Origin: a virus
DNA length: 40,010 bases
Virus record (IMG/VR): IMGVR_UViG_3300034166_001736
Span: 1-40,010 of that record
Reading direction: 5' to 3' (one strand)
The notes below the pieces were generated by a model. The model searched no databases. It saw nothing but the letters and a program-made list of their open reading frames with translations, and was not told the DNA's origin. A program made the position numbers and the translations under genes. Below are positions 1 through 40,010 of this stretch, one piece after another; positions within the stretch are counted from its first letter, which is position 1; every line of letters starts with the position of its first letter.

Positions 1-615
1 TGGTGTGGTAGAAATTTTAATTATGTGGGCTGTGTTGCCAGCATTCCCATTACCTTTGCCAGTTCTCGGACGATTGTCCATGGCGTGTTTAAGCGCGACG
101 AGAGGAGAATGTGTCGTTGATGTGTGGGCGGGTAGATGCAATATGGAATTAGAAGAACCACCTAATAGTTTTTCAGGATCAAACCCAACACCAGAATAAA
201 GATCAACACTGTGACCAATTGGATTCTCAGTTAATTTTGAAATAGTGCGATGAATTCGTTTATCTTCATATATCATATCTCCTTCAGGGTGCGTTCCATT
301 GTTATGCGCGTCAATAAGAGAAGTATTGATATGATAAGAAGATCCAGTTTCATCAGTAGTATAATCTTCAACATGACCTGCTTGGGTTTCTGAAATTTTT
401 GGCCTGTCCTTTGTCAGTTTTTCTGATATTTCGTCTAGAGATTTTTCATCTGGTTCTAAAGCACTGACTGGAGAAGCTTTGACTCGAGAAGCTTCTGACA
501 TTGCTGAGTCTAAATTGGAAATTCCATAAGGACGCCTATAGTGAATGGGATGAGGCGAAACTATTACTTTATAATCAGAAAGAGTTTCTTTTATAATTTG
601 TAATAATTTACCCAT
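1..615 (-). CDS. Putative ADP-ribosyltransferase-like protein, C-terminus beyond window
   Basis: This reading frame starts at the ATG at 615, preceded by an AGGAG ribosome-binding site, and stays open to the left edge, so 205 codons are visible and the end is missing. Residues 1-15 (MGKLLQIIKETLSDY) resemble the tagged N-termini of other proteins in this window. The segment from about residue 138 reads DLYSGVGFDP, then HLPAHTSTTHSP, which matches the arrangement of the arginine/aromatic strand and the S-T-S strand of ADP-ribosyltransferase exoenzymes, although the usual Arg is replaced by Ser in LYSG. The ExE catalytic motif would lie beyond the window. T4 Alt, ModA and ModB are phage members of this superfamily that modify host RNA polymerase and ribosomal proteins. 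The family assignment is inference from motif shape. A promoter with both early and late features lies upstream. Confidence 0.55.
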   Translation of the reverse strand, partial: MGKLLQIIKETLSDYKVIVSPHPIHYRRPYGISNLDSAMSEASRVKASPVSALEPDEKSLDEISEKLTKDRPKISETQAGHVEDYTTDETGSSYHINTSLIDAHNNGTHPEGDMIYEDKRIHRTISKLTENPIGHSVDLYSGVGFDPEKLLGGSSNSILHLPAHTSTTHSPLVALKHAMDNRPRTGKGNGNAGNTAHIIKISTTP

Positions 616-755
616 ACAAACACTCCTAGCAATTTATTAGTAGTCATTCAACAACGAGTGGGATCCACCCCCACGTACTCCCAAAATAAGGAGATCTTAG
701 TCTAACGCCAAAATTCATTGGTCCAGATCATCGTCATCGAAACTCTACTACAACC

Positions 756-786
756 TATTTATACCTTTTTCTGACCTATAAGTCAA
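756..786 (-). promoter_or_regulatory. Early-type promoter whose -10 is also a late octamer
   Basis: On the minus strand TTGACT (786-781) is followed after 17 bp by TATAAA, which is the first part of TATAAATA (763-756). The site fits both a sigma70 promoter and a T4-type late promoter. The next 140 bases down to the start at 615 hold no convincing gene; a short GTGGG/CCCAC stem is visible near 665-680. Confidence 0.6.
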
Positions 787-790
787 GCGT

Positions 791-1024
791 TTATTCATGC
801 TCGCTAAGGAATTGTTTATCACCCGGAGAAACGTTTCCTTCATTGTTAGTCAAAATGGAAATATCGTCTTGAGGTTTTCTAAGTCTACTGACTGTTTCAT
901 ATATGTCATCTAGATTTTTAACCCCATCACCAGAGGAGCCTACGTTTCTGCCGTTTTCGGCCAGAATACGATAACGCCATTCACCAGCTTTGTCTCTATA
1001 GATTTCCCAAACATGTTTTGACAT
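791..1024 (-). CDS. YegP/DUF1508-like small protein
   Basis: This is a 77-residue protein. The start at 1024 has an AAGGA site 8 bases upstream, so I prefer it to the upstream ATG at 1063. Residues 4-46 (beginning HVWEIYRDKAGEWRYR) resemble the DUF1508/UPF0339 (YegP) repeat, which usually reads FEIYKDxxGExRWRLxAxNG followed by SGEGY; here the matching SSGDGV is present. YegP-type proteins are small beta-sheet proteins of unknown molecular role, usually with one or two repeats; this one has one repeat and a charged tail. It overlaps nothing downstream, and its neighbours are an M15 peptidase and a 36-residue ORF that ends inside its upstream leader. Confidence 0.65.
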   Translation of the reverse strand: MSKHVWEIYRDKAGEWRYRILAENGRNVGSSGDGVKNLDDIYETVSRLRKPQDDISILTNNEGNVSPGDKQFLSEHE

Positions 1025-1055
1025 ATTTTTATTCCTTTTAAACAAATCACAAATT

Positions 1056-1166
1056 TTAAACACGAGGTTTCCTCGCGAATGCGGCTTTCATATTATCAAC
1101 AAATCCGAAAATGCCAACCAGAGACATAATAGCGTCTATAGTAGACATGAAAAAATTATTCTTCAT
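1056..1166 (-). CDS. Small hydrophobic protein, 36 aa
   Basis: This short frame starts at the ATG at 1166 with an AAGGA site seven bases upstream and encodes 36 residues. A central apolar stretch (IDAIMSLVGIFGFVDNM, residues 10-26) is followed by a basic tail (KAAFARKPRV), a pattern consistent with a short amphipathic or membrane-associated peptide. It lies between the M15 peptidase gene and the YegP-like gene in the same direction, so it is probably translated from the same message. I do not recognise a family. Given the position after an endopeptidase, a lysis-related role is possible but not shown. Confidence 0.5.
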   Translation of the reverse strand: MKNNFFMSTIDAIMSLVGIFGFVDNMKAAFARKPRV

Positions 1167-1176
1167 TCTGATTTCC

Positions 1177-1671
1177 TTACTTTACTTTAGTGAAATCTGT
1201 TACCATTTCATAACGTGTAGCTTTGCCGTCTTTATAAGCAACCAATTTATTTTTTCTGTTTTTGCCAGTTTTTCTAAGAGAAACATGAACCCAACCAGAG
1301 TTGACTCCTTGCATTGGATTATAAAATTCTAGAATAAGTTGGTCGTACTCTAAATTCTTATCGATCCAATCAGCCAAAACTTTATTTGAGACGCCCTCAA
1401 TTTCTATGTCAATAGCCTCTCCCGTAGTATGTTGAGATTTTGATGCTCCACCCACTGCAACATTTACTTGAGGCGATCTATAACCAGAATTAATCTTCAG
1501 AGGCTTTTTAAAATTATCTCTGACTGGTTGGGCGATTTTCTTGATGATATTTCTAAGATTTGCTTTCGCCTCTGCATTAGGTTCATTATTCATCTTGAAC
1601 GACTTGGCTGTCGGCGAATATGTAAACTCATCAAGAAAAAAATTCTTACTAACTAATTCTCTCTTAGCCAT
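1177..1671 (-). CDS. M15-family zinc peptidase (endolysin or virion peptidase)
   Basis: This 164-residue protein has the layout of peptidase M15 (D-Ala-D-Ala carboxypeptidase or L-Ala-D-Glu endopeptidase). NSGYRSPQVN (61-70) is the substrate-loop motif. The zinc ligands fit H81 and D88 in SQHTTGEAIDIE, plus H129 in GWVHVS. Such enzymes cut the peptide part of peptidoglycan and serve phages as endolysins. No signal peptide is visible, so release to the periplasm would need a holin; candidate lysis membrane genes lie near 17-18.5 kb. The start has GAGG seven bases upstream. A perfect 12-bp hairpin lies in the leader. A structural role in tail penetration is the alternative. Confidence 0.85.
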   Translation of the reverse strand: MAKRELVSKNFFLDEFTYSPTAKSFKMNNEPNAEAKANLRNIIKKIAQPVRDNFKKPLKINSGYRSPQVNVAVGGASKSQHTTGEAIDIEIEGVSNKVLADWIDKNLEYDQLILEFYNPMQGVNSGWVHVSLRKTGKNRKNKLVAYKDGKATRYEMVTDFTKVK

Positions 1672-1690
1672 TTTAAAACCTCACATGCAG

Positions 1691-1720
1691 ATGATCAGTG
1701 GGCCCAAACCCACTGATCAT
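1691..1720 (-). terminator. Perfect 12-bp hairpin between genes
   Basis: ATGATCAGTGGG pairs perfectly with CCCACTGATCAT around a 6-base loop. It follows the DUF932-type gene and precedes the peptidase gene. It lacks a U-tract in either direction, so it may be a stability or processing hairpin rather than an intrinsic terminator. A CCTAAATA sequence resembling the late octamer abuts it at 1720-1727 on the minus strand. Confidence 0.5.
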
Positions 1721-1744
1721 ATTTAGGCGAAGTTTTTAGTTATA

Positions 1745-2758
1745 TCATGCAGCAACTTTCTGGCGTTTAGACCTGAGATCAGGAGCCGAATCTGCCATCT
1801 CCATAGCGATCTTCATTGCTTCGATCTTCTTAGTACGACCCCAACCAAACCAAGCGGAATTCATACGATTGTCATTGTTTCGACCGATGATATGGTCAAT
1901 AACAAACGTAGCGGAATTGAATCCTTGCCACATACTGCCTTCGGCGAACTGGGCTCCAGGTTGCTGTTGCAGCATATCGAGGGCGATCCGAGCGTTTCGT
2001 GAAGGCTCCGAAGCTTTCTCTTCTTTCTTGGTCATCTTAGTTCCGAACACGCGAGAGAAATACTCAGTGGCAGTCTCATTCAGCAGACGCTTCGAAGAAA
2101 GATACTGGGAAGCTTCTTTATAGGTCTGAAGCTTTTCTTTGGCGATACCCAGCATTTCTTTCACTGAATCGCCATTGAACTCAGTACGGTGGGAAACCGC
2201 GACACGATTGCGATCCGAACCCTGAAGAGCCATCGAAAGAGTATTCCAGCAAACAACCCGAATGGGCGTAAACTGAATGTCGATGGTCTTGCCATAAAGG
2301 TGGGGATTCGAAAGAAGAAGGTACGAATCAACACGATCGCCCTTGACTGCTTCGAAGGACTCGTTCACTTTAGCGAGGGCGAAAACTCGCCGTCCATCCT
2401 GAATGGATCCAGCGGTATGCATAGACATGTCACCAGCTGCAATGAAGTCATTGAAGAACTGGAAAGCATCGGCATTTTGCAGAGGATTCCAGTCATCGCC
2501 AACTACGTCAAGAACTTTTCCGTCCGTCTTGCGGACAAGAGCAGAACGACCAACTGCGACTCGCTCGACTTTCTTACCGACTGTGATATCGGCATAGGCG
2601 GGAACCTTTTCGACTTCCCAGTCGAGATTAGCCTCTTTCATGATTTGTTCGGGAGTGAGGTCAGCAGGAACTTGCTTCCCGAGACCGTGCCAAGGCGTTT
2701 CGCCAGTCCAAGCCATAGAGTAAGAACCATCAGCGAGACGCTCAAGCATATGTGCCAT
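1745..2758 (-). CDS. DUF932 / phage-plasmid-like protein (TIGR03299 type)
   Basis: The 337-residue product resembles the DUF932 family, often called phage/plasmid-like protein TIGR03299. The hallmark N-terminus includes ETPWHGLGKQVP (about 20-31), followed by the alpha/beta core with VGDDWNPLQNADAFQFF (about 86-102) and a helical C-terminus. The molecular function of the family is unknown; members occur in many large phages and plasmids. The start has an AAGGA site and lies behind a strong early-type promoter (2806-2834). By eye its GC content is higher than that of flanking genes, which may mark a more recent acquisition or strong codon adaptation for high early expression. Confidence 0.8.
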   Translation of the reverse strand: MAHMLERLADGSYSMAWTGETPWHGLGKQVPADLTPEQIMKEANLDWEVEKVPAYADITVGKKVERVAVGRSALVRKTDGKVLDVVGDDWNPLQNADAFQFFNDFIAAGDMSMHTAGSIQDGRRVFALAKVNESFEAVKGDRVDSYLLLSNPHLYGKTIDIQFTPIRVVCWNTLSMALQGSDRNRVAVSHRTEFNGDSVKEMLGIAKEKLQTYKEASQYLSSKRLLNETATEYFSRVFGTKMTKKEEKASEPSRNARIALDMLQQQPGAQFAEGSMWQGFNSATFVIDHIIGRNNDNRMNSAWFGWGRTKKIEAMKIAMEMADSAPDLRSKRQKVAA

Positions 2759-2805
2759 AATATAAGATCCTTCAAAAGAGTTATTCGCTTCAACGCGATA
2801 TTGTC

Positions 2806-2899
2806 AGTATACTCGGCTAAGAGAGAAAAAACAACCTTTTTTCTAACTTTTTCATTAAAAAACGTTAATATTACGCCCCTTGTTTTTATTAGGTTTTTT
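2806..2899 (-). promoter_or_regulatory. Early promoter with upstream AAAAAACCTAATAAAA box
   Basis: On the minus strand TTGTTT (2834-2829), a 17-bp spacer and TATACT (2811-2806) form a sigma70-like promoter for the DUF932 gene. The 16-bp box AAAAAACCTAATAAAA at 2899-2884 is found again, identical, upstream of the promoters at 35.2 and 38.2 kb. The stretch from 2759 to 2962 holds no gene. Confidence 0.65.
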
Positions 2900-2962
2900 A
2901 AACCCCCTAAAAGCCTCTCTCGAGCCCGAGAGTGCGCTCTCTGGGGAGGGGCTAGGAAAGCC

Positions 2963-3664
2963 TTATATGGGCTCTAAACGCCTCTCGAGCCTCTCGAGAC
3001 AAGCTTTTTCATAGGCTTTTATCCTACCTTTGGCTTCCTGTAAATAATCTGAAGCTTTTACTCGGAAAACCTGAGCCTCTGGGTCATCTTCTACCGATAT
3101 CAGGATAACGATATCATCAACCAGAATATTGGTTCTTTCCCAAAACATATACGAGTACAAAGATGTTTGAAGAAAATAATCTGTGATATGCGATTTGCAT
3201 TTTTCTTTCGAAGCAGTCTTATAATCTATGATGGCTGGTACTCCATCCCAGCATGCAATAAGATCACAACGTCCTGCTACTCGTAGGTTCTCGCTCCAAA
3301 GACATCCCTCTACAAACATTATTTCGTCTACGTGGGCGTCAAGTTTCTTTTTGATGGGTTGAAAGACCATAGTTGCGATGGGAGAAACAGGTTTCAATTC
3401 TTTGTTTAGCGTATAATCTTCCGCCATCTCATGCATAAGAGTTCCTCTGTTCTTAGCACGATTTGATATTCTTTCAGCTTCTTCTTCACCAACTCTGGCT
3501 TTCCATTCTTGTAGCCAAGTCTTATCTGCTGTGCCATCAAGAATAGTTGTGACGCTTGGAAACTTAACATCTTCTCTTACGATATAATGTCGACCACCGT
3601 TGATGATTTCCGTTTCTAAATCCGGAGTAGGCCAAACTAGATTATGTTTGAATTTCTTTTTCAT
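2963..3664 (-). CDS. Cas4/RecB-like PD-(D/E)XK exonuclease
   Basis: The 233-residue protein carries the signature of the RecB/Cas4 nuclease family. H78 lies in GTLMHEM, D134 in AGRCDL, and D147/K149 in IIDYKT, followed by the QxxxY motif (QTSLY, 166-170). No cysteine cluster for an iron-sulfur centre is obvious, unlike Cas4 proper. Such phage exonucleases act in recombination, end processing or host DNA degradation. The start codon directly follows the stop of the phoH-like gene (TAA then ATG), so the two are probably translationally coupled. The C-terminus is rich in Arg and Glu. Confidence 0.8.
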   Translation of the reverse strand: MKKKFKHNLVWPTPDLETEIINGGRHYIVREDVKFPSVTTILDGTADKTWLQEWKARVGEEEAERISNRAKNRGTLMHEMAEDYTLNKELKPVSPIATMVFQPIKKKLDAHVDEIMFVEGCLWSENLRVAGRCDLIACWDGVPAIIDYKTASKEKCKSHITDYFLQTSLYSYMFWERTNILVDDIVILISVEDDPEAQVFRVKASDYLQEAKGRIKAYEKACLERLERRLEPI

Positions 3665-4414
3665 TTACGTATTTGGTGATATGTTGAGTTTTTCGGCTGC
3701 TGTGATAAACTGTTTAACAACGTCACTTCTAACGATGTCATTCACGTTAAATTCTGTGGTAGAAAACGATTGCATATTATTGATGATCTTGAAGAAGTTC
3801 TCAAATCCAGACTGCTGTCTTTGATTATAGAGATCGTTCTGTTTAATATCACCACAAAAAATGATTCTGCAGTTTTTTCCAATTCTGGTAATCACCGTCC
3901 ATAGTTCGTTGAAATTCATATTCTGAATCTCATCAACAACAACGATAGTGTTTCTAAGGGTGTGCCCACGAATAAAAGAGGTGCTGATGAAATTGACCAG
4001 ACCATCCCCCTTTAGTTTGTCATAGGATTTTTTATCATCATCAAGAGACATTTCTTGAAAAATAGAAACATATGGCATCTCATAGATTTGTTGCTTCTCT
4101 TGAATCTTGCCAGGGATAAATCCCATGTCTCTTGTTGGAACAACTGACCTGACAATTGTCAAACTATTGTAGGTTTCTGGATTTTGCAAAACTTCATTCA
4201 AACCTAGATAACACGCTATAAACGTTTTGCCCGTTCCTGCAGATCCCGTGAGCAGAAGATTTTGATCTTCATAAAAATCTTCGAATGCCTGTTTTTGGTT
4301 TTCAGTTATCGGTTTTACGGTACGTATCTTGAAGATTTTTTCTTTCAAGATTTCGCTTTCGTCAAGATCTCCATGTTCTATCATTCTTCTTTGTTTTCTG
4401 GACAATCTTTTCAT
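3665..4414 (-). CDS. phoH: PhoH-like P-loop ATPase
   Basis: This 249-residue protein is a PhoH-family ATPase. Walker A is GSAGTGKT (57-64), Walker B is VVVDEIQN (158-165), and the sensor-type segment FCGDIKQND follows at about 188-196. PhoH-like genes are common in large phages; bacterial PhoH is phosphate-regulated and is thought to be an ATPase or helicase acting on RNA, but the phage role is unsettled. The start has an AAGGG site. It is followed without a gap by the Cas4-like nuclease gene, which would fit a shared nucleic-acid processing task; that link is inference. Confidence 0.9.
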   Translation of the reverse strand: MKRLSRKQRRMIEHGDLDESEILKEKIFKIRTVKPITENQKQAFEDFYEDQNLLLTGSAGTGKTFIACYLGLNEVLQNPETYNSLTIVRSVVPTRDMGFIPGKIQEKQQIYEMPYVSIFQEMSLDDDKKSYDKLKGDGLVNFISTSFIRGHTLRNTIVVVDEIQNMNFNELWTVITRIGKNCRIIFCGDIKQNDLYNQRQQSGFENFFKIINNMQSFSTTEFNVNDIVRSDVVKQFITAAEKLNISPNT

Positions 4415-4426
4415 AACTACCCTTTA

Positions 4427-4738
4427 CTATGTTTTACCGGAACGCCTTCTGTGTTTTTTGACGACTTCTTCAGTTTTCAACTGTTTTGCTGTTTTCTTCA
4501 TATATCTATCTGCCAGTGGAGAAAGGGGATGCGCCTCGGCTGCTTTCTGTAGAACTTCCTTGAACCCGCCATCAACTTTTATCTCACTGCCTAGATTTCT
4601 ATAAGCAATAAGAGGAGCTCCGTTTGGAACCTGCTCGAGATCTGGATTTGCTTCTTTGTATGGATCAAGCTCTGAGATTTTCATAAACTCTGTAAACTCG
4701 TCACCAGTTTTTCTGTTTTTAAACTTATAAGTTGGCAT
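4427..4738 (-). CDS. FmdB-like N-terminal motif protein, conserved in T4-like phages
   Basis: The 103-residue protein begins MPTYKFKNRKTGDEFTEF, which is similar to small proteins I recall from marine T4-like phages and to the start of FmdB zinc-ribbon proteins. Unlike FmdB, it has no cysteine, so it cannot bind zinc that way. The C-terminal 35 residues are strongly basic (KKHRRRSGKT at the end). The start lies inside the last codons of the HAD-like gene (14-base overlap). Function is unknown. Confidence 0.6.
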   Translation of the reverse strand: MPTYKFKNRKTGDEFTEFMKISELDPYKEANPDLEQVPNGAPLIAYRNLGSEIKVDGGFKEVLQKAAEAHPLSPLADRYMKKTAKQLKTEEVVKKHRRRSGKT

Positions 4739-5465
4739 GTTTTCTCGGTACTTCTGTTATAGTAAATTTAATATTTTTAAACAACGACGAGGCTGTTCGC
4801 ATATTTTTTATTTCTTCAGAACTATCATCCCAATATTTTACTGATTGTATTTTGGTTTGAGATTTATCAGCCGCTCTCAATATTTCAGCTATGACTTTAC
4901 CCTTATCATATCCAGCACTCAAAGACCCCATTCTTATTACATGCGCGCCTGGATCGTTTTTGTATATTTGCAATCCATCATTTCTAAATTTTTTTAAAAA
5001 TATTTCTTTTGCACTTTGTTCTTGCATTTTTATTCGTTGCTGTGGTGTCATTGCTGTAAACATTTCATTTTCTATTTTTTTATCATTTTGACTTTTGATG
5101 GACATATTGCTTCTTGCTGTCAATATTATAAAAAAATTTGATTTATCCCTAAATTCTTGTATAGCTTTATTAAACAAAGTTGTTTTTATGGCTTTATCAG
5201 AAAAATATTGTGGATCAGTGAATTGAGAAAAATCATATTCATAATCATTCGATTTGTGATGATTAGCATACTCTGCAGTAGTTAATGTTCTAATAATTTT
5301 TTTCGTCTTAGGATCTTTTAATAAAATTTTTATTCCTGGCGTCGTATACAAAGTGTCATCTATATCCCAAACTGATAAAGCTGTAAAATTTCGCCCGGAA
5401 GATTTATATTCTCCGGTTTTTGTTATTTTAGCGATAACAGTATTGAGGTTTTCTTGCACAATCAA
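4725..5465 (-). CDS. HAD-superfamily phosphatase-like protein
   Basis: The 246-residue product shows haloacid dehalogenase motifs. DIDDTLY (34-40) carries the nucleophile and acid/base Asp, ILTARSN (114-120) is motif II, a lysine near 188-190 (DKGK) could be motif III, and YWDDSSEEI (211-219) is motif IV. HAD proteins in phages include polynucleotide 3'-phosphatases and nucleotidases; no kinase domain is attached, so the substrate is open. The start is TTG at 5465, chosen because it overlaps the stop of the upstream 57-residue gene as TTGA, a coupling arrangement used several times here. The gene is strongly AT-rich. Confidence 0.75.
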   Translation of the reverse strand: MIVQENLNTVIAKITKTGEYKSSGRNFTALSVWDIDDTLYTTPGIKILLKDPKTKKIIRTLTTAEYANHHKSNDYEYDFSQFTDPQYFSDKAIKTTLFNKAIQEFRDKSNFFIILTARSNMSIKSQNDKKIENEMFTAMTPQQRIKMQEQSAKEIFLKKFRNDGLQIYKNDPGAHVIRMGSLSAGYDKGKVIAEILRAADKSQTKIQSVKYWDDSSEEIKNMRTASSLFKNIKFTITEVPRKHANL

Positions 5466-5635
5466 TCCAACTCTTCGTCTAGGTCAACCAGTTCCTGAAT
5501 GTTTTTAGTCCTGAGAGCTCTGTCGATGCGTTTCTCTTTTCGCTTTCGACGGTTGCCTTCTCGGTCTGTATCCCAAACATCATAGTCCTCTTCTAGATCT
5601 TGAAAGTATCTTCTATTATTAATGGTTTTTCCCAT
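5462..5635 (-). CDS. Small charged protein, 57 aa
   Basis: A 57-codon frame begins at the ATG at 5635 behind a purine-rich GAGAGGGA site. The product is very acidic and basic in alternation: LEEDYDVWDTDREGNRRKRK at about 14-33, then an acidic end, DLDEELD. There is no membrane segment or recognised motif. It ends in an overlap with the TTG start of the HAD-like gene and follows a conserved T4-type gene, so it looks like a genuine operon member. It could be a small nucleic-acid or protein-binding factor; nothing in the sequence proves this. Confidence 0.65.
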   Translation of the reverse strand: MGKTINNRRYFQDLEEDYDVWDTDREGNRRKRKEKRIDRALRTKNIQELVDLDEELD

Positions 5636-5646
5636 TTCCCTCTCTC

Positions 5647-6063
5647 TTAGATTTTTTCTGCTGGAAAAGCTTTATTGAAAATATTTTTGTTTATAGTTTT
5701 TGGTAGCTGTTTGTCTTTAACTTGTATGAGAAGCTCTGCATCCTCAGGAAGAATCGATTCTAACATCTCAACAAACAGCTTTTCTCTTTTCTGTGGCGGA
5801 ATATGATTGCCAGTTCCATCTATAAACATATATAAAAGTCTAGTCCTCGAATATAACATACCCTGAAGGTCAGGATATTCTCTATTCGGTTTATATTTAG
5901 GCGTTCCTGGTTCTAAAAGCCAATTAATTTTTGGGTGTAAGCCACACCTCAACACAACCTTTAGTGGCGCCGACTCATGCCTTCGAAGGAATTCTACTCG
6001 CTCTTTGGTATCGTCTATTTGTGCGGCTTTGTTGATAATAGCAGAAAGGGATTCTTTTAACAA
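5647..6063 (-). CDS. Conserved T4-like phage protein, 138 aa
   Basis: I recall relatives of this 138-residue protein in marine T4-like phages as a conserved uncharacterised family. Shared features include a helical N-terminus, LKVVLRCGLHPKINWLLEPG (about 34-53), a TRLLYMFIDGTGN segment, and a C-terminal block ending in KDKQLPKTINKNIFNKAFP. It is consistently found with replication genes, and here it directly follows the RNase H gene. The start is TTG at 6063 with AGGAG six bases upstream; no better start exists. There is no membrane segment. Function is unknown. Confidence 0.65.
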   Translation of the reverse strand: MLKESLSAIINKAAQIDDTKERVEFLRRHESAPLKVVLRCGLHPKINWLLEPGTPKYKPNREYPDLQGMLYSRTRLLYMFIDGTGNHIPPQKREKLFVEMLESILPEDAELLIQVKDKQLPKTINKNIFNKAFPAEKI

Positions 6064-6072
6064 TGTGATCTC

Positions 6073-6975
6073 CTAGAAGTCATTTATTTTCTCCATCATA
6101 TTTTTGAGTCGATGTTTGATAAAATAATTAAGAATTGATTTTCTGTCTTTCCCAGCTTGGCTTTCGTATTCTTGAATAATTTTTTCTGATATGGATTTCG
6201 GCACCATATCTAGATCGATCAAGAGTTGATTCCTATACCATCTCTGCAGAGACATATGATCGCAATATTCTTCTGGTCTTTTACCTAACCAACTATTTAT
6301 TTTAGATTCTCTTAAAGGTTTTTGTCTCTCTCGCAAAACTAAAGAATTATCTCCCATCAGGATGCTGGGTATACCGTCACCCTTGTCGCCCCTGATAATA
6401 TGTTCTTGTTTGTAGAGATCCGGATATGCGTGATAGATCTTTTTCTTTCTCACGGGATCATATTGTTCCACGCCCATATAGTTGTGCAGCTGGATAAAGT
6501 CTTTGTCACCAGAAAGAATCAGTATGCGTTTTCCTTCGGGACCAAACTTATGAACGAGAGTCGCGATAATATCATCGGCTTCAGCACCCTCAACCTGAAC
6601 GAGCCTATAGGGCATGAATTGCTTGAGCTCTTCTTTGATTTTACCGAAAGACTCAAAGACAAGTTTCCAATCAAACAGCTGTTCTTCTTCTCTTTGTTGT
6701 CTTCGATTGGCTTTGTAATAGGGGAAAGCTTCTCGACGCCAGCTGTTCTTAGAATCACAGGCGATAACAATCTCGCCATAATCGCTGGAATATGCTGTTC
6801 TAAAAGAACGGATTGAATTAAGAATCATGTGTCTCAGAAGAGACTCATCAACTTCTTCTTTTTTCATTTTACCAATCTGGATCATCAGATTGGCCACCAT
6901 AATTTGTTGTAGATCAACGATAATAATTTTCAAATCTCCAGATTCAATTATTTGACAACCCTGAGCAGAATACAA
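6073..6975 (-). CDS. rnh: RNase H / 5'-3' exonuclease (T4 Rnh type)
   Basis: The 300-residue protein matches T4 RNase H, the FEN-like 5' nuclease that removes RNA primers from Okazaki fragments. Metal-binding acidic positions are visible: D21 (IIIVDLQQ), D74 (ACDSKNSWRR), E132/D134/D135 (GAEADD), D157/D159 (SGDKDF) and GDKGDG at 196-201. The C-terminus SILNYFIKHRLKNMMEKINDF resembles the end of T4 Rnh. The likely start is the TTG at 6975, inside the end of the upstream gene (28-base overlap); another TTG 14 codons later is possible. Its neighbours are replication-associated genes. Confidence 0.88.
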   Translation of the reverse strand: MYSAQGCQIIESGDLKIIIVDLQQIMVANLMIQIGKMKKEEVDESLLRHMILNSIRSFRTAYSSDYGEIVIACDSKNSWRREAFPYYKANRRQQREEEQLFDWKLVFESFGKIKEELKQFMPYRLVQVEGAEADDIIATLVHKFGPEGKRILILSGDKDFIQLHNYMGVEQYDPVRKKKIYHAYPDLYKQEHIIRGDKGDGIPSILMGDNSLVLRERQKPLRESKINSWLGKRPEEYCDHMSLQRWYRNQLLIDLDMVPKSISEKIIQEYESQAGKDRKSILNYFIKHRLKNMMEKINDF

Positions 6976-8045
6976 TTCTCATTGATCCTGCCATTAGGAA
7001 CTCTACTTTTAGTCTTTATCTCGCTCATGAATTTCCTGAGAATAATTTTACCACCACTGAGAACCTTGTTGATTTGCTCTTCTGGTTTCCTAAGAGTTTT
7101 CTGTTGTGATTCCTCTTTACAAAATCCAGTTATAGTTGTTCCCTTCATCGAAAGACCTGCGGGACCAGAAGCATTAAACATAACCATCTGCTTATATTTA
7201 GTGTTGTAAACCCAGAGTTGTTGACTTCCGACAATTTCAGTTGGTTGAATCGAGACAATCTTGAAAGGCTTAAACTCTTTCTGATATTTGATCCTCTTGA
7301 CAACATCAACTGCCAGCTTCTGTTTCTTCTTCCTGGGTTTCCGAACCTTTGACGCCTTACGATTAGAAGTGTGGCGATCTAAGTCTGCCATCCATTCTTC
7401 CAGAAACCTGGCCTGCTTGAGCCTGTCTTTTCCGAATGAGTTTCTGACTTCTTTGTCGGTGCAATTAAGATCTTCAAGAACACGACTGTAGTAGTCGCGA
7501 ATCATACCAGAGATTTGCGGCGAAACATTATTTTTCTGAAGAAAATCATAAAGAGCAAACTTCTGTGATTTCGTTACAAAAAGATCATAAGCTTCTTCTA
7601 GATCCGCGATAACGTTTTGGCCTTTTTCTTTGATCCGTTCTTGGATGTTGGGTTTTTCTTTTGTTGTTGTGATCTCTTCAGGATCGCTCAACTTGGAACC
7701 AGAATTGATAATTTCTTTAACTTTATATTCAAAACGCTGTTGCGTTTCTTTATCGAACTTAGTTCCATTGAGTGCCATCTTGGCCATCCAGAACACGGTC
7801 GGTATGACTCGTTTCGGATTGATCCTCTTGGCAGAACGAATATCTGATTTGGAGGAGCCACTGCGATCTAAATAATCTAGAAACCACCTGTGGCCTTTCT
7901 CGGCATCTTGGGTGTAGTTATACCAAGTCAGAGCCTTGGATAGCTGAAGATTATCGATCTTGCCGATAATAATGGGTTCGGCGCCATAGTAAACATCCGT
8001 ATTACCAGATGACCTACGAGCCTTACGTTTTTTAACTTTAAGCAT
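6948..8045 (-). CDS. Uncharacterised T4-like phage protein, 365 aa
   Basis: The 365-residue product starts at the ATG at 8045 with a GGGAAG site and has its own early-type promoter. It opens with a basic segment (MLKVKKRKARRSS) and contains a second very basic stretch near 230-245 (ASKVRKPRKKKQKL), which hints at nucleic-acid binding. The region from about 255 to 365 is predicted beta-rich and contains QLWVYNTKYKQM and KGTTITGF. I recall similar proteins as conserved unknowns next to rnh in T4-like phages. It overlaps the RNase H gene by 28 bases. No catalytic motif is evident. Confidence 0.65.
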   Translation of the reverse strand: MLKVKKRKARRSSGNTDVYYGAEPIIIGKIDNLQLSKALTWYNYTQDAEKGHRWFLDYLDRSGSSKSDIRSAKRINPKRVIPTVFWMAKMALNGTKFDKETQQRFEYKVKEIINSGSKLSDPEEITTTKEKPNIQERIKEKGQNVIADLEEAYDLFVTKSQKFALYDFLQKNNVSPQISGMIRDYYSRVLEDLNCTDKEVRNSFGKDRLKQARFLEEWMADLDRHTSNRKASKVRKPRKKKQKLAVDVVKRIKYQKEFKPFKIVSIQPTEIVGSQQLWVYNTKYKQMVMFNASGPAGLSMKGTTITGFCKEESQQKTLRKPEEQINKVLSGGKIILRKFMSEIKTKSRVPNGRINENCILLRVVK

Positions 8046-8069
8046 TTTTCTTCCCTAAGCTAGAACACC

Positions 8070-8098
8070 ATTCTAGCCTAAATTAACTGAAAAGTCAA
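8070..8098 (-). promoter_or_regulatory. Early sigma70-like promoter
   Basis: TTGACT (8098-8093), a 17-bp spacer and TAGAAT (8075-8070) lie on the minus strand, 25 bases upstream of the start at 8045. The -35 hexamer overlaps the TGA stop of the glycosyltransferase gene. Confidence 0.75.
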
Positions 8099-9030
8099 TC
8101 GTTTTTTACGAATGATATCAATGACTTCCACTGGGGAATTACAGCATCCCAGCTGTATCTGTGGTCAACATAAAACTTATTTAAGGAGAAATTCATGTTA
8201 TCTTTATTTTCCAGCAGAAAGTGAATAGAATCTTCTAGATTATTGTGAAAAACCCCAGCATGTTCATTCATATATTCTGAATATCGATACATGTGGTTGA
8301 GGCCTGCCGAAATCTCAGGAAGAGCCGCCAAATCAGAGTGCACACAAAGACACCCAGCAGACATAGCCTCTACCATAGCCAAGCAAAAAGTTTCTTTCCA
8401 CATAGAGGGATAAGCAAAGATATGCGCCTGTTGAAGAGCCTGCCTTACAACACTGTTTGGTTGGAACCCATGATAATTAATCCCAGGATGATTCCTGCAA
8501 CGATCAAAAAGGGGCTCATAAACTTTATCCCTCTCTGGCCATCCATAGATATTGAACGAAGAGAAAACATCCAACTCTAGTTTACCATCAAACTTCTCAT
8601 AAAGATTTTCAAATACGGGAACAAGAATCTCAAGACCCCTGTGTGGTGTTGATGTGTAAATCAACTTCACTTTATCAGTAGGATCAGGTTTCTTAACTTG
8701 TGGAATTGGTTCAATAGCGTTATGAATAACAAAACATTTGTGGTTGTTTGGAATGCCAAGTTTGTCGATGTATTGTTGCATTTGCCAGTAAGAAACAAAG
8801 ACCAGAGCGGAGAATCTGTTTCTTGAGAGGTCATTGCTTAGGTGTTGAGACTCTGGATCTTCTGGCAAATCGTGCAGATGCAGAATTCGTTTTTTGTTTC
8901 GCTCAATATCTCTGACTCTTGAGCTTATAAGCTGAATGCCATCGAGACTATCACCCAACCTTTCAAACAATCCTCGCGTCACGAGTTCTGTCCCGCCATT
9001 GGCATTGACGTTCAATTCATTTATTTGCAT
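8095..9030 (-). CDS. GT4-type glycosyltransferase
   Basis: The 311-residue protein looks like a GT-B fold, family 4 glycosyltransferase. The N-terminal half begins NANGGTELVTRGL (8-20), the usual nucleotide-sugar loop, and has HNAIEP near 104-109. The C-terminal half has YTSTPHRGLEIL (about 125-136), then FAYPSMWKETFCLAMVEAMSAG (about 206-227), which contains the E-x7-E type donor-binding motif. Phage glycosyltransferases modify virion proteins, phage DNA bases or host surface sugars; which applies here cannot be told. The start overlaps the previous gene's stop by 14 bases. No membrane segment is seen, so the enzyme is probably cytoplasmic. Confidence 0.85.
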   Translation of the reverse strand: MQINELNVNANGGTELVTRGLFERLGDSLDGIQLISSRVRDIERNKKRILHLHDLPEDPESQHLSNDLSRNRFSALVFVSYWQMQQYIDKLGIPNNHKCFVIHNAIEPIPQVKKPDPTDKVKLIYTSTPHRGLEILVPVFENLYEKFDGKLELDVFSSFNIYGWPERDKVYEPLFDRCRNHPGINYHGFQPNSVVRQALQQAHIFAYPSMWKETFCLAMVEAMSAGCLCVHSDLAALPEISAGLNHMYRYSEYMNEHAGVFHNNLEDSIHFLLENKDNMNFSLNKFYVDHRYSWDAVIPQWKSLISFVKND

Positions 9031-9232
9031 TTTTATTGTCCATAGATTTAATAAAGTCTTTGAATTGCTGACGCGGCAGATGACCGTAATTAATGAAAAG
9101 GTCTACGCCATATGACGTCAATATCGGTTTATAACTTATTTGATCCAAACGAGCAAAATTATTTTTCAATAAAATATTGACTGCTTCTTCGTCAGCCCAT
9201 ATCTCTGTAAATAAAATAGTCGGAAATATCAT
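9017..9232 (-). CDS. Hypothetical protein, 71 aa
   Basis: The 71-residue product begins MIFPTILFTEIWADEEAVNI and has no motif that I recognise. The start overlaps the stop of the upstream gene as ATGA, and its end overlaps the glycosyltransferase start, so it belongs to a tightly packed four-gene run (glutaredoxin, SH3-like, this gene, glycosyltransferase). The compact size and mixed alpha/beta pattern suggest a small globular protein. Confidence 0.6.
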   Translation of the reverse strand: MIFPTILFTEIWADEEAVNILLKNNFARLDQISYKPILTSYGVDLFINYGHLPRQQFKDFIKSMDNKNANK

Positions 9233-9465
9233 GTCGTTTCATGCACAATAAAATCAATAACAGAGTCCTTTCGAAAAGACCTCCAACCAGAGTTTTCGAT
9301 GTCCCAGACAGAAACGATATTCTCGTTGGTCTTTCGTTCCGATTCTGTTTGTTTTTCCGGAAGAAGATCTTCTTTAAGAGTGCACAGCATTCGCCGAACA
9401 TCTCCATTCACTTTGGTGAAAACCACTGTGCACTTATTATTCTTTAGATCATTAACATACATCAT
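9229..9465 (-). CDS. SH3-like beta-barrel protein (DUF2693-like)
   Basis: The 78-residue protein resembles a small family found in T4-like phages (DUF2693-like). The pattern VVFTKVNGDVRRMLCTLKED (14-33), then VSVWDIENSGWRSFRKDSVIDF (52-73), is a beta-strand-rich layout in which the second half resembles an SH3-type barrel. T4-type relatives are short early proteins of unknown role. It is coupled to both neighbours by 4-base stop/start overlaps: the glutaredoxin gene upstream and the 71-residue gene downstream. Confidence 0.65.
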   Translation of the reverse strand: MMYVNDLKNNKCTVVFTKVNGDVRRMLCTLKEDLLPEKQTESERKTNENIVSVWDIENSGWRSFRKDSVIDFIVHETT

Positions 9466-9716
9466 TTTAGATACTCCTTCAATCTATCAAATCCACCAAC
9501 TTCAATATTAAACTGATCGCCATCTTCACTATATTTTTGATGAACAATCATAGGAAATGTTTTTTGTTCTGGAAACTTTGTTCTAAATTCTTCCAGAGTA
9601 TAATCAGATCCAAGATTCTTAACTTCAAATTTCTTTGAGCGCATCAGCAAAAAGCTCTTTGCTTGCTGACAAAAAGAACAATTGTCTTTAGAGTATACAG
9701 TAAACGTTTCTTGCAT
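9462..9716 (-). CDS. Glutaredoxin
   Basis: The 84-residue protein is a glutaredoxin with active site CSFC (13-16), the cis-proline segment KTFPMIV (about 52-58) and the glutathione-site VGGFDRL near 73-79. T4 NrdC is the analogous electron donor for ribonucleotide reductase. Here it may reduce the class II reductase encoded at 12.4-14.3 kb or other phage thiol enzymes. It leads the overlapping run towards the glycosyltransferase. The start ATG has a weak GGAA site. Confidence 0.9.
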   Translation of the reverse strand: MQETFTVYSKDNCSFCQQAKSFLLMRSKKFEVKNLGSDYTLEEFRTKFPEQKTFPMIVHQKYSEDGDQFNIEVGGFDRLKEYLK

Positions 9717-9730
9717 AATATGTGGTTCCG

Positions 9731-10120
9731 TTAAGCAGCTTTTTTCTCTTCAAGTAAAGTTAGCGAATGTTCACGATCGATGAAAAAATACTCGATTTTG
9801 ACTGGGGAAAATTGTTGCATCTCATCAATGATGTCTTGTGGAGTAAGAGTTGAGCATGTATACACATCAAACTCCATCAATCCAGGACTTACTGCATCCC
9901 ACACATGCATGGCAATGTGGCTCGTCTCAATGATTGTAACTGCGGTCAATCCCTGATTTCCGACCATATTGGAGTAGACGCTATATGGTCCCATAAGAAT
10001 TTTCATTCCAATTTTATCTACCAATTTTTTCATCCACTCATTAATAAGATCGGTGTCTTTTGGTGGATTGTTTACTTCTGCTCTGATTATCAGATGCTTG
10101 TGTTCGAGTACCTTTTGCAA
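9731..10120 (-). CDS. speD: S-adenosylmethionine decarboxylase (SpeH/SpeD type)
   Basis: The 129-residue product matches the short bacterial-type AdoMet decarboxylase, a pyruvoyl enzyme that makes the aminopropyl donor for spermidine. The self-cleavage site is expected at S67 in IIETSHIAMHVWD; the residue before it is Thr rather than the usual Glu, with Glu one earlier. H72 and C89 (FDVYTCS) fit the proton-handling residues. Known relatives occur in cyanophages. Polyamines neutralise packaged DNA and aid translation. The start is TTG at 10120; the N-terminal strand LEHKHLIIRAEV fits the family start well. Some members lack activity, so activity needs testing. Confidence 0.8.
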   Translation of the reverse strand: MQKVLEHKHLIIRAEVNNPPKDTDLINEWMKKLVDKIGMKILMGPYSVYSNMVGNQGLTAVTIIETSHIAMHVWDAVSPGLMEFDVYTCSTLTPQDIIDEMQQFSPVKIEYFFIDREHSLTLLEEKKAA

Positions 10121-10155
10121 TTCAAGTAAATTCCCTATAAAGATGTTGAAAAAAA

Positions 10156-10476
10156 TTAATGGGTGTAACTGGGGTCCGTTGCTACGTCAGTCAATTTGAC
10201 GTGAGTGGGGACACCACCCTCGCCACGATGTATAGCATAAACAAAATGATTTCCAGCGGGAGAAACGTGAACACATTTTTCCTGATTTTTCGATGAGAAG
10301 AATGTTTCGCCCCCTTTGTGCTTTATCATAAGATTAGTTTCAAGATCGTGCTCTGGATGTGGAAGTCTTGTTTCTGGTCCAACCCAATCAGGTATTCCAC
10401 CAGTGCGCAACTTTCGCGATGTCGGTTTTGCCTTTGCTTCTTTGATTAATTGTCTCATTGATGGCGTCATTTTCAT
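10156..10476 (-). CDS. Hypothetical protein, 106 aa
   Basis: The 106-residue product starts behind a strong AGGAG site and its own early-type promoter. Residues 1-25 are basic and helical (SMRQLIKEAKAKPTSRK), and the rest is mixed, with GETFFSSKNQEKCVHVSPAG and an end HVKLTDVATDPSYTH. I do not recognise a family. It is the first gene of a short unit leading into the AdoMet decarboxylase gene. Confidence 0.6.
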   Translation of the reverse strand: MKMTPSMRQLIKEAKAKPTSRKLRTGGIPDWVGPETRLPHPEHDLETNLMIKHKGGETFFSSKNQEKCVHVSPAGNHFVYAIHRGEGGVPTHVKLTDVATDPSYTH

Positions 10477-10493
10477 TTCATTCTCCTGTTTTT

Positions 10494-10521
10494 ATCTTAC
10501 CTGTTTTTTAAGTTTTGTCAA
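10494..10521 (-). promoter_or_regulatory. Early sigma70-like promoter
   Basis: TTGACA (10521-10516), a 16-bp spacer and TAAGAT (10499-10494) lie just upstream of the AGGAG site of the 106-residue gene on the minus strand. The -35 lies in the last codons of the GIY-YIG-like gene. Confidence 0.65.
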
Positions 10522-10925
10522 GCAATTTTGATATTTTTTAGGTGGCTCGACGACACCTTGACAGACAACCAATCATTATAAAATTTATCAGAAATAATAG
10601 CGTCAGATTCTAAAATATATTTCGACTCAAAGTAGTTACATTCTCCTCGACTTTTACAAAAACGAAGAATTGTTCGTTTAAAACAATCTTCGCCAAAAAG
10701 CTTTACGTCCTCTAATAATTCTTTGGATGATCCGAAATAAGTTTTCCAGTCAGACTGTTTTCTTATCTTTTTTCTTTTACCCTTAACTTGTTTGTATCCA
10801 GCTTTAGTAAGAAGTTTTTTACCATAATATTTTTTGCCGTTTTTAGAACATTCTATAAGATAGACAAACCCAAAAGCGTCTTCAGGAGGTTCTTCTAATA
10901 TTTTTCCATCATAATGCCAAGACAA
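10518..10925 (-). CDS. GIY-YIG-like endonuclease (Seg-like)
   Basis: The 135-residue protein has a GIY-YIG nuclease-like N-terminal core: FVYLIECSKNGKKYYGKK (20-37), in which YYG replaces YIG, then a basic region, then DWKTYFGSSKELLEDVKLFG (59-78), and FESKYILES (99-107) with the metal-binding Glu candidate E100. This layout matches small phage endonucleases related to T4 Seg homing enzymes. Its start is TTG directly after the TAA of the upstream head-type gene, so it appears inserted flush between two genes. Activity is not guaranteed given the changed signature. Confidence 0.7.
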   Translation of the reverse strand: MSWHYDGKILEEPPEDAFGFVYLIECSKNGKKYYGKKLLTKAGYKQVKGKRKKIRKQSDWKTYFGSSKELLEDVKLFGEDCFKRTILRFCKSRGECNYFESKYILESDAIISDKFYNDWLSVKVSSSHLKNIKIA

Positions 10926-11357
10926 TTATTTTGTGCCGTGATTATGTATGGTAATAACACCATTTCCGTGAAAAGTTATAGATCTTAATGTGTCGCTTGA
11001 TGTTGGTTTAGGAGGTGGGCCTAATCCCTTTACTCTATTATTTTGCTGTTTTATGTGTTTCATGGCCCAATTAATAAACGCAGGAGGAGATAATATCTCC
11101 GGAGATAATATCTCCTGCGGAGGAGATAACCTTAAATTTCTGGAAACTCCTGTCGTGTTTACGTGAAATTGTTCAGGATTATTTTTGTCACCTTCGAAAT
11201 GATTTATGTCCACTTTAACGTTTAAATTTTTTGATGTTTTTGTTCTCAATTCATTAGCGATATTTGAAGCTGCGATTTCTCCCAATTGTTTAAAAGAACC
11301 GTGCCAATCAACTTTGGGTTTATTCCCCCCAAAAATAAACTGTCTGAACGTTTTCAA
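10926..11357 (-). CDS. CTS-tagged putative internal head protein, 143 aa
   Basis: I place the start at the TTG at 11357 because AGGAG lies exactly six bases upstream; the ATG at 11363 would abut that site. This gives the N-terminus MKTFRQFIFGG, close to the T4 capsid-targeting sequence MKTYQEFIAEA. The rest (about 130 residues) has no recognised domain. Residues about 75-95 (SPPQEILSPEILSPPAF) are encoded by a tandem DNA palindrome. The gene is behind a perfect late octamer (11385-11392) that directly follows a terminator. I infer packaging in the head. Confidence 0.65.
   Translation of the reverse strand: MKTFRQFIFGGNKPKVDWHGSFKQLGEIAASNIANELRTKTSKNLNVKVDINHFEGDKNNPEQFHVNTTGVSRNLRLSPPQEILSPEILSPPAFINWAMKHIKQQNNRVKGLGPPPKPTSSDTLRSITFHGNGVITIHNHGTK
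11086..11115. repeat. Tandem palindrome, two perfect 15-bp copies
   Basis: GGAGATAATATCTCC occurs twice head to tail (11086-11100 and 11101-11115), with a partial third copy (GGAGGAGATAACC) just after. It lies inside a coding region and encodes the repeated EILSP motif. Each copy is a 7-bp inverted repeat around one base. Confidence 0.85.
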
Positions 11358-11384
11358 TCGCATCTCCTAGATTATATTTTGTTA

Positions 11385-11392
11385 TATTTATA
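11385..11392 (-). promoter_or_regulatory. T4-type late promoter TATAAATA
   Basis: A perfect late octamer is present on the minus strand, 28 bases upstream of the TTG start at 11357 and immediately downstream of the terminator at 11393-11422. Confidence 0.75.
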
Positions 11393-11422
11393 AAAAATCC
11401 CCAGGCGGTCCCAGGGATTTTT
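11393..11422 (-). terminator. Intrinsic terminator after the repeat-protein gene
   Basis: AAAAATCCC pairs with GGGATTTTT around a G/C-containing inner region, followed on the minus strand by a T-run. It ends the VEV/KEV repeat gene and could act in both directions. Confidence 0.8.
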
Positions 11423-11443
11423 ATATTTGCGATCTACAGCAGT

Positions 11444-12364
11444 TTATGTAGAGGTGTTTGCCCCAGTCTCAGTTGGTTCAGTTGGCTCGGGAGGTGTTGG
11501 CGGTAACACGTTCGCTAAAGCTAACTGAAGAGAATTTAGTTGATCTTGCAGTTCTTTTAATTGATCAGAGTTTTCTACTGGAACTTCTTTTATGGTTTCT
11601 ACTGGAACTTCTTTGACGACTTCAACTTCTTTGATGACTTCAACAATTCTTTCTGGCCCAGGAACTTCTTTGATAACTTCTACCTCTTTAACGACCTCAA
11701 CAGGAACTTCCTTGATGACCTCGACTTCTTTGATGACTTCAACAGGAACCTCAACTCGAACTTCTTTAATAACCTCAACTTCTTTGATAACTTCTACTTC
11801 TTTGATGACTTCAACAGGAACTTCCTTGACGATTTCCACTTCCTTAATGACTTCAACAGGAATTTCCTTGACGACCTCAACAATTCTTTCTGGCCCAGGA
11901 ACTTCTTTGATAACTTCTACTTCTTTGATGACATCTTTGAAGATTTCCACAGGAACTTCTTTGACGATTTCAACAATTTCTGTGGGTCCAGGAATTTCTA
12001 TTTCAATAACACGTTCGGGTCCAGGAACTTCCTTGATGACTTCAACAGGAACTTCAACTCGAACTTCTTTGACAACCTCAACAATACGCTCAGGTCCAGG
12101 AACTTCTACTATTACAGGAGAGTTATCGAGTTTTCCAGACATGAAATCATTGAGTTTTTGTAGCTCAACGTCCCGAGCTTTTAGAACCTGAATCTCTTGC
12201 ATAGTTCTTTCAATCTCATTCTGATCTCGTTCAGACTGAGATAAAGCGCGCTCTTCTCTATCTTTAATTTCTTTTTGTTTAGCTTTTATCAAAGCTTCAA
12301 GTTGATCGACACGCTGTTTTGCGGAAAATCCTAACTGCTTTAGCTCTTCGAGTATCTGTGACAT
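11444..12364 (-). CDS. VEV/KEV repeat protein with coiled-coil ends
   Basis: The 306-residue product has three parts. Residues 1-75 are a charged coiled coil. Residues about 80-270 are built almost wholly from short units such as VEVIKEVPVEV and VPGPERIVEVVKE, with the prolines and VPGPE marking longer periods. The C-terminus is a short coil followed by a Pro/Thr tail (PPTPPEPTEPTETGANTST). The alternating V/E/K pattern suggests a long extended rod or beta-type fibre. A perfect late promoter (12397-12404) argues for a virion protein. I have no family assignment. The codons themselves are also repetitive, so length variation by slippage is likely. Confidence 0.7.
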   Translation of the reverse strand: MSQILEELKQLGFSAKQRVDQLEALIKAKQKEIKDREERALSQSERDQNEIERTMQEIQVLKARDVELQKLNDFMSGKLDNSPVIVEVPGPERIVEVVKEVRVEVPVEVIKEVPGPERVIEIEIPGPTEIVEIVKEVPVEIFKDVIKEVEVIKEVPGPERIVEVVKEIPVEVIKEVEIVKEVPVEVIKEVEVIKEVEVIKEVRVEVPVEVIKEVEVIKEVPVEVVKEVEVIKEVPGPERIVEVIKEVEVVKEVPVETIKEVPVENSDQLKELQDQLNSLQLALANVLPPTPPEPTEPTETGANTST

Positions 12365-12396
12365 TTTGGACCCTTTGTTAAGATACGAATCTTTCT

Positions 12397-12404
12397 TATT
12401 TATA
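12397..12404 (-). promoter_or_regulatory. T4-type late promoter TATAAATA
   Basis: A perfect octamer lies just downstream of the RNR stop and about 32 bases upstream of the start of the repeat-protein gene on the minus strand. Confidence 0.75.
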
Positions 12405-12408
12405 AAAA

Positions 12409-14268
12409 CTAAATCTCAGTCACCGTGCAGTCTCCAGAAACGCAAGCGAATTCATTTGCTGATTTCGTCTGATCCCCTCGTTCATAGCTTGGGAATAAAT
12501 CCCAGTCAATTTTGGGGAAATTGTCCACCCACTTGTTATAGGTTTCCTCGTCAATTTCCTGGAATGGAGCTTGCTGATAAACGCTGTCGTCTTTGGGCAG
12601 GAACGAAATACCAGCAATATCATCAAAGTTGTTATAAACAAAATTTGCTACTGCCAGCCACTCGTCTTCACCAACCTTAATTGTGACTGATGGGTTGTGT
12701 TCGCACCACTTCTGGAAAGAAATCATCCAGTAATTAAGGTGTTCGATAGCACCAATATCAGAAGAAACAAGTGCATTTTTGGGAGCTTTCTGTGGGAAAG
12801 AGAACACCATGCGGTCATTTGGCTTCATGATATCTGGTTCATGAGGAACGCCCTGATCAATCAGGAACTTGGTGATAGCTTCCACATTGTTCGAACGAAT
12901 TGTTCGGATGTAGTGTCTATAGAAACGAGTATGCACTCCGGGAGCAGAGTCAACTAATTCTGAAACTGTTCCTGATGGTTTCTGACAAGTAATAGAAACG
13001 GACTGATTGATGCCGAGTTTCTTGGCCCAGATCTCATTGGTTTCGATCGCGACCTGCTTTAGTTCTGGCATCCATTCAAAGGAAAGAATATTATCAAACA
13101 CTCCCGTCAGAGAAACTCCGAGAAGCCTTTCTTCTTCGCAATTGTCTTTCCAGACTTTGCGGAGATATTTGAAATTAGTAAGAGTTGATTGGACCGTGCC
13201 AATGATTGTGGCTAACTCAACTTTAGTTTTCAAGGTTTCGATTGTATCAGTGTCACGAACTACGACCTCTGAAAGATTACAAAACTGATATGGACGGAGA
13301 ATAATTTCGGCGCATGGGTTCACACCGAAAGCAACATCGCTATTTCTCCTGCCTGTTCGCTCAGCTTGCTTTTTCAGAGCATGACGATTGATGATGCCAC
13401 GCTCGCCAGACTTGGAGTCATAGATAGCTTTCCACTCATCAATAAACTGAGAAAGAGTGGGCTTTTCATCGTAAATAGCTGAGTTGTTGGCCAGAGACCT
13501 GTGGGGGTGTGTCTGCCACCAGTTCCCTGATTTAGCCAAAGCCATTTCTTTATCAGAAAGGTCAGATAGTGAGATCAGAGCAGCCCTGCGAACTCCTCCG
13601 ACAACCACACAGTCTGCAATCTTACAAACGATATCGTGGCACTCAATCGGCCTTAGTTTTCTTCCAGAAGCTTCTCTTACTGTTTTGATGATATAATCAA
13701 AGGTCTCTTTTAGAGGACCAGGGCCTGAAGCTCTTCCACCGAATGTTTTAAGAGGAGCTCCTGCGGGTCGGACCAAAGAATAATCAATCTCTGGAACCTG
13801 TCCGGACCAAAGAAGAGCAAGAAGTTCTTTTAGGGCTCGAGCCCACCCAGCCTTTGAGTCGCCCACAACGATCTTGGTATTTGACTTCTCGAAATGTTCT
13901 GAAATGCTTGGAAGCTTGTCTACGTTTCTCCGCTCAACCGAAAATCCTACGCCTGTTCCGCAAAGGGTAACGTAGAACATCTCGTCGAAAGATCTCAGAC
14001 TGTCAATTGGAAGATAAGAACAGTTATAGCCTGCCACGTTGCACCTATCAAGAGCAGGTCCTGCAGTCATAAGAGCTCTCATTGAAGGCATAACTTCTAG
14101 ATTGAGAATAGCCAAACGAATCCGCTCAACTGTCTTGGAATCGACGCATTTGCTGAGGACATTATCGCAATATCGTTGAACAGTTTCTTCCCAAACTTCC
14201 CTGCGATTTTCCTTTTCCAACCATCTCGCATACTTAGAAACTGCAATAATTTTTTGATAATCTTTCAT
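12409..14268 (-). CDS. Class II (B12-dependent) ribonucleotide reductase
   Basis: The 619-residue protein resembles monomeric adenosylcobalamin-dependent ribonucleotide reductases. NPCAEIIL (about 319-326) carries the thiyl-radical Cys with the Asn and Glu used in catalysis. RCNVAGYNCSYLPID (75-89) holds the first redox Cys, and a CxxxxC pair sits at the very end (CVSGDC, then TVTEI). It is shorter than the 739-residue Lactobacillus leichmannii enzyme, consistent with a trimmed insert domain. Its role is to make deoxynucleotides without oxygen or a second subunit, but it needs host cobalamin. I choose the ATG at 14268, with AAAGG eight bases upstream, over the GTG at 14277. ThyA and primase genes are upstream in the same direction. 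Confidence 0.88.
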   Translation of the reverse strand: MKDYQKIIAVSKYARWLEKENRREVWEETVQRYCDNVLSKCVDSKTVERIRLAILNLEVMPSMRALMTAGPALDRCNVAGYNCSYLPIDSLRSFDEMFYVTLCGTGVGFSVERRNVDKLPSISEHFEKSNTKIVVGDSKAGWARALKELLALLWSGQVPEIDYSLVRPAGAPLKTFGGRASGPGPLKETFDYIIKTVREASGRKLRPIECHDIVCKIADCVVVGGVRRAALISLSDLSDKEMALAKSGNWWQTHPHRSLANNSAIYDEKPTLSQFIDEWKAIYDSKSGERGIINRHALKKQAERTGRRNSDVAFGVNPCAEIILRPYQFCNLSEVVVRDTDTIETLKTKVELATIIGTVQSTLTNFKYLRKVWKDNCEEERLLGVSLTGVFDNILSFEWMPELKQVAIETNEIWAKKLGINQSVSITCQKPSGTVSELVDSAPGVHTRFYRHYIRTIRSNNVEAITKFLIDQGVPHEPDIMKPNDRMVFSFPQKAPKNALVSSDIGAIEHLNYWMISFQKWCEHNPSVTIKVGEDEWLAVANFVYNNFDDIAGISFLPKDDSVYQQAPFQEIDEETYNKWVDNFPKIDWDLFPSYERGDQTKSANEFACVSGDCTVTEI

Positions 14269-14345
14269 AACACACACCTTTGTTGAGATTGCTGGGAATT
14301 CATATTTAGTTTTGTAAACGTTGAATTAACGGTCATTAAAAATAC

Positions 14346-14477
14346 TTAATTTACGGGAACGCAACAACAGAAATACAGGAACGAAACTGTTCTGTCTGAG
14401 GGAGAAGAATCACCCGCTTTATAGAAACGATAATCGTCTTCCATCGAAGGTTCGTAGTCAAAATTAAAGTTATACAT
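14346..14477 (-). CDS. Small protein with CCC motif, 43 aa
   Basis: A 43-codon frame starts at the ATG at 14477 with GGAG five to seven bases upstream, nine bases after the ThyA stop. The product starts with an acidic, aromatic section (MYNFNFDYEPSMEDDYRFYK) and ends FLYFCCCVPVN, with three adjacent cysteines. It sits between the ThyA and RNR genes. The cysteines could have a redox or metal role, but this is a guess. An ACTAAATA late-like box lies at 14303-14310, in front of the RNR gene. Confidence 0.55.
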   Translation of the reverse strand: MYNFNFDYEPSMEDDYRFYKAGDSSPSDRTVSFLYFCCCVPVN

Positions 14478-14486
14478 AATTTTCTC

Positions 14487-15452
14487 CTATACTGCCATTG
14501 GGGCTTTGATTGCTGGATGTGGATTGTAGTTGTTTAGTTTAAATTCGTCTATCAGTTCGTGGAAAAAAGATAGGGGAAGTTGTCTCAGGTCAGGTATAGA
14601 AAGTGTCGGTTCCTGACGAGATTCTCTTTGCAACTGCAACATTACCTGATCCGTATGATTTTTATAGATATGGATATCTCCAAAAGACATAATCAGTCGG
14701 CCTGGTTTCAGATTACTCAACTGGGCGATAATGTATGTTAGAAGAGAATAACTGGCGATATTAAAAGGCAAGCCTAGAAAAGTATCAACGGATCGCTGAT
14801 ACATGTGGCATTCGAGATAACCATCATTTGTAACATTAAACTGGGCGAAGATATGACAGGGAGGCAGACACATATCATCTAACTCTCCTGGATTCCAAGC
14901 AGTGACAATATGCCTTCGACCCATTGGGTCTTTAATAAGACCATCAATCAGATTGCTTACCTGATCGACTGCTCTGCCGTCAGGCGTTTTCCAATTTCGC
15001 CACTGAACTCCATAAATTCTACCAGCGTCTCCAACAAACAGCTGTTTATTTCTGTTTACCCAATAATTAGACTGGACGTTTTCAGTCCATATGGTTTTGT
15101 GGGTTTCAAAGCTTTTAACAAATCGATCTTCTTCCTCTTCAACCGAGTCATAATCGGCTTTATAATATTCAAACGGATTCTTGCCGTTTTTATGGACCAT
15201 ATAAGCAAGAAATCTTTCATCGGCTTCTCCTGTTAGAAACCAAAGAAGCTCAGAAACTATTGCTCTCCATGCCATCCTTTTAGTTGTAAGAGCAGGAAAG
15301 GTTTGTTTAATATCAAACTCTATTTGCCCACCAAACACACTAAGAGTATCAACGCCCGTGCGATTCTTGCGGAGTTGTCCTCTGGATAGCACGTCTTTTA
15401 AGAGATTATGATAAACCTCATCGTGCCTGTTGAAAATTGCTTCTGAAGTCAT
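14487..15452 (-). CDS. thyA: Thymidylate synthase ThyA
   Basis: The 321-residue protein is a folate-dependent thymidylate synthase that turns dUMP into dTMP. Visible motifs include RTGVDTLSVFG (31-41), GDAGRIYGVQWR (141-152), the catalytic Cys199 in LPPCHIFAQ, and FNIASYSLLTYIIAQ with SFGDIHIYKNH further on. It is slightly longer than the 264-residue E. coli enzyme because of an insert near residues 90-140, as in several phage ThyA proteins. Its start overlaps the end of the primase gene by 35 bases. Confidence 0.95.
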   Translation of the reverse strand: MTSEAIFNRHDEVYHNLLKDVLSRGQLRKNRTGVDTLSVFGGQIEFDIKQTFPALTTKRMAWRAIVSELLWFLTGEADERFLAYMVHKNGKNPFEYYKADYDSVEEEEDRFVKSFETHKTIWTENVQSNYWVNRNKQLFVGDAGRIYGVQWRNWKTPDGRAVDQVSNLIDGLIKDPMGRRHIVTAWNPGELDDMCLPPCHIFAQFNVTNDGYLECHMYQRSVDTFLGLPFNIASYSLLTYIIAQLSNLKPGRLIMSFGDIHIYKNHTDQVMLQLQRESRQEPTLSIPDLRQLPLSFFHELIDEFKLNNYNPHPAIKAPMAV

Positions 15453-16500
15453 TTTTTGTTTTTCTTTCTTCTATGTCACACATTTTTCTTTGATTTAAGA
15501 CCAAAAGGGCATTGAGTCCCTGAAAGGTATTGGCTTTAATGGTTTTAAGTATTTGTTCCTGAGAGAGTCCAGAAAGAAACATCTCGTTTATATCTTTTTG
15601 TTGTATTGATGGTGGCCAGATAACAACACTGAAACCTTTATCAATAGCAGATTTAATCTGTTTGACTATCTGTTTATTTCTGGGTTCGTTATCATATATG
15701 ACTACCATACTACTTTTGTCGATTCCAGTCAAGTTAATTATTGAAGTTAGATTGCCTCCTGCTGCAGCGATAGCGTTTGGCAAAAACATTGCATCGAATG
15801 GCCCCTCTGTCAGATAGACAGTCGATGAGGTATCAACAGTTTCCATACCCCAAATTTTTGGAGCTTCATCAAAAAGCATAATGGTAATATAACGAAGCTT
15901 GCTTTTCGGATCGAGGGATCTTCCCTGAAAGCCAACAAGGATCTTATTCTTATCTATAAAAGGTATAATTATCCTCGGTTCCTCAGGGCAATCATCGGTA
16001 AGTTTACCAGGAACAAATTTATTGACGAGCTCTTTAAACTTCTCGGCGTAATAAATTCGATAATGCTGATTCGGCGGTATCTTTCTATTCTCGATATATT
16101 GTTTTGCGGGATGATCGTGGGGCAGAGAAGATATCTTTGGAATCTGATTAAGAATGGTAGCCTTGACGAATTTAGGCTTCTTCATTTTATCAGCGAATAA
16201 CTCAACGTCTGTCTTTTCGACCTTATTGCTGTTTTGCAATTTCTCTTTGATAAACTGATAATATGTGGTGTTATCGAACTTTTTAAGAAAGTTAGAAAAA
16301 TACATCGATGTCATGCAATTATGACAATGATACCGATATGAACCTTTTTTGGGGTAAAGATATCCACGAGCCTTGGTAGATTTCTTCTGAGAATCCTCAC
16401 ACAAGACACAACGAAAATTAAAGATAGATTTTGATTTTGATTTAAATCGGGGAAGTTTAGAAGATATTAGAAAGATGTATTTTCGCTCAAGCCATTCCAT
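15418..16500 (-). CDS. DNA primase (T4 gp61 type)
   Basis: The 360-residue protein matches T4 gp61 primase in layout. A zinc-binding domain has C31/C34 (CVLCEDS) and C59/C62 (CHNC). The core includes EPRIIIPFIDKNKILVGFQG (about 188-207). TOPRIM motifs are LTEGPFDAMFLP (about 230-241) and VVIYDNEPRN (about 267-276). It makes RNA primers for the lagging strand and would partner with a gp41-like helicase encoded elsewhere. The last 35 bases overlap the ThyA start. The start ATG has a weak GAG site. Confidence 0.92.
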   Translation of the reverse strand: MEWLERKYIFLISSKLPRFKSKSKSIFNFRCVLCEDSQKKSTKARGYLYPKKGSYRYHCHNCMTSMYFSNFLKKFDNTTYYQFIKEKLQNSNKVEKTDVELFADKMKKPKFVKATILNQIPKISSLPHDHPAKQYIENRKIPPNQHYRIYYAEKFKELVNKFVPGKLTDDCPEEPRIIIPFIDKNKILVGFQGRSLDPKSKLRYITIMLFDEAPKIWGMETVDTSSTVYLTEGPFDAMFLPNAIAAAGGNLTSIINLTGIDKSSMVVIYDNEPRNKQIVKQIKSAIDKGFSVVIWPPSIQQKDINEMFLSGLSQEQILKTIKANTFQGLNALLVLNQRKMCDIEERKTKNDFRSNFQQAR

Positions 16501-16528
16501 CGGTCACCACTCATAGAGGTTGAATATT

Positions 16529-16547
16529 AATCAGTGCATTACTGATT
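16529..16547 (-). terminator. Short hairpin after the PAS-like gene
   Basis: AATCAGT pairs with ACTGATT around a 5-base loop, directly at the stop of the gene ending at 16546. It has no strong U-tract, so it may be a weak terminator or a stabilising 3' hairpin. Confidence 0.35.
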
Positions 16548-17178
16548 ATACTTCTTCTATCAGTTTAGACAAGCTATTTTCGGAAGTTTTCTCAAAAATA
16601 CCGATGCCAACAATATAATCAACTCCATCAGGTAATCTAATTGGAAACTTTCTTCCCACAAAAATGCCTTTTGGTGTTTTTTCCGTTAAATGAATACCTT
16701 CTTGTTGTTTGTAAACCTTCTCGTCGTTCTGAGTAAAAACAGCTGCTGTTTCTTTATCCCAAATTTCTTCATCGGTTTTCCCATCATACAAACTGGCTGG
16801 GCCCTGCAATATTTCTTTGGCGTGTCCCTTTGAGCATCTTATCATAACATATTCGTTTTCTGCCATTCTTCTTTTAACCCAAGAAATGCCAGGATCTGAA
16901 TCAATAAAATCTCTTAAGATATCTGAGGGTATGACATGTTTGTTTTGGCCGAGTCTCTCCTCAGTCAGTTCTCTGGTCAATCTTTCGATAGTTTCTTCGG
17001 CTGTTTTCAGACGATTGGAGACTCTTTCTGAATAAGACCTCTCCCTCTCAGCCTCGTCTATCTCGTCTTGTTTTTTCTGTCTTTTGGCTTTTTGCCTTTC
17101 GTTAATAATATAAACGAGGGCGGCAGATATCGGAGTAGCAATAGAAAGCACTTGCGTAATGATCTGATCCAGCGTCAT
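16546..17178 (-). CDS. Membrane-anchored coiled-coil protein with PAS-like domain
   Basis: The 210-residue protein has an N-terminal apolar helix (IITQVLSIATPISAALVYII, 6-25) followed by KR-rich residues, then a coiled coil (about 30-77). Its C-terminal domain (about 90-200) resembles a PAS fold: ISWVKRRMAENEYVMIRCSKG (98-118), YDGKTDEEIWDKETAAVF (131-148), ND at 151-152, and a final strand GVDYIVGIGIFE. The piece GKTDEEIW-KETA closely matches the GKTDxELWPxE motif of PAS sensors. PAS domains bind small ligands or haem and transmit signals. No kinase or cyclase is attached. It sits next to lysis-type membrane genes, so it could modulate holin or host-membrane state. That role is inference. 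Confidence 0.6.
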   Translation of the reverse strand: MTLDQIITQVLSIATPISAALVYIINERQKAKRQKKQDEIDEAERERSYSERVSNRLKTAEETIERLTRELTEERLGQNKHVIPSDILRDFIDSDPGISWVKRRMAENEYVMIRCSKGHAKEILQGPASLYDGKTDEEIWDKETAAVFTQNDEKVYKQQEGIHLTEKTPKGIFVGRKFPIRLPDGVDYIVGIGIFEKTSENSLSKLIEEV

Positions 17179-17209
17179 TTCTGTTTTCCTAAGAGGCTAC
17201 TTACTTTTA

Positions 17210-17563
17210 TTATATATTTACAAGAATTTTGCTCTTAGCCGCCCAGATCGAATAAAATGTAATAATATTGAAAAATAAAAATATTTCTATCAACCACCAA
17301 GTTTCCAGCGTCTGAAAGATCTGTTGCGTTACTTGTGGAGCGGACGTAAGATACATAACAACGCTTCCTAGAGCGACAACAAGATAATTTAATGATATGA
17401 TGCAAAAAAGTCTAGACCCAACAATAGAATTTACTTTGGGGATGGCCGCTCGTTGCGGATCATAAGAAGATAGTTTCTTAGAAAACGACCAGGACGACCA
17501 AGAAACAGCCAACATAGATAAAAACCAAAGGCACATCTCAAAGCTTACGTTATAAAACATCAT
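17210..17563 (-). CDS. Three-helix membrane protein, possible holin
   Basis: The 117-residue protein appears to have three membrane segments: about 8-26 (FEMCLWFLSMLAVSWSSW), 50-72 and 88-110. It carries few charges outside short loops. It lies directly downstream of a spanin pair and a 69-residue gene and upstream of the PAS-like gene. Holins are often of this size with two or three helices, so it is a reasonable holin or antiholin candidate, although no family signature proves it. The start overlaps the end of the previous gene by four bases. Confidence 0.5.
   Translation of the reverse strand: MMFYNVSFEMCLWFLSMLAVSWSSWSFSKKLSSYDPQRAAIPKVNSIVGSRLFCIISLNYLVVALGSVVMYLTSAPQVTQQIFQTLETWWLIEIFLFFNIITFYSIWAAKSKILVNI
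17215..17222 (-). promoter_or_regulatory. Late-like box TGTAAATA
   Basis: One base differs from TATAAATA. It lies at the 3' end of the membrane-protein gene, about 40 bases upstream of the PAS-like gene start. Confidence 0.35.
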
Positions 17564-17769
17564 TTTGCTCCGCTGATGAGTCTTCTAGCAACTGCTAGTG
17601 ATTGTTTATTATCGTCTTCAGTTCCTGCATTAATAATACTTAACGCCGCCACAAGCATGAGAATTTCTTTTGTGTTATCTTTTTTGCTAGTTTTGTATTT
17701 TGCAAGAAGATTACCAATCAGAGTTACGAGGGTGCTTCTTACGGAATCTGGTTTATTCTCCTTTTCCAT
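17560..17769 (-). CDS. Hypothetical helical protein, 69 aa
   Basis: The 69-residue product starts at the ATG at 17769, behind GGAGG. That site argues against the in-frame ATG five codons earlier, which would lie within it. The sequence is helical with an amphipathic middle (KEILMLVAALSIINAGTE), but has no clear transmembrane helix. It overlaps the end of the lipoprotein gene by 17 bases and the next membrane protein by four, so it is part of the lysis-type cluster. The function is unknown. Confidence 0.55.
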   Translation of the reverse strand: MEKENKPDSVRSTLVTLIGNLLAKYKTSKKDNTKEILMLVAALSIINAGTEDDNKQSLAVARRLISGAK

Positions 17770-18115
17770 CTTTCCCTCCCTCATAGTATTCTTTAAACCC
17801 TAGATAAACGCTATTTTTATCATCTATATATTTTTTAATGTCAGCAAAGTTTAAGCTGAGAGCTTCGTAACCATCATCGGTTAAAGCGAACAAAACAGGA
17901 TTTATGTTTTGGGATTTTAGTTTTTCCATAACCTCAGTGAAATTTTGTTCAGTGACGATATACCATTTAATGTCTCTCATTGAGACATAATCTGGCTGCG
18001 GTAATACCAAATCGGGTTTATCTACTGGTATTACTTCAATATCTGTCTTTGGAGTCTGGCAACCGCTAAGGAAGAACAGTGCCAGGGCAGTCGCGCAACT
18101 TGCCAGTCTCGTCAT
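17753..18115 (-). CDS. Outer-membrane spanin-type lipoprotein (Rz1-like)
   Basis: The 120-residue protein starts MTRLASCATALALFFLSGCQ, a signal peptide with a lipobox ending at C19. It should therefore be lipidated and anchored in the outer membrane. The 50-base out-of-frame overlap with the upstream inner-membrane protein gene is the classical Rz/Rz1 architecture. Two-component spanins fuse the inner and outer membranes in the last step of lysis of Gram-negative hosts. It is longer than most Rz1 proteins and has a globular rather than proline-rich mature part, so the spanin role is inferred from the pair. Confidence 0.7.
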   Translation of the reverse strand: MTRLASCATALALFFLSGCQTPKTDIEVIPVDKPDLVLPQPDYVSMRDIKWYIVTEQNFTEVMEKLKSQNINPVLFALTDDGYEALSLNFADIKKYIDDKNSVYLGFKEYYEGGKDGKGE

Positions 18116-18536
18116 ACTCTTTTCTTTCTTCTTCGGTTAGAGGGTTTCCTGTTGATATTTCCATACAACGGAACACTTTCTTGGTTCCGTTATTAACTAT
18201 TCTTTCAATTGAATCGGGTCTAGCCTGGGCAAGATTTCCGATATCTCTTTGTCCATCCAGAGTCATTTTTCTGAATGTATTAGCCAGATCACTGACAGCT
18301 TTCTGTGAGGTTTTTTGTGCCTCTTGTATTTTTTCAGAGATAGTTTTCATTAGTTTAGAGTCGGCCACCAAAACGTCAATTGTTTTAGATTGCATTTCGT
18401 TTGATATTTGTAGAGTGCTAATGTCACTGGCCATTTTAAACATCTTTTTCTGTGAATCTTGGTAATAGAAATAGAAAGCTGTTCCCAAGCCAGCCAGAAA
18501 AACAAAAACTATGACATATGTCCAGATATTTTTCAT
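18066..18536 (-). CDS. Inner-membrane spanin-type protein (Rz-like)
   Basis: The 156-residue protein has one N-terminal membrane helix (TYVIVFVFLAGLGTAFYFYY, about 6-25) followed by a long coiled coil (about 26-100) and a soluble tail with two cysteines (C123 in VFRCME and C149 in RDCPG). This is the layout of an i-spanin, with the coil crossing the periplasm to meet the lipoprotein partner. The partner gene begins inside its 3' end. The implied host is Gram-negative. Confidence 0.72.
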   Translation of the reverse strand: MKNIWTYVIVFVFLAGLGTAFYFYYQDSQKKMFKMASDISTLQISNEMQSKTIDVLVADSKLMKTISEKIQEAQKTSQKAVSDLANTFRKMTLDGQRDIGNLAQARPDSIERIVNNGTKKVFRCMEISTGNPLTEEERKEYDETGKLRDCPGTVLP

Positions 18537-18794
18537 TTATGGAAGACCAGGAACGTTTACTGATGAGTCTCCGCCTTTTTTTGATGCTTCGGGGTGACCA
18601 TAAGTATCTGGCCTTTTTGCCATTTTAAACGATTTAATCAATTGCATAATATGACGGCTCATCATTGATAATCTGCCAAGAGGAGGATCCACTCTATTAA
18701 CATTTAAATCTCCTGTTTGAGAATTAGTTGCTCCTGAAGAATTAGCAGGAACTGATTCGGCTAATTCTTCCACGAATTGTTTAAACGTTTTCAT
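18537..18794 (-). CDS. CTS-tagged small internal protein, 85 aa
   Basis: The 85-residue product begins MKTFKQFVEELAESV, one of the closest matches here to the T4 capsid-targeting sequence (MKTYQEFIAEA). In T4 this tag sends IPI, IPII, IPIII and Alt into the prohead and is removed by the gp21 protease after a [L/I]xE site. The rest is low complexity followed by a basic helix (LIKSFKMAKRPDTYG). A GCTAAATA late-like box lies at 18832-18839. I infer a small internal head protein; no enzymatic motif is seen. Confidence 0.65.
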   Translation of the reverse strand: MKTFKQFVEELAESVPANSSGATNSQTGDLNVNRVDPPLGRLSMMSRHIMQLIKSFKMAKRPDTYGHPEASKKGGDSSVNVPGLP

Positions 18795-18831
18795 ACCGTT
18801 TCTCTCTTTTCTCGCAACAACTCTGCTAATA

Positions 18832-18839
18832 TATTTAGC
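18832..18839 (-). promoter_or_regulatory. Late-like box GCTAAATA
   Basis: Six of eight positions match TATAAATA. It sits 38 bases upstream of the CTS-tagged 85-residue gene, with a GAGAG ribosome-binding site in between. Confidence 0.4.
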
Positions 18840-18854
18840 TGAAATTAATTCTTG

Positions 18855-19208
18855 TTACAAATTTGTCAATATTTTTTCTATTTTGTCGTCACATAAAACT
18901 CCAGATAACTTTTCTGGCAAACGATTCAAATAAGAAATAAAGGGGATTAAATACTGTTGATATTCTGGCATCTTTACCAGCAACATTCTTGTGGTTTCTT
19001 TGTCAAAACAATTATACAAGATAATCAGATGGTTGAGTATAAGCCTTTCTTTCAGTTCGCCAGTATTGTGGTATTTGGTTAGAAGCTTTTTTATATACTT
19101 GAAACGATTCAAATCGTTTAAAAATTCGCTGGTGCTGGTACATTGTGGATTATCATAATGTTTCGCAGCGAAAATAATAAAGTTTGAATCATTCAGTACA
19201 TCAAACAT
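18855..19208 (-). CDS. Conserved T4-like phage protein, 117 aa
   Basis: I recall close relatives of this 117-residue protein in marine T4-like phages as a conserved uncharacterised family. Shared pieces include FIIFAAKHYDNPQC (10-23), EFLNDLNRFKYIKKLL (28-43), and LKERLILNHLIILYNCFD (53-70). It is all-helical with no catalytic motif. Relatives sit among virion or late genes. It starts three bases after the 85-residue gene upstream ends. Confidence 0.65.
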   Translation of the reverse strand: MFDVLNDSNFIIFAAKHYDNPQCTSTSEFLNDLNRFKYIKKLLTKYHNTGELKERLILNHLIILYNCFDKETTRMLLVKMPEYQQYLIPFISYLNRLPEKLSGVLCDDKIEKILTNL

Positions 19209-19211
19209 CTA

Positions 19212-19469
19212 TTAATTTTGTGACCTTTTTAAAATACTGGGATCCTTGACGTTCATCATCCCACTTACATCATTCTTTTCAGAATCAGCTGGCTTTATTA
19301 CAGCAGTTTTTGAGGTGTAACCCTTTCCAATTGGAAGAGAATATATTTTAAATTTTTTGTCTGGATGTTCTGGATGAGTCACAACATCTCCGACTTTCAG
19401 AGGCTCGCCTTTGGGAAAAGGTATAACATCGGCTTCGCTGAAAATAATCTTTTTGATTTTGTTTAGCAA
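19212..19469 (-). CDS. SH3-like small protein, 85 aa
   Basis: The 85-residue product starts at a TTG at 19469, with AGGAAG eight bases upstream, right after the stop of the preceding small gene. Its N-terminus MLNKIKKIIFSEADVIPFP resembles that of the gene just upstream and is loosely CTS-like (hydrophobic-x-S-E-A). Residues 24-50 (PLKVGDVVTHPEHPDKKFKIYSLP) form a KOW/SH3-like strand pattern. It may be a processed internal protein, but the evidence is thin. Confidence 0.55.
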   Translation of the reverse strand: MLNKIKKIIFSEADVIPFPKGEPLKVGDVVTHPEHPDKKFKIYSLPIGKGYTSKTAVIKPADSEKNDVSGMMNVKDPSILKRSQN

Positions 19470-19470
19470 T

Positions 19471-19623
19471 TTACAATCTTCCTATTTCTTTTGTACCAGT
19501 CTCTTCGCCTTTTTTCTTTCTAACATTTAATAAATGAAAAAGAGTTTCAAGAGGAGTTTTATGCAAGGCCCGCTCGGGAATTTTCTTTTGTTCTGCTATG
19601 ATCTGTTTAATTTTCTCTAACAT
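19471..19623 (-). CDS. Small basic protein, 50 aa, late
   Basis: The likely start is the ATG at 19623, because the late octamer at 19637-19644 would start transcription too close to the upstream in-frame ATG at 19635, and GGA lies six bases before 19623. The product MLEKIKQIIAEQ... is 50 residues (54 from the upstream ATG), helical and basic, with a HLLNVRKKKGEE segment. Its first twelve residues parallel those of the following gene. No function is recognised. Confidence 0.55.
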   Translation of the reverse strand: MLEKIKQIIAEQKKIPERALHKTPLETLFHLLNVRKKKGEETGTKEIGRL

Positions 19624-19636
19624 CTTATTTTCCATT

Positions 19637-19644
19637 TATTTATA
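19637..19644 (-). promoter_or_regulatory. T4-type late promoter TATAAATA
   Basis: A perfect octamer is present on the minus strand. Its closeness to the downstream start codons decides the start of the 50-residue gene. Confidence 0.75.
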
Positions 19645-19698
19645 ATGATGGGCCATCTTTCGATAGCCCACCATCTACTACAACAAAGAAAACATCAG

Positions 19699-20655
19699 TT
19701 ACGAGTCTTTGGCGATTACGTCTTCAGCATCGCCTGCAATCGAGCCCATAGCCACTAGAGTTTCATACTGAATTCTTCCTGAGCGATTGCCTGTTCCGAC
19801 AACCCTACGAACCCAACCAGCATGGGCGACTTTACCAGAAAGACCAGAAATTACAGGAGCCCGAGCAGTGGCTGTTTGACCCTGAAGCGTATGTCCTGTT
19901 TCGGTCAAACCTTTAGTAAGAGTGATGGCTGAACCGCCGATTGTACTTGAAAGATATACACCTGTTGAGTTTGGCGTCACAACATAATATGAAGCGCCAT
20001 TTGTCAGTCCGGCAATAACAGTGTTTCCAGCCGCGACTTCGTAGGTAACAAGATCATTGGCCTGCAGAACGTTTGTTGCAATAGAAATAAATCCATTGGT
20101 TGCAACAGCAGAGTTGGCGTTAAAGGATTGTTTTGCTGGAGCGGCGATTGTTACTGCTGGAGGAGTTGTGTATGAGTTTCCGGAAAGGACAACGTTAACA
20201 GCAGCAATACGGCCTGTGGAGTTGGCCTGGGCATTCGCTGTTCCGTTTCCACCAACAGTCACTGCAGCATTTGCTGTGTATCCAGAACCTGGGAAATTTA
20301 CCGCGATAGAGATAAGAGATCCGTTGGCCACACCAACTTCGGTTGTATCAATACCATAAACCTCAAGAGCGTTTCCATTAACCTCAGTAGCCGCAACATA
20401 AGCTGGAGCCTGCTGGAAAATGTAGGTGTTTGAAGCACCAACTGTTGCAACTGCCGCACCAAGGTTAGAAGCTTGGACCTGAGCAGCTGTGTTAGAATCG
20501 ATTCGAACAATTAGATATTTTTTGGAATCGGCTATAATGTACTCGCCGACTTTAGCCTCAGTCTGAAACAGAGTGCTTGTACCAACACAATATCCATTGG
20601 CATAAATCTGGATAGTTCCAGTATTAGCAGTTTTAGCGTCTCGGTTACCCCACAT
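19699..20655 (-). CDS. Beta-repeat virion structural protein, 318 aa
   Basis: The 318-residue protein starts MWGNRDAKTANTGTIQIYAN and is rich in Ala, Gly, Thr, Val and Asn, with almost no charged residues in its core. Residues about 110-170 contain two copies of a beta unit ending GSGYTANAAVTV and GNSYTTPPAVTI. The N-terminal part (TGTIQIYANG, then GTSTLF, then KVGEYIIADSKKYLIVRI) resembles a beta-sandwich found in structural proteins of marine T4-like phages. The ribosome-binding site is AAGGAAG and a GATAAATA late-like box lies upstream. It is probably an abundant head, neck or tail surface protein. GC content is higher than in neighbours, consistent with high expression. Confidence 0.65.
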   Translation of the reverse strand: MWGNRDAKTANTGTIQIYANGYCVGTSTLFQTEAKVGEYIIADSKKYLIVRIDSNTAAQVQASNLGAAVATVGASNTYIFQQAPAYVAATEVNGNALEVYGIDTTEVGVANGSLISIAVNFPGSGYTANAAVTVGGNGTANAQANSTGRIAAVNVVLSGNSYTTPPAVTIAAPAKQSFNANSAVATNGFISIATNVLQANDLVTYEVAAGNTVIAGLTNGASYYVVTPNSTGVYLSSTIGGSAITLTKGLTETGHTLQGQTATARAPVISGLSGKVAHAGWVRRVVGTGNRSGRIQYETLVAMGSIAGDAEDVIAKDS

Positions 20656-20695
20656 ATGTTTCTTCCTTTTTGTTGTAGTTTTATCTATTTATCTG

Positions 20696-20703
20696 TTTGA
20701 GTA
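20696..20703 (-). promoter_or_regulatory. Late-like promoter GATAAATA
   Basis: Seven of eight positions match the octamer. It lies about 40 bases upstream of the beta-repeat structural gene. Confidence 0.6.
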
Positions 20704-20708
20704 TCTGT

Positions 20709-22052
20709 TTAAGGTTTCCCTCTAAGTTTGGTTAATCTTTCTCTGGTTCTCTTTCCTGCAGCGTCTATTTCAACCTCGGTACTGTCCAAAACACCGCTTT
20801 GTTTTGTAAGAGTGGGTTGTGTTTTAATCCGTTCTCCAAATTTTTTAAGTCGTTCAGCTGCTGTCTCTGTAATCTCTGTATTTTCGCCAATACGTTTGCC
20901 AGCCCTTCTGCTAAAATTACCCATCAAATCTGTTTGTTTATTTGAATTTGACATGGCTTGTAACATTGCCAGTACTGTTGGTGTAAGAGCTTTTCTTTTG
21001 GCTGCGCCAACTAAAGTGCCACCAATTGTTTCAATGGCTCTATCTGCGTCTGGATGCACAAACATCTCCGAAAACATTTGATTTACGCTCATCCTCCGAA
21101 AATCTTCATTTAGTTTATTAGAAACAAAACAATTGACGGCATTAAAGGCATATTGTTCAGAAGAAATTTTTCTTGGTGTGTACTTCTGCACAGCTTCTGA
21201 ATAAACCTCAACGATTTCTTCGAACGAAACGCCTGCTTTCTCAGCTTTTTCTTTCAAAGCTTTCACAGCCTTTGTTTCTTCGCCTGATGCCAGTGCATAG
21301 ATTGTATTGACGCTTTCGCTCAAGTAAGGAATAGTTTCTTCTCCCATTACCAGCCTTTGCATAGGCATTTTTGGTATGGTAGTTGCAACACCTGAAAGTC
21401 GCTCAATAGAAATTTGTCTGACTTTGGGAAGAAGTCTTTGTGCGAGTCTTTTAATCGCTTTTTGTTTTCTTTCCAAAATCTTGTCTATCATTATTTTTTC
21501 TGGTATTGTCATCTGGTCGTATGGTGTGTGGGAAATTTTTTGTTTAATTAAATTTCTGGCCATTCTTTCGGCTCTTTTTTCGAGCCTGGATTGTGATGGC
21601 ACTCTTTCTTGATATCTCAGTTGTCCCCGATAGACCTTTGGTTCGATTCTTTTCATTTGACGAGCTCTGACCAATCTTTGTTGGAAAGTCAGGGATCTTC
21701 CTTCTTGTACTGTTTCTTCCTTCATCTGAGTTTGCAGATAATCACAAGCGGTCTCGATGTAATCTTTGGCGAGGGTGATTTTAGACTGAACCCATTCTGG
21801 CAAATTGGTGTTTGGTTCTAGCATATCGTGGATACATTTGGCGTTTGTCATAATACTCTTGAGTTGTGACATCGCCATGTCGCCCTCATAGTCATACTCG
21901 TATTCATCGCCTTTTGATTTTTCGAGGATGTGCTCTTTCTCATCCATTATTTTAACAGCACAAATTTTATCGGATAATTTTTTTGGAGCTTCGGGAACGC
22001 CCTCTACACTTTTACTAGAAACAGCGGTTCTGCGGTCTTGTTTTTTCTTCAT
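20709..22052 (-). CDS. Head-associated protein conserved in marine T4-like phages
   Basis: The 447-residue product is largely helical. Residues about 58-110 (GDMAMSQLKSIMTNAKCI, then NLPEWVQSKITLAKDYIETA) match a module I recall from virion proteins of marine T4-like phages. This is followed by a very basic stretch (about 124-215, including FQQRLVRARQMKRIEPKV) and, near 290-330, SSEQYAFNAVNCFVSNKLNE, also seen in that group. Basic charge and late control suggest an internal head or DNA-contacting virion protein. An ACTAAATA late-like box lies at 22087-22094. No enzymatic motif is visible. Confidence 0.65.
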   Translation of the reverse strand: MKKKQDRRTAVSSKSVEGVPEAPKKLSDKICAVKIMDEKEHILEKSKGDEYEYDYEGDMAMSQLKSIMTNAKCIHDMLEPNTNLPEWVQSKITLAKDYIETACDYLQTQMKEETVQEGRSLTFQQRLVRARQMKRIEPKVYRGQLRYQERVPSQSRLEKRAERMARNLIKQKISHTPYDQMTIPEKIMIDKILERKQKAIKRLAQRLLPKVRQISIERLSGVATTIPKMPMQRLVMGEETIPYLSESVNTIYALASGEETKAVKALKEKAEKAGVSFEEIVEVYSEAVQKYTPRKISSEQYAFNAVNCFVSNKLNEDFRRMSVNQMFSEMFVHPDADRAIETIGGTLVGAAKRKALTPTVLAMLQAMSNSNKQTDLMGNFSRRAGKRIGENTEITETAAERLKKFGERIKTQPTLTKQSGVLDSTEVEIDAAGKRTRERLTKLRGKP

Positions 22053-22086
22053 CAGAGTTTCCCTTGGGCTTATCTGTTTAATATTC

Positions 22087-22094
22087 TATTTAGT
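22087..22094 (-). promoter_or_regulatory. Late-like box ACTAAATA
   Basis: Six of eight positions match TATAAATA. It lies 35 bases upstream of the head-associated protein gene, following the stop of the nucleotidyltransferase-like gene. Confidence 0.45.
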
Positions 22095-22105
22095 TAAAAT
22101 GAGTT

Positions 22106-22843
22106 TTAAAGACTACTGTTTTCTTGGATAAATTTTTTGAACGACATTATGGTTGATTCTGAAGACAACGATGGTGGGCGAGTTTTCGAAATTCCCATAT
22201 AATATCTCAAACTATTCCAGAGGTGTTGATGTATTTGAGGATGAGTAGAGGGAGCGGGAGGAAGTTGTGAGAAAAATTTTTCTTTTTCTCCATCAACTAT
22301 CATATGTCTCATAGCTGTTCCTGTTATCTGTTCTCCAGAAGAATTTGAAATTCTGCCAAAATCGTGAATTTTAACTTTACCAGGTGTTAATTCGCCAGAA
22401 TTTTCCATATGTCTTACAGTTTCTCTTAAATGTTTAGCTTGTTCTGGTTCTACATGAACATGAATCTTAGAATATTTTTCGGCATGATCTTTAAAAATTT
22501 CACCAAGACCGCGTTCTGGTGTCGTTTCAGCCCAATTAACACCTCGAGAAAACGCCTTGGCAAATTTTATTTTTTCGCCTGCTGGCATTGGACTTTCTGG
22601 AATTTTTGGCGCGCCTTCTATTTTTCTTTTAGCTAGGTTTGGTTTTTCAATTTTTTTCCAAATTTTACCAACAACGCTTTTTTTTCCTGCTGTAATACCA
22701 TCAACAGCGTGGCCAACAACAACAACGTGATCAGATCCAGACTTATCAGCCATTTCTTTAATTTTATTGGCATAATAATGGTGCCCGATGCTATTAACAC
22801 CACCACCAAGAGAAGTAACACCAAGAATTAAAGATTTTTTCAT
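22106..22843 (-). CDS. Cytidylyltransferase-like nucleotidyltransferase with terminal tag
   Basis: The 245-residue product shows the two marks of the HxGH nucleotidyltransferase superfamily (NadM/TagD-like). NSIGHHYYANKI (17-28) replaces the usual HxGH, and ITGTAMRHMIVDG (173-185) corresponds to the ISxTxxR motif. The segment after it (EKEKFFSQLPP) resembles virion-associated nucleotidyltransferases of marine T4-like phages. The first His of HxGH is Asn, so catalysis may be altered. The last 13 residues, MSFKKFIQENSSL, look like a capsid-targeting tag placed at the C-terminus. I choose the ATG at 22843 over the TTG at 22855. It lies in the tagged gene cluster. Confidence 0.65.
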   Translation of the reverse strand: MKKSLILGVTSLGGGVNSIGHHYYANKIKEMADKSGSDHVVVVGHAVDGITAGKKSVVGKIWKKIEKPNLAKRKIEGAPKIPESPMPAGEKIKFAKAFSRGVNWAETTPERGLGEIFKDHAEKYSKIHVHVEPEQAKHLRETVRHMENSGELTPGKVKIHDFGRISNSSGEQITGTAMRHMIVDGEKEKFFSQLPPAPSTHPQIHQHLWNSLRYYMGISKTRPPSLSSESTIMSFKKFIQENSSL

Positions 22844-22858
22844 ATTGGTTCCCAAATA

Positions 22859-24055
22859 TTAAACGGGCTGTCTAGAAAATTTATCATTAAGACGATTGTT
22901 TCTGGCAAAATTGTCTGGTTCAGCTGGATGATCTTTTTTGGGCAAAGCTATAGAGCTCATAACTAATTTGGCGTGGGTTTCTCCATTTTTAGCATAAAAT
23001 CCTTCGCCAACATTTGTATTGCCTTGACGACCGCCAGGCATTCTGGCTGTCATTCTGAATGGAAATCTTCCAACTTTTTCTGATTTCTCACCAATACCTT
23101 TAGTGATGGCATTAACTGCTCGTTGTAAATGGTTGTGTATTCTGAATGTTCTATTAAAATGTTCTTGGTTTTCATCGATGTGTTGTAAAGCAGCAGTCGA
23201 ATCTTTTCCATCTTTTTGATATCTTGCGCGAACAAATTTCTTTAAATCTTTCACGTTTGACTGTTTGTTGCTGTTAAGAGTGCTATTGAGATACATCTCA
23301 ACATAATTCAATGGTTTGGTCTTGGCTGTTGGATTTCCTTTGCGTAACAGAGGATGAACGTGACCATTTTCAAACAAGTGAGATTCTGTGTAATTAGGAT
23401 GAGAGTGTTCTTCTTCGGCAGCTGTTAGATGTTTTAAAGCTTCTGCTTTACGTTTTGGGGAAATATCCAACTCATCTGGATGCATACTAACATCCATATG
23501 TGCAATTTTGCCCTGTGGATGTTGAGTTGTGGTTCCAGCAAATGAAGGTTTAATAGGGGTTGGACCTTTTTTCGGATCCATTTCAGTGTGGAAAGCGACA
23601 AGATGTGATGCGTTTTCAGTCCCGCCAGTCGTTGGGTGATATGTTACTATATTTCCGCCAAATCCCCCTTCTGGGTTTTTTGAAAGAACATCAAATTGGT
23701 GGGATCCAGGTTCTTTTAAAGTTGCATGTAGATGCTGTGCCAATGGACGTAATATATCATGAAGATGCGGTTTTGGAACAGAACCTTGTGGTCCGTGCAA
23801 TGCTCCAACTTCTTCCGGAGACCCAAGCCATTTTGCGGCGTCTGATTTATAACTTATTGCTTTATCTTTACGAGCTAAAGAAATGGCTCCATCAATTTTT
23901 CTTGTGATTTCTGCCTTTCTAGAAACAACATCACGAAGCAACCCAATCATGGGTTTAGTTCCATCAAGACGAATAGCTGCTTCAGCTGCGTGTCCAAGGT
24001 GGCCGTGACCGCCTTTTGATTCAGCTTCTGTGATAAACTGTTTATAAGTGAGCAT
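22859..24055 (-). CDS. CTS-tagged protein with KxDG ligase-like motif, 398 aa
   Basis: The 398-residue product begins MLTYKQFITEAESKGGHGHLGHA. The first eleven residues are a good T4-type capsid-targeting sequence, with cleavage expected after ITE. Residues 50-60 (ITRKIDGAISL) carry a KxDG motif like the lysine loop of ligases and related nucleotidyltransferases, and HLVAFHTEMD (151-160) resembles a later strand of a family I recall from marine T4-like phages. It is rich in His, Lys and Gly. I infer a packaged protein with possible nucleotide-dependent chemistry; other ligase motifs are not evident. The ribosome-binding site is AGGAAG. Confidence 0.6.
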   Translation of the reverse strand: MLTYKQFITEAESKGGHGHLGHAAEAAIRLDGTKPMIGLLRDVVSRKAEITRKIDGAISLARKDKAISYKSDAAKWLGSPEEVGALHGPQGSVPKPHLHDILRPLAQHLHATLKEPGSHQFDVLSKNPEGGFGGNIVTYHPTTGGTENASHLVAFHTEMDPKKGPTPIKPSFAGTTTQHPQGKIAHMDVSMHPDELDISPKRKAEALKHLTAAEEEHSHPNYTESHLFENGHVHPLLRKGNPTAKTKPLNYVEMYLNSTLNSNKQSNVKDLKKFVRARYQKDGKDSTAALQHIDENQEHFNRTFRIHNHLQRAVNAITKGIGEKSEKVGRFPFRMTARMPGGRQGNTNVGEGFYAKNGETHAKLVMSSIALPKKDHPAEPDNFARNNRLNDKFSRQPV

Positions 24056-24058
24056 TTT

Positions 24059-25483
24059 TTATCTTCCTGACCAAGATCTGTCTTTGTAAAATGCCAAAGA
24101 TTTTCCTATGGGTTTATTTGGCATCAAACCAGACCCCGATTTAATGTTTGTAAATCTTCTATCATGGCTAACAGAAAATAACGTACTACCTGTCGATCTT
24201 TTTATAGTGAAAGACTGAGATCCGGGAGTATAAGAAACTGAAAACTGTCTGTTTGGATCAGATGCATTTTTGATATCAAAATCGTGAGCGTTTCTTAACA
24301 AACGCGGAAGATTGGCCACTTTAGTTTTTGGTTCTTCTCCATCATTAGCTACGCTTACGTGAAAAATTCTAATGACTTTTCTCTCTTTTGATTGTCTGTC
24401 TGGTATTCCAGATATTTCAGAATGAAAATTTTTCAACAAACGACCATGTTCATCTGGGTGCGTTCTAACTTTGCTATAGACTCTATTAAGAGCGCGTGCA
24501 GCAGCAGAATAATAATTTGGTATAGAGTTTTTATCAGAAGATTCTTCATGATGTTTATGTAGCTCATCAGATGTTGGTAATTTTTTTTCTTTTGCTATCT
24601 CATCATATTGTTTTGCTTGTTCTGATCCCTTTGGGATTCTTCTGGTTATTTTAGCAAGCAATTCTTTACCAGATTTATCTGTTTTTTTAAATAATTGGGG
24701 ATTAGAATTAATCACACCTTTGACAGCAAGTAATTTTGTTTGTTTACCATCAGGCGTTTTTTGCATCAAAGGATGATCTTCATCAAAATCCAACGAACTT
24801 TTTGCTTTTTTGTGTAGAGAATCCAGATTTTTTTTGGCTGTCGGCCCCAAAACAGCACCAACCAAATTACTAATGTGATGGTGTAAAACTGCAAATCCTG
24901 GCCCTCTTAGTTTGTCTGATGCACTTTTTTTGCCGCTTTCTCCATATCCAGAAACTTTGAGAGAGACACCAGCTAACAATCCTTCTCCATGTTTTAACGA
25001 AGAAAGAGGATCTTCAGAATGTTCCGAAGTTTCTGTGCTATGTTTTACTATCGGGACAACCACATCAGCATTAGAGGAAACTCCATATTTTTCTTCAACA
25101 CCCCTTTCTTGACCAGCTCCAGTGGCATGCGGAGGCCCAGCTACGGAGAACCCCTCAGTATGAAGATGATGAATAAAATGAGCCGCAGATTTTACTGTAT
25201 CAGAATACAGTTTATCAAATCTACCGTGTTTTAATTTTTTTTTAAACGGTTTCATTTCATCTGATTCGCCGCCATCTTTTTTAAAACTAGCTTGAGAGGA
25301 TTGATGATGCAGTTCATCCAAAGCTTGTTCATGGCTCATTCCAGAAACTCTTTTATTGTAATAGGAGTTTATTGCATGATGAAAAGCGTGTTCGGAAATT
25401 CTTCCATTTGCATCAGTAAGTTCGCCTTTACTTAACTGTGCTTCTGTTAAAAAATTTTCCACAAAATATTTAAAACTGTGCAA
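24059..25483 (-). CDS. CTS-tagged large internal protein, nuclease-like segment, 474 aa
   Basis: The start is set at the TTG at 25483, with AGGAG seven bases upstream. The ATG at 25516 lies only two bases from the late octamer and would be nearly leaderless. With TTG the N-terminus is MHSFKYFVENFLTEAQ, a capsid-targeting-like tag. Residues 137-145 (SNADVVVPI) and 172-181 (GVSLKVSGYG) have the spacing and shape of a PD-(D/E)XK strand pair in which Ser replaces the acidic residue, followed by GPGFAVL. The rest is charged and helical with many His and Lys. An injected DNA-acting protein is plausible but unproven. Confidence 0.55.
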   Translation of the reverse strand: MHSFKYFVENFLTEAQLSKGELTDANGRISEHAFHHAINSYYNKRVSGMSHEQALDELHHQSSQASFKKDGGESDEMKPFKKKLKHGRFDKLYSDTVKSAAHFIHHLHTEGFSVAGPPHATGAGQERGVEEKYGVSSNADVVVPIVKHSTETSEHSEDPLSSLKHGEGLLAGVSLKVSGYGESGKKSASDKLRGPGFAVLHHHISNLVGAVLGPTAKKNLDSLHKKAKSSLDFDEDHPLMQKTPDGKQTKLLAVKGVINSNPQLFKKTDKSGKELLAKITRRIPKGSEQAKQYDEIAKEKKLPTSDELHKHHEESSDKNSIPNYYSAAARALNRVYSKVRTHPDEHGRLLKNFHSEISGIPDRQSKERKVIRIFHVSVANDGEEPKTKVANLPRLLRNAHDFDIKNASDPNRQFSVSYTPGSQSFTIKRSTGSTLFSVSHDRRFTNIKSGSGLMPNKPIGKSLAFYKDRSWSGR

Positions 25484-25518
25484 AGGAGGCTCTCCTGAAA
25501 CGATTATAGAAGTCATAT

Positions 25519-25526
25519 TATTTATA
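25519..25526 (-). promoter_or_regulatory. T4-type late promoter TATAAATA
   Basis: A perfect octamer is embedded just after the terminator T-tract. It is the likely promoter of the cluster of tagged head proteins to the left. Confidence 0.8.
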
Positions 25527-25527
25527 A

Positions 25528-25555
25528 TAAAAAAAATCCCCGCCGAAGCGGGGAT
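25528..25555 (-). terminator. Intrinsic terminator with UUCG loop
   Basis: On the minus strand ATCCCCGC, loop TTCG and GCGGGGAT are followed by eight T residues. It ends the transcript of the 222-residue tagged protein. Confidence 0.92.
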
Positions 25556-25597
25556 CTGTTTAGATACAGACAGGTTAATATTCTAATGTTCAGGCTT

Positions 25598-26266
25598 CTA
25601 TTTTTTTTCCAATGCAGCAGTTGCTGCTTCACGAGCAGTTTTTTCTAAACGTTTCATTTCTGGAGCTTCACGAGTGGTTTCTATATATGTAGAAAATTGT
25701 CCCATATCGCCTTCCGGATGGGCGGCGAAGAAATCCTTCAAGCTCGGAGGTGGAATAAAAGCCCTGTCCAGCAATTTTTCTTTATCAACTGTCAAAGTAA
25801 CTTTACCATTCTTAACAACAGCTTTATGACCATCTTCTTGATGATGTAGAGTGACTTCACCGCCTTCCACTTTATGCACTGTCCATTCTTCGCTCAGCTG
25901 TTTTGATTCATTTAATCCATCGTGTTTATCGCATATTTCCTGTGCTGCTTTTTCTGCAGATCTTTGTAATTCGGCATACCCACCAGCAATTTCTATTGTT
26001 TTTGCATGATGAACATCAACACTTAATACGCCATTAGGTGATCTAACAAATTCAGCTGTATGGCCATCTGTGTGATGAAGTTTGCCGCTTACTAAGGGTA
26101 CGTCTGGATCGTGACCACCATATCCCCTCCCATCATTATCTGGGTGTAGGGGTTCGGCGTTCACTTCATGCGCTGTCCATTCTTCGCTCAATTGTTTTGG
26201 TCCATCCAGTCTAGCAATACGAGCTTGCTCTGATATAAACTTGGCGTAACGATCAATATTAGACAT
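25598..26266 (-). CDS. Putative internal protein with repeated LSEE segments, 222 aa
   Basis: The 222-residue product begins MSNIDRYAKFISEQARIARLDG, which is loosely like a capsid-targeting tag with a candidate cleavage site after FISE. QLSEEWT occurs twice (about 25-31 and 122-128), each within a near-identical DNA block and each followed by a similar beta-type domain (TAHEV..., TVHKV...), so the protein is an internal duplication. Repeated [IL]xE sites would suit processing by a prohead protease. Promoter (26294-26301) and terminator (25528-25555) make it a single-gene late unit. No enzymatic motif is seen. Confidence 0.6.
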   Translation of the reverse strand: MSNIDRYAKFISEQARIARLDGPKQLSEEWTAHEVNAEPLHPDNDGRGYGGHDPDVPLVSGKLHHTDGHTAEFVRSPNGVLSVDVHHAKTIEIAGGYAELQRSAEKAAQEICDKHDGLNESKQLSEEWTVHKVEGGEVTLHHQEDGHKAVVKNGKVTLTVDKEKLLDRAFIPPPSLKDFFAAHPEGDMGQFSTYIETTREAPEMKRLEKTAREAATAALEKK

Positions 26267-26293
26267 TTTGGCTCCCTGGATTTTGTTTCTATC

Positions 26294-26301
26294 TATTTAT
26301 A
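26294..26301 (-). promoter_or_regulatory. T4-type late promoter TATAAATA
   Basis: A perfect octamer lies 28 bases upstream of the 222-residue gene and is followed by GGGAG. Confidence 0.8.
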
Positions 26302-26312
26302 AAAACTATAAT

Positions 26313-26846
26313 TTAAATCCAAGAAGGGGCGACTCGTTTCTTCCAACTGTGAAGATGCGTTTTACCTTGTCGATAGTAATTGCGATAATTCAAAATTGGG
26401 TCTACCGACACTTTATATTTTTCGTCCATACAAGAAGGCATCACAGTGCAGTCGTCTATTTTAATTCTTCCGGGAAGAGTTCCAAGAACGAAAATCATTC
26501 CCGTTGTTTCTACCTTGTGTTTCTTTCCATATCGATAGGTGTATTCCTCCAGCAAAGCAAGAAGGTGGCGATAGAGCCAGTTGTAATTACCAGAGGTTTC
26601 TCTGGCCCAAATAGCCGATGGATGGTTTATGTGAGTCGCCGAATAGATAGTTTCGTTTCGCGAATCGGGAAGAGCATAAACCTTTTTCTTCCTGCCATTA
26701 ACAACATCCACTCTCATCGTCCCATCAAGAACGCGATGGGCAGTTGATAGCAGCTGTGCTGTTTCGAGGATCATTTTTACGACATGTTTGTCAACCATCC
26801 AACGCGCACACTGAACAGGATTCTCAGACAAATAAAATATATTCAT
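26313..26846 (-). CDS. Conserved phage protein, 177 aa
   Basis: I recall this 177-residue protein as a widely conserved family in T4-like and other large phages. Shared features are MNIFYLSENP (1-10), WMVDKHVVKMILETAQLLSTAHR (16-38), then ATHINHPSAIWARET and NYNWLYRHLLALLEEYTYRYG (about 87-107), and an end with YRNYYRQGK. Function is unknown. The His/Lys/Glu-rich N-terminal helix and aromatic second helix are invariant-looking. It starts one base before the previous gene stops. Confidence 0.7.
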   Translation of the reverse strand: MNIFYLSENPVQCARWMVDKHVVKMILETAQLLSTAHRVLDGTMRVDVVNGRKKKVYALPDSRNETIYSATHINHPSAIWARETSGNYNWLYRHLLALLEEYTYRYGKKHKVETTGMIFVLGTLPGRIKIDDCTVMPSCMDEKYKVSVDPILNYRNYYRQGKTHLHSWKKRVAPSWI

Positions 26847-27145
26847 TACTTCTTTCTTCCTAGTGCGTTAGCATCATCTTTTTTGGTCACGAATTGATAC
26901 GCGCCTTTGTTGCAAATAGGGGCAACGCTTGTCATATTCAAAGTCATTTCTGCTTTAACTTGTTTCGACTCATTACGAGTTTGATCGAAGAAATTTCTAG
27001 CAGGAGTATACACCATATTGTTGGAACACTCTGGAAGATCGGGAGTTTCCCTCATCCAAGAAAAGTCAGGAGCGTTCCAGCTACGACCACGCAGAGGCTT
27101 TCTTCGCGTGCGAGGCTTTTTCCTTAGCGATCCTAAGACTGCCAT
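26846..27145 (-). CDS. Hypothetical protein, 99 aa
   Basis: The 99-residue product has a basic start (MAVLGSLRKKPRTRRKPLRGRSW) followed by WNAPDFSWMRETPDLPECSN and a polar C-terminal half. The start has AAAGGA seven bases upstream and follows an early promoter (27177-27205). It resembles unknown proteins found with the downstream gene in related phages, by memory only. No motif is recognised. Confidence 0.6.
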   Translation of the reverse strand: MAVLGSLRKKPRTRRKPLRGRSWNAPDFSWMRETPDLPECSNNMVYTPARNFFDQTRNESKQVKAEMTLNMTSVAPICNKGAYQFVTKKDDANALGRKK

Positions 27146-27176
27146 AACAAAATCCTTTCAATTATTACAACTTATA

Positions 27177-27205
27177 AGTCTACTATAAATTTTGGTAATT
27201 GTCAA
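27177..27205 (-). promoter_or_regulatory. Early sigma70-like promoter
   Basis: TTGACA (27205-27200), a 17-bp spacer and TAGACT (27182-27177) lie on the minus strand. The -10 is part of GACTTATAAGT, similar to half of the long palindromes at 39.75 kb. Confidence 0.75.
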
Positions 27206-27216
27206 GTCTTTTTTTA

Positions 27217-27831
27217 TTAATTTTTATGAATAAAAGAAAAATCTTCCGAGATATCGTCCATGCCGATAGTCTCTAATTGTTCTTCAACTGGAAACTGTAG
27301 ATTATTATCTTCTAGAAGTTTTTGAGTTATTGGATAAAAGGTGTTCACGATAACAGCCTGCCCACCAATAACTTTAGTTGAACATTTGGCTATAACAGAT
27401 TGACCCAGCAAAGTGTTGTTCTCGTTGACGACTGCATGGGCCACTCCTGTTTTCTCGTTATAAACACCTAGGAATGCCACGAATAGAGAAACAACTGATT
27501 GGGTGTTGCCTCTGAATTTTTTCATATCGCTCTTGTCACACACAACAACAAGATGAATCTTGTCGTTTTCGACAAACATATATTTGCCCTGTTGTGGTAA
27601 CTTTTTATAAAAGAGTCTAGAAAGAAATGGCATGTTTCCTAAGAGCTCTCTAGGAAAAACACCATGGGCTTTTTGTTGAGGAATGACAGCTTTCTCGACC
27701 CAGTGAATATAACCATGAAGACCGAAATAGTTTCTCGCTTCTCTAATCTCATACATCATATCTCTTGTGCGATATGGATCCATTATATCCATATCAGAGA
27801 TAGTGCAGTCATAATCAATTTCAATTGTCAT
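27217..27831 (-). CDS. Hypothetical protein, 204 aa
   Basis: The 204-residue protein starts at the ATG at 27831 behind GAGGG; an upstream TTG one codon earlier is less likely. The first part (MTIEIDYDCTISDMDIMDPY) is acidic, the middle contains GKYMFVENDKIHLVVVCDKSD and VVSLFVAFLGVYNEK, and the end (EEQLETIGMDDISEDFSFIHKN) is acidic. It is probably a cytoplasmic alpha/beta protein. No family is recognised. The start overlaps the upstream 72-residue gene by 11 bases. Confidence 0.6.
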   Translation of the reverse strand: MTIEIDYDCTISDMDIMDPYRTRDMMYEIREARNYFGLHGYIHWVEKAVIPQQKAHGVFPRELLGNMPFLSRLFYKKLPQQGKYMFVENDKIHLVVVCDKSDMKKFRGNTQSVVSLFVAFLGVYNEKTGVAHAVVNENNTLLGQSVIAKCSTKVIGGQAVIVNTFYPITQKLLEDNNLQFPVEEQLETIGMDDISEDFSFIHKN

Positions 27832-28039
27832 CAACCACCCTCAAAAAACTATTGACTATAGCCATAAACTCTTCATCAGTTTCTGCTACCAAAACCTGTT
27901 TCATAAAATCCTCAATGGAATCATGTTTGCTGTTGTTTCGCAAAACTCGAGTTACTTTGCTGATGATTGTGAAAGAATGATCATCAGGTGAAATTCTGAT
28001 TGAGAGTTCTGGATGTCTCAGCGAGGGTTGTTCGGTCAT
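27821..28039 (-). CDS. Hypothetical protein, 72 aa
   Basis: The 72-residue product starts at the ATG at 28039 behind GGGGAAAG; a longer form from a TTG at 28066 is less likely because it would cover this site. The pattern is beta-like first (SIRISPDDHSFTIISKVTRV), then helical (SIEDFMKQVLVAETDEEF). It lies between the GMP reductase gene and the 204-residue gene. No motif is recognised. Confidence 0.55.
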   Translation of the reverse strand: MTEQPSLRHPELSIRISPDDHSFTIISKVTRVLRNNSKHDSIEDFMKQVLVAETDEEFMAIVNSFLRVVDDN

Positions 28040-28082
28040 TTTTTTCTTTCCCCGTTTTATTCCCAAAAGGATTCTTTGTTTA

Positions 28083-29126
28083 CTAGTAATTATCCGTTTG
28101 TCTCCTAACTTTCACAACATTATTTTGAAGATAATAATAGTCTTTGATGAGATCGTCAACACAGGCAATATTTAAATATGTCATGGCAGAACGAAGTCCG
28201 TTTTCAATCTCAGTGATTCTTTCCTCAACGCTCATGTTTCTGGAAATCAAAACAGATTTACCTTCTGGTGAAGAATATTTATTCTCTGGTTTATAAGATT
28301 TAGACTCTTCACTAGAAGAACCATAAAACTTATTTCCAGTTTCAGTCAAACCAGCAAACATTCCGCCCATCATAACCTCATGGGCACCCGCCACAAAAGC
28401 TTTTGTTACATCTCCGGGATTGCGAATGCCACCATCGGAAATGATATAAACGTTTTCGAAAAGCTTTTCGTTTTCTTTTTTGCAAGCTTCTAGTTGTTTT
28501 CTCGCATCACAAATAAGACTATATTGAGGAGCGCCGACTCCAGTCATCAATCTTGTTGTGCAAACTGAGCCAGAACCAATACCAAACTTCAGTCCTATTG
28601 ATTTGATATTTGGAAAAGATTCTCGAGCTCGGAGATATGCAATCAAATAATGAATTGTCTCCGCGTTACCCAGATTTCCAAAAATAACATTTTTGAATGG
28701 CGCTTCTCTCAAAAATCTGATTGTGGAGGTCCAAAAGTTATCCGAATGTCCATTGGCCAAATCAAAACAAACAGTCTTATCACAAAGAACAAACTTCTCG
28801 CTCAGAAGATACCAAATCTCTTTCATCTTTGCAAAGTCTTGATCTGTAAACCCAAAGGTTGGAATAACATTTTTGACCAAAGACCAATCTGATTCTTTGA
28901 TAAACGTTCTCCAATCAATGATGGAAACGTGTTTGTCGATGTATGTTTTCCAACCACGAGCCGATGCAATCTTTGCCACTTTAAGAGTTCCAATATTTTC
29001 CATATTGGCTATCGATAGAGGCACAGAGTTTTCAGATGTGTGTAGTTGTGGTTGAGATCTTGAATTCAGTCTAGAGAACATTTCAGGCAGCAGCAGTACG
29101 TCTTGAAAATCAAGGTATTCTCTCAT
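28083..29126 (-). CDS. guaC: GMP reductase
   Basis: The 347-residue protein has the IMPDH/GMP reductase barrel and the same length as E. coli GuaC. The catalytic loop is GIGSGSVCTTRLMTGVGAP (182-200) with C189. ISDGGIRNPGDVTKAF is the GMP phosphate-binding loop, followed by GAHEVMMGGMFAG. No CBS domains are present, which favours GMP reductase over IMP dehydrogenase. The enzyme turns GMP to IMP with NADPH and would shift purines towards adenine nucleotides, in line with an AT-rich genome. It lies with a MazG-like pyrophosphohydrolase. Confidence 0.88.
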   Translation of the reverse strand: MREYLDFQDVLLLPEMFSRLNSRSQPQLHTSENSVPLSIANMENIGTLKVAKIASARGWKTYIDKHVSIIDWRTFIKESDWSLVKNVIPTFGFTDQDFAKMKEIWYLLSEKFVLCDKTVCFDLANGHSDNFWTSTIRFLREAPFKNVIFGNLGNAETIHYLIAYLRARESFPNIKSIGLKFGIGSGSVCTTRLMTGVGAPQYSLICDARKQLEACKKENEKLFENVYIISDGGIRNPGDVTKAFVAGAHEVMMGGMFAGLTETGNKFYGSSSEESKSYKPENKYSSPEGKSVLISRNMSVEERITEIENGLRSAMTYLNIACVDDLIKDYYYLQNNVVKVRRQTDNY

Positions 29127-29139
29127 AACAATTCCTTTA

Positions 29140-29490
29140 TTATAGGTTTGGCTTTTCAGAATTTTTCTGTCTAATTTCTTCTTGCTTTTTCCAGCATCTA
29201 GCTATTTCTAACTTGCCGCAAAAATCTGGATCATAATTATAACAGCTAGCATGGGCGGCGAAAGTAACCATTACACCGCCAACTTCTTGTTCCATTTTTC
29301 CTTTCGGTCTGGAATAAACATAATCAAGAATCTTGGAAGCATCCTCTTTAGTCATGTTGCAAGATTGCACCAATTCTAGACACTCTTCCAGAAATCTCTC
29401 ATTACGAATCTTTTTGTTTAAGATTGATTCTTTGCCGAATGTATCGACAACCCATTTTCTGGTTTCTTTTATAAAGGAAAACTTCATCAA
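29140..29490 (-). CDS. MazG-like nucleotide pyrophosphohydrolase
   Basis: The 116-residue protein resembles phage MazG-like (DUF550-type) all-alpha NTP pyrophosphohydrolases. NERFLEECLELVQ (29-41) carries the metal-binding ExxE-type helix, YVYSRPKGKMEQEVGGVMVTF (57-77) the second acidic pair, and a last helix has ARCWKKQEEIR. Related enzymes cut dATP, dGTP or signalling nucleotides. It is next to GMP reductase, so a purine-pool role is plausible. The start may be the TTG at 29490 or the ATG at 29487. Its 5' leader lies beside the displaced tRNA-Gly half. Confidence 0.78.
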   Translation of the reverse strand: MMKFSFIKETRKWVVDTFGKESILNKKIRNERFLEECLELVQSCNMTKEDASKILDYVYSRPKGKMEQEVGGVMVTFAAHASCYNYDPDFCGKLEIARCWKKQEEIRQKNSEKPNL

Positions 29491-29501
29491 GATATTGTCC
29501 T

Positions 29502-30253
29502 TTGGAGCGGACGACAGGTATCTCGCCTGCCTCTTTGGTTTTAGCTTCGAGGCGACAACGTCATTGCTTCTGGAACACCGCTTTGAGGCCGCCCTTCTTC
29601 ACAAGCTCTAGGCCAATAGTCTTGGCGAACTTGGTGAACTGTTTGAAGTTGAAGAGTTGGATGTCGTCAGTGACGATCACACCACCCCTCACCATGCGTG
29701 GTGCGAAAAACGCGGCTTCCTTCTCCACCAGTTCTACGCGGTGCGGGCCGTCCAAGTGAGCGAAACAGTATTCGTTCACCAACATCCGCACACCGCCGCT
29801 ATAGATCGGTACGCCGTCTGGAAAGAAGGCGAAGAAGTCGTCGTCGGCCAGATTGAAAAACTGGAAGTTGATCTTGTGGTGGTTGGCCAACTGGTAGATC
29901 GACGACATCGCTCGGTTACGCATTTCGTTCGTGTAGTCGAGCACGACACACTCTGTATCCGAGTGCCATTGCGGCATCCCACCGTAGTGGTCGATCAGGG
30001 TCAGCATCCCGCGAAACTTCTTCGCGGCAAGCTCTTCCATAATCATTTGGGTGGAGCCGCCTTCTCGCACGCCGATCTCGGTGGCAAGGTAGTAGCCGTT
30101 CGGCGCCAACTGCACCGCCTCGCGCAGCAATTCATAATCACCGGAATCGGTGCCTAGCTCAATTTTCATCGTACTGTCCTATCATATTTAATCCTTTTCA
30201 AAGTTAGGGGGGATTGGAGCGGACGACAGGTATCTCGCCTGCCTCTTTGGTTT
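29502..30253 (-). mobile_element. tRNA-Gly-targeted cassette bounded by 40-bp direct repeats
   Basis: A perfect 40-bp sequence is found at 29502-29541 and 30214-30253. The right copy is the 3' half of the tRNA-Gly gene, from just after the anticodon to the CCA. The left copy is a displaced 3' half. The 712-bp unit between equivalent points holds one gene that is visibly GC-richer than its surroundings. This is the layout of an element integrated into a tRNA gene with the 3' half restored. No integrase is present. Confidence 0.8.
29561..30169 (-). CDS. SAM-dependent methyltransferase-like cargo gene
   Basis: The 202-residue product has a class I methyltransferase-like pattern. EIGVREGGST (31-40) is the glycine-rich motif I, D60 ends the second strand (LTLIDHYGG), AHLDGPHRVELVE (about 136-148) and GGVIVTDDI (about 160-168) match later strands of the TylF/Methyltransf_24 type. 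The substrate is unknown. By eye it is clearly GC-richer than the neighbours and uses different codons, consistent with recent transfer. The start ATG has AGGA seven bases upstream, inside the cassette. The gene is alone between tRNA-Gly repeats. Confidence 0.65.
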   Translation of the reverse strand: MKIELGTDSGDYELLREAVQLAPNGYYLATEIGVREGGSTQMIMEELAAKKFRGMLTLIDHYGGMPQWHSDTECVVLDYTNEMRNRAMSSIYQLANHHKINFQFFNLADDDFFAFFPDGVPIYSGGVRMLVNEYCFAHLDGPHRVELVEKEAAFFAPRMVRGGVIVTDDIQLFNFKQFTKFAKTIGLELVKKGGLKAVFQKQ

Positions 30254-30289
30254 GGAAGACCAAGGCCCATATATCTAGACCACGTCCGC
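30215..30289 (-). tRNA. tRNA-Gly (TCC)
   Basis: The 75-base gene has an acceptor stem GCGGACG/CGTCCGC, anticodon stem TTGGT/ACCAA with loop CTTCCAA (anticodon TCC) and an encoded CCA. The T-loop is CGAGATA rather than the usual TTCxAxx, so folding or use in elongation may be unusual. Its 3' half is duplicated at 29502-29541. Confidence 0.85.
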
Positions 30290-30293
30290 ATTG

Positions 30294-30584
30294 TTAAGGA
30301 GTTTTCTCTAGATTGGGAACAATCTTAAAGTAAACGTTGTCGTCATCTTCATCATAATAAACTTTGGCCTGATTTTTCTTAAGCTTCATATAATCAAAGG
30401 TAGACTGCAAAATCTCTATAAAGTAGTCTGGTATGTTTCCTACTGGATGATTAAATGGATCTGGCAAATTTGTTTCGCCACACATCATCTGCTCAAGAAA
30501 CTGCTTTCTATATCGAAGAGTCAAAGGTTTTCCGTTATAAGCAGCTGTTCTGCGTTTTGTTTTTCTTTGGCTTTTCTTTTCCAT
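30294..30584 (-). CDS. Hypothetical basic protein, 96 aa
   Basis: The 96-residue product starts at the ATG at 30584, with AGGA eight bases upstream; the in-frame ATG five codons earlier overlaps this site. The N-terminus is very basic (MEKKSQRKTKRRTAAYNGKP), the centre contains LRYRKQFLEQMMCGE and the end is acidic then mixed (VYYDEDDDNVYFKIVP). The stop lies four bases before the tRNA-Gly gene, so the mRNA and tRNA are probably co-transcribed. No family is recognised. Confidence 0.55.
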   Translation of the reverse strand: MEKKSQRKTKRRTAAYNGKPLTLRYRKQFLEQMMCGETNLPDPFNHPVGNIPDYFIEILQSTFDYMKLKKNQAKVYYDEDDDNVYFKIVPNLEKTP

Positions 30585-30620
30585 AGAGTTGTTCCTCATG
30601 AAGCGAATTCCTTTTATTAT

Positions 30621-30839
30621 TTAGCGATCAACCAAAGTCCAGTTATTCGTTCCGTGTTCTGCAACTATAGTGGTTTCTTTTTTACCGCAAACTCTGGCAT
30701 CCCAATACAAAACGACATACCTTTCGCCAGAAGCAACACAAGTAAACAACGTGTTGCTGGTTGCACCATAATAGTTTCTTGGGTGTAATCTGTTTCCAAC
30801 GAATCGATATTTGTGTCCAACAATAAACTCATCAACCAT
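30621..30839 (-). CDS. Hypothetical SH3-like protein, 72 aa
   Basis: The 72-residue product shows a beta-strand pattern (DEFIVGHKYRFVGNRL, GERYVVLYWDAR, ETTIVAEHGTNNWTLVDR) suggestive of a small barrel. Its ERYVV segment is shared with the 63-residue protein at 39468-39659, so the two may be distant paralogues. It overlaps the upstream gene by eight bases. No function is known. Confidence 0.55.
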   Translation of the reverse strand: MVDEFIVGHKYRFVGNRLHPRNYYGATSNTLFTCVASGERYVVLYWDARVCGKKETTIVAEHGTNNWTLVDR

Positions 30840-31122
30840 TTTTCGTCTTTCTCAATCTTTGATATAAAGCTTCTAGTTTGTGTTTCTCAGGATGCTTATG
30901 TACCCATTGTCCAGTATGGGGGCTAAATTCTCTTTTGAAAAAATTATCCAAAAGAATGTTGCCAGTTTCAATACTTGTGTCTATTCTTTTGCAGGTGTCG
31001 TCAAACTTAGCGTCTGAGACAATTGAATCTGAATGCTGCTCATAAGCCCAAGCCCACAGAGCTACACATATACGTCTTTGTTTTTCAGCAACATCTATAT
31101 CGAAAAACTTATCGAGACTCAT
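30832..31122 (-). CDS. Hypothetical phage protein, 96 aa
   Basis: The 96-residue product starts at the second of two adjacent ATG codons (31122), six bases after AAGG. It is helical, with AEKQRRICVALWAWAYEQHSD near the start and HTGQWVHKHPEKHKLEALYQRL near the end; I recall similar short proteins in large phages but no function. It is the first gene behind an early promoter (31151-31180). Confidence 0.55.
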   Translation of the reverse strand: MSLDKFFDIDVAEKQRRICVALWAWAYEQHSDSIVSDAKFDDTCKRIDTSIETGNILLDNFFKREFSPHTGQWVHKHPEKHKLEALYQRLRKTKNG

Positions 31123-31150
31123 CATCAACCTTATCGAACAGCAACCACAT

Positions 31151-31180
31151 ATAATACCTTATTTTTTGCAAAAAAGTCAA
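31151..31180 (-). promoter_or_regulatory. Early sigma70-like promoter
   Basis: TTGACT (31180-31175), an 18-bp spacer and TATTAT (31156-31151) lie on the minus strand. AATAAGG precedes the -10, as in the promoter at 32268-32296. Confidence 0.75.
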
Positions 31181-31218
31181 TCTAATTTTCTGAGAATAAA
31201 CTACCAGTTGGTTCTTAT

Positions 31219-31632
31219 TCATAAATAATCAGTTCCGTTGTCTGTTGTATACAAAACTTTGTTTATATCGAAATGAGCTATAGCTCTCTGGCAACCAGAA
31301 CAAGGTTTTGCTGTAGCTACTATCCACTCGTTGACATTTTTCTTAATTCGAACCACGATCAAACTGCTTTTTGAGATATCAGAAAGAGGGATATTACTGC
31401 GGATAGCGTTTACAATACAATCAACTTCAGCATGAAGATAGATAGCCGATTCGTTTTTACCAAATCTTTTCTGAAACGGATGGCTTTTTAGTTTATTCTG
31501 ACCAACACAAAGAAGTTGATTTTTATAAACCAGACCTGCTCTTATTCTACTGGATTTGACTGGTTCTTGACCTTTCGCTTCTTCGAGAAGAAATTCCATA
31601 TATTTTTGAGCGTATTTTTCAAAGAGTTCCAA
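31219..31632 (-). CDS. Cytidine/dCMP deaminase-fold protein
   Basis: The 137-residue protein has the deaminase zinc motifs HAEVD (67-71) and PCSGC (110-114), with Glu69 as the proton shuttle. The layout fits the dCMP or cytidine deaminase superfamily. A dCMP deaminase would feed dUMP to ThyA, but length and surroundings do not fix the substrate. The start is TTG at 31632 with AGGA seven bases upstream. It overlaps the end of the upstream coiled-coil gene by 91 bases in another frame; a shorter form from M12 is possible. Confidence 0.72.
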   Translation of the reverse strand: MELFEKYAQKYMEFLLEEAKGQEPVKSSRIRAGLVYKNQLLCVGQNKLKSHPFQKRFGKNESAIYLHAEVDCIVNAIRSNIPLSDISKSSLIVVRIKKNVNEWIVATAKPCSGCQRAIAHFDINKVLYTTDNGTDYL

Positions 31633-31937
31633 AGACTATTCCTATGAAGAGCGGGAAGTATCACAGCGGCTGAAGTAGCTGGTATGCCAGATAAGACATC
31701 AGCCTTAGCTGGTTCTTCTTTCATAAGCCACTTGCCTGTCATAATATAAGCGCTGGTTTCTTTTTGAATCTCAATGATATCAGCTTTAACTTTTTCCAGC
31801 TGCTGCACTTTGCTGTTAACAGTTTTTCCGATAAAACTAATTTCTTCGCGTAGTCTGCTCAGATCTCTATTGATGGTTTCTTCTAGACGTGTGAGCTCTA
31901 GAGCTTTTTTTAAGTTTTCATTAACGAGATTTTGCAT
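31542..31937 (-). CDS. Coiled-coil protein, 131 aa
   Basis: The 131-residue product is a coiled coil over residues 1-60 (LKKALELTRLEETINRDL, then KVQQLEKVKADIIEIQKE), followed by a short apolar part near 82-95 (LSGIPATSAAVILPAL) and a very basic tail (FFSKKRKVKNQSNPVE). Its last 30 codons overlap the deaminase gene. It is co-transcribed with the membrane protein upstream (17-base overlap), which also has a coil, so the two may form a complex. Confidence 0.55.
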   Translation of the reverse strand: MQNLVNENLKKALELTRLEETINRDLSRLREEISFIGKTVNSKVQQLEKVKADIIEIQKETSAYIMTGKWLMKEEPAKADVLSGIPATSAAVILPALHRNSLWNSLKNTLKNIWNFFSKKRKVKNQSNPVE

Positions 31938-32235
31938 CTTTATCCTCTGTTTGTTGGACGTTTTCTATCATACGCATGAAGTTGACGTAATCAATATTGG
32001 CTGAGTTTATTTGACCGATAGCTTCATCATATTTTTCTATCAAGTTATATTTAGCTTGGGTAAAGTTTCGCAGTTTAGCTATCTCAGCTTTCATGGCATC
32101 AACGCGAAAATATTCATATGTGATATATGAAGTGTATATGACGAAACTCAGAAATGCCAATCTAGAAAAGAACCCAAACCGAAAAGGCTTACCGATCTTA
32201 TCACCAGTACGAATATAGAAAACGTCGTCAGACAT
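31921..32235 (-). CDS. Single-helix membrane protein with coil, 104 aa
   Basis: The 104-residue protein has one membrane helix (FFSRLAFLSFVIYTSYITYEYF, about 22-43) and a cytoplasmic or periplasmic coiled part (about 46-95). The N-terminus carries several basic residues and would stay in the cytoplasm. It is the first gene behind a perfect consensus early promoter (32268-32296), implying strong early synthesis. No family is recognised. A role at the host envelope is plausible. Confidence 0.6.
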   Translation of the reverse strand: MSDDVFYIRTGDKIGKPFRFGFFSRLAFLSFVIYTSYITYEYFRVDAMKAEIAKLRNFTQAKYNLIEKYDEAIGQINSANIDYVNFMRMIENVQQTEDKDAKSR

Positions 32236-32267
32236 AATATAATCCTATTCAGCGAAACAACATATTA

Positions 32268-32296
32268 ATTATACCTTATTGATTCCGAGAAGTCAA
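32268..32296 (-). promoter_or_regulatory. Strong early promoter TTGACT-17-TATAAT
   Basis: TTGACT (32296-32291) and TATAAT (32273-32268) are separated by 17 bp on the minus strand. It shares AATAAGGTAT with the 31.15-kb promoter. Confidence 0.85.
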
Positions 32297-32309
32297 ACAA
32301 AAATGAAAA

Positions 32310-32334
32310 AAAACCCAGCGCTGGGCTGGGTTTT
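32310..32334 (-). terminator. Intrinsic terminator
   Basis: AAAACCCAGC and GCTGGGTTTT form a perfect 10-bp stem around CCAGC, followed by a T-run on the minus strand. It ends the hairpin-linked operon of small early genes. Confidence 0.92.
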
Positions 32335-32337
32335 AAT

Positions 32338-32523
32338 TTAGACGAATGTTTGTTGAACCTGAATAGGTTGGCTCCAAAACCTTTTAAAAGATTTACCGAA
32401 AAGTCTTGCGTCTCTCTCGGCTCGGCGAATACCATCTTCAGGAGTTCCTCGCCAAACGAAACAGTGAACAACCTCTCCGTTTTTGAGCTCACCAAATATC
32501 TCATAACGTGTCTGCGTTATCAT
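32338..32523 (-). CDS. Hypothetical protein, 61 aa
   Basis: The 61-residue product starts at the ATG at 32523, with GGAG six bases upstream. It reads MITQTRYEIFGELKNGEVVH, followed by VWRGTPEDGIRRAERDARLF, and ends QPIQVQQTFV. The beta-then-helix pattern is typical of short phage accessory proteins. It is the last gene before the terminator at 32310-32334 and uses the GGAGAAA leader common to its neighbours. No function is recognised. Confidence 0.6.
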   Translation of the reverse strand: MITQTRYEIFGELKNGEVVHCFVWRGTPEDGIRRAERDARLFGKSFKRFWSQPIQVQQTFV

Positions 32524-32534
32524 ATATTTCTCCA

Positions 32535-32852
32535 TTATTCCCAGCCAAACAATTTTGCGGCCTCTTGACGACCTTTTTTGTTCATTGGAATAGCCCAACA
32601 ATCTCCGTCTTGGTAAAGAGACCAACGCGAACGATTGACTTTTATGCAGGCATTATCCAACACCCAGTGCCAAGCTTCCCAATAGTCGTTGTTTGTAGGA
32701 CCACTCATAAGAATGTTGATGCATTCTTTAAGCTGGTTTGCATTCTTTGGGTTGTTCCTTATCGGAAACAACTCAGCGCCGCAAGATCCGGCGACATGCT
32801 GAGGAAGGTAGATTCCATGTCCATCAGATGCAACAATTTCAATATCAGCCAT
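32535..32852 (-). CDS. Hypothetical protein, 105 aa
   Basis: The 105-residue product starts at the ATG at 32852, six bases after GGAG. It contains ASDGHGIYLPQHVAGSCG (8-25) and a tryptophan-rich centre (DYWEAWHWVLDNACIKVNR), followed by WSLYQDGDCWAIP. The Trp-rich patch could bind an aromatic ligand or partner. The leader contains a hairpin of the repeated AAAC family (32878-32905). No family is recognised. Confidence 0.6.
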   Translation of the reverse strand: MADIEIVASDGHGIYLPQHVAGSCGAELFPIRNNPKNANQLKECINILMSGPTNNDYWEAWHWVLDNACIKVNRSRWSLYQDGDCWAIPMNKKGRQEAAKLFGWE

Positions 32853-32877
32853 TTGTTTCTCCATTCTAACTACGACT

Positions 32878-32905
32878 CTACCCCCACTCGTTTGAGCAGG
32901 GGTAG
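32878..32905 (-). repeat. AAAC-loop intercistronic hairpin, copy 1
   Basis: A 12-bp stem with two G-T pairs encloses AAAC, followed on the minus strand by the tail AGAGTCGTAG. It lies between the 286-residue membrane protein gene and the 105-residue gene. Confidence 0.8.
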
Positions 32906-32930
32906 AGGTAGTGCCACCCTTACGGGTCGA

Positions 32931-33791
32931 TTATCCACGCTTGCGCTTGGCTGCAGGCTCATCGTCGAATTCGAAGGCACCGAAGTGCTCTGCAAGGCGA
33001 ACGATATTGTTTTCCATCTTGGAAGCAATTTCTTCGACCTGCTCGATTTCTTCATCGATATTCGGCTCATCGTCGCCGAAACCGCCGTAAACGAAAGAAC
33101 CAGCCATCGCAAAGAGCACAGACATGACTGTGATCATCAGAGCATAGAGCTCTGCTTGGTGGAGGGTAAAGGGTGCTTCAGTAACTGCAGCACCAGAGGC
33201 GACCGTTGCCGTCGCACTCTTAAGATCACTACGGACATTACCCAGTTCCGCAGTGATAGCCTTTCCACGATCAGCCATAGCTTTCAACGTAAAGGGGCCA
33301 CGCTTTCCGTCGATGGGCATCGGATTTCCAGCCGCATCAACATACAGACCACGCGCCAACAGGACTTCCTGGGCGGCAGCGATATCGCTACCAGTCATAA
33401 CCTTGTATTCAGCCTCAAGGTCTGCGATCTGTTTCTCAAGATCGGCTTTGGTAGAAAGAGCTGTACTATAGGCAGTATTACGGTCAGAGTCACCTTGGGT
33501 CGCGTCGTTGACGATATTCTTGAGGGCGATCTCGCCACCATTCTTATCGATCAAACCAGCAACAACCATCAGAGCGAACAGGGGCACGAAGGCCAACCAC
33601 TTACGGCGACGAAAGGCAACCTCGACGGCAACGCCGAGAGAAGCCAGCGAAAGGGCCACGAAGGGACCAATCATACCGATAAATGGCAGCTTGATGGTGT
33701 GCTCAAAACCGAAATACGCCAGATAGCCAGATATCGCTGCCAGACCGAAACCAGCAACGATCAGAACAACTCCGAATATTCGAAGTAGCAT
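32931..33791 (-). CDS. Membrane protein with peptidoglycan-binding-like segment, 286 aa
   Basis: The 286-residue protein has three N-terminal membrane helices (about 3-27, 36-58, 65-83), a soluble part with a coiled coil (about 112-135), and a fourth helix near 218-238. The soluble part includes QEVLLARGLYVD followed by PIDGKRGPFTLKAM (about 141-172), which resembles a peptidoglycan-binding type 1 repeat (GxYxG-IDGxxGPxTxxA). The acidic C-terminus ends in AAKRKRG. By eye it is GC-richer than neighbours. It may sit in the inner membrane and touch the cell wall. The function is unknown. The leader has hairpin copy 2's counterpart upstream. Confidence 0.6.
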   Translation of the reverse strand: MLLRIFGVVLIVAGFGLAAISGYLAYFGFEHTIKLPFIGMIGPFVALSLASLGVAVEVAFRRRKWLAFVPLFALMVVAGLIDKNGGEIALKNIVNDATQGDSDRNTAYSTALSTKADLEKQIADLEAEYKVMTGSDIAAAQEVLLARGLYVDAAGNPMPIDGKRGPFTLKAMADRGKAITAELGNVRSDLKSATATVASGAAVTEAPFTLHQAELYALMITVMSVLFAMAGSFVYGGFGDDEPNIDEEIEQVEEIASKMENNIVRLAEHFGAFEFDDEPAAKRKRG

Positions 33792-33821
33792 ATGTTTTTC
33801 TCCATTCTAGCTACGCCTCTA

Positions 33822-33843
33822 CCCCAGCGAGTTTTCGCTGGGG
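33822..33843 (-). repeat. AAAC-loop intercistronic hairpin, copy 2
   Basis: CCCCAGCGA/TCGCTGGGG encloses AAAC, followed by AGAGGCGTAG. It lies between the tRNA-Glu gene and the 286-residue membrane protein gene. Confidence 0.85.
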
Positions 33844-33858
33844 CGAAGGTTATGTGAT

Positions 33859-33933
33859 TGGTAGTCCCTACGGGAGTCGAACCCGTCTTTCTAGGTTGAA
33901 AACCTAGCGTCCTAACCGATAGACGAAGGGACC
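33859..33933 (-). tRNA. tRNA-Glu (TTC)
   Basis: The 75-base gene has a complete cloverleaf: acceptor GGTCCCT/AGGGACT, anticodon stem CTAGG/CCTAG with loop TTTTCAA (anticodon TTC), T-loop TTCGACT and an encoded CCA. Confidence 0.95.
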
Positions 33934-33938
33934 TTAAT

Positions 33939-34026
33939 TGGTGCGGGCGATCGGACTCGAACCGACACAGGCCTACGGCCTAACAGATTTTAAGTCTGGT
34001 GCGTCTACCAATTTCGCCACGCCCGC
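33939..34026 (-). tRNA. tRNA-Leu (TAA)
   Basis: The 88-base class II tRNA has acceptor GCGGGCG/CGCCCGC, anticodon loop CTTAAAA (anticodon TAA), a long variable arm, T-loop TTCGAGT and an encoded CCA. It is five bases from tRNA-Glu. Confidence 0.95.
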
Positions 34027-34035
34027 TCAAGGAAA

Positions 34036-34254
34036 TTAAGGCTTTCTGAAGCTGCTAATTTCTAAAGAATCAAGCAGATCAATATCAGCTTGAGTTATCC
34101 ATATTAGATCACGCAGACCAGCAGCATAAGCTTCGCGATGCTTCTCGTCATAATGATCCCATATCACTCGTCTCATTTCTGAACGAGTCAGCTTACCAGT
34201 TAAATCGACACCAACTTTGGCGGCGAGTTCGCAGATAGTTTTAAGACAGGTCAT
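34036..34254 (-). CDS. Hypothetical protein, 72 aa
   Basis: The 72-residue product starts behind GAAGGA. It begins MTCLKTICELAAKVGVDLTG, then KLTRSEMRRVIWDHYDEKHREAY, and ends LLDSLEISSFRKP. It is helical throughout; the LTRSEMRR part could be a helix-turn-helix-like segment, but this is weak. The stop is nine bases before the tRNA-Leu gene. Confidence 0.6.
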   Translation of the reverse strand: MTCLKTICELAAKVGVDLTGKLTRSEMRRVIWDHYDEKHREAYAAGLRDLIWITQADIDLLDSLEISSFRKP

Positions 34255-34283
34255 ATCGATTTCCTTCTTTCAACTACGCCTCT

Positions 34284-34307
34284 ACCCCAGCAGGTTTCTG
34301 CTGGGGT
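34284..34307 (-). repeat. AAAC-loop intercistronic hairpin, copy 3
   Basis: ACCCCAGCAG/CTGCTGGGGT encloses AAAC, followed by AGAGGCGTAG. The four inner pairs differ from copies 2 and 4, yet pairing is kept. Confidence 0.88.
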
Positions 34308-34315
34308 GTTGGGCG

Positions 34316-34546
34316 TTACGACCTTTTCTTACGTCGTTTCGCTGCGCGAACTACCGTTTCGGTAGGCTCGACGAGCTCCTCTTTCGTAGTAAGAACATCA
34401 GTGAGCTCGGCGTTGAACGCCTCTATCTCATCAGCTTTCTTATCGAAGTAGGTATTGAGGAGATTATCCGTAACGATCACACCGCGAGTGATACGCTCGA
34501 AAGCGTTAGCAAGGCTGCGGATGCGTTGGACACGGGACTTAGCCAT
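34316..34546 (-). CDS. Hypothetical helical basic protein, 76 aa
   Basis: The 76-residue product has a basic N-terminus (MAKSRVQRIRSLANAFERIT), an acidic middle and a strongly basic end (VVRAAKRRKKRS). The whole is helical and could bind nucleic acid through both ends. Its leader contains GGAGAATATTGA. No family is recognised. Confidence 0.6.
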   Translation of the reverse strand: MAKSRVQRIRSLANAFERITRGVIVTDNLLNTYFDKKADEIEAFNAELTDVLTTKEELVEPTETVVRAAKRRKKRS

Positions 34547-34585
34547 TCAATATTCTCCATTTGCTGCTAATTCAGCTACGCCTCT

Positions 34586-34609
34586 ACCCCAGTGGGTTTC
34601 CACTGGGGT
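34586..34609 (-). repeat. AAAC-loop intercistronic hairpin, copy 4
   Basis: ACCCCAGTGG/CCACTGGGGT encloses AAAC, followed by AGAGGCGTAG, upstream of the 76-residue gene. Confidence 0.88.
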
Positions 34610-34617
34610 GAGGTCGA

Positions 34618-34794
34618 TCAGTAATCGTAATCATCACGATCAGGATCGTACTGATAACGACGAGGAGTTTCTGTGTAGCGATATCGCCACTCAGGGGGAG
34701 AACGCTCTAGAAGCTGTTCTAGGGTTTCCCCATCATTATAGTGGATGATTCCTTCTTCACCAGTTTCTTGAAAGAAGATAGCCATCTTAGACAT
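34618..34794 (-). CDS. Hypothetical acidic protein, 58 aa
   Basis: The 58-residue product starts at the ATG at 34794 behind GGAGAAACTT. It reads MSKMAIFFQETGEEGIIHYN at the start and ends in a run of Tyr, Arg and Asp (YRYTETPRRYQYDPDRDDYD). The acidic, Tyr-rich tail is unusual and could be disordered. No function is recognised. Confidence 0.6.
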   Translation of the reverse strand: MSKMAIFFQETGEEGIIHYNDGETLEQLLERSPPEWRYRYTETPRRYQYDPDRDDYDY

Positions 34795-34821
34795 AAGTTT
34801 CTCCATTCTAACTACGCCTCG

Positions 34822-34845
34822 ACCCCACTGGGTTTCCAGTGGGGT
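34822..34845 (-). repeat. AAAC-loop intercistronic hairpin, copy 5
   Basis: ACCCCACTGG/CCAGTGGGGT encloses AAAC, followed by CGAGGCGTAG. The inner stem order is reversed relative to copy 4 with pairing kept. Confidence 0.88.
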
Positions 34846-34855
34846 GGGCGGGTAA

Positions 34856-35017
34856 TTAAGCAGCGATCAGCTTATGTTCGATACCGAGTTCGGTGAAGTA
34901 AGCAGAAGCGCGACGCGCAACTTCACCATCAGTATACGTCAGCACAAAAGTCTGGCCAGTCCTGGCATTCTTGTGCTTGATAACAAACGGAGCAGCAGCT
35001 TTTTTCGCATTTTTCAT
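34856..35017 (-). CDS. Small basic protein, 53 aa
   Basis: A 53-codon frame starts at the ATG at 35017 with AGGAAA upstream. The product is MKNAKKAAAPFVIKHKNART, followed by GQTFVLTYTDGEVARRASAY and FTELGIEHKLIAA. It is basic with a beta-strand pattern, like a small nucleic-acid-binding or barrel protein. It is flanked on both sides by AAAC-loop hairpins, in the same arrangement as its neighbours, which supports it as a real gene. Confidence 0.65.
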   Translation of the reverse strand: MKNAKKAAAPFVIKHKNARTGQTFVLTYTDGEVARRASAYFTELGIEHKLIAA

Positions 35018-35060
35018 AATCAAGTTTCCTCATTCTAGCCTGATTGCTAGCTACGCCTCT

Positions 35061-35084
35061 ACCCCAGTGGGTTTCCACTGGGGT
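35061..35084 (-). repeat. AAAC-loop intercistronic hairpin, copy 6
   Basis: It has the same stem as copy 4, followed by AGAGGCGTAG, upstream of the 53-residue gene and downstream of promoter region A. Confidence 0.88.
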
Positions 35085-35100
35085 GAGGTCGGCAATTGCG

Positions 35101-35290
35101 CCTCCTAGGCGGAGGTCGCGTCAGTCTCTCTACAATGTCAAACAGTGGAACTGGGAGTGCCCGAAGGCAGGTCTCGATAGTCACTGAACCCTTCCAGAAC
35201 ACAACCATTCTACCCTATCGAACGAGGAAGTAAACCCCTCCAACATTAAATCTTCGTAATGTTGGACTGATTTTATTAGGTTTTTTCTGC
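35101..35290 (-). promoter_or_regulatory. Early promoter region A (diverged copy of region B)
   Basis: On the minus strand the order is AAAAAACCTAATAAAA (35286-35271), a 9-bp inverted repeat CCAACATTA/TAATGTTGG (35265-35240), TTTACT (35234-35229), 16 bp, TAGAAT (35212-35207), then a leader with TGACTATCGAG. All parts recur at 38.1-38.3 kb. No gene is seen from 35085 to 35308. Confidence 0.7.
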
Positions 35291-35308
35291 AGGGACGAAT
35301 ATTTTTCG

Positions 35309-35686
35309 TTAATATTCGTCTTTTTCGTTATCGCTGGTGTCGATTTGGACGTTATCGAACCCGATGACGCCTCTATAACTGAACGTTCTGAAAGATCTCT
35401 CAAAAGTGACAACCCTTCCATGTTCGACACCTTCTGGTTTGGTGATTTCGCTCAGAAGGATACAACCAATCAAACCAGCATCCACAGGATATTCGTGGCC
35501 CGTTTGATCTCTGTAGCAACCATCGCCGTACATAGTTCCGTAGCAAGCGATAGCAGTACCCTGGAAATTAAACTCGCCATCGAGAACATGGTTCCCGAAA
35601 CAAGTCATTGCACAGAAGTTATCCCAATTCTCGTCATCAATGACGTAGCAAAGATCACCGATATAGTATTCACCAGCAGGAAGCAT
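35309..35686 (-). CDS. Phage protein with YIGDLCYV motif, 125 aa
   Basis: The 125-residue product begins MLPAGEYYIGDLCYVIDDEN, a start I recall from a family of beta-rich proteins found in phages and bacteria, followed by YGDGCYRDQTGHEYPVDAGL (about 54-73). The spacing of G, D and aromatic residues suggests a small beta-barrel, perhaps with a Cys-containing ligand site. Its end forms an inverted repeat GACGAATATT/AATATTCGTC with the following DNA, which may help termination. The leader uses GGAGAAA. Confidence 0.62.
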   Translation of the reverse strand: MLPAGEYYIGDLCYVIDDENWDNFCAMTCFGNHVLDGEFNFQGTAIACYGTMYGDGCYRDQTGHEYPVDAGLIGCILLSEITKPEGVEHGRVVTFERSFRTFSYRGVIGFDNVQIDTSDNEKDEY

Positions 35687-35720
35687 TATTTTTCTCCATA
35701 CATGCTTTAGCTACGCCTCG

Positions 35721-35744
35721 ACCCCACTGGGTTTCCAGTGGGGT
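35721..35744 (-). repeat. AAAC-loop intercistronic hairpin, copy 7
   Basis: It has the same stem as copy 5, followed by CGAGGCGTAG, upstream of the 125-residue gene. Confidence 0.88.
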
Positions 35745-35751
35745 GAGGAGT

Positions 35752-36015
35752 TTAACTCGCAAATCGCATCTCTGCGACTTCTTCTTCCCAAGCCTCAACG
35801 GCGAAAGCGCACAAGTAATATCTTGCCGCTTCCAAGCTTCGGAATCCCTTGGTCTTGCCGTTGAAGTCATCAAAGGCTTCAACTTGCCAGAGTATTCCTT
35901 TTTCGTCTCTCGTCTTATAGATGATTCCAACTGGAAGTTTTGTCATCTCGTTGACGAATCGAAGAGTATTGATAGATCCTTTTTCTTCGATGAGTTTGAG
36001 TTTGCGATTGATCAT
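35752..36015 (-). CDS. Hypothetical protein, 87 aa
   Basis: The 87-residue product reads MINRKLKLIEEKGSINTLRF at the start, then KLPVGIIYKTRDEKGILWQV, and ends in an acidic helix (YYLCAFAVEAWEEEVAEMRF). The middle resembles a beta-hairpin domain with a short conserved-looking GKTKGFRSLEAAR segment. The ribosome-binding site is GGAG. The start is three bases after the stop of the 73-residue gene. Confidence 0.6.
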   Translation of the reverse strand: MINRKLKLIEEKGSINTLRFVNEMTKLPVGIIYKTRDEKGILWQVEAFDDFNGKTKGFRSLEAARYYLCAFAVEAWEEEVAEMRFAS

Positions 36016-36018
36016 AAT

Positions 36019-36240
36019 TTACTCCGTTTCAAAAGGACGAACCAGATGGTTGATCTGGCGATCGCTGTAGTTACCACTATGAGTCCAACGCCTGAAGGCG
36101 AAGCAATCAGTGAGCGAATCAGTGCATCGAACAATGAATTTACAGCCCTGGCAGGGAATTTCACGAACAGTTTCTTCCTGTTTGTATTCCCAGACCTTGG
36201 CTCGACCCATAGCAGCGTTGTCTACGGTAAAGGTTTCCAT
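36019..36240 (-). CDS. Cysteine-containing small protein, 73 aa
   Basis: The start is the ATG at 36240, behind AAGGAAAC, which gives METFTVDNAAMGRAKVWEYK as the start. IPCQGCKFIVRCTDSLTDCF (about 30-49) contains four cysteines in a CxxC-x5-C-x6-C pattern, possibly a zinc site. The rest is basic. No family is recognised. The preceding gene is a 33-residue membrane peptide ending two bases upstream. Confidence 0.6.
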   Translation of the reverse strand: METFTVDNAAMGRAKVWEYKQEETVREIPCQGCKFIVRCTDSLTDCFAFRRWTHSGNYSDRQINHLVRPFETE

Positions 36241-36242
36241 AA

Positions 36243-36344
36243 TTAGTTTCCTTGAATCAAGATGTTGATCGAAACAATAACTGATAGCCAAAAGGCCACA
36301 CAGAATAGCATTCCGAAAATGAAACCCCAGTTTATATTTCTCAT
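36243..36344 (-). CDS. Single-helix membrane peptide, 33 aa
   Basis: A 33-codon frame starts at the ATG at 36344 with AGGAG about eight bases upstream. The product MRNINWGFIFGMLFCVAFWL, then SVIVSINILIQGN, is almost wholly one transmembrane helix with a short polar start. It lies between a repeated hairpin (copy 8) and the cysteine protein gene, in the same direction. Such peptides often act on host membrane proteins. No relative is recognised. Confidence 0.6.
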   Translation of the reverse strand: MRNINWGFIFGMLFCVAFWLSVIVSINILIQGN

Positions 36345-36369
36345 GTTACACACTCCTAACTACGCCTTG

Positions 36370-36393
36370 ACCCCAGCGAGTTTTCGCTGGGGT
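36370..36393 (-). repeat. AAAC-loop intercistronic hairpin, copy 8
   Basis: ACCCCAGCGA/TCGCTGGGGT encloses AAAC, followed by CAAGGCGTAG, upstream of the 33-residue membrane peptide. Confidence 0.88.
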
Positions 36394-36399
36394 AAGGAA

Positions 36400-36624
36400 T
36401 CAATCACCGACATAGACGATTCGGGATTGATAATAGTCACTATGGCGTTTTTTCTTTATACCAGGATCGACAAGAACCATGAACCTGCCAAAGGGACTGT
36501 CTTTATGCCTACGTCTTAGACGCTCTACAGCGACCATTGCTTCTGCATCAGAAGCATAACGTTTCTTGATGGCATATTTCTTTTCTACCGTATCATATAC
36601 ACGGTATTTCCAGTTAGAAAACAT
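36400..36624 (-). CDS. Hypothetical protein, 74 aa
   Basis: The 74-residue product begins MFSNWKYRVYDTVEKKYAIK and continues with ASDAEAMVAVERLRRRHKDSPFG and IKKKRHSDYYQSRIVYVGD. It is basic, alpha/beta, with a strand-helix-strand pattern. The leader contains GGAGAAAAAC. No family is recognised. Confidence 0.6.
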   Translation of the reverse strand: MFSNWKYRVYDTVEKKYAIKKRYASDAEAMVAVERLRRRHKDSPFGRFMVLVDPGIKKKRHSDYYQSRIVYVGD

Positions 36625-36650
36625 AGTTTTTCTCCATTAGACACGCCAAA

Positions 36651-36674
36651 ACCCCCACGCTTTTGCGTAGGGGT
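36651..36674 (-). repeat. Intercistronic hairpin, copy 9 (AAAA loop)
   Basis: ACCCCTACGC/GCGTGGGGGT with one G-T pair encloses AAAA. The tail is the most diverged of the ten (TTTGGCGTG). Confidence 0.75.
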
Positions 36675-36681
36675 AGGCAGA

Positions 36682-36927
36682 TTACAGAGCTCTGATCGCT
36701 TCAGTGGCGCGAAGAGTGTATATTTTCTTCACATTACCACGGGAGTCGAGCACCTGCAGAACCTGATCATCTAGGACATAGATGAGTTGAAGCTCTTCAT
36801 CTTCAGCAATCAGAGGCGTTTTGCTTATTACGCCAGAGAAAGACTGATAGTCAGAGTCTTCGAAATCGTTCCATTCAAGCCTTGCAATAAGAGCGAAGAC
36901 TTCTACGTTGGACGTTTCGGTTTGCAT
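36682..36927 (-). CDS. Hypothetical acidic protein, 81 aa
   Basis: The 81-residue product begins MQTETSNVEVFALIARLEWN and is mostly acidic with strong beta-strand pattern (LQLIYVLDDQVLQVLDSRGNVK). It ends IYTLRATEAIRAL. It may be a small inhibitor-like protein, in view of its acidity, but no family is recognised. The leader uses GGAGAAAATGA. Confidence 0.6.
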   Translation of the reverse strand: MQTETSNVEVFALIARLEWNDFEDSDYQSFSGVISKTPLIAEDEELQLIYVLDDQVLQVLDSRGNVKKIYTLRATEAIRAL

Positions 36928-36955
36928 TCATTTTCTCCATTTCAACTACGCCTGT

Positions 36956-36979
36956 ACCCCAGTGGGTTTCCACTGGGGT
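36956..36979 (-). repeat. AAAC-loop intercistronic hairpin, copy 10
   Basis: It has the same stem as copy 4, followed by ACAGGCGTAG, between the ArdC-like gene and the 81-residue gene. Confidence 0.88.
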
Positions 36980-36990
36980 CAGATGGAAGC

Positions 36991-37275
36991 TTAGGCTTCC
37001 ACTTTATCGCACTGATCAAGGTTAAACACTGTGAAATGCTTTGGGCGTTTCATCATGCGCTTCTTACCAGTTTTCTTATCAGCTTCCTCAACCAGAACCA
37101 CACGAGTGATCATGAATCCCGATTCGCCCTTACGGACTTGGAAGCCGTTTTCTTGAGCTTGCCGATAAGTCAGGAAGAAGTTCGAGCTAAACTCACGAGC
37201 TTCCACGGCAGCTTCAAGGATGTCCACGTTTTGACCCGAGTAGGGTTTTTTCGAGACAAAGTTGGCAACGGTCAT
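36991..37275 (-). CDS. ArdC N-terminal-domain-like antirestriction protein, 94 aa
   Basis: The start is the ATG at 37275 behind AAAGGAAA. The product resembles the ArdC N-terminal ssDNA-binding domain. PYSGQNVDILEAAVEAREFS (11-30) corresponds to YxGxNxLLLxxA..., FFLTYRQAQENGFQVRKGESG (33-53) to WLTFxQAxxxGGxVRKGExG, and FTVFNLDQC (81-89) to YxVFNxxQ. Known ArdC proteins add a C-terminal metalloprotease; this one is the N-terminal domain alone. ArdC protects incoming plasmid DNA from restriction, so a phage early protein doing the same is plausible. Neither partner nor target is shown. Confidence 0.72.
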   Translation of the reverse strand: MTVANFVSKKPYSGQNVDILEAAVEAREFSSNFFLTYRQAQENGFQVRKGESGFMITRVVLVEEADKKTGKKRMMKRPKHFTVFNLDQCDKVEA

Positions 37276-37287
37276 TAGCTTTCCTTT

Positions 37288-37313
37288 CGTTGTTGCACAT
37301 TTAAGCGTCTGGT
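37288..37313. repeat. Inverted-repeat arm, left
   Basis: About 22 of 26 bases match the reverse complement of 37974-37999. The common sequence reads ACCAGRCGCTTAAA followed by TGCAACAA. The pair encloses the GIY-YIG gene, the tRNA-Met gene and two tRNA fragments. Confidence 0.55.
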
Positions 37314-37332
37314 AGGCTCGGCTGGACTTGAA
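37310..37332 (-). pseudogene. tRNA 3'-end remnant (T-loop to CCA)
   Basis: TTCAAGT CCAGC CGAGCCT A CCA is the exact layout of T-loop, 3' T-stem, acceptor 3' strand, discriminator and CCA. Everything 5' of the T-loop is missing. Its acceptor strand could pair with GGGCTTG of the 5' fragment at 37941-37972 (five Watson-Crick and two G-T pairs). Confidence 0.65.
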
Positions 37333-37336
37333 AAAA

Positions 37337-37413
37337 TGGTAGGCGAGGCAGGATTTGAACCTGCGATGAACCACTTATGAGGTGGCGGCCTTAGACCTCT
37401 TGGCGACTCGCCC
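37337..37413 (-). tRNA. tRNA with CAT anticodon (Met, or Ile if modified)
   Basis: The 77-base gene has acceptor GGGCGAG/CTCGCCT (G1-T72 wobble), anticodon stem GCCAC/GTGGT with loop CTCATAA, T-arm GCAGG-TTCAAAT-CCTGC and an encoded CCA. CAT can mean elongator Met, initiator Met or lysidine-modified Ile; the lack of the initiator GGG/CCC stem disfavours initiator. Confidence 0.92.
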
Positions 37414-37894
37414 TTATTTTTTTGTCTCTCCAAACTTGCCGAAGTTTTTCTTTATGCGCTTCGGATTTTGGTTTGCCTCTGTTAGCCTGACCTCCCCTTC
37501 TGCCAATCTCATTTAGATTGATTTTGGGAAGCATTGCAGCGTAACCAAGTTTTCCATTATCAGAACGTTGTTGTTTTGTTAATTTCTTTAGAGAAGCGGC
37601 ATGCCCCTTTAAAGCGTTCTCTCTAGAAAACCCTCCAACGCCACCAATTTTCATATTATATGAATCTCTTGTCATATAATCTTCAGTTAATTTTTTCTCG
37701 AAAGCGTAAGCTTCTTCTTTATCAACTGTGGTAAAAAGAATTTCCTTTATAAAATTCTTTCTGCCGTGTTTTTTGATGGCGGATTTTACTGCATATCCAG
37801 ACCCCATATAAGAATCATATGGGTTATCTGTTTTGTGGACGCCGATGTAATATTTTTGGTTGACCAAATTTGTTATCTTATAAACAGTATACAT
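37391..37894 (-). CDS. GIY-YIG homing endonuclease
   Basis: The 167-residue protein has the GIY-YIG core: VYKITNLVNQKYYIGVHK (4-21), SGYAVKSAIKKHGRKNFIKE (32-51), and E66 in FEKKLTEDY. The C-terminus contains a NUMOD3-like DNA-binding helix (NRGKPKSEAHKEKLRQVW). Such enzymes cut DNA to spread their own gene. The last seven codons lie inside the tRNA-CAT gene and the TAA stop is in its D-loop. A late octamer within a 16-bp inverted repeat around the start suggests translation is blocked on read-through messages and open on late ones. A tRNA 5' fragment lies directly upstream. Confidence 0.85.
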   Translation of the reverse strand: MYTVYKITNLVNQKYYIGVHKTDNPYDSYMGSGYAVKSAIKKHGRKNFIKEILFTTVDKEEAYAFEKKLTEDYMTRDSYNMKIGGVGGFSRENALKGHAASLKKLTKQQRSDNGKLGYAAMLPKINLNEIGRRGGQANRGKPKSEAHKEKLRQVWRDKKIRASRQEV

Positions 37895-37935
37895 AGAATT
37901 TCTCCAAACCTATGACTTATTTATAAAATAACAAA
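37869..37935 (-). promoter_or_regulatory. Late promoter inside a start-codon-blocking hairpin
   Basis: TTTGTTATTTTATAAA (37935-37920) pairs with TTTATAAGATAACAAA (37884-37869) with one G-T pair. The 35-base loop holds GGAGAAA and the ATG at 37894. A perfect TATAAATA (37925-37918) overlaps the 5' arm, so late transcripts begin without that arm. This mirrors the control of T4 I-TevI. Confidence 0.7.
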
Positions 37936-37940
37936 ATTTA

Positions 37941-37972
37941 CAGTCGGCTCTAACCAATTGAGCTACAAGCCC
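37941..37972 (-). pseudogene. tRNA 5' part, split at the anticodon arm
   Basis: GGGCTTG, TA, GCTC, D-loop AATTGGTTA, GAGC, C and GACTG follow tRNA positions 1-31. The bases after this do not form the 3' strand of the anticodon stem. The amino acid cannot be assigned. Confidence 0.7.
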
Positions 37973-37973
37973 A

Positions 37974-37999
37974 ACCAGGCGCTTAAAAATGCAACAAAG
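37974..37999. repeat. Inverted-repeat arm, right
   Basis: This is the partner of 37288-37313, lying just upstream of the tRNA 5' fragment (on the minus strand). Confidence 0.55.
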
Positions 38000-38051
38000 T
38001 CGTGTTTTGGGGCGTCAGCGCACTAAGCTGACTTTCGCAACAAACATGGCA

Positions 38052-38073
38052 TCGCTGGGTTTAAGCCCAGCGA
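38052..38073 (-). terminator. Strong hairpin in leader of region B
   Basis: TCGCTGGG/CCCAGCGA forms an 8-bp stem around six bases (TTTAAG on the plus strand). It has no U-tract. It lies between promoter region B and the tRNA fragment and may be a leader hairpin. Confidence 0.45.
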
Positions 38074-38089
38074 GCCCCATGGGACACCT

Positions 38090-38290
38090 AGATCGGTGGC
38101 CCGTCAATCTTTCCACGATGTCAAACAGCGGTATCTGCGGACAGTGATCAAACCGATAGTCAGGTAGGATCGGCCTCGATAGTCACAGAGCCTTCCCAGA
38201 ACAGGACCATTCTACCCCAATGGAAGAGGAAGTAAATCCCCCTCAACATTAAATATTGGTAATGTTTGACTGATTTTATTAGGTTTTTTC
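38090..38290 (-). promoter_or_regulatory. Early promoter region B (diverged copy of region A)
   Basis: The order is AAAAAACCTAATAAAA (38289-38274), an inverted repeat with CAACATTA (38267-38244), TTTACT (38236-38231), 16 bp, TAGAAT (38214-38209), then the TGACTATCGAGG leader. It would drive the tRNA/GIY-YIG/ArdC-like unit. From 37895 to 38351 no protein gene is seen. Confidence 0.7.
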
Positions 38291-38351
38291 CGTTAACCCC
38301 AAACTTTTTCGTTAATTTTCATTAATAAATGCCAAAACACGCCTAAAAACG

Positions 38352-38606
38352 TCAAATATCCCACTTCAGGCGAATGACGATAAGACCCTTTTTGATATCA
38401 AGAGGAAAATCGTTGATAAACTGAACAATGATGTTTGTCTGCATTTTCATCTCTGTGTAATCGTTGTATTGTAAATTGAAAGGCAGTTCCACGCTTATCC
38501 TTTCTTTGGGGATATAGTCTGGATTAACAGGACCCACCATTTCTGATTGATGATAAAATTTATATGGGTAGTTGTACTCGTTTATGTTTAGCAGAAGATT
38601 TTCCAT
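38352..38606 (-). CDS. Hypothetical protein, 84 aa
   Basis: The 84-residue product begins MENLLLNINEYNYPYKFYHQ and is beta-rich (ISVELPFNLQYNDY, TNIIVQFINDF), ending GLIVIRLKWDI. Its GGAG ribosome-binding site lies in the last codons of the metallophosphoesterase gene. The two genes are therefore coupled. No family is recognised. Confidence 0.6.
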   Translation of the reverse strand: MENLLLNINEYNYPYKFYHQSEMVGPVNPDYIPKERISVELPFNLQYNDYTEMKMQTNIIVQFINDFPLDIKKGLIVIRLKWDI

Positions 38607-38609
38607 ATC

Positions 38610-39428
38610 TCAGTTCTCCACGACTTCCGGAACAAACGCAGACCAATCACTATCAAGATCAACCGTAGCTTCTGGTTTGAAGCCGCGATTCTTTTCGAGT
38701 CCGTGGTACCCAAAGGGATTGCACAGAATGCGAGTCGAGCCGATCATATAATCATTGTTATGATGCATATGACCATGAAACCACAGTTTGATCTGGGGTC
38801 TATCTGAGATGAATTCGAACAATTCAGTGGCGTAAGCTGCATTCATGGGATCGCCTTTGAATCTTTCGTGCACGCTCAGATAACTGGGTGCTGTATGACT
38901 GATAACAACGACCTTCTTGTGGTCCAGAGCTTTCTCGAGCGTGTGCATGCTCTCGCGATGCCACACAAGGGTGTTCTCTGGAGAATACAGCCACCTATAG
39001 TCGTTCATTTGACCTCTAGCTTGCTGCATCACAAGGGGATTCGCGTTACCAAAATCAGTCCACAGAGTGGCACCGAAGAATCGAGTGTCGCCAAACTCCA
39101 CATATTCGTTTTCCAGAAACCGAATATTGTTATATTTGGAAAGATAGTCTTTGATCACATCGATATAGCTTCCATGATTCACAAGTTCTTTTTCTCTCCA
39201 GCGATAGAGCTCGTGATTCCCGCCAATTATAAGAACATGGGGGTATTCTTTGCTTACACGATCAAAGAATTTATCATAGAGCTTCTTTCTCTTAGGATTC
39301 TGGTCAACCAGATCATAAGCAAGGATGATGTCTCCAGCAAGAACAAGAAGGTCTGCTTTCTCTTTGTTTTTTGGAAGAAAGTTGTTTCCAAACTCAAGAT
39401 GCAGATCGCTCATATATGCGATTTTCAT
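38610..39428 (-). CDS. Calcineurin-like metallophosphoesterase
   Basis: The 272-residue protein has the standard metallophosphoesterase motifs: SDLHLEFG (7-14), LAGDII (about 29-34), GGNHELYRW (about 69-77), ISHTAP (about 177-182) and FHGHMHHNND (about 218-227). These give a two-metal site for phosphate ester hydrolysis. The substrate may be nucleic acid, cyclic nucleotide or phosphoprotein and cannot be told. I choose the ATG at 39428 behind GGAG over the ATG at 39440, which overlaps the CCA of a tRNA remnant. Confidence 0.88.
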   Translation of the reverse strand: MKIAYMSDLHLEFGNNFLPKNKEKADLLVLAGDIILAYDLVDQNPKRKKLYDKFFDRVSKEYPHVLIIGGNHELYRWREKELVNHGSYIDVIKDYLSKYNNIRFLENEYVEFGDTRFFGATLWTDFGNANPLVMQQARGQMNDYRWLYSPENTLVWHRESMHTLEKALDHKKVVVISHTAPSYLSVHERFKGDPMNAAYATELFEFISDRPQIKLWFHGHMHHNNDYMIGSTRILCNPFGYHGLEKNRGFKPEATVDLDSDWSAFVPEVVEN

Positions 39429-39439
39429 TATATTCTCCA

Positions 39440-39478
39440 TGGCAACCCCTGTAGGAATCGAAACGTTCTAACCGATAG
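39440..39478 (-). pseudogene. tRNA remnant lacking the anticodon arm
   Basis: TCGTCTATCGGTTAGAACG follows tRNA positions 8-26 and is nearly identical to the tRNA-Glu D-arm. It is fused to TTTCGATT CCTAC AGGGGTT G CCA (positions 53-76). Positions 27-52 and the matching 5' acceptor strand are missing. Confidence 0.7.
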
Positions 39479-39659
39479 ACGACGACTCTTCCGTGAAAAA
39501 CATCAAGTTTTTCTCGCTATAGATATGTAACATTCCACCATAGTGTTCAACTACGTATCGTTCTTTGCCTGCAGAAGTTGTGAACGCTGCTCGGATTTCT
39601 CCAGCAAGCTGATAGTCTCCAGTATATTTGTAGACTTTATCGCCAACTTTAAATTTCAT
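39468..39659 (-). CDS. Hypothetical small protein, 63 aa
   Basis: The 63-residue product begins MKFKVGDKVYKYTGDYQLAG and continues with a KERYVVEHYGGMLHIYSEKN segment, a beta-barrel (KOW/SH3-like) pattern. Its stop codon is in the D-loop of the tRNA remnant. The ribosome-binding site AGGAG and the early promoter at 39683-39711 support expression. It resembles the 72-residue protein at 30621-30839. Confidence 0.62.
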   Translation of the reverse strand: MKFKVGDKVYKYTGDYQLAGEIRAAFTTSAGKERYVVEHYGGMLHIYSEKNLMFFTEESSSIG

Positions 39660-39682
39660 TTCAATATCTCCTATAACGCTTT

Positions 39683-39711
39683 ATTCTATTATGAGAAAGC
39701 ATCAAAGTCAA
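39683..39711 (-). promoter_or_regulatory. Early sigma70-like promoter
   Basis: TTGACT (39711-39706), a 17-bp spacer and TAGAAT (39688-39683) lie on the minus strand, 24 bases upstream of the 63-residue gene. Confidence 0.78.
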
Positions 39712-39743
39712 CTCTTTCTATAAACATTAACAAAATTTAATGT

Positions 39744-39791
39744 AGACTTATATATAAGTCTTATCGAGAGGTTAGGACTTATATATAAGTC
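39744..39791. promoter_or_regulatory. Two perfect palindromes, operator-like
   Basis: AGACTTATATATAAGTCT (39744-39761) and GACTTATATATAAGTC (39776-39791) are centred 31 bp apart, about three helix turns, and lie upstream of the promoter at 39683-39711. They look like paired binding sites for a dimeric regulator. Confidence 0.55.
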
Positions 39792-39815
39792 TTCGCAGCG
39801 ATTCTACTTGTGGAT

Positions 39816-39837
39816 AAGGCGACCCGAAGGTCGCCTT
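39816..39837 (-). terminator. UUCG-loop hairpin
   Basis: AAGGCGACC, loop TTCG and GGTCGCCTT form a perfect 9-bp stem on the minus strand. It follows the stop of a short frame. The T-run is weak. Confidence 0.6.
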
Positions 39838-39928
39838 ACTTGTTCGAGTTGAAGAATGTGTAACGGGAGGAACCCCACCTTTTGCCCCGTCTGTTCCGTT
39901 CATCTTCTATACAAAGACCACTTGCCAT
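39836..39928 (-). CDS. Possible 30-aa basic peptide
   Basis: A frame from the ATG at 39928 to the TAA at 39836 encodes MASGLCIEDERNRRGKRWGS, then SRYTFFNSNK. It ends at a UUCG hairpin and begins after a GAAACC/GGTTTC stem, behind a late octamer at 39976-39983. No clear ribosome-binding site is seen, so the transcript may be non-coding. Confidence 0.3.
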   Translation of the reverse strand: MASGLCIEDERNRRGKRWGSSRYTFFNSNK

Positions 39929-39975
39929 GCTGAAACCGAAGAACTCTCTTGGTTTCTCCACATTCTTAGAGCTTC

Positions 39976-39983
39976 TATTTATA
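39976..39983 (-). promoter_or_regulatory. T4-type late promoter TATAAATA
   Basis: A perfect octamer is present on the minus strand, driving a short transcript that ends at the UUCG hairpin. Just beyond, 40000-40010 reads CAACATTAAAT, matching one arm of the inverted repeat in promoter regions A and B. Confidence 0.65.
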
Positions 39984-40010
39984 ATAGATTATGCCTTATC
40001 AACATTAAAT

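Follow-up and report, generated by a model that had tools for sequence, protein, structure and literature searches.

Results

The stretch of DNA analyzed here (the window; 40,010 nucleotides, IMG/VR record IMGVR_UViG_3300034166_001736) stems from an uncultured phage and contains a block of small genes, most of them without family hits, which is adjoined by an ArdC-N anti-restriction relative. All ten hairpins that a first-pass annotation had placed in this block are present at these positions, on the minus strand (Table 1). Their stems of 10 bp are perfect or contain G·U pairs, and the loop is AAAC in nine of the ten copies. Covariance-model scores (up to 57 bits for family members, E about 1e-14) together with the covarying pairing place these ten hairpins far beyond chance.

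Table 1 Hairpins and transcription signals in the window (hairpin positions are those of the core 24-mers).
Feature	Position	Strand	Remarks
Hairpin ACCCCAGTGG AAAC CCACTGGGGT	36956..36979	-	joins ArdC-N gene and 81-aa gene; outer pairing CTG/CAG
Hairpin ACCCCTACGC AAAA GCGTGGGGGT	36651..36674	-	outer pairing GCC/GGC; tail TTTGGCGTGTC
Hairpin ACCCCAGCGA AAAC TCGCTGGGGT	36370..36393	-	outer pairing CCTT/AAGG
Hairpin ACCCCACTGG AAAC CCAGTGGGGT	35721..35744	-	outer pairing CCTC/GAGG
Promoter copy, sigma70-like, TTTACT-16-TAGAAT	35207..35234	-	second copy; within block, in leader ahead of 35061 hairpin
Hairpin ACCCCAGTGG AAAC CCACTGGGGT	35061..35084	-	leader downstream of internal promoter; outer pairing CCTC/GAGG; second small hairpin CTAGC..GCTAG next, ahead of SD
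Hairpin ACCCCACTGG AAAC CCAGTGGGGT	34822..34845	-	outer pairing CGCC/GGCG
Hairpin ACCCCAGTGG AAAC CCACTGGGGT	34586..34609	-	outer pairing CCTC/GAGG; second small hairpin GCTG..CAGC ahead of SD
Hairpin ACCCCAGCAG AAAC CTGCTGGGGT	34284..34307	-	outer pairing ACGCC/GGCGT
Hairpin GCCCCAGCGA AAAC TCGCTGGGGT	33821..33844	-	joins tRNA-Glu and 286-aa membrane-type gene; outer pairing CCTT/GAGG
Hairpin CTCTACCCCTGCTC AAAC GAGTGGGGGTAGAG	32876..32907 (core 32880-32903)	-	14-bp stem, outer helix continuous
Promoter, sigma70-like, TTTACT-16-TAGAAT	38209..38236	-	block head, inside leader 38080-38320
Terminator, ordinary U-tract (AAAACCCAGCCCAGCGCTGGGTTTT TTTTCATTTT)	32310..32334	-	closes block
Promoter, sigma70-like, TTGACT-17-TATAAT	32268..32296	-	next transcription unit

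Some details differ slightly from the first-pass annotation. The ACCCC/GGGGT outer pairs recur in all copies except 33821, which has GCCCC/GGGGT with an outer G·U, and the inner stems occur as listed before, but the list was incomplete, since the copy at 32880 adds GCTC/GAGT. The common tail GAGGCGTAG is exact in six copies and retains GGCGTAG in eight, the deviants being TTTGGCGTGT at 36651 and AGAGTCGTAG at 32880, while AATGGAGAA ahead of the start codon is exact in six of the ten only. Placement between cistrons holds for most copies; at 35061 a promoter-bearing leader separates the hairpin from the upstream gene, and 33821 is preceded by tRNA-Glu rather than by an ORF.

The hairpins had been considered unlikely to be ordinary terminators, and this view is supported by a mean of 2.3 T residues in the 8 nt after the stem (at least five in 2 of 51 copies) and by a terminator scan, which one copy in genome G004 passed and 0 of the ten in the window. 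Among sigma70-like promoters in the window block, only those ending at 38236 and 35234 match well and none lies beside the other hairpins; likewise, a promoter per hairpin was not found in G004. The leader at the block head (38080-38320) is about 75–81% identical to 35097-35317. The sequence shows that most copies are devoid of a U-tract and of a promoter of their own, and that the block is flanked by genuine terminators and promoters.

Overall, 51 copies were found in four distinct phages, i.e., the window phage and three further uncultured ones, and all of them sit in a single block, homologous among the phages, where a hairpin of this kind divides nearly all small genes from their neighbors. 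The genomes carrying the element are T4-related, as seen from a T4-type DNA polymerase (48% to cyanophages) and relatives of PhoH and primase. A search with the Rfam 15 families at gathering threshold matched only tRNAs and none of the hairpins, and copies were found neither in the first 150 kb of the isolate phage Cr30 nor in the stretches of DLP_6 and S-RIM4 that were searched (0 copies). Among the matches listed for the pattern GGGGTNGAGGCGTAG, those outside the copies of the window phage were single and chance-looking, and none of the listed loci formed an array by covariance model; the pattern ACCCCN4GAAACN4GGGGT gave 40 matches and 0 arrays. Two candidate carriers, L209 and the Chloroflexi MAG contig L210, were rejected as chance matches. 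Protein searches with block genes and a GMP-reductase-like gene returned two near-identical contigs only, and distant BLASTN against phage records, using a single element or the G004 block, gave nothing meaningful.

Covariation of the stems, as proposed by the first-pass annotation, was borne out over 42 copies by 72 double-change cells, compared to 19±3 in shuffles, and by a covariation score of 0.522 versus 0.140±0.018, which none of 500 shuffles reached and which was also far above slid controls. Together with the copies in other genomes, it supports the earlier proposal of a structured RNA element under selection. Among interior pairs, G·U occurs 18 times and A·C never (p=3e-5 in a binomial test of the 16 distinct cases), and because of this asymmetry the element is read as sense-strand RNA and a DNA cruciform is rejected. 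Moreover, part of the tail pairs as the 3' side of a short outer helix and covaries with the nucleotides that directly follow the upstream stop codon (duplex score 518 versus 453±12, 0/2000 permutations reaching it). Accordingly, the shared tail stands as a separate feature only in part, its contribution to this helix having been missed before. The supposedly invariant AAAC loop does not extend to the relatives: it occurs in 28 of 51 copies, the others having mostly AAAA or AAAG, with GTC and CCG in G005 and GAAA in another copy as exceptions. Hairpin formation was predicted with a probability above 0.9 in 47 of 47 contexts folded. Comparison of the copies demonstrates selection for a folded sense RNA, consisting of a 10-bp stem, an A-rich loop and a short outer helix that uses part of the tail.

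The order between genes is stop codon, 5–10 nt in most copies, hairpin, about 28 nt and AUG, with a hairpin-to-AUG linker of 28.3±2.1 nt. In ten linkers of 39–45 nt, a foldable second hairpin leaves 21–28 nt unpaired, a signal that is weak per copy and comes from partly orthologous copies. Inverted copies or copies in non-transcribed places were not found by the covariance-model search. Judged by this spacing, the hairpin is evidently held at a fixed place relative to stop codon and AUG. Such a tight distance to the AUG could alternatively mean a role in translation initiation. Since some copies adjoin tRNA genes (33821 in the window; 23221 in G005, which precedes a tRNA), a ribosome that terminates or initiates is not strictly required, and no clear ORF follows the terminal copies.

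Of the shared genes, 7/43 are displaced inside the block, compared to 3/142 outside (Fisher p=0.0016), a collinearity comparison based on few displaced genes. The 5' flank of the hairpin tracks the upstream gene (0.52 versus 0.35 in the null) and the SD region the downstream gene (0.57 versus 0.39), values reached by 0/500 permutations in either case. The hairpin is hence the switch point at which likeness to the context of the upstream gene stops and likeness to that of the downstream gene starts. In families f3, f5, f6 and f7, the upstream neighbor differs in each carrying phage and a hairpin always lies between. Across the four phages, these patterns demonstrate that genes were gained, lost and moved singly, with joints that coincide with the hairpins. 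Concerted evolution within phages was nominally significant for the tail (0.546 versus 0.509, p=0.012) and not significant for the core. Hairpins as joints of single-gene shuffling were absent from the first-pass annotation.

Discussion

We consider it about evenly probable (roughly 0.5) that this hairpin family marks the borders of single-gene cassettes within one polycistronic early-type operon of a T4-superfamily clade, shielding or stabilizing the individual cistrons. Here, the hairpin would close off each cistron at the RNA level, with a terminating ribosome on one side and an initiating 30S subunit on the other, so that almost no naked RNA would remain between genes. Because the geometry leaves so little of it, the hairpin would most likely act as a ribonuclease barrier or stabilizer, possibly with adjacent cleavage, and every gene would be self-contained. 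We infer stabilization or cleavage as the RNA function from sequence features of this kind. At the same time, the repeated element could offer short homology for the shuffling of cassettes without harm to expression.

The main alternative, which we regard as rather unlikely, is a translation element, i.e., a ribosome standby site or insulator about 28 nt before the AUG that blocks upstream coupling and fixes downstream initiation. The tight hairpin-to-AUG distance, preserved in long linkers by second hairpins, would fit such a role, as would the SD region moving with the downstream gene and the position of 35061 in a 5' leader behind a promoter. Predicted accessibility of the start region, however, did not measurably differ on average between the hairpin (0.548) and a shuffled hairpin (0.543; p=0.42), so that the idea of a hairpin freeing the start site from pairing was not supported; only its spread over swapped contexts was slightly lower with the hairpin (0.045 versus 0.052, p=0.006), in line with a reduced context dependence. 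Furthermore, the tRNA downstream of 23221 in G005, the terminal copies and an outer helix pairing bases fixed to the upstream stop all speak against it. Less probable still is a candidate site for a phage or host RNA-binding protein, by which the whole block would form a post-transcriptional regulon: the many copies in one operon and the A-rich loop retained while inner stems vary would suit it, but the GTC, CCG and GAAA loops indicate that no loop base is strictly required.

Composite promoter-terminator cassettes of the promoter early stem-loop (PeSL) type, as in RB49/phi1, would match the setting, namely a T4-superfamily phage in which small genes, most of them of unknown function, form a block and are shuffled at joints marked by stem-loops, and the few TTTT-tailed copies could terminate weakly. 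This explanation is nonetheless improbable, already disfavored by the lack of U-tract and promoter in most copies, and the gap of about 28 nt to the AUG cannot accommodate both a promoter and a leader. The shuffling of genes at the element could finally reflect a recombination site at the DNA level (cruciform, recombinase target or transposon-like palindrome) without any RNA role; we deem this highly improbable, as the excess of G·U over A·C is expected only of sense RNA, and the element keeps a constant orientation and spacing to the stop and start codons.

If the proposed RNA role of the border hairpins is true, the polycistronic message would stay functional despite gene exchange, providing a natural counterpart to engineered operon insulators and a searchable signature for gene-swapping islands, in which genes directed against the host may accumulate. 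Tentatively, and at less than even odds, the element might constitute a new class of border elements in phage RNA, namely an intercistronic hairpin, free of promoter and terminator, by which each gene of the operon becomes an independent expression module and which serves as a plug-in shuffling joint, i.e., a natural operon insulator. Literature searches beyond the PeSL papers retrieved no described relative of the hairpin.

Several known systems invite comparison. The RNase III sites of the T7 early genes are long, bulged intercistronic hairpins lacking the motif of the window hairpins; they likewise lie in a phage early operon, whereas the window stems of 10–14 bp are below the about 20 bp or more of usual substrates. 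REP/BIME elements are enterobacterial intercistronic palindromes that are thought to protect mRNA 3' ends, and REPs occur scattered along chromosomes in association with RAYT transposases. They resemble the window element as repeated hairpins between cistrons of operons, but the latter is unrelated in sequence, phage-borne and present once per junction at fixed spacing.

T4-type phages shuffle small, mostly unknown genes, and the joints described so far, the PeSLs, add a promoter and a terminator per gene. PeSL cassettes were reportedly described in RB49/phi1 and other T4-type phages by Arbiol et al. in 2010 and Comeau et al. in 2014. By analogy, the PeSLs of T4-type phages (treated in PMC4503421) are the closest known system, which the first-pass annotation had missed. 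Both belong to the T4 superfamily and comprise many stem-loops among small, mostly unknown genes, located at the joints of shuffled genes. In contrast to PeSLs, which are composites of a sigma70-like promoter and a terminator, the window hairpins are without a promoter per copy and usually without a U-tract, covary as sense RNA, keep a fixed distance to stop and AUG and belong to a single operon with normal promoters and terminators at its borders. A related outcome would here be reached within one operon by an RNA hairpin alone, at constant stop and start distances, and the hairpin appears to be a so far undescribed RNA element that borders plug-in genes.

Distribution and genomic context

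The ten hairpins reported by the first-pass annotation were present in the 40,010-base IMG/VR record on the minus strand, where they separate small genes at 32.9–37.0 kb, most of which have no known function. A pattern with a free inner stem (CCCCN5AAACN5GGGGN4GGCG) recovered the element in other phages, giving 51 copies across four distinct phages, all at an equivalent location, with a metallophosphoesterase gene on one side and a short MSDDVFYIRTGDKI-type gene on the other where the record extends that far. Additional pattern scans of IMG/VR and of GTDB genomes gave chance matches only, and a covariance-model search found no further copies in the phage records with the element and none in Cr30 (first 150 kb) or in stretches of DLP_6 and S-RIM4. 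The 25 kb farther upstream, as seen in contig 3300043786_000936, held no copies, and Rfam no corresponding family.

The window belongs to a T4-superfamily phage, since it encodes PhoH, primase, thymidylate synthase and RNR families and one protein common to Caulobacter phage Cr30 and Stenotrophomonas phage DLP_6, and since an overlapping contig (99.97% identical) encodes a T4-type DNA polymerase with 48% identity to cyanophages; no isolate is close to it. Host-type promoters and small genes point to a putative early operon. The two promoter-bearing leaders (~220 nt, ~75–81% identical) are conserved well past the promoter, downstream, and possibly represent a structured leader RNA. The match of the first gene of the hairpin block to the ArdC N-terminal anti-restriction domain (Pfam PF08401) suggests that the block carries anti-host genes. 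A GIY-YIG homing-endonuclease ORF seems to have disrupted a tRNA gene, whose broken 5' half (GGGCTTGTAGCTCAATTGGTTAGAGCCGACTG) directly precedes it; an intact, unrelated tRNA-Met follows this ORF. Past the last hairpin, two relatives resemble each other over a stretch (GTCCCTAGTACCACTC..TAAAATCTTCGA) that has no clear ORF and is a possible small RNA.

Features of the window and of related phage records
Feature	Record	Position	Strand	Remark
Sigma70-like promoter	window	38236	-	apparent start of hairpin transcription unit
Second promoter copy	window	35234	-	within duplicated leader
U-tract terminator, ordinary	window	32334-32310	-	end of unit; another promoter immediately after
Leaders	window	35097-35317; 38080-38320	-	
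First block gene	window	36991-37275	-	ArdC match
Broken tRNA region	window	37337-37960	-	GIY-YIG ORF 37391-37894
306-aa protein	window	11444-12364	-	largely VEVIKEVPVE-type repeats; no PHROG match
Exact 40-nt direct repeat	window	29502-29541; 30214-30253		712 nt apart; encloses 202-aa ORF 29561-30169
Spacing exception	window	33821	-	preceded by tRNA
Spacing exception	window	35061	-	preceded by promoter leader
Spacing exception	G005	23221		tRNA downstream
Relative G003	3300008448_000130			carries element
Relative G004	3300027892_000107			carries element; G006 99.95% identical to G004
Relative G005	3300047678_000274			carries element
Stretch past last hairpin	G003	~38790-38950		
Stretch past last hairpin	G005	~23530-24060		

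Stem, loop and tail

The stems covary, as the first-pass annotation had proposed: in 42 gap-free copies, pairing was kept in 96.4% of the cells of the 10-bp helix, both sides had changed in 72 cells (18.9±3.3 in shuffles), and the covariation score reached 0.522 against 0.140±0.018 in shuffles and at most 0.106 in slid controls, the four C-G pairs beside the stem base never varying and hence being uninformative. A DNA cruciform would tolerate G·U and A·C equally, yet the interior pairs included 18 G·U and no A·C, which contradicts a cruciform and places selection at the level of the sense RNA. The supposedly invariant AAAC loop holds within the window only; across all four phages, AAAC occurs in 28 of 51 copies, the remainder being usually A-rich, with GAAA, GTC and CCG present too.

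The shared tail is partly accounted for by an outer duplex, in which its first bases (GAGG, AAGG, GGC, GTC, CAG, ATC) pair with those that separate the hairpin from the stop codon (CCTC, CCTT, GCC, GAC, CTG, GAT); the following CGTAG, CGTGTC or CATTGTG lies outside this account. When tails were dealt among copies of the same phage, the observed duplex score of 518 was never reached (453±12; 0/2000). The test on window copies alone (p=0.25) lacked power because tails there hardly vary.

Gene shuffling and possible function

Between phages, 36 of 43 shared genes were collinear inside the block, compared with 139 of 142 outside (p=0.0016), and four gene families (f3, f5, f6, f7) are preceded by a different gene in each carrier phage, always with a hairpin between. 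At junctions with only one neighbour in common, the 5' flank tracks the upstream gene (0.52 against 0.35 in the null) and the Shine-Dalgarno (SD) region the downstream one (0.57 against 0.39); the partner switch therefore falls at the hairpin. The stem-loop core tracks neither strongly (0.52 and 0.57, null ~0.50), its identity being 0.93 where both neighbours match.

Most copies are unlikely to act as conventional terminators, in line with the earlier annotation, and stem length makes an RNase III site unlikely. A test of whether the hairpin keeps the start site clear of pairing with upstream sequence gave no support for such a role on average. What remains is an mRNA barrier or stabiliser, a device for ribosome traffic or initiation, or a protein site. 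The hairpin mostly lies 5–10 nt after the stop codon and 28.3±2.1 nt before the AUG (36 ordinary linkers). In ten longer linkers (39–45 nt) a second hairpin can form, leaving 21–28 nt unpaired; that it keeps the spacing is suggestive only, single tests being mostly non-significant and several copies orthologous. Ribosomes cover ~12–15 nt past a stop codon and ~20–25 nt before an AUG. Since this constant geometry would let footprints abut the hairpin from both sides, we favour a shield that may leave no naked RNA between genes.

Relation to known systems

The closest known system is the promoter early stem-loops (PeSLs) outlined for RB49/phi1 and other T4-type phages (PMC4503421). The element was tested for a promoter and a terminator, two features that define PeSLs, and as a rule showed neither; we therefore do not class it among them. 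As stem-loops positioned where shuffled genes join, however, PeSLs are the nearest precedent, with a similar role in shuffling.
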